Below are positions 1 through 21,094 of a DNA stretch of 21,094 bases, in pieces. The DNA lies in IMG/VR virus record IMGVR_UViG_3300021185_001873, positions 1 through 21,094 of that record; one strand, given 5' to 3'. This stretch comes from a virus. Below the pieces are notes generated by a model that did not search any database, was not told the DNA's origin, and saw only the letters and a list, made by a program, of their open reading frames with translations. The position numbers and the translations under genes were made by a program. Each line of letters starts with the position of its first letter. Positions within the stretch are counted from its first letter, which is position 1.

Positions 1-223
1 TAAGTTTCAACCACCCTTTCCACATGTACCTTTGAAACTTAGCAGATAGTTCTGGTCTGCCTAATCTCATTGCTACTCTATCTGCTACTCTCTTGTAGGC
101 TTTCTTTGGAGTTTCTCCTGGCATCATGTATCCTTTAGATACAGTTGCTAAGGAGATCTCACTCATCCATTCAGGATAATCTTTTCCTGCGACCCAGTCG
201 CTGTAGTTTACTTCTATTGACAT
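1..223 (-). CDS. nrdA: Ribonucleotide reductase large subunit NrdA, N-terminal part (cut by window edge)
   Basis: The reading frame opens with ATG at 223-221 and runs off the left end of the window, giving about 74 residues starting MSIEVNYSDWVAGKDYPEWM. The segment with YPEWMSEISL, then GYMMPGETPKKAYKRVA and WKGWLKL matches the N-terminal region of ribonucleotide reductase alpha subunits of marine phages and bacteria. These enzymes reduce ribonucleotides to deoxyribonucleotides for DNA synthesis. The catalytic cysteines and glycyl/thiyl chemistry lie downstream and cannot be seen here. The start lies 10 bases after the stop of nrdB, so the two subunits are almost certainly co-transcribed. 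The leader is AACAATAAGTTATG with no Shine-Dalgarno. Assignment rests on N-terminal sequence resemblance plus the adjacent nrdB, which makes it fairly secure. Confidence 0.82.
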   Translation of the reverse strand, partial: MSIEVNYSDWVAGKDYPEWMSEISLATVSKGYMMPGETPKKAYKRVADRVAMRLGRPELSAKFQRYMWKGWLKL

Positions 224-233
224 AACTTATTGT

Positions 234-1217
234 TTAAAATATTGAAGCTTCATCCCACTCCATATGCCCTTTTGCGTAGTTAGTTACTCTACTGGCAAAG
301 AAGTCTGTGTGGATTTTTCCAGCTATTACACTGTCAAACCAGAGCATTGTCTTTAGAGCACCTTTATCTATCTCTGAAGAAGGTATCAAAGGTTTCAATC
401 CTAAATCACCCATCTTAGTGTTTACTCTATGCTTGATAAAGTTCTTCAACTCATTCTTAGTTAGATTCTCTAAATCACCCATCTCAAAGATCTTATCAAT
501 AAAATTGAACTCTAAATCTAAGGCAGCAGTTGCTGCTTCTCTGATCTCTGTGATCAATCTATCAGTCTTCAACTCTGGATGTTCTGTCATCAACTGTCTG
601 AATAACCAACATCCTGCATTACTGTGAAGTGATTCATCTCTTACTGACCACTCTACAATCTGACCCACTCCTTTCAACTTGTTTCTCATCTTGAAAGATA
701 ATAGTACTGCAAAAGAAGAGAATAGATTTACACCTTCTGTGAATGCAGAGAAGATAGCTAACGATCTTGCTACCTCGTGGTAATCAGTCTCTCCATTATG
801 ACCATCTCTTACATTCATTAGACTTTCAATCTTTGCAGCAGTTGATTCATCTTCTAAGAACTCTGCAAAGTTATCTAAACCTAATTGCTCATTCAATAAG
901 GAATATGCTTCAGCATGGATTGTTTCAAATGCTCCAAAGGTAGTAGCCATCATAATGATCTCAGGCTTCCTAAACCACTTTGTTACAAGACCAGTCCAAT
1001 AGTCGTTTACTACTGTTTCTGTTTGAGCGAATCCTTTCAAGATACCCCCTACAACATTCTTCTCATGATCTTTTAGGTTTGCCTTCCAGTCTGTTACGTC
1101 ATTTGCCATTGGTACCTCTGTATGAATCCAATGTGCTTGTTGTTGTTTCAACCAAAAATCATGTGCCTCGGGATACTCGAATGGTTTGTAAACCACTCTC
1201 TCTTGTAATATACTCAT
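234..1217 (-). CDS. nrdB: Ribonucleotide reductase class I small subunit NrdB (radical-generating beta subunit)
   Basis: This 327-residue protein is a ferritin-like diiron subunit that makes the tyrosyl radical used by NrdA. The metal ligands can be placed: E67 (motif TETVVND), E98 and H101 (ETIH), E161 (TEGVNLF), E195 and H198 (DESLH). Y105 lies four residues after H101, the spacing of the radical tyrosine (Y122) in E. coli NrdB, so a classical tyrosyl-radical enzyme is expected. The length is slightly short for the family but complete. It starts at ATG 1217 after an AT-rich leader (ATATATAAAGTATG). A strong hairpin terminator lies upstream, between the helicase gene and this one, so nrdB-nrdA may form its own transcription unit. 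The small subunit precedes the large one, the reverse of T4. Confidence 0.95.
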   Translation of the reverse strand: MSILQERVVYKPFEYPEAHDFWLKQQQAHWIHTEVPMANDVTDWKANLKDHEKNVVGGILKGFAQTETVVNDYWTGLVTKWFRKPEIIMMATTFGAFETIHAEAYSLLNEQLGLDNFAEFLEDESTAAKIESLMNVRDGHNGETDYHEVARSLAIFSAFTEGVNLFSSFAVLLSFKMRNKLKGVGQIVEWSVRDESLHSNAGCWLFRQLMTEHPELKTDRLITEIREAATAALDLEFNFIDKIFEMGDLENLTKNELKNFIKHRVNTKMGDLGLKPLIPSSEIDKGALKTMLWFDSVIAGKIHTDFFASRVTNYAKGHMEWDEASIF

Positions 1218-1245
1218 ACTTTATATATTTGATAAACTGTTAGAC

Positions 1246-1279
1246 AAAAACAGCCTCTGGACGTAATGCTAGAGGCTGT
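1246..1279 (-). terminator. Rho-independent terminator between helicase and nrdB
   Basis: On the minus strand a perfect 9-bp stem (ACAGCCTCT pairing with AGAGGCTGT) encloses a 12-base loop and runs directly into a T tract (TTTTTG). It lies between the helicase stop at 1302 and the nrdB start at 1217. It should end or attenuate transcripts of the replication genes before the reductase genes. Confidence 0.85.
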
Positions 1280-1301
1280 AGACATAAATAGGATTAGGAC
1301 C

Positions 1302-2687
1302 CTACTTCTGTTGCTCTAATTCAAAAAACTTTTTAGCTAATAGCTTCTTGTCTAAGGAATCGATACCTGGGATAGAGGTAGGTGCAGGAGCTCCAGTGGA
1401 AGTCATCTCTGCAAGAGAGTCAGGATCTAAATCACCTAATATCTCTATGTGACCGTTATCCGTGTTTACTGCTGCTTGATAACTCATTCCATCTATTCCA
1501 TACCTGTTTTTCATAATATGGAACCTTCCAGTACCTTTTACCTTATCCTCTTTCATTCTGGATAAAGAGATTGCAATATCTGCTACCATTAGCTTATCGT
1601 AACTTCCTGCTGCTTTATCTCCTTCGATAATCTGATCCTTAGCTCCCATCCTATTTACCTGTGAAGGTGTTAGTACTGGGACTCCTAATTCTTTAGCTAA
1701 TCCTTTTGAAGCTACATACAGATCATCAATCTCATCTTTTCTCTCTCCAAACTTACCCTTCTGAGGTGTGTTCAAATAATCTACGTAGTCTATGATAATA
1801 AGGTCAGGCTTATGTTCCTGATCAATACATCTCTGAACATGAGCTTTGATAGTAGAGATACCTGCTCCCTTAGGGGGATACTCTTTTACAATAAGATTAC
1901 CAGGTAACTCCTCTACCTTCTTCTCTACCTCTTCTCTGTGATTATTTACCTCTTCAATAGAATAACCAGTAAAGTAACAGTCAAACCTCTTACCTACATA
2001 ATCCTCACCTAACTCTAAGGTGTAGTAGTTTACATTATAACCACACTGTACAGCATGTGCTCCTGCAGCAACCATAGTCCAGGATTTACCTCCTCCAGGA
2101 TTACCAAATACAATAACTAAATCTCCAGGTCCAAATCCACCTTGGAAGTTGTTATTGAAGATAGGCCACGGTGTTGGTATAGTGGGCCTGTAGTCTTCTC
2201 TGTACCTTACTTCAATATCCTTATTGTAGTTGTGACCTATGTCCTTACTCATTCCTGCTTTCATTGCAGCATCAACTCTGGATCTAATAGCATCATAGTT
2301 TCCTGCATCCAGTAAGTCTGCTGATTCTAATAATGCTGCTTTCAGTTCTTGATTCTTACAGAAAGTAGTAAACTCCTCTTGAACATACTCTAAGTCCTCT
2401 TTAGTAGCTTGATAAGAGTGTCTCAACTCTTCTCTTGCTGCAGTCTTTAGAATGTCATTATCTAACTTCTGCAACTCCACTTTTAGGACCTCCATAGTGA
2501 TAGTAGTGTTGTATTTGTCAAAATAATTTACTACCTCTTTGATAATCCACTTGTGAGCTTCTGCATCAAAGTAATTCACTTGGAGTACATCCCTTACATC
2601 TAATAAGAACTTCCGTTCAGTAAGTAGGGCACCTATTACTTTTATTTGAAATCCTTTTCCGTATTCTGATAGTTTCTGTAACGTCAC
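1302..2687 (-). CDS. DnaB/gp41-like replicative DNA helicase
   Basis: This 461-residue protein resembles hexameric replicative helicases of the DnaB/T4 gp41 (RecA-fold, superfamily 4) group, which unwind DNA at the fork using ATP. Residues 1-150 are a helical N-terminal domain. The Walker A motif GNPGGGKS is at 195-202, the likely catalytic glutamate lies in YYTLELGED (about 221-229), the Walker B LIIID is at 296-300, the sensor-like PSQVNR is at 341-346, and a candidate arginine finger lies in KNRYGIDG further on. The start is GTG at 2687; an in-frame TAA lies five codons upstream, and the next methionine is residue 65, within the domain. The start codon directly abuts the AT-rich sequence GTTATATACA, so the leader may be extremely short. 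It follows the 5'-3' exonuclease gene, a fork/lagging-strand pairing. Function is confident. Confidence 0.93.
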   Translation of the reverse strand: MTLQKLSEYGKGFQIKVIGALLTERKFLLDVRDVLQVNYFDAEAHKWIIKEVVNYFDKYNTTITMEVLKVELQKLDNDILKTAAREELRHSYQATKEDLEYVQEEFTTFCKNQELKAALLESADLLDAGNYDAIRSRVDAAMKAGMSKDIGHNYNKDIEVRYREDYRPTIPTPWPIFNNNFQGGFGPGDLVIVFGNPGGGKSWTMVAAGAHAVQCGYNVNYYTLELGEDYVGKRFDCYFTGYSIEEVNNHREEVEKKVEELPGNLIVKEYPPKGAGISTIKAHVQRCIDQEHKPDLIIIDYVDYLNTPQKGKFGERKDEIDDLYVASKGLAKELGVPVLTPSQVNRMGAKDQIIEGDKAAGSYDKLMVADIAISLSRMKEDKVKGTGRFHIMKNRYGIDGMSYQAAVNTDNGHIEILGDLDPDSLAEMTSTGAPAPTSIPGIDSLDKKLLAKKFFELEQQK

Positions 2688-2720
2688 TGTATATAACTTT
2701 TATTTTAATATAAAACCTTT
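2688..2720 (-). promoter_or_regulatory. AT-rich element before helicase (shared with the gp32-like gene)
   Basis: The minus-strand gap upstream of the helicase contains TTATATTAA followed seven bases later by GTTATATACA, which touches the GTG start. The same two words occur, fused, upstream of the gp32-like gene at 5688-5706. Sharing by two replication genes suggests a regulatory role such as an early or middle promoter. The evidence is motif recurrence only, and no -35 element was identified. Confidence 0.35.
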
Positions 2721-2736
2721 TTTCCTCTAATCCAAC

Positions 2737-3804
2737 TTATTTTACACTAAAGTTTGCTAAAGGTCTATAAACTTCTAACCAACCTTCTGTGTTCTTAGTT
2801 ATTCCGGATACTTTGTCTTGCTCTAACAAATATAGGAATGCCATCACATTCAAAGTATTTGGTTTTCGAGTCAAGACTCCTTCTATTTCCTCTACCTGGT
2901 AGTCCGTCAAAGTTGGTTCCTGTAGATTCATTAGTTCATAGTTAGTATCTACTCTATGTTTGTATTGGAGTATAGATGCAAAGATTTTCTTTCCGTCTAT
3001 ATTTCTCTCACAGGTCTCATAAATGTCTTCTAAAGAGACACCTGGTCTTTCTATGAGGTAGTTGAACTCCTTCAATAAAGTCTTGATTCCTAACCCTCTT
3101 ACACCAGATAAGTTGTCTGAGTTATCTCCTAATAAGCTCTTTGCTACAAGATAGTTTTCAGGTAACATACCTACTTCTGATCTTACCATAGATGGATCAT
3201 AGAACTTCTTCTTGATAGGAGAGTACACATTCACATTCTTAGTAACTATCTGTAAGAAATCCTTATCTGAAGATACAATAGTTGCTTTGTTACCTCTTCT
3301 ATCTGCTTCATTTGCTATGTAAGCGATAACATCATCTGCTTCTACCTTATCTACAGTTAGGTGATGGACTGGTAAGCATTCTAAGTAGTCATACAGTCTG
3401 TCTAACTGATCTCCCATAGAGGCGTACTCTTGTTCCTTGTTATCAAACATCTCCCAGTTTGTGACCCTTACTCCCTCTCTTTGTGCCTTGTAGTTGGAAT
3501 CAATATTCTTTCTGGACTGAGAAGAACCCTTTCCATCAAAAACTACAATCACTCTGGTTGGTTGAATGGTCCTGGTAACATACCCAAGACTCCTCATAAA
3601 CCCTAATAAACCTCCTACATGATGTCCGTCTGGTGTGATACTCTTTACTAAAGTAAAACTCCTGATGAATGTATTTAGTCCATCAATGATCAGAGTGTGA
3701 TCATTGTAAAGGGCTGGGGGTGTCTCCTGTATGTTACCTAATAACCTTAGTTGTTGAGCCTTATTCATTAGCTGCTGGAGGTATTTCACGAGGATCTTCT
3801 CCAA
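2737..3804 (-). CDS. 5'-3' exonuclease / flap endonuclease, T4 RNase H-like
   Basis: This protein belongs to the FEN/5'-3' exonuclease family that removes RNA primers and flaps during lagging-strand synthesis. The acidic residues of the two-metal active site are visible: D41 (LIIDGLN), D90 (VVFDGKG), E155/D157/D158 (VEADDVI), D180/D182 (SSDKDF), D227/D230 (GDNSDN). The helix-3-turn-helix DNA-binding motif GVRGLGIKT is at 234-242. Numbering is from the longest start at 3804, which would overlap the recombinase gene by 44 bases. A more likely start is residue 13, ATG at 3768, giving an 8-base ATGAATAA overlap with the recombinase stop and a protein of about 343 residues, close to the family length. 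No fused polymerase domain is present, as in T4. It lies between recombinase and helicase, consistent with a replication operon. Confidence 0.92.
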   Translation of the reverse strand: MEKILVKYLQQLMNKAQQLRLLGNIQETPPALYNDHTLIIDGLNTFIRSFTLVKSITPDGHHVGGLLGFMRSLGYVTRTIQPTRVIVVFDGKGSSQSRKNIDSNYKAQREGVRVTNWEMFDNKEQEYASMGDQLDRLYDYLECLPVHHLTVDKVEADDVIAYIANEADRRGNKATIVSSDKDFLQIVTKNVNVYSPIKKKFYDPSMVRSEVGMLPENYLVAKSLLGDNSDNLSGVRGLGIKTLLKEFNYLIERPGVSLEDIYETCERNIDGKKIFASILQYKHRVDTNYELMNLQEPTLTDYQVEEIEGVLTRKPNTLNVMAFLYLLEQDKVSGITKNTEGWLEVYRPLANFSVK

Positions 3805-4843
3805 CTTCAGGCTCTTCTACTAAATCAAAATCTACTGATCCTAATAAGGTCAACCATCTGTCCTTATGTTGATCTTTGTACTTATCAATTGCTTTCTTAT
3901 CGTCAGGAATAAAACCATGAGGTGTCATAACAATTCTACCTCTGGATTGAATACCGTTGATATGATTCTTCTCAATCTGAATGTTAGTACGTTTTGCAAA
4001 CTCTACCTGTAAACCATCTTTGATTGCTTTGATCTTAGAAGTACCAGGGTTTGTAATGTTACCAAACGTTACTACTAACGTTGCATCATACCACATTGAC
4101 ATACCTCCTTTGTTCTGTAACTTAGGCATACCCATTGGTGATTCAGGTTTCATAGTCCAAACCTTATTGATCGCTACTAACGAGTTGGTGTAAGGAGTTC
4201 CTTCTTTTCTTGATAAGAGAATCTTTTGATTCAAGTTATTACCAAACTGTGTAGACATTGCTCCTGCATTCCACTCATTATTGTTCTTATTAGAACGTAC
4301 TGATAAGTCACAAGGTACAGAACCAATACTATCCCAGAAGAAACACATATCATAAGGTAGATTACCTTTAGCTTGTTCGTCCTGAAGATCAGCCATAAAC
4401 ACAGCTACATCTTCAATAGTATTCAGTTGACCTCTATCTGCATAAATAAAGAAACCTTCGTAATCGTAAATCTCTCCAGTAGTCTCATCTACTACTTCTT
4501 CAAACTCAAGACCCATCTCTTTAGCATGATCCCAGGACCACTTCATCTCAGTCACGATGAAGACAGGTAAGATACCCATCTTCTGGGCACTTACTGCTGC
4601 TTCAATCAAGGCTGTGGTTTTACCTGTATCTGAATGACCTCTCAACAATGTGATGTGACCATGTGGGATACCTGGCATAGAAGTGATTTCTTGGAATGCT
4701 TTAGATACTGGTATCCAAGCTTGTTCCTTGAACTTTACAGAGGCATTACTCAACCTCTTGTTCTTTTTGAATCTATTTAAGTCAAAGCCGGACTTGATCT
4801 TCGCAGATGCGGCTTTACTTACTTCTGTTGTTTTCTTAGCCAT
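3761..4843 (-). CDS. uvsX: UvsX/RecA-like recombinase
   Basis: This 360-residue RecA-fold ATPase is the probable strand-exchange protein for recombination-dependent replication and repair. The Walker A GHSDTGKT is at 69-76, the candidate catalytic glutamate is in VTEMKW near 99, and the Walker B-like CFFWDSIGSVP has its aspartate at 171. The stretch VAINKVWTMKP followed by GGMSMWYDATL matches the L2-loop region of UvsX-type proteins. The N-terminal 40 residues are lysine-rich. The C-terminus is acidic (PEVGEDPREIPP), as in many RecA proteins where it tempers DNA binding. It starts 11 bases after the stop of the gp32-like gene (leader AGATAAAAGTTAATG), matching the functional pairing of UvsX with single-stranded DNA binding protein. 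The RecA superfamily is certain; the UvsX name rests on T4-like context. Confidence 0.88.
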   Translation of the reverse strand: MAKKTTEVSKAASAKIKSGFDLNRFKKNKRLSNASVKFKEQAWIPVSKAFQEITSMPGIPHGHITLLRGHSDTGKTTALIEAAVSAQKMGILPVFIVTEMKWSWDHAKEMGLEFEEVVDETTGEIYDYEGFFIYADRGQLNTIEDVAVFMADLQDEQAKGNLPYDMCFFWDSIGSVPCDLSVRSNKNNNEWNAGAMSTQFGNNLNQKILLSRKEGTPYTNSLVAINKVWTMKPESPMGMPKLQNKGGMSMWYDATLVVTFGNITNPGTSKIKAIKDGLQVEFAKRTNIQIEKNHINGIQSRGRIVMTPHGFIPDDKKAIDKYKDQHKDRWLTLLGSVDFDLVEEPEVGEDPREIPPAANE

Positions 4844-4854
4844 TAACTTTTATC

Positions 4855-5658
4855 TTAGAAGGGTAAATCATTATCTCCACTAAACAGGTCATCAAACTTT
4901 GTTGCAGTTGATGGTTTAGACTCAGTAGCTTTTTGTACTGTGAAGTTGTTTGCTGGTGCTTGAACTTCAGCAGGAGCTGCAGGAGCTGGAGAGTTTTCAT
5001 CTGCTTCTGGATCTAAGTAAGAAGTCAATTGCTTCTTGATGAAGTCAAAACTGTACTTAGTAAAAGAATCATCTGCCTTAGGTTGAGTCTTCAACCAGGT
5101 CTCTACTTTGACGTTATCGTCACTTAGTGCAGATGCTTGCATACGAGGACGAATAGTTGTCTCTGGGTAAGGATTACCCTGTACTACTTCTACGTTTAGA
5201 TCACGACCTGCCATTACATCTGTAAAGTCACCAATCTCTTCGTCTGCTGCATAAGACATCAACGTCTTGTAAACGTTCTTTCCAAATCCCCATAGACGAA
5301 CTCCTCTGTCTTCTTCTCCTCTAACTACTACAGGAGCAAAGATACGCATCTTAGGATTCAACTTACCTGCTAACGACCAGTTGTCACGGTCATCTGTTTT
5401 CTTCAACTCATTTACAAAGTCTACTACAGGATCTTGCATACCAAAGTTTGATAATGCAATCATTGGATACTTACCTACTCCATAGTGGAAATACAACTCA
5501 CGGAATGGAAAGTCTGGATTGTAGAAAGAAGGTACAATACGAATTTGTGACTTACCTTGTGGTGGTTTCCAGAAGGTTGCCTCGTAGTCAATCTTTTCTC
5601 GTTGTTGGCCGGAAGTGTTCATAGAGTCCAGCTTAGCTCTAATTGCGGATAAATCCAT
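4855..5658 (-). CDS. Single-stranded DNA binding protein, gp32-like
   Basis: This 267-residue protein resembles T4 gp32-type SSBs: a short basic N-terminal arm (residues 1-25), an OB-fold core with the family signature QIRIVPSFYNPDFPFRELYFHYGVG split across about residues 37-61 and NFGMQDPVVDF near 71-81, then a proline/alanine-rich linker and an acidic tail. It coats single-stranded DNA and organises polymerase, helicase and recombinase. Two features are unusual. The protein has no cysteine at all, so the zinc ribbon of T4 gp32 is absent. The tail ends FDDLFSGDNDLPF, resembling the DDDIPF tip of bacterial SSB rather than the gp32 tail. It is followed by uvsX, exonuclease and helicase genes. 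Its upstream gap holds an AT-rich element shared with the helicase gene. Confidence 0.87.
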   Translation of the reverse strand: MDLSAIRAKLDSMNTSGQQREKIDYEATFWKPPQGKSQIRIVPSFYNPDFPFRELYFHYGVGKYPMIALSNFGMQDPVVDFVNELKKTDDRDNWSLAGKLNPKMRIFAPVVVRGEEDRGVRLWGFGKNVYKTLMSYAADEEIGDFTDVMAGRDLNVEVVQGNPYPETTIRPRMQASALSDDNVKVETWLKTQPKADDSFTKYSFDFIKKQLTSYLDPEADENSPAPAAPAEVQAPANNFTVQKATESKPSTATKFDDLFSGDNDLPF

Positions 5659-5687
5659 ACAAAACTAATTTTTAAAGTGAAACTTAT

Positions 5688-5706
5688 TGTATATAACTTA
5701 ATATAA
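5688..5706 (-). promoter_or_regulatory. AT-rich element before the gp32-like gene
   Basis: The minus strand reads TTATATTAAGTTATATACA about 30 bases upstream of the ATG at 5658. Its two halves, TTATATTAA and GTTATATACA, recur upstream of the helicase gene. It is a candidate promoter for the gp32-uvsX-exonuclease operon, judged by recurrence and position only. Confidence 0.4.
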
Positions 5707-5729
5707 GAACTATTGGTTAGAAGTCCAAC

Positions 5730-6170
5730 TTAAAGTTCTATAATTTTAAATAACTTTGTGTTTACTCTTTTCAAGTCACTTCCTCTTGTTAGAAGAATAC
5801 AGTTCCTGAAATCATTCCAGTCTACCTTGTAACTTGAGTCTGCTACACCTCCATTTAGTTCTTTGATCAAAGTGTTCAATGCGTTGATAGTGTAGAGAGT
5901 GTTTGAGTCTTTTTTTCTATGTACTAAGATAGTATTATCTAAGAAGTTAGATACATTACCAAAATCTACATTGTAGGTACAGATATACTCATCACTACTC
6001 TTGGAATAAAGTACAAATATCTTATTGTAAAGTATTTGGTACTTACCCTGAATAGTCTCTAAAGTAGAATCTAACTCCTCCTCAGTGGAAAAAGTACAGA
6101 ATAATTTATTACTCATATTATTGTTGGAATCGAAAAAATCGAAGTCGTAATCAAAACTTGGTTGTATCAT
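5730..6170 (-). CDS. Hypothetical phage protein, 146 residues
   Basis: I do not recognise a named family. The N-terminus MIQPSFDYDFDFFDSNNN is acidic and probably disordered, and a second methionine (residue 19, MSNKLFCTF) could be the true start, near 6116. From there the protein looks like a compact alpha/beta domain with alternating hydrophobic strands (KLFCTFST, YQILYNKIFVLYS, YICTYNVDF). A helix with NTLYTINALNTLIKELNGG follows, and then KVDWNDFRNCILLTRG. The phrase 'NTLYTINALN.LI..LNGG' seems familiar from uncharacterised marine phage proteins, but I cannot attach a function. It lies between the family-A polymerase and the gp32-like gene, so a replication accessory role is plausible inference. 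No signal peptide or membrane segment is seen. Confidence 0.75.
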   Translation of the reverse strand: MIQPSFDYDFDFFDSNNNMSNKLFCTFSTEEELDSTLETIQGKYQILYNKIFVLYSKSSDEYICTYNVDFGNVSNFLDNTILVHRKKDSNTLYTINALNTLIKELNGGVADSSYKVDWNDFRNCILLTRGSDLKRVNTKLFKIIEL

Positions 6171-6182
6171 TATAACTCTTTT

Positions 6183-6191
6183 TATAAATAG
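6183..6191 (-). promoter_or_regulatory. CTATTTATA motif before the 146-residue gene
   Basis: The minus strand reads CTATTTATA 13 bases upstream of the ATG at 6170 and 8 bases after the polymerase stop. It is one of several copies of this motif, all found between genes. It is either a promoter -10 element or an mRNA processing site. Confidence 0.4.
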
Positions 6192-6199
6192 AACTTATT

Positions 6200-7534
6200 T
6201 TACATAACTAAATTATCACTGTATCTGAACTTTACAGGGTACTTCCCACCTTCTGAGAGTATCTCTTCTAAATCAGATAAAGTATCTTTACCATCTTGTT
6301 TACTAAAGTCAAATAGAATAGAATCATAAGTGTATAAACTCACTTTAGTTTCTTTGTTCTGTAAGTACTTTAGTACTTTATACAAGATAGTGATATTTCT
6401 TGAGGTTTCCAAACTTTGCATCAAGTAATTCATAAGTTTCTGTGGATGCATATCCTTGAGTTTCTTAGTCAACTTTCTTCCAGAGACAGGATCTTCAATA
6501 AATCCTTCTAAATTGTAAAGTTTCCATAACTCATCAATAAACTTACCTATCTTTGAAAACAAAGGTATGTGTTTGTACTTGTCTGGTATCTTTCCATACA
6601 CTATCTGGAAGGTAATCTGTTTACCTTCATTGTATTGTTCTTCAGTTACCAGTTCAGTGTTGAAATAAATCTTGGCTAAATCAGTATGGGCAGACTTACC
6701 TTTGATAGGTTCACCTACTAACTCAGATAACAACCTAATATGGTAACCATCAAAGTCAAACTCTACAAAAATATCCTTGGAAGGTATGATAGTTGTTCTA
6801 TGATCACCTTTTTTAGGTATGGCTGCAAAGTTTACACTGTTGAAAGCGTTTGTTGGTCTGGAGGTTACATTGTAAGGGTTGTAGTAAGTGAATATCTTAC
6901 TTCCTTCCATAGAGTATTCAGGTACATTGGGTTTAAATAACTCAATAAACCTATCTCTATCAGTATTCAACCCAGATTGTTCCATTAGATAGTAAACTGA
7001 GGTGGAGATGTTGTTGTAGAACTTCCAAGGTTTAGTATCTATGACTTCTTCTGACCTTCTGATAACATCTTTTACACTTCTGTAGTTTCTTTCACTCCTT
7101 TCATGAAGTTTAGACAAAGGAATGATACTATTCAGGTCCTTTCTACCATAATACCTGTTGTAGTACCAGTTTATTGTGGAAGGTGGGTCAGGTAACTCTA
7201 ATATCTCATAATCTAACATAGAATAGACTAACTTTAGATCTACTACATTGTCTAAATGAAAGTGATAGAGGAGGTTTTTCTTATCAACTACATACTTGGT
7301 AGTGAAAGTAGAGAGAACCTCTCTAACCTTCTCTTTAGTTAGATTTAAACCCTCTGAGTGTTGTATTGGAAGAATAAATCCACTATCTTTAGATAAAGGT
7401 CTCACATACACACATACTGTGTCTGAGAGAGTGGCGTGAAACTGGTCGTTTTCTTGAATAATATCAAGAAATACCTCTCCTCCTATGGAAGATACCTTTT
7501 CTACTTGACTATCTGATTCACAAATCCAGAACAT
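6200..7534 (-). CDS. Divergent, short family-A DNA polymerase
   Basis: The C-terminal half carries the family-A polymerase motifs in order: TSRPTNAFN at 224-232 (equivalent of the TGRLSS region), motif A FDFDGYHIR with catalytic D260 and R267, motif B EGKQITFQIVYG with K305, F309, Y313 (matching K758, F762, Y766 of E. coli Pol I), NYLMQSLETS at 369-378 (equivalent of NAPMQGTAAD) and motif C YTYDSI with D404. Differences are notable: the motif A glutamate is H265, and the HDE of motif C is YDS. Residues 1-115 look like a worn 3'-5' exonuclease fold (FLDIIQEN where DxE is expected), so proofreading is probably absent. At 444 residues it is shorter than a usual Klenow fragment of about 600. It should synthesise DNA in this replication module; activity is unproven. 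Confidence 0.8.
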   Translation of the reverse strand: MFWICESDSQVEKVSSIGGEVFLDIIQENDQFHATLSDTVCVYVRPLSKDSGFILPIQHSEGLNLTKEKVREVLSTFTTKYVVDKKNLLYHFHLDNVVDLKLVYSMLDYEILELPDPPSTINWYYNRYYGRKDLNSIIPLSKLHERSERNYRSVKDVIRRSEEVIDTKPWKFYNNISTSVYYLMEQSGLNTDRDRFIELFKPNVPEYSMEGSKIFTYYNPYNVTSRPTNAFNSVNFAAIPKKGDHRTTIIPSKDIFVEFDFDGYHIRLLSELVGEPIKGKSAHTDLAKIYFNTELVTEEQYNEGKQITFQIVYGKIPDKYKHIPLFSKIGKFIDELWKLYNLEGFIEDPVSGRKLTKKLKDMHPQKLMNYLMQSLETSRNITILYKVLKYLQNKETKVSLYTYDSILFDFSKQDGKDTLSDLEEILSEGGKYPVKFRYSDNLVM

Positions 7535-7591
7535 AACCTTTTATAACCTATTTGATGATAAGATAAGAACATTAAGTTCTTCTACCAACTT

Positions 7592-8173
7592 TTATCTGAT
7601 AAATTCTGTAATTCCTTTTACATATGAACTCAGTCCAGGAAGTCTTTTATTACCTACCCTCAGTATCTTGGAGTTATCCTGAGTGGAGATCAGACTCCAT
7701 CTTAGTTTCAAGATATCATACTTAGGGTAATAGTATTTTGTAGTCTTACCTTCCATCTGTTCATATACCTCAGAACTTACTTCTTGAACTACTCCAGTAT
7801 TCTTATCCCTAACATAATATCTCATGAGGAATCCTTCTTCATAATCTAATTCACTAACCTTAGGGTAATAGTTCCTGATAGGATAAGTAGATTTTAGTTT
7901 GAAAGTATGTACATCCTGATGTAGTACATCATAATCTTCAACAATAGGAGGATAGGGAGTGTAATCAAACCTGTCATTAGGAGTAAAGTCCCTGACAAAA
8001 GTATTGTACTTCTGAATCTCTTTAGATAGTTTGTTAGGTTCTCCTTCAGTAAAATACCTTCCATCATGTGTTTCAAAATACAAACCTACATAATCTTCAT
8101 CAGTTCCTATGTATCTGAATTCATTACCAGGTGTGGTCAAGTTTCCTTTGTATTTAAATTTTGGTAAGTACAT
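7592..8173 (-). CDS. Probable virion-associated protein of unknown function
   Basis: This 193-residue protein is rich in tyrosine, aspartate and proline, without membrane segments or a signal peptide. It opens MYLPKFKYKGNLTTPGNEF followed by YIGTDEDYVGLYFETHDGRYFTEG (about 22-45). The 'TPG.EF...DYVG.YF...DGRYFTG' style resembles small beta-rich structural proteins found in T4-like marine phages, but I cannot name it. Its ATG at 8173 follows the hub gene stop by a single base (TAGGATG), so it is translationally coupled to the baseplate hub and probably belongs to the virion module. It is the last gene before the replication genes, and a 57-base gap with a weak hairpin follows. A baseplate or tail-fibre accessory role is inference. 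Confidence 0.7.
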   Translation of the reverse strand: MYLPKFKYKGNLTTPGNEFRYIGTDEDYVGLYFETHDGRYFTEGEPNKLSKEIQKYNTFVRDFTPNDRFDYTPYPPIVEDYDVLHQDVHTFKLKSTYPIRNYYPKVSELDYEEGFLMRYYVRDKNTGVVQEVSSEVYEQMEGKTTKYYYPKYDILKLRWSLISTQDNSKILRVGNKRLPGLSSYVKGITEFIR

Positions 8174-8174
8174 C

Positions 8175-11100
8175 CTATTGATTCTTTAGTACATGGAAGT
8201 GAAAATGATTTCCTGTGGCGTGGTTGGACTGTCCATCAGGAGTGTATTCATCCTTGAAGTAAACATCTTTCTGGTTTGCAAAGTGTGTTCCTATCCAGTT
8301 TGAGATTTCAATAAGAACTTTTGAATCACTATCCGGACCTAGCATTCTTGATCCTTCTCTAATAGTAAAGTCTAAACCTCTTCCGTGACGGTGCTGACTT
8401 GCTCTAGCGTATTCATGATGCCAGACGTCATTACCTGCAGTGATTCTAATATTGTACTTACTAAACCTACTATAAAATTCTTGTAGGAAAGAAACTGTTG
8501 TATCTGCTAAGAAAGGTTGAATATCTGCTCCGGAGGATAATTCATCTAAAGGATATTGTGATTTCTTCTTCTGCATTCCTCCTTTACTCTCATTGAGGAC
8601 TCTTACTCTATTAGCATTAGGAGTATCACCTGTCCATGGGGTATGTTCTGCTTTCTTAAGATTTGTATCCTTCACAGGATTTGTATCTTTGAAAGAAGTT
8701 TGATTAAAAGTAAGATCTCCTACTGCTCCTAATCTTGCACCAGTTGGTCTATTGTAAATCTGAGATTTTACTTCTGTAACCCATCCAGATGAGTCTACTT
8801 TGTGAGTTAGTCCAGTTATCAAGAATCCAAAGGTACCATCTCCTACATAACTCTCTGGTAAAATATTTTGATTGATTAGGAAACTGTCCATGACCTGCAT
8901 ACCAGAAATCCCTTCTATTTCTAATCCTAACTCAAATGGCAATATCCCTCCATAAGATCTATCCTTACCTTCTTCTAATAAAAGCTCTTTCGTCATCAAA
9001 GCGTATTCATTGATTACTCCAGGCAATGTCTCTTGTAGAGCAGTAAAGGACGGAGGGCCGTACACTTTTAGAAGGTACCCGATAGCAAGTGCACAATCTT
9101 TTTCTTTTTGCTCTCTCTTATCTCTTTGAGCCTGTAGTAGTCTGTCAAAGTCTGTTTTCTTCTCCGGTATGTACCTGTCTAATAGCCCAGCATTGAATCT
9201 TTCGAATAAGGTACCCTCAATTCCATTAGAGGTAGGATCTGCTTGAGCGGAGATTGCTATTTGTGTGGAGATACTTGGACTTAGTTTTGAGTTCATTGTT
9301 ACATTCCTCAAAATAGTATTCTTTCCTATTAGATTTAAAGCAATCTCAGATTCTGCAGTGTCTCCTACTAACTTCCTATCAACAACATGGAAGGTGAAAC
9401 TCTCTTCATGAAACTGAAGTGCTAACTCGTTTATTTGACCTGTAGCTAGATTGATGTCCTTTAGTATCTCATTTACAAGATCATACCCTCGTAGATCCCC
9501 GTTGCTCAATCCTTTTTCTACTAATCCAAATAAGTAATCTGTTTCAATAAAGATCTCTAAAATATCTCCTCTAGAAGCTTCTGTACTTAATTGTGCATAA
9601 GAGTCTGGGAGTATACATTTTGTAATATCCACAGATGCGTGTAAATCCTCTAAAGTCTTATATGAGTGCTTGTTTTTTTTACTTGTATTGAATTGAAATA
9701 AAGCTTCTGTAACTACGTTTTTTTTGTTCTTTAGTTGTGATTGAGGAATATACTTGTTTAAGATATCTAAAAAAGTACCTAGTTGAATGTAATAGTGAAA
9801 TGAGTCTGAGGTTCCTTCTCCTAACCGTCTTCTTACTGCTGCAACATTGTACTCAGAAGAGACTCCTACGTTAAGGTCAAAATCTAGATCTACTTGGAAT
9901 TCTTGATAAACTCTAGGTGCTTCAGGTCCTTTTAATTCTTCAAAAATACTTTTTCCTATTCTACGTCTAAGTAGATAAAGGGCTAAATGTATTCTTGAGG
10001 TAAACTGTTTTGAAGTGTTCAAGATAGTCTGTACAGATCTAATATCGGTAACTTCTACTGAGTTTGGTTCTATAGACATTACCCCCTCACGGGCAATTTG
10101 TTCGTTTATAGCGTTTTCTAGTACTTCCTGTGTTGTTGCTGTATTTACGGTTGGAGCGCCTATAGCTTCCTTGTTTATTGGAGTAAGATGAAAGATAGAG
10201 TTATCCTGTACTTGAGTTATACTCTTGTCTTTTTCTAGTGTATCTTTGATTTCAGTAAGAGGTATCCCGTTTGGGTACTTTTTGTTACCTTTATGAACAA
10301 AGCCATTAATCAAAGGTAGAAAGTCAGTTTCTTGGTGCTCTAATCTAAAATACTCATCTTCTCCGCCTTCAACTTTTACTACTATTTCTACTTGGTCAAA
10401 TCTCTGGTATACTTCTAGTTCATCTTTTGAAGCAAGAGTTGCTATACGTGGGGTACGGTTTTGGTTGGATGCAGGAGGAAGGTAATGAATAGATCCTAGT
10501 ATAGCTACTCGATAAGGAGAGGAGGAAGTATCTATTGCCCACACTATCCTGTTGTCGTACGTATTACCGTCAGATTTTCCACGTCTTAAGTTTTCCTTTA
10601 AGACGGCTTCAAAGCGGGAGCGCTTCCGTAAGTCGGAGTTTATTTTAGGTAATTGTTTTCTTATACCTTCTAGATAGGCGTTCTGTATAGCGGTTCCTTC
10701 TGTTTCAGTTCCTGAGGAAATGTCGAAGAGATCATCGGGTTTCTTTTGTATAATCTCAATATCTTTTCTATCTTCATCCTCTAGGTTGTAAAAGTAGAGT
10801 ACCTCTGAGGTGAGCATGTTTGCATTCAAAGTGAGAGATTCAATAACAGTTCCAATAGATACAATATCTACAGTACAGGAGTATCCTCCATCAGTTCTTA
10901 GAGCCCAACTGAAGTTTTTTATCAAACCATACATACCGTCGTAGTTATAGTCTGTTTTTCTTCTCATCTTTTCAATAGCTAGATAGATGGCTTGTTTACT
11001 CTGGTTTTGTATATCATCAGAATCAGATTCTTTGTCTAGGAAAGAACTTACTAGACTTTTATTGATAAAAGGTTCAGATAGTAAAGGTTCCATATCATAG

Positions 11101-11582
11101 ACTTTTCCATCTGTAGAATCTAGATAAACACTATGACCCCATTCTAGTAAAGCAGAATACCCAGGTCTCATGAACATCTCTTCATAGAGGTTCATTTGCT
11201 CTAAACTATGTACTTCAAACTGTACTGTTGCAGTTCTTAAACTACCGTACCTGTTATGAGTGTTCAAAGTCATTCCGGTAATGCCGGCTACAGGTCTAAC
11301 TCCGAAATCATCAGAGTATTCATAGCCAGGTGCTTCTGCAGTTACATCACTTGCAATACCCCTGTACCCGTTGTCCAATACTGACTGTCTTGCAGGATCC
11401 TGTCTACCTTCTTTATCAATACCGGAGGTTAGTTTTATGAAAGGAGTCTTAGCTAAAAAGAAACTGTAAGCTTGTGGATCTTCTGGACCAAAAAGTCTTT
11501 TAGCTCCTCCAATAACTTCTTGTCTTTTTGAGATCTGGTTAGCTATCTTTTTATCAATAAACTTTCCTGGAGATAAACTCAT
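8175..11582 (-). CDS. Large baseplate hub protein with C-terminal M15-like peptidase domain
   Basis: This 1135-residue protein combines an N-terminal hub-like region with a C-terminal cell-wall peptidase. Early segments such as DFGVRPVAGITGMTLNTHNR, NRYGSLRTATVQFEVHSLEQ, MRPGYSALLEWGHSVYLD and YDGMYGLIKNFSWALRTDGGYS are typical of large central baseplate proteins in T4-like and other myoviruses. The last about 105 residues match M15-type zinc peptidases: SQHRHGRGLD (H1064, G1067, D1071, the SxHxxGxxxD pattern) and GNHFHFHV with H1126/H1128/H1130. Such a domain would cleave peptidoglycan stem peptides as the tube penetrates the cell wall, where T4 uses the gp5 lysozyme. The gene overlaps the LysM gene by 4 bases (ATGA), showing translational coupling. 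The middle region (about 300-950) is not recognised in detail. Hub role is strong; enzymatic activity is inferred. Confidence 0.85.
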   Translation of the reverse strand: MSLSPGKFIDKKIANQISKRQEVIGGAKRLFGPEDPQAYSFFLAKTPFIKLTSGIDKEGRQDPARQSVLDNGYRGIASDVTAEAPGYEYSDDFGVRPVAGITGMTLNTHNRYGSLRTATVQFEVHSLEQMNLYEEMFMRPGYSALLEWGHSVYLDSTDGKVYDMEPLLSEPFINKSLVSSFLDKESDSDDIQNQSKQAIYLAIEKMRRKTDYNYDGMYGLIKNFSWALRTDGGYSCTVDIVSIGTVIESLTLNANMLTSEVLYFYNLEDEDRKDIEIIQKKPDDLFDISSGTETEGTAIQNAYLEGIRKQLPKINSDLRKRSRFEAVLKENLRRGKSDGNTYDNRIVWAIDTSSSPYRVAILGSIHYLPPASNQNRTPRIATLASKDELEVYQRFDQVEIVVKVEGGEDEYFRLEHQETDFLPLINGFVHKGNKKYPNGIPLTEIKDTLEKDKSITQVQDNSIFHLTPINKEAIGAPTVNTATTQEVLENAINEQIAREGVMSIEPNSVEVTDIRSVQTILNTSKQFTSRIHLALYLLRRRIGKSIFEELKGPEAPRVYQEFQVDLDFDLNVGVSSEYNVAAVRRRLGEGTSDSFHYYIQLGTFLDILNKYIPQSQLKNKKNVVTEALFQFNTSKKNKHSYKTLEDLHASVDITKCILPDSYAQLSTEASRGDILEIFIETDYLFGLVEKGLSNGDLRGYDLVNEILKDINLATGQINELALQFHEESFTFHVVDRKLVGDTAESEIALNLIGKNTILRNVTMNSKLSPSISTQIAISAQADPTSNGIEGTLFERFNAGLLDRYIPEKKTDFDRLLQAQRDKREQKEKDCALAIGYLLKVYGPPSFTALQETLPGVINEYALMTKELLLEEGKDRSYGGILPFELGLEIEGISGMQVMDSFLINQNILPESYVGDGTFGFLITGLTHKVDSSGWVTEVKSQIYNRPTGARLGAVGDLTFNQTSFKDTNPVKDTNLKKAEHTPWTGDTPNANRVRVLNESKGGMQKKKSQYPLDELSSGADIQPFLADTTVSFLQEFYSRFSKYNIRITAGNDVWHHEYARASQHRHGRGLDFTIREGSRMLGPDSDSKVLIEISNWIGTHFANQKDVYFKDEYTPDGQSNHATGNHFHFHVLKNQ

Positions 11583-11884
11583 CGTCTATTATTCTCTATG
11601 GTCATTGAATTCAATACTCTTCCTAAAGGTAAAGGAATTCTTATTTGATAACCTGGTTCAATATTTAAACTATCTCTCCTGATTTGAGGATTAGCAGTTG
11701 CAATAACATACCAATACTTCTCATCTCCGTAATACTGTTTAGATAAGATATCAAATCTATCTCCTACAGTCGTGATAAGATAATAGTCTTCAATAGATTC
11801 CGGAGGTACTGTGTAAACTGTTGTACCCATACCAGAAACTTTCTCTCTGACTATTTTAGATGTATTCTCATATCTATTTTTCAT
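11579..11884 (-). CDS. LysM-domain baseplate protein (gp53-like / tail protein X-like)
   Basis: This 101-residue protein contains a LysM-type fold at about residues 36-85: YLITTVGDRFDILSKQYYGD, then YWYVIATANPQI and a closing IEPGYQIRIP. In contractile phages, small LysM proteins such as T4 gp53 and P2 gpX sit in the baseplate and clamp hub or wedge components. The name gp53-like rests on this family parallel, not on full-length similarity. It overlaps the preceding gene by 11 bases and the following hub gene by 4 bases, so the three are translationally coupled. No signal peptide or lytic domain is present, which argues against an endolysin. Confidence 0.82.
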   Translation of the reverse strand: MKNRYENTSKIVREKVSGMGTTVYTVPPESIEDYYLITTVGDRFDILSKQYYGDEKYWYVIATANPQIRRDSLNIEPGYQIRIPLPLGRVLNSMTIENNRR

Positions 11885-13094
11885 CTTTCTCTATAGATGT
11901 TATATCTCTTGTTCCTATGAATGATAAAGTGGATGCTTCTTCTTGTCCAACTATTCTCTCAGGTCTAGTATGATGTATAATATTGAATGCAAGAGTGAGT
12001 GTGATTACCTGTGGTAATATCAAATCTCTATCTGCAGAATCTGTTAACCTTCTATCTCCTTGAGAAGCATTGGTACCTGACCAAGGCACTTCTTGAGCTA
12101 TTGCGTGAGAAAGAGAAGTCATTATTCCATATCCTCTGAAGTAATCTCCTACTCTAATCCTTAGAACTGTTCCTTGATTCAATCCCTGTATTACTCCTCC
12201 AGTTACTTTACTATTCTGATCTTCTGCTCCACTGTTTCCATATCTTCCGTACATATAAGACATCAATGCATTTACCCTCTGGTAAGTTCTCTTAGTGTCC
12301 TTATTACTAAAGATAGGAACTTGTAAGGTGAATCCCAACGTTCTAGTAGTATTGTTGTAAATATAAAGAGGTTCGTTTCTTCCTACGTATTCTACTGTAT
12401 TCCAGTTTGCACTGAAGCTGTCATTGATGCCATTAACAAATCCTCTAAAAGGTAAGGTTGAATGAGTTCCTCTTACTACAGAAAAGATTACAGGTAAGGT
12501 GTCCTTATTTACTATCTTACTAAGACTATTGTCTTCTGTTGTTCCATCTTCTAAGAAAACTCCTTCTCTGTTTGGATCATCGTTAGCTGTGGTAGGTAGC
12601 ATATAACTCTGAAAGTCATCATGATACAGATTCTGTTCATCTAATGTAGACCTAGTGGCAGTCATATTATGCATACTCTCAATAGACGTACTACTCTTAC
12701 CTTCGGGAAGTGTTTTACCTCCCTCTCTAATAACATTCACTCTTCCTCCAAACTTAGCATCTGTTGCTGCTTGACTGTTTCCTGTAAAGTAAGGAGACTT
12801 TCCCCTCTGAGCTCCTAACTCATTTGATAAGAAATGTGTTCCAGTTCCGTTTACTGCTACTTGTGCAAGTAAGGAGGCTGTTACTGAGGATACATCTACT
12901 ACTGTATCAATAGCTGATTGCTTTATAGTACTTTTATTCTCAACATTGAAGTTAGAGGCTCTCAATAAAGCTTGATTAGCTAGAAACTTTGCTCCTTGGT
13001 AAGAAGTAAGTAACTTAGACATTCTAACAAAGTCATCTGCTCTTGCATTGACCTGTAGACTTGCATCTCTTCCTATTTTACTGAATAAAGACAT
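11874..13094 (-). CDS. Tail-tube initiator / baseplate-tube junction protein (gp48/gp54-like)
   Basis: This 406-residue protein carries, around residues 215-265, the segment FRGFVNGINDSFSANWNT then VEYVGRNEPLYIYNNTTRTLGFTLQV. This 'D.....W....YVGR.EPLY.Y..T.R...F.' pattern is common to baseplate proteins that connect the hub to the tail tube in myoviruses. The C-terminal part (GDYFRGYGIMTSLSH, later LPQVITLTLAFNIIHH) fits the second half of such tube-like folds. The first about 190 residues are low in recognisable structure. Its place straight after the tape measure and before the LysM gene and hub is where tube-initiator genes sit in T4-like, Mu-like and P2-like clusters. It begins two bases after the tape measure stop (TAAGAATG). 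Family-level call is moderate; a general baseplate role is strong. Confidence 0.72.
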   Translation of the reverse strand: MSLFSKIGRDASLQVNARADDFVRMSKLLTSYQGAKFLANQALLRASNFNVENKSTIKQSAIDTVVDVSSVTASLLAQVAVNGTGTHFLSNELGAQRGKSPYFTGNSQAATDAKFGGRVNVIREGGKTLPEGKSSTSIESMHNMTATRSTLDEQNLYHDDFQSYMLPTTANDDPNREGVFLEDGTTEDNSLSKIVNKDTLPVIFSVVRGTHSTLPFRGFVNGINDSFSANWNTVEYVGRNEPLYIYNNTTRTLGFTLQVPIFSNKDTKRTYQRVNALMSYMYGRYGNSGAEDQNSKVTGGVIQGLNQGTVLRIRVGDYFRGYGIMTSLSHAIAQEVPWSGTNASQGDRRLTDSADRDLILPQVITLTLAFNIIHHTRPERIVGQEEASTLSFIGTRDITSIEKDEK

Positions 13095-13096
13095 TC

Positions 13097-15310
13097 TTAT
13101 TGAGTTTTATAGTTAGTTCCTAAAGTAAGTCCCATACCTACTTTATTACTATCTAAGAAGATCTCAGCTTTCCTTTGTGTCAACTCTTGCATAGTTTTTT
13201 GATATTCATCTGCTCTTTTCTGTTCAGCCTCTTCTCTAGCTTTTTCTGCTTTCTCTAAATGACCGGTAACTGCTCCAGCAATAATACCAATTCCTCCTCC
13301 GATAGCCATTCCCCATGGTCCAAACATTGATCCCATCATAGCTCCTTGAGCACCCATTGATACTCCTTTTGCTAAACCTGTTTTACCAGATTCAGCTAAT
13401 GAGTTTCCTATCATAGATCCTGCTGCACCTATTCCTGCTCCTACACCCATCGTAGCAAGCCTGCCTTTTGGTAGTTTTGAAAGTAAACCTCCTCCTCCAG
13501 ATCCTCCAGATCCTCCTACTCCTGCTTCTTTAGTGTAAAGAGGCATCATAGGATTGATACCTCTCATACCCTTGAACATTGAAGCTACAGTAGATATACC
13601 TACTAATGCAGTTGCTCCTACTACTGCCATCTTCCCTAAAGGAGAAGAAGCAAACTTTGCAAATAAATCTGCTAACTTAGTAACTAAAGGTGTTACCTGT
13701 ATTGCTATCTGTTTGAATGCATCTAACAACTTACCTGTAGCATCCTGGAATTTCTGATCTACTGAAGCTTCTTGATTTACTTCTAATAAAGCTTCACCTA
13801 AACTTTTAGTAGCTGATACTCTGGCTCTAGCAGTCTGTAACTGTTCTGCTGACATCTTGGCTGCTACCTCTTCATTAGCTGCTAATGCTTCTGATTTCAA
13901 TAACATCTCTGCCATCTGATCAGAATTCATACCCATGGATTTTGCTAAAGACTCTCTAGCAATAACATTCATGTTTTCAAACTCTGTGATAGTTCCTACT
14001 TGGGATGCTATCTCTCTAGTAAGTGTTAGTTGGTCTCCTTGTAGAGCAGCCATCCTAGCTCTCTCAAAGTTCAACTGTTTACCAGTTAGTACCTCTGCTT
14101 CTAACTCCGCCTGGATAGAAGATTCAAAGTCTAACATAGAAGAGGCAATGTTCTCTATCTGGGAGAACTCTAAACCTAACTTCTTAGCTTCAGCAACCAT
14201 CTTTCCTAACTGCTGAGGACTTCTTCTTAAAGTAAGATAAGTAGATGCAGATGCTGAACCTATAGTTTCAAATGCTTCACTTAGAGATACATTTACTCCT
14301 AATGCTTTATTTGATTCTACTACTGATTGAGCTAAACTGCTCTGAAATTCATCAGAAGACATTGCAGTACTCTCTGTTAGTAAAGCTAGCCTGGAAGCAG
14401 CTCCTTCAGATACTCCCATGTATTCAGTTAGCTTGGTAAAGTTCGCTAAAGTCTCTCCTGAGAATTCTACACCTAACTTCAATTCTTTAGCTAAAGAGTT
14501 CTGTGCTGCTGCTAACTTTGTAGAGTTTATTCTTGAGTCTCTTGAGTCTTCTGCAAACTTTGCAAACCCTTTTTGCATCTCTGTAGCAGAATCTAAACTA
14601 ACACCTAAGTTAGTACTGAGTGCTTTAGTCTCCTTAGCAGCAGTCATTACATTTGCTAGTAATGCGGCAGGACCTAGATTCTTACCTAACTGCATTGCTG
14701 CTGCTGCAGCTCCTTGTAGTTTAGCAGATAAAGGACCTGCTCCATTTGCTACTGCTTTCTCAGCTACTTTACCAGCTTCAGCTAAAGGTCCGGCTATGAG
14801 TCCTCCAATAAGAGGTATCTCAGCAAACTTCTCTGAGAGGGCAGCAAACTTCTCTCCTGCTTTTACTATCTCTTTTGTAGTTTCAGCTACCTGAGCAGTT
14901 GCTGTTGCTTGTGCTTCAACTGCTTCTACAGTGTCATAGATACCTCTGAGTAGAGTTCTATATCCTGCTATCTCATCATCAGTAGCAGTACTTATTCTAG
15001 CTAATACTATCTCTTTCTCAATCTCAAGATCTAACATCTGTTGTTTGATCTCTTGATTCTTCTTGAGGATCTTTTCGTAATCTCTCTCTCCCTCTACTGT
15101 ATTATAAACCTCTGAGGAAATGTCTCTGTAAGCAGAGGCAGCTTTACTGATAGACTTAGCAACGTCTCCTGCGATCTCTCCAGCTTCACCTTTGAGGTTC
15201 TTCAAGGAGTTAGACATAGAAGTAAGAGCTTGAGCTGTTGCTCTCATCTCCACTGCTGCGTCCTTAGTCTCTACTCTACCTAAAGGTTTTGATTTATCTT
15301 CTTCTGCCAT
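13097..15310 (-). CDS. Tail tape measure protein
   Basis: This 737-residue protein is alanine-rich and mostly helical, with a coiled-coil N-terminal part (about 15-160). It has several glycine/alanine hydrophobic stretches (about 165-180, 560-580, 618-635, 664-682), a GGSGGSGGGG linker near 600, and a charged helix close to the C-terminus (LEKAEKAREEAEQKRADEY). These are hallmarks of tape measure proteins, which set tail length inside the tube and help deliver DNA through the host membrane. It follows the gp26-like/gp51-like pair, the position of the tape measure chaperones in many tailed phages, and precedes the tube-initiator gene. It would correspond in role to T4 gp29. By the usual rule of about 0.15 nm per residue it would suit a tail of roughly 110 nm. 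A CTATTTATA motif lies 17 bases before the ATG. Confidence 0.88.
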   Translation of the reverse strand: MAEEDKSKPLGRVETKDAAVEMRATAQALTSMSNSLKNLKGEAGEIAGDVAKSISKAASAYRDISSEVYNTVEGERDYEKILKKNQEIKQQMLDLEIEKEIVLARISTATDDEIAGYRTLLRGIYDTVEAVEAQATATAQVAETTKEIVKAGEKFAALSEKFAEIPLIGGLIAGPLAEAGKVAEKAVANGAGPLSAKLQGAAAAAMQLGKNLGPAALLANVMTAAKETKALSTNLGVSLDSATEMQKGFAKFAEDSRDSRINSTKLAAAQNSLAKELKLGVEFSGETLANFTKLTEYMGVSEGAASRLALLTESTAMSSDEFQSSLAQSVVESNKALGVNVSLSEAFETIGSASASTYLTLRRSPQQLGKMVAEAKKLGLEFSQIENIASSMLDFESSIQAELEAEVLTGKQLNFERARMAALQGDQLTLTREIASQVGTITEFENMNVIARESLAKSMGMNSDQMAEMLLKSEALAANEEVAAKMSAEQLQTARARVSATKSLGEALLEVNQEASVDQKFQDATGKLLDAFKQIAIQVTPLVTKLADLFAKFASSPLGKMAVVGATALVGISTVASMFKGMRGINPMMPLYTKEAGVGGSGGSGGGGLLSKLPKGRLATMGVGAGIGAAGSMIGNSLAESGKTGLAKGVSMGAQGAMMGSMFGPWGMAIGGGIGIIAGAVTGHLEKAEKAREEAEQKRADEYQKTMQELTQRKAEIFLDSNKVGMGLTLGTNYKTQ

Positions 15311-15326
15311 TACTCTTTACTATTCT

Positions 15327-15335
15327 TATAAATAG
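15327..15335 (-). promoter_or_regulatory. CTATTTATA motif before the tape measure gene
   Basis: The minus strand reads CTATTTATAAGAATAG, with the motif 17 bases upstream of the ATG at 15310 and just after a hairpin that spans the gp51-like stop codon. It is a candidate late promoter -10 element or processing site. Confidence 0.4.
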
Positions 15336-15338
15336 AGA

Positions 15339-15359
15339 AACCTCTAACTTCTAGAGGTT
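15339..15359 (-). other. Hairpin across the gp51-like stop codon
   Basis: On the minus strand AACCTCTA, a five-base loop GAAGT and TAGAGGTT form an 8-bp stem whose 3' arm begins with the gp51-like stop codon (15346-15344). The stem is followed by TCTCTATTTATA, not a pure T tract, so it is a poor terminator. It could be a weak attenuator or an mRNA-stabilising or processing structure. Confidence 0.45.
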
Positions 15360-15676
15360 CTCGTTGAATAATTTGGTTTAATGTCTGGTCCCTTAGGAAT
15401 AGAGGCTTCAGAAGATACCTCCTGTACATTATTAGATTTATTCATAGCTTCTTTGTGAGCTGCTTGTTCTTTATCGTAAAACTCTTCAATAGTCTTGAAA
15501 GTGTACTTTCTCAACCAGATCGGCATATTGTAAACAGTACCCCAATCATATCCTCCTTTTCCATGAAAAACTATCTCATGAACCTGTTGGAATACATTCT
15601 TACGATAATCAGGCGTCAGGCCAAAAAAAGTTGATCCCGATAGGCAGAGTGACCTCCTCATCACTTCCATCATCAT
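15344..15676 (-). CDS. gp51-like hub/tape-measure chaperone part, probably made by frameshift from the gp26-like gene
   Basis: The frame is open from an ATG at 15676, but its first about 20 residues (MMMEVMRRSLCLSGST) merely shadow the gp26-like gene and look non-natural. Recognisable protein begins at FFGLTPDYRKN and continues with VFQQVHEIVFHGKGGYDW, VYNMPIWLRKYTF and a charged tail. This resembles the short gp51-like 'hub assembly' proteins of T4-like marine phages. The conserved part starts exactly where the seven-T run (15629-15623) lets ribosomes leave the gp26-like frame by +1 or -2, so the natural product is probably a gp26-gp51 fusion. No plausible independent start with a ribosome site lies just before FFGLTP. 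In position it equals the T part of lambda G/GT, next to the tape measure gene. The stop lies inside a hairpin. The role as chaperone is inferred from family and position. Confidence 0.75.
   Translation of the reverse strand: MMMEVMRRSLCLSGSTFFGLTPDYRKNVFQQVHEIVFHGKGGYDWGTVYNMPIWLRKYTFKTIEEFYDKEQAAHKEAMNKSNNVQEVSSEASIPKGPDIKPNYSTRTSRS
15609..15658 (-). other. Candidate programmed frameshift site (T7 run with upstream AGGAGG)
   Basis: The minus strand reads AGGAGG at 15658-15653, then 23 bases later AAC-TTT-TTT-TGG with seven Ts at 15629-15623, and the zero-frame TGA at 15611-15609. Both frames read Phe-Phe across the T run. A peptidyl-tRNA on the second TTT can move +1 to another TTT and continue GGC-CTG-ACG, or move -2 and add one more Phe. 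Either joins the gp26-like frame to the gp51-like frame. The AGGAGG is striking in a genome that otherwise lacks such sequences, though it also encodes Glu-Glu and lies farther away than usual stimulators. Confidence 0.6.
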
Positions 15677-16340
15677 AAGTGTAAGTAAACTTCAGATCTA
15701 CATCAGGAGAAACTCTTACATACTCTTCTCTCAATGCTCTAGCATCTTGTGCTAATAGATATCCATCTACAAACTTTCTAATGTCTGCTCTCTCCCTATT
15801 ACCGTTGATTGCTACAATCATATGTTTCAACCTAGTAGTAACTTCTGGAACATCATTCTTGTTGATCTTCTGTAAACCTTTGATCTCTTGATCAATAGAT
15901 AACTCGTCTCCGTGAGTAAATACCTTGAAGATAACTTCGTAACCTGATTTTGGTAACTTCACAGGAAACTCTTTACTCTCTCTCTGATACTCTACCTCAT
16001 GTGGTTTAGCATCTAATAAAGATAGATCTACTTCTACCTGCTCTCCATTGTACTCTACTGGGTAATCCTTTCCATAAGATAAAATACGAGCAGCTATCAT
16101 AATAGCATTCTTATCTCCTACTAATAGATCATTGTAGTCAAACTCTGTTACTAGTAATGACTTCAATAACTTATCAATAACAGTTCCGTTCTTGATGTAG
16201 TTCTGATTGGTAAGGATATCTTCCTCTTTAGCAGTCATGTATTTCATCTCTACTTCTCCTGATGCTAAAGGATGTCCTTCAGGGTAAAGTAAACCTTTGG
16301 AAGGTAACTCGATGATCTCTGTGGGTAATGTAAACTCCAT
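15609..16340 (-). CDS. gp26-like baseplate hub / tape-measure chaperone protein
   Basis: This 243-residue protein matches the T4 gp26-like family of baseplate hub assembly proteins as seen in marine T4-like phages. It begins TLPTEIIELPSKGLLYPEGH (a 'PS.G..YP' signature), followed by VEMKYMTAKEEDILTNQNYI and KNGTVIDKLLKSLL (about 30-65). Later come a middle beta region (EVIFKVFTHGDELSI) and LPIGINFFWPDA at the end. In T4, gp26 acts with gp51 in central hub assembly. In many other tailed phages the equivalent position holds tape-measure chaperones. The final codons pass through a run of seven Ts, from which the gp51-like frame can be reached. The ATG at 16340 follows an AT-rich gap with a terminator and a TATTTATA motif, so transcription may restart here. 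Family call is good; chaperone role is inference. Confidence 0.82.
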   Translation of the reverse strand: MEFTLPTEIIELPSKGLLYPEGHPLASGEVEMKYMTAKEEDILTNQNYIKNGTVIDKLLKSLLVTEFDYNDLLVGDKNAIMIAARILSYGKDYPVEYNGEQVEVDLSLLDAKPHEVEYQRESKEFPVKLPKSGYEVIFKVFTHGDELSIDQEIKGLQKINKNDVPEVTTRLKHMIVAINGNRERADIRKFVDGYLLAQDARALREEYVRVSPDVDLKFTYTYDDGSDEEVTLPIGINFFWPDA

Positions 16341-16368
16341 AAAACTTGTTTAGTTATAACTTATCATA

Positions 16369-16377
16369 TATAAATAT
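16369..16377 (-). promoter_or_regulatory. ATATTTATA motif before the gp26-like gene
   Basis: The minus strand reads ATATTTATATATGATAAG, with the motif about 29 bases upstream of the ATG at 16340 and directly after a terminator. It differs at one position from the CTATTTATA copies elsewhere. A promoter after a terminator makes sense if the chaperone-tape measure genes are controlled separately. Confidence 0.42.
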
Positions 16378-16382
16378 CTAAG

Positions 16383-16411
16383 AAAAAAAAACCTAGACAT
16401 AAGCCTAGGTT
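16383..16411 (-). terminator. Rho-independent terminator after the acidic 208-residue gene
   Basis: On the minus strand AACCTAG, an eight-base loop GCTTATGT and CTAGGTT form a 7-bp stem followed directly by a long T run (16389-16383). It lies 25 bases after the stop at 16436 and ends the sheath-tube-acidic protein unit. Confidence 0.8.
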
Positions 16412-16435
16412 CTTTCAATCAAATATTTTATAAGA

Positions 16436-17062
16436 TTACTTTTCAGAATACTTTCTTTCGTATGTCTTTTGACAGTTACCGTATTCTTTGTGAAGACCTT
16501 TTACAATCTTCTTCATCTCATTCATCTTTCTATTATCGATAATACCTGCTAAAGAAGTGTCTTCTTCTAAAGAGTTGATCTTAGATTCGTATGCTGCAAT
16601 AATCTCTGAGATGACCTCTAACTGCATCTCCATTGCTCCTTTACTACAAGTTCTTTCTATGATCTTTGCTACCTCTTCTGCTGTAGTACCTTTTAGAGCT
16701 TCTTGAACATATTCTTTTACCTCATCAGAAACTTCAGTAGATACTTCTACCTCTGGCATCATTTCGCCTTCCTCAACTTCTTCTTCAGTATTCTCTCCTA
16801 AATGAGATGCATCAATATCCATTGGTGCTAATGCTTTCTCTATCTCACCACATAAATACTGTGCGACATCTTCTGCATAAAACATCTCACCACTGTCTTG
16901 ATGATCTTGGTAAATGTCTTTTGCACACTGTAAGAACTTCTCTAATAAAGGTTGACTTGTTAGTCCCTCTATTCTGTCCTTAGTGTCTTGATCTTCTGCT
17001 AACATACTAACTGAGGTTAGTTTGTTTTCTGTCAAGAACTTTCTGATATTGAAGTTATCCAT
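16436..17062 (-). CDS. Acidic helical protein of unknown function, possible prohead-targeted or tail-assembly protein
   Basis: I do not recognise a named family. The 208 residues are strongly acidic and helical. The N-terminus MDNFNIRKFLTENKLTS is followed by helices (residues 30-80), a glutamate-rich stretch near 90-110 (ENTEEEVEEGEMMPEVEV), and more helices with a charged, basic C-terminus (KTYERKYSEK). The opening resembles the capsid-targeting sequences of T4 internal proteins (short, with F..F(L/I).E), and FLTE|N fits the LxE preference of the T4-type prohead protease. This is a pattern match only. Four cysteines are present, with no signal peptide or membrane segment. It starts 8 bases after the tail tube gene and is followed by a strong terminator, so it is co-expressed with sheath and tube. 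A tail-assembly chaperone or virion protein are the alternatives. Confidence 0.7.
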   Translation of the reverse strand: MDNFNIRKFLTENKLTSVSMLAEDQDTKDRIEGLTSQPLLEKFLQCAKDIYQDHQDSGEMFYAEDVAQYLCGEIEKALAPMDIDASHLGENTEEEVEEGEMMPEVEVSTEVSDEVKEYVQEALKGTTAEEVAKIIERTCSKGAMEMQLEVISEIIAAYESKINSLEEDTSLAGIIDNRKMNEMKKIVKGLHKEYGNCQKTYERKYSEK

Positions 17063-17070
17063 AATCTTTA

Positions 17071-17556
17071 TTAGAAGTTTAGTACTGCGTAATCAAATGC
17101 TAAGGTCATATCAATAGATACTGCTTCTGCACTTGACCAGTCATATGATCCGAAGTTAGAAGATTCTACGAATGCTCCTTTCAAGATCCACTCTCCAACG
17201 ATATCCCCTACAGGACCTAATACGTTGAAAGTTACATCTTTCTTGTAAAGATCTGAGTAGTTAGCACGACCTGTTACTGATTCATATCCTGCTCTAGCCC
17301 ACTCCATTACTGCCTGAGTGCCTGAAGGTGTGATTGGATCATATAATGATACTGACATATTCTGCCAATCTCTCTTACCTCTCAATCTACGATAAGTATT
17401 GATGTGGTGTAAGGTAATGGGCTGATCACTGAACTGTGGTGCGTTCGCTGTCTTCACTAAGTATGAAGGAATACCGTCAATGTACATGATGAACCTATTT
17501 TGAACTTTTGGTTCAAAAGCGTTGAACATGATTTCGTTAGCGTCTAATATTGGCAT
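17071..17556 (-). CDS. Tail tube protein (gp19-like)
   Basis: This 161-residue protein forms the inner tube through which DNA leaves the virion. It has the T4 gp19-type layout: FEPKVQNRFIMYIDGIPSYLV at the N-terminus (about 14-34), a middle segment HHINTYRRLRGKRDWQNMSVSLYDP (about 50-74) and a C-terminal SIDMTLAFDYAVL typical of the closing strands. The length matches T4 gp19 (163 residues). It directly follows the sheath gene, separated by 31 bases containing CTATTTATAATAAAG. The start is ATG at 17556; no Shine-Dalgarno is present. Identification is secure from sequence and position. Confidence 0.94.
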   Translation of the reverse strand: MPILDANEIMFNAFEPKVQNRFIMYIDGIPSYLVKTANAPQFSDQPITLHHINTYRRLRGKRDWQNMSVSLYDPITPSGTQAVMEWARAGYESVTGRANYSDLYKKDVTFNVLGPVGDIVGEWILKGAFVESSNFGSYDWSSAEAVSIDMTLAFDYAVLNF

Positions 17557-17578
17557 CTTATTACGTTTTTTACTTTAT

Positions 17579-17587
17579 TATAAATAG
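17579..17587 (-). promoter_or_regulatory. CTATTTATA motif between sheath and tube genes
   Basis: The minus strand reads CTATTTATAATAAAG immediately after the sheath stop codon and 23 bases before the tube ATG. It includes a TATAAT word. It would allow tube expression above that of sheath; a processing site is the alternative. Confidence 0.45.
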
Positions 17588-19720
17588 TTAGACTTCAAAT
17601 CTTGCACCAGTTGGTTCTACTACGAAATCAAGTACTATAAACTCTGCAGTTTTAGTAGGTTGAATGTAGATCTGACCTACTAACATATTTCTATCAACTA
17701 CATCCGCTGGATTGTTGATATCATCCATTACAACTCTAAATGCATATAAACCTTCTCTCTGTACTACTATGTCTAAGTAAGGATTTACTGCTGCTAAGAA
17801 TCTGTTTCTTGTAGCGATTGAGTTTTGTTCGAACACTAAGTTGTTAGCTTGATTACCAATGAATCTCTTCAAGGTGATCAATAGTCTTCTAACGTTTACT
17901 CTATCTAAAGCACTTGGCTTAGTCTGTAATGTTTTCTGACCGTATGCTACAACTCCTGTTCCTGGGAAGGTTGCTAATGGGTTTACCTTAGCTGAGTAAA
18001 GTGAATCTCTATCTGTCTTAGATAACTTTCTCTCTGCTCTCAATACTCCAGGAATACCGCCTCTTACCATACCTGCTGGTGCAAACCATGATGCTGCTAC
18101 TGAATCTGAGAAGGCATAAACACCTGGCATAACAACTGATGCTGGAGACCAAATCTGTTTACCTATTCCTTGAGTCTGTACTTTTACCCACGGCCAGTAA
18201 GTTGCTGCATAAGAACTGTTTAGCTCTTTTGCTTCTACTACTGCATCTCCTACTGCTGCTCCATAAGGTACAGTGTCTAAGATGTAAATAGAATCTCCTC
18301 TCTCTTGTACTAAGTCTAAATACTTACCTACTGTAGTAGCATGTTGTTGTTGATTCAAACCTGGTGTTACTAAAACATCAAATCTGTAACCCTCTGTATT
18401 GTTTAGGACTTTTACTGCGTTAGAGTATCCAGGAACATCTCCTGCTAGTGCTTCGATACCTTCTGTATCGTCACCGTTGATCTCATGTAAGAACTTAGCT
18501 CCTGCTGGTGCTATTGAACCTTGACCACTGATAAAAGGAATAACACCTTCTGCTCCTGCTAAGACGTCTAAGTCTGCTGCAAATGCTGCTTTAGGTTTCC
18601 CTGAGTTATCAAAGTAATCTGGTTGCTGTACGTTTACTGACTGTACTCTTACTAATCTTGATCTGTTTGGATATTCACCGTACTCCTGTACTGCGTCACC
18701 TTCAGCATTCAATGCGTAATGTGTATCACCGATAACTGCTGCAATGTAGTTCTCAGAATTTGGATCTAAGTTTACATTACTATATGTCTCTAAGAAGATA
18801 GGAGTCTTATCTGTATCATCACCTCTTCTGATGTAAATATCAAATACACCTAAATCAGAATCTACATCTCTCAACTCTACTCTGAAGTTGTCAACAGTAC
18901 CAGCATCTACTGAACCATCGTCCTGTACAGAACCTGATGAGTTGAATATCTCTCCTTTACCTAATGTTTCTAAAGTGAAGAAGGTACTTGGAGCTGATAC
19001 GTTAGTACCACCTGCTAAAGTTCCTACTAATTCTTCTGCTGCTCCTTCTGCTACTTTTACTTCTAAACCTTCGTAAGTAATACCAGCTACTGTTGAGTTG
19101 ATATCTACACTTGTTCCTGTACCTCCGTAAATCAACTCTAAAGATAAACCTAAGTTTGAGTTGAAAGAGCTTGATAGGTTAGTGATTGCACCTACTGCAG
19201 TTGCTGCTGTCTCTACGAAGAAGATAGGAGATTGATCTACTGGGATACCTAAAGTAGGATCTGAGAAGATAAATCTGTAAGTCTCACCACTGTGGGTAAA
19301 CTTGAACTCGTGATCAGTAACTGTACCGAAGTCTGAAGTCAAGATTGATGCTGCTAAATCTGCTGTTGCTGTAGAAATACTTCCACCTACTGTTTCACCT
19401 GCTACTACTGCTGACTCTGCTGCTGCCCATGTATCTGATGGTTCAACAACTCTAGTCATCAATAAAGAAGTTCCTCCTTGCTCGAAGTATTTCTCTGCTG
19501 ATACTGAAGATAGGTGTTGGTAGTAGTCTGATCCTGAAAGGAATCTATCACCAAAGATAGATACATACTCACTGTAAGATCTTACAATAGTAGGAATATC
19601 AATTGGTCCTTTTACTGCTGGACCTACAACCGCTGTAGATACTTCAGCTGGTGCTGGTGTCAAGTAAGAAAGATCTTGCTCTCTAGTAAATACACCTGGG
19701 GATACTATTCTCTCTGCCAT
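17588..19720 (-). CDS. Contractile tail sheath protein (gp18-like)
   Basis: This 710-residue protein forms the contractile sheath around the tube. The N-terminal arm (MAERIVSPGVFTREQD, then GPAVKGPIDIPTIVRSYSEY to about residue 52) and the C-terminal domain are characteristic. The C-terminal domain includes SATYWPW-like WPWVKVQ, GIPGVLRAERKLS, FPGTGVVAYGQKTL, RVNVRRLLITLKRFI and the closing IYIQPTKTAEFIVLDFVVEPTGARFEV region. Together these make the polymerising core. Residues about 110-400 are a threonine/glycine/aspartate-rich insertion, probably surface-exposed beta domains, which explains the length near that of T4 gp18 (659 residues). Two AT-rich TATTTATT motifs and a terminator-like hairpin lie upstream, so the gene probably has its own promoter. 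The start is ATG 19720 with leader CAATCTCATTACAACATG. Identification is secure. Confidence 0.95.
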   Translation of the reverse strand: MAERIVSPGVFTREQDLSYLTPAPAEVSTAVVGPAVKGPIDIPTIVRSYSEYVSIFGDRFLSGSDYYQHLSSVSAEKYFEQGGTSLLMTRVVEPSDTWAAAESAVVAGETVGGSISTATADLAASILTSDFGTVTDHEFKFTHSGETYRFIFSDPTLGIPVDQSPIFFVETAATAVGAITNLSSSFNSNLGLSLELIYGGTGTSVDINSTVAGITYEGLEVKVAEGAAEELVGTLAGGTNVSAPSTFFTLETLGKGEIFNSSGSVQDDGSVDAGTVDNFRVELRDVDSDLGVFDIYIRRGDDTDKTPIFLETYSNVNLDPNSENYIAAVIGDTHYALNAEGDAVQEYGEYPNRSRLVRVQSVNVQQPDYFDNSGKPKAAFAADLDVLAGAEGVIPFISGQGSIAPAGAKFLHEINGDDTEGIEALAGDVPGYSNAVKVLNNTEGYRFDVLVTPGLNQQQHATTVGKYLDLVQERGDSIYILDTVPYGAAVGDAVVEAKELNSSYAATYWPWVKVQTQGIGKQIWSPASVVMPGVYAFSDSVAASWFAPAGMVRGGIPGVLRAERKLSKTDRDSLYSAKVNPLATFPGTGVVAYGQKTLQTKPSALDRVNVRRLLITLKRFIGNQANNLVFEQNSIATRNRFLAAVNPYLDIVVQREGLYAFRVVMDDINNPADVVDRNMLVGQIYIQPTKTAEFIVLDFVVEPTGARFEV

Positions 19721-19748
19721 GTTGTAATGAGATTGTTAGTTTATTTCT

Positions 19749-19757
19749 AATAAATAG
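19749..19757 (-). promoter_or_regulatory. CTATTTATT motif before the sheath gene
   Basis: The minus strand reads CTATTTATTAGAAATAAAC, with the motif about 29 bases upstream of the sheath ATG. It is a one-base variant of CTATTTATA and a candidate promoter for sheath, tube and the acidic protein. Confidence 0.42.
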
Positions 19758-19806
19758 TTGAAGAACTCTCAAACATTAGTTATCATGTTCAAGGGATTAT
19801 TTCAAT

Positions 19807-19815
19807 AATAAATAG
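19807..19815 (-). promoter_or_regulatory. Second CTATTTATT motif, next to a weak terminator
   Basis: The minus strand reads CTATTTATTATTGAAATAATC right after the T tract of a hairpin at 19815-19837. It lies about 87 bases from the sheath start. It could be a second promoter copy or part of the 3' end of the preceding transcript. Confidence 0.3.
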
Positions 19816-19837
19816 AAAAAGAGGTACTAAAACCCCT
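19815..19837 (-). terminator. Weak terminator-like hairpin after the coiled-coil gene
   Basis: On the minus strand AGGGG, an eight-base loop and CCTCT form a 5-bp stem with one G-T pair, followed by TTTTTC. It lies two bases after the stop at 19839. The short stem makes it at best a partial terminator. Confidence 0.5.
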
Positions 19838-19838
19838 A

Positions 19839-20096
19839 TTACTTTTCTTCTGCAGGGATAAACTCTTCAGCTTCTAAATCTACTGTACCAGGTCCATATG
19901 CTTCTGTGAGTTCTTCTCCTAATGCTTTCTCTAGTTCTAGGGTTTCATCTAAGAAGGTTAGCACCTGGTTTCTCTTTGCTTCTAAAGTTGCTCTATCAAT
20001 ATCCAAGTTTCCTAACTCCTGGATTACTGCTTGTCTTCTTTGTTGAGTATCATTGATTCTTTGTACTTGATCCTCTGTTAGTTTTTGATTTGCCAT
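19839..20096 (-). CDS. Small coiled-coil phage protein, 85 residues
   Basis: The first about 65 residues form one long predicted helix with heptad-like spacing (LTEDQVQRINDTQQRRQAVI, later RATLEAKRNQVLTFLDETLE). After these come EAYGPGTVDLEAEEFIPAEEK, an acidic tail. Small proteins with this layout (a helix, then 'YG.G.(I/V)DL..GEF') are frequent in marine phage genomes near structural genes, but I know no proven function. It may be a virion assembly factor or minor component. The ATG at 20096 lacks an adjacent Shine-Dalgarno; AAAGGAGAT occurs about 45 bases upstream, too far to serve it. A weak terminator follows, separating it from the sheath gene. Confidence 0.75.
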   Translation of the reverse strand: MANQKLTEDQVQRINDTQQRRQAVIQELGNLDIDRATLEAKRNQVLTFLDETLELEKALGEELTEAYGPGTVDLEAEEFIPAEEK

Positions 20097-20189
20097 TTTA
20101 CTGTTTCTATTGTTTATTATTATGTTTTGATTTTATCTCCTTTAGTATCTATTACTATCTAATAACTATTCTATTGATAGAAAGATCTC

Positions 20190-21083
20190 CTATTTCTGTT
20201 TATTTATCAACTCAAATATCTTCTGTTGATCAAACTTTATGGTATCTAAATAAGGACACTCATAAGGGGTTCCTGTAAACTGATAGTCAAATAAATAACT
20301 GTCTGGTAAGCAAATACCATCTGGTGTATCTGCTACAACATTTAAATGTGATTCATAACCAAATACCTTAGGAGAAGTTCCTATCCACAATACTGTAGAT
20401 TGTAAACCTAATGCTGCTGCTGCATGTTGTAAACAGGAGTCAATAAATACTCTCTTCTGAGATACTAATAACATAGAGAATAACTCCATATTAGTCATTG
20501 ACTTGTCTACTACCTCTACATTTGGTAAATGCTGTGATCCTGTTCTACATACCTGAATAACATGAAAGCCTGCTTTGTTTAGTTGATCAGCAATATCTAA
20601 TGCTACACTGTAAGGCATGTCTCTGGTCCAGGAATAAGGTAACTGTTGGTCACTCAAAGGACCTCCATTGGTCTGAAGAACTGCTACAGGCTTATCTCTC
20701 TTCCATGCCTGAATACCTACATCCTTTTGTACTGAGTTGAAGATAAGTTCTGGTTTCTCTTTCTTGTACTTTAGATCATAGAGTTTTGACCAGTTTTCAA
20801 TCAAAGGTAACTTCTTGTTGATATGATCTGTAGTGAAGTAAGGTTCATGCTTGAACATTAGACTGTCCTTACCCTCAATGTAATCCTGATAGAAATAAGG
20901 AGTGTTACCTATTGCATAAACTCTATCTACAAAACTAAGGTTTAGAAAGACTTCAGGATATGCACAGATAACTAATAACTCCCTGGTAGGGTGAGTCTTC
21001 TTGATAGACTTAGCTATTGCTGTAGCTGCTACATGCTTTCCTAATCCTCCTTCAATGTGAAATATTGAATACTTCTTTGACAT
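20190..21083 (-). CDS. GT-B glycosyltransferase, GT9 (heptosyltransferase-like)
   Basis: This 297-residue protein resembles the ADP-heptose:LPS heptosyltransferase-like GT9 family, which transfers sugars from nucleotide donors. The N-terminal half begins with YSIFHIEGGLGKHVAATAIA (5-24), equivalent to the GGLGD.L.A acceptor-side loop. The C-terminal half holds FIDSCLQHAAAALGLQSTVLW (213-233) and GTSPKVFGYESHLNV (235-249), matching the donor-site pattern D.G..H.AAALG.P.V.L.G.T.P..FG. Residue changes from the bacterial signature (SCLQ in place of TGPM) suggest a different donor or acceptor. No membrane anchor or signal is seen, so it works in the cytoplasm. It lies upstream of the tail genes; it might glycosylate virion proteins or alter host surface sugars, but the target cannot be told from the sequence. 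The ATG at 21083 has leader AAAGAGTTATTATG. Confidence 0.85.
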   Translation of the reverse strand: MSKKYSIFHIEGGLGKHVAATAIAKSIKKTHPTRELLVICAYPEVFLNLSFVDRVYAIGNTPYFYQDYIEGKDSLMFKHEPYFTTDHINKKLPLIENWSKLYDLKYKKEKPELIFNSVQKDVGIQAWKRDKPVAVLQTNGGPLSDQQLPYSWTRDMPYSVALDIADQLNKAGFHVIQVCRTGSQHLPNVEVVDKSMTNMELFSMLLVSQKRVFIDSCLQHAAAALGLQSTVLWIGTSPKVFGYESHLNVVADTPDGICLPDSYLFDYQFTGTPYECPYLDTIKFDQQKIFELINKQK

Positions 21084-21094
21084 AATAACTCTTT

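Follow-up and report, generated by a model that had tools for sequence, protein, structure and literature searches.

A conserved candidate +1 frameshift site linking gp26-like and gp51-like tail assembly chaperone sequences in T4-like phages

The window analyzed here is the whole of a 21,094-nucleotide stretch of viral DNA (positions 1 to 21,094 of IMG/VR record IMGVR_UViG_3300021185_001873). On its minus strand, a gp26-like open reading frame (ORF; 16340-15609) overlaps a second, gp51-like frame that ends at position 15344. The gp26-like gene, a putative short tail assembly chaperone (TAC-N), encodes 243 amino acids ending in NFFWPDA and is closed by a TGA at 15609-15611. The gp51-like C-terminal domain (TAC-C; 15344-15622) occupies 92 codons plus a stop in the +1 frame, and recognizable protein in this frame extends from FFGLTPDYRKN to a TAG at 15346-15344. 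The two frames meet at a run of seven Ts (15623-15629), which begins with a TTT codon (15629-15627) and is followed by the conserved GGCCTGAC (15615-15622), a sequence that codes in both frames (for WPD and GLT). The offset from the gp26-like to the gp51-like frame is +1, which is arithmetically the same as -2, and a +1 slip would give a fusion of the two parts with a computed length of 331 amino acids. Upstream of the run lie a Shine-Dalgarno-like AGGAGG (15653-15658; 23 nt from the run), which is a candidate stimulator, and a GGG glycine codon (15636-15638; beginning 9 nt before the run), which is another candidate element. The T run, the AGGAGG, and the +1/-2 geometry agree with a preliminary description of the window, and the positions of both stop codons and of the tape-measure start were confirmed as well.

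The gene directly downstream (13097-15310, minus strand, start ATG at 15310; 737 amino acids) occupies the position of a tape-measure gene, and its homolog in Flavobacterium phage immuto is annotated as a tail tape measure protein. Upstream, a minus-strand gene at 17071-17556 matches a tail tube family (phrog_4542; E = 3.8e-22). The order of genes in the window (sheath, tube, one unknown gene, gp26, gp51, and tape measure) matches that of immuto, and the junction has the tail tube gene on one side and the tape-measure gene on the other, as in G/GT systems. Several other features of the region were recorded. An acidic ORF of 208 amino acids (16436-17062) follows the tail tube gene and precedes the chaperone genes, at a place where the immuto record has no annotated gene. 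A hairpin that resembles a terminator (ACCTAG...CTAGGT followed by a T run; 16410-16383) separates this ORF from the gp26-like gene, and another terminator-like hairpin (15360-15338) spans the gp51 stop codon ahead of the tape-measure gene. Near the T4-like tail module, a 444-amino-acid protein (6200-7534) has a weak, below-cut-off match to family A DNA polymerase.

The gp26-like part matches the Pfam family PF12322 (T4_baseplate; E = 1.6e-8, 35 bits against a cut-off of 24.5) and phrog_150 (baseplate hub; E = 1.1e-11), and by these matches the protein is a member of the T4 gp26 family. A Pfam search with the gp51-like part alone returned no match. In T4 itself, where genes 26 and 51 lie at 7803-8429 and 8480-9229 of sequence L087, both proteins match PF12322 along the entire family model (E = 9e-64 for gp26 and 4e-52 for gp51); on the 282 positions of phrog_150, gp26 covers 14-235 and gp51 covers 13-280. 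Since both proteins match both families, T4 gp51 is, as judged from these alignments, a paralog of gp26 with an added C-terminal domain. The entire fusion thus has its T4 equivalent in gp51, and the short form in gp26. The kinship of gp26 and gp51 with the tape-measure chaperone pair, which the preliminary description had suggested, thus stands and is already in the literature; its picture of T4 gp51 as the C-terminal half alone does not, as T4 gp51 is a full gp26 paralog plus a domain. The link between the window's genes and T4 gp26 and gp51 is drawn through Pfam and PHROGs, and our own gp26 profile did not retrieve either T4 protein. The family of the T4 gp51 C-terminal domain (phrog_634) was matched by 4 of 49 members, with a best E-value of 0.0042.

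The two halves were modeled separately. The AlphaFold2 model of the gp26-like protein (pLDDT 90.7) is similar to many predicted phage baseplate-hub proteins. In a VIA-align comparison, its top match in the PDB was the HK97 tail assembly chaperone (2ob9; Z = 5.0 over 98 residues, with the runner-up at 4.5), a modest resemblance between a predicted and an experimental entry for which Foldseek gave an E-value of 0.82 and a probability of 0.57. A sequence search of the PDB with the gp26 profile found nothing above chance level. The gp51-like part is predicted to form three helices plus a loose tail (pLDDT 73.7).

We gathered relatives through patterns in the body of gp26, independently of the junction, and obtained 151 distinct gp26 genes in 100 clusters at 80 per cent identity. 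The gp51 domain was located with a profile trained on +1-frame peptides from part of this set, with the loci collected later lying outside the training. Of the 151 genes, 145 gave a match in the +1 frame and 2 in the -1 frame, while the remaining 4 genes, which are incomplete or too divergent, could not be scored. Such an offset in 145 of 151 genes is far beyond chance. A -1 site of the X_XXY_YYZ type is not what these genes carry, as in both of the -1-frame matches gp51 has its own ATG after the stop codon. Nearly all of the 145 relatives share the TTTTTTTGGCCTGA junction. The exact TTTTTTTGGCCTGAC junction occurs in 119 of the 151 genes, and 9 further genes have another form of TTTTTTTGG, for a total of 128; the T run and the +1/-2 offset are conserved in the alignment of relatives that the preliminary description had proposed as a check. 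Four genes have TTTCTTTGG, and TTCTTTTGG and TTTCTATTC are further variants that keep the offset. Among isolates, the same offset is present in Flavobacterium phage immuto (with TTTCTTTGG), Microcystis phage Mel-JY01, Rhodothermus phage RM378, Bacillus phage SP-15, and Listeria phage LIS04. In some records the annotation misses gp51 or gives it a wrong start, as in immuto, with a 36-amino-acid ORF, and in LIS04, with none.

Six Ts would join the two frames into one continuous gene, an error that the preliminary description had named as fatal to its reading. The offset, however, recurs in the isolates immuto, Mel-JY01, RM378, and SP-15 and, over many metagenomes, in a total of 145 distinct relatives, and the variants without a long homopolymer (TTTCTTTGG and TTCTTTTGG) refute such an error, to which we assign a negligible probability. 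Transcriptional slippage on the run, which would supply a mixed mRNA for both products, is compatible with the low rate at which homopolymers of seven bases can slip, but the offset is kept in variants in which the run is cut to four Ts or fewer. Because these short-run variants keep the offset, a homopolymer error is excluded and transcriptional slippage is very unlikely.

Another reading is that gp51 is translated from a start of its own in the +1 frame and that the T run is incidental. In the window, no stop closes the +1 frame ahead of the run, and ATG codons occur there from 15676 onward, so that this single sequence, in which the preliminary description saw no convincing gp51 start, leaves room for one. 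The relatives argue against it: in 41 of 94 lineages, the stretch of the +1 frame that separates its last stop from the slip codon contains no ATG, GTG, or TTG. Many +1 frames are closed two codons before the run, and in 10 of the 94 lineages the frame is open for only two codons before the slip codon. The preliminary description had also listed relatives with a separate gp51 gene as evidence that would count against it, and there are two such lineages (L202 and L207), in which gp51 begins at an ATG of its own directly behind the gp26 stop (near position 2205). Both have lost the T run, as expected if the run serves the shift. The two lineages are natural controls, and their escape from recoding is nested inside the +1 clade. 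We left LR756511 out of the +1 counts, since its downstream ORF has its own ATG after the stop; in this sequence (L297, near 2268), the gp26-like ORF has a different end and the ATG of the downstream ORF overlaps the stop region. With both kinds of evidence considered, independent translation of gp51 has a very small probability, similar to that of transcriptional slippage. Sequence comparison thus establishes the junction, its +1 offset and conservation, the missing starts in many relatives, and the homology to T4 gp26 and gp51.

Pairing rules were used to assign the direction of the slip and the slip codon. Five junctions, TTC TTT TGG (11 distinct genes of one lineage), TTT CTT TGG, TTT TTT TAC, TTT TTT TTC, and TTT CTT TAC, can each be explained by a slip of UUU or CUU in the P site onto UUU. 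Three others, TTC TTT CGT (GXN1), TTT CTA TTC (LR756508), and TTT TTT CAC (SP-15), fit a move of UUU to UUC, with LR756508 allowing good pairing only for its first codon. In the window, these variants point to the TTT at 15626-15624 as the candidate P-site codon, re-pairing at 15625-15623. The usual zero-frame A-site codon across the sites is UGG, UAC, UUC, or CGU. A ribosomal -2 shift, for which phage Mu provides a precedent (PMC5009743), obeys the same frame arithmetic and would give NFFFGLTP rather than NFFGLTP; TTTTTTT permits re-pairing two bases back, and the seven-T form taken alone is compatible with it. In the TTC TTT TGG lineage and in GXN1, however, a -2 shift would force tRNA-Phe onto UCU, and in LR756508 it would force a Leu tRNA onto UUC, whereas a +1 shift fits all three. 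Because the variant junctions pair well with +1 and poorly with -2, a +1 slip of P-site UUU or CUU onto UUU or UUC is favored, and the Mu-like alternative appears improbable. The programmed shift that the preliminary description had proposed between the gp26-like and gp51-like parts is strongly supported by comparison with the relatives, with +1 now preferred over -2.

Codon usage near the site was compared with the rest of gp26, with one representative per 80 per cent cluster. Proline at the junction is CCT in 92 of 92 cases vs 39 per cent elsewhere (P = 3e-35) and aspartate is GAC in 85 of 85 cases vs 22 per cent elsewhere (P = 5e-53), although these and the following Fisher tests ignore shared descent and their P-values overstate the evidence. 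Both biases are largely explained by coding in two frames, a constraint that in turn indicates translation of the +1 frame from the T run onward. Tryptophan, which occurs at only 6 codons in the rest of gp26 over all representatives, is nearly fixed at the junction. Dual-frame coding is no explanation for three other biases, whose P-values are likewise inflated by shared descent: GAG over GAA at the two glutamate codons of an upstream GAGGAG (88:19 vs 396:1483 elsewhere; P = 1e-38), GGG in 45 of 67 glycine codons at -9 (vs 11 per cent; P = 7e-25), and AAC in 50 of 50 asparagine codons at -3 (vs 33 per cent; P = 6e-24). GGAGG occurs in 64 of the 95 lineages, whereas none of the 80 cyanophage -1 loci has it at the matching place. 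Consistent with these counts, GGAGG and GGG appear to be under synonymous selection in the relatives and are candidate signals that look new. The suggestion that AGGAGG stimulates the shift gains from this selection and loses from its distance of 23 nt, which is too great for any known mechanism and unlike that of known stimulators; a role for it is tentative. A search for conserved RNA structure around the junction found none (consensus energy -0.28 kcal/mol).

Taken together, these comparisons make it very probable that one gene specifies two tail assembly chaperones through a programmed +1 frameshift; the sequence signature expected of two such products with a common N-terminus is present in 145 of 151 relatives. 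Most ribosomes would read the gp26-like frame to the TGA at 15611 and release the short TAC-N of 243 amino acids. In a fraction of ribosomes, tRNA-Phe in the P site would re-pair from UUU at 15626-15624 to UUU at 15625-15623, while UGG occupies the zero-frame A site, and translation would continue in the +1 frame to the TAG at 15346. The resulting long form (TAC-NC; 331 amino acids, with NFF-GLTP at the seam) would bear the gp51-like helical domain. By analogy with lambda G/GT, coating of the tape-measure protein may fall to the short form, and recruitment of tail tube subunits to the long form. That the shift occurs, how efficient it is, at which codon it happens, what stimulates it, and that the products act as chaperones are inferred from the sequence evidence. 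A sense codon in the zero-frame A site and the lack of a conserved RNA structure as a driver of efficiency weigh against this mechanism.

A review of tail-chaperone recoding covers shifts of -1, -2, and +1 and names T4 as an exception (PMC5009743). As in lambda (G/GT), P2 (E/E'), and Mu, a short and a long chaperone would come from one mRNA that adjoins the tape-measure gene (PMC5009743); lambda and P2 use -1 and Mu uses -2 at other slip sites, whereas the shift here would be +1. The haloarchaeal myovirus HSTV-2, an archaeal virus, is described as very likely to use +1 as well (PMC5009743). In the slip itself, the sites resemble prfB, which encodes RF2 and in which a P-site CUU, rarely UUU, slips onto UUU (PMC12421855), as would occur at TTT CTT TGG. 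In prfB, however, a stop codon occupies the A site and an SD-like element lies 3 nt from the slip, whereas the sites described here have UGG, UAC, UUC, or CGU in the A site and an SD-like element at least 23 nt away, and are thus not of the prfB type. T4 gp26 and gp51 belong to the same family and gene boundary, with gp26 corresponding to the short form and gp51 to the long form, but they are two separate paralogous genes, in contrast to a +1 shift at TTT TTT TGG. T4-like gp26 and gp51 have been described as short and long tail assembly chaperone genes (Vladimirov et al. 2022, Virology 566:9-15, as cited in PMC10274946), and -1 poly-T signals have been reported in other T4-like phages (Vladimirov et al. 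2022, as cited in PMC12846349). The reading of gp26 and gp51 as a tail-chaperone pair is therefore right and largely published already. Our literature search found no description of a +1 site in T4-like phages, though Vladimirov et al. (2022) may already note +1 cases, and a conserved +1 shift site with a sense codon in the A site looks new for these phages.

The -1 relatives have their gp26-gp51 junction at a T-rich FF motif too, usually before the tape-measure gene, but they differ in using the canonical T_TTT_TTC. In cyanophage P-SSM2, the same boundary reads AGT TTT TTC GTA TAA, with gp51 in the -1 frame. All 80 cyanophage-type contigs have T_TTT_TTC, and each distinct contig that was read through has gp51 in the -1 frame. 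The same motif and frame are found in pf16, Aeh1, Cronobacter phage S13, Pelagibacter phage HTVC008M, Rhizobium and Agrobacterium phages, and Vibrio phage K575, with T_TTT_TTT or T_TTT_TTG in a few of the -1 phages. Cyanophage gp51 has a conserved ATG just past the junction, and a separate start is a possible alternative to the -1 shift there; Aeh1, S13, and pf16 have no such ATG. In a profile comparison (hhalign), the gp51 domain of the +1 phages aligned with that of the -1 phages at an E-value of 9.5e-6 over 37 columns.

In the gp26 tree, the +1 phages fall together in a single nested group, whose nearest outgroup is a lineage with a -1 junction at T_TTT_TTC (L212). T4 gp26 and gp51 pair with each other (support 97/84) near Straboviridae -1 phages, and long branches (T4 gp51, RM378, and L212) leave the deep order of the tree unsure. 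The tree is consistent with a single switch from -1 to +1, which is apparently new. GXN1 (L006; +1 at TTC TTT CGT) and L212 are distant relatives that flank the switch and help to place it. The sites may represent a distinct class of bacterial +1 signal, defined by a P-site UUU or CUU moving onto UUU or UUC, a sense codon in the A site, GGAGG and GGG at 23-27 nt and some 9 nt upstream of the T run, and an invariant CCUGA downstream. Such a class would have a single origin, in a -1 site of this gene boundary, and would now be shared by T4-like phages of Flavobacterium, Rhodothermus, Bacillus, and other hosts, which make up a wide clade; we regard this proposal as evenly balanced.

These comparisons suggest that the direction of chaperone recoding can flip from -1 to +1, and that recoding can yield to gene duplication, as in T4, or to separate genes, as in L202 and L207. 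Both protein parts are kept throughout, which suggests that selection holds the pair of products and not any one recoding mechanism. The aligned relatives also make up a large natural data set with which to dissect how +1 frameshifting takes place at a sense codon.
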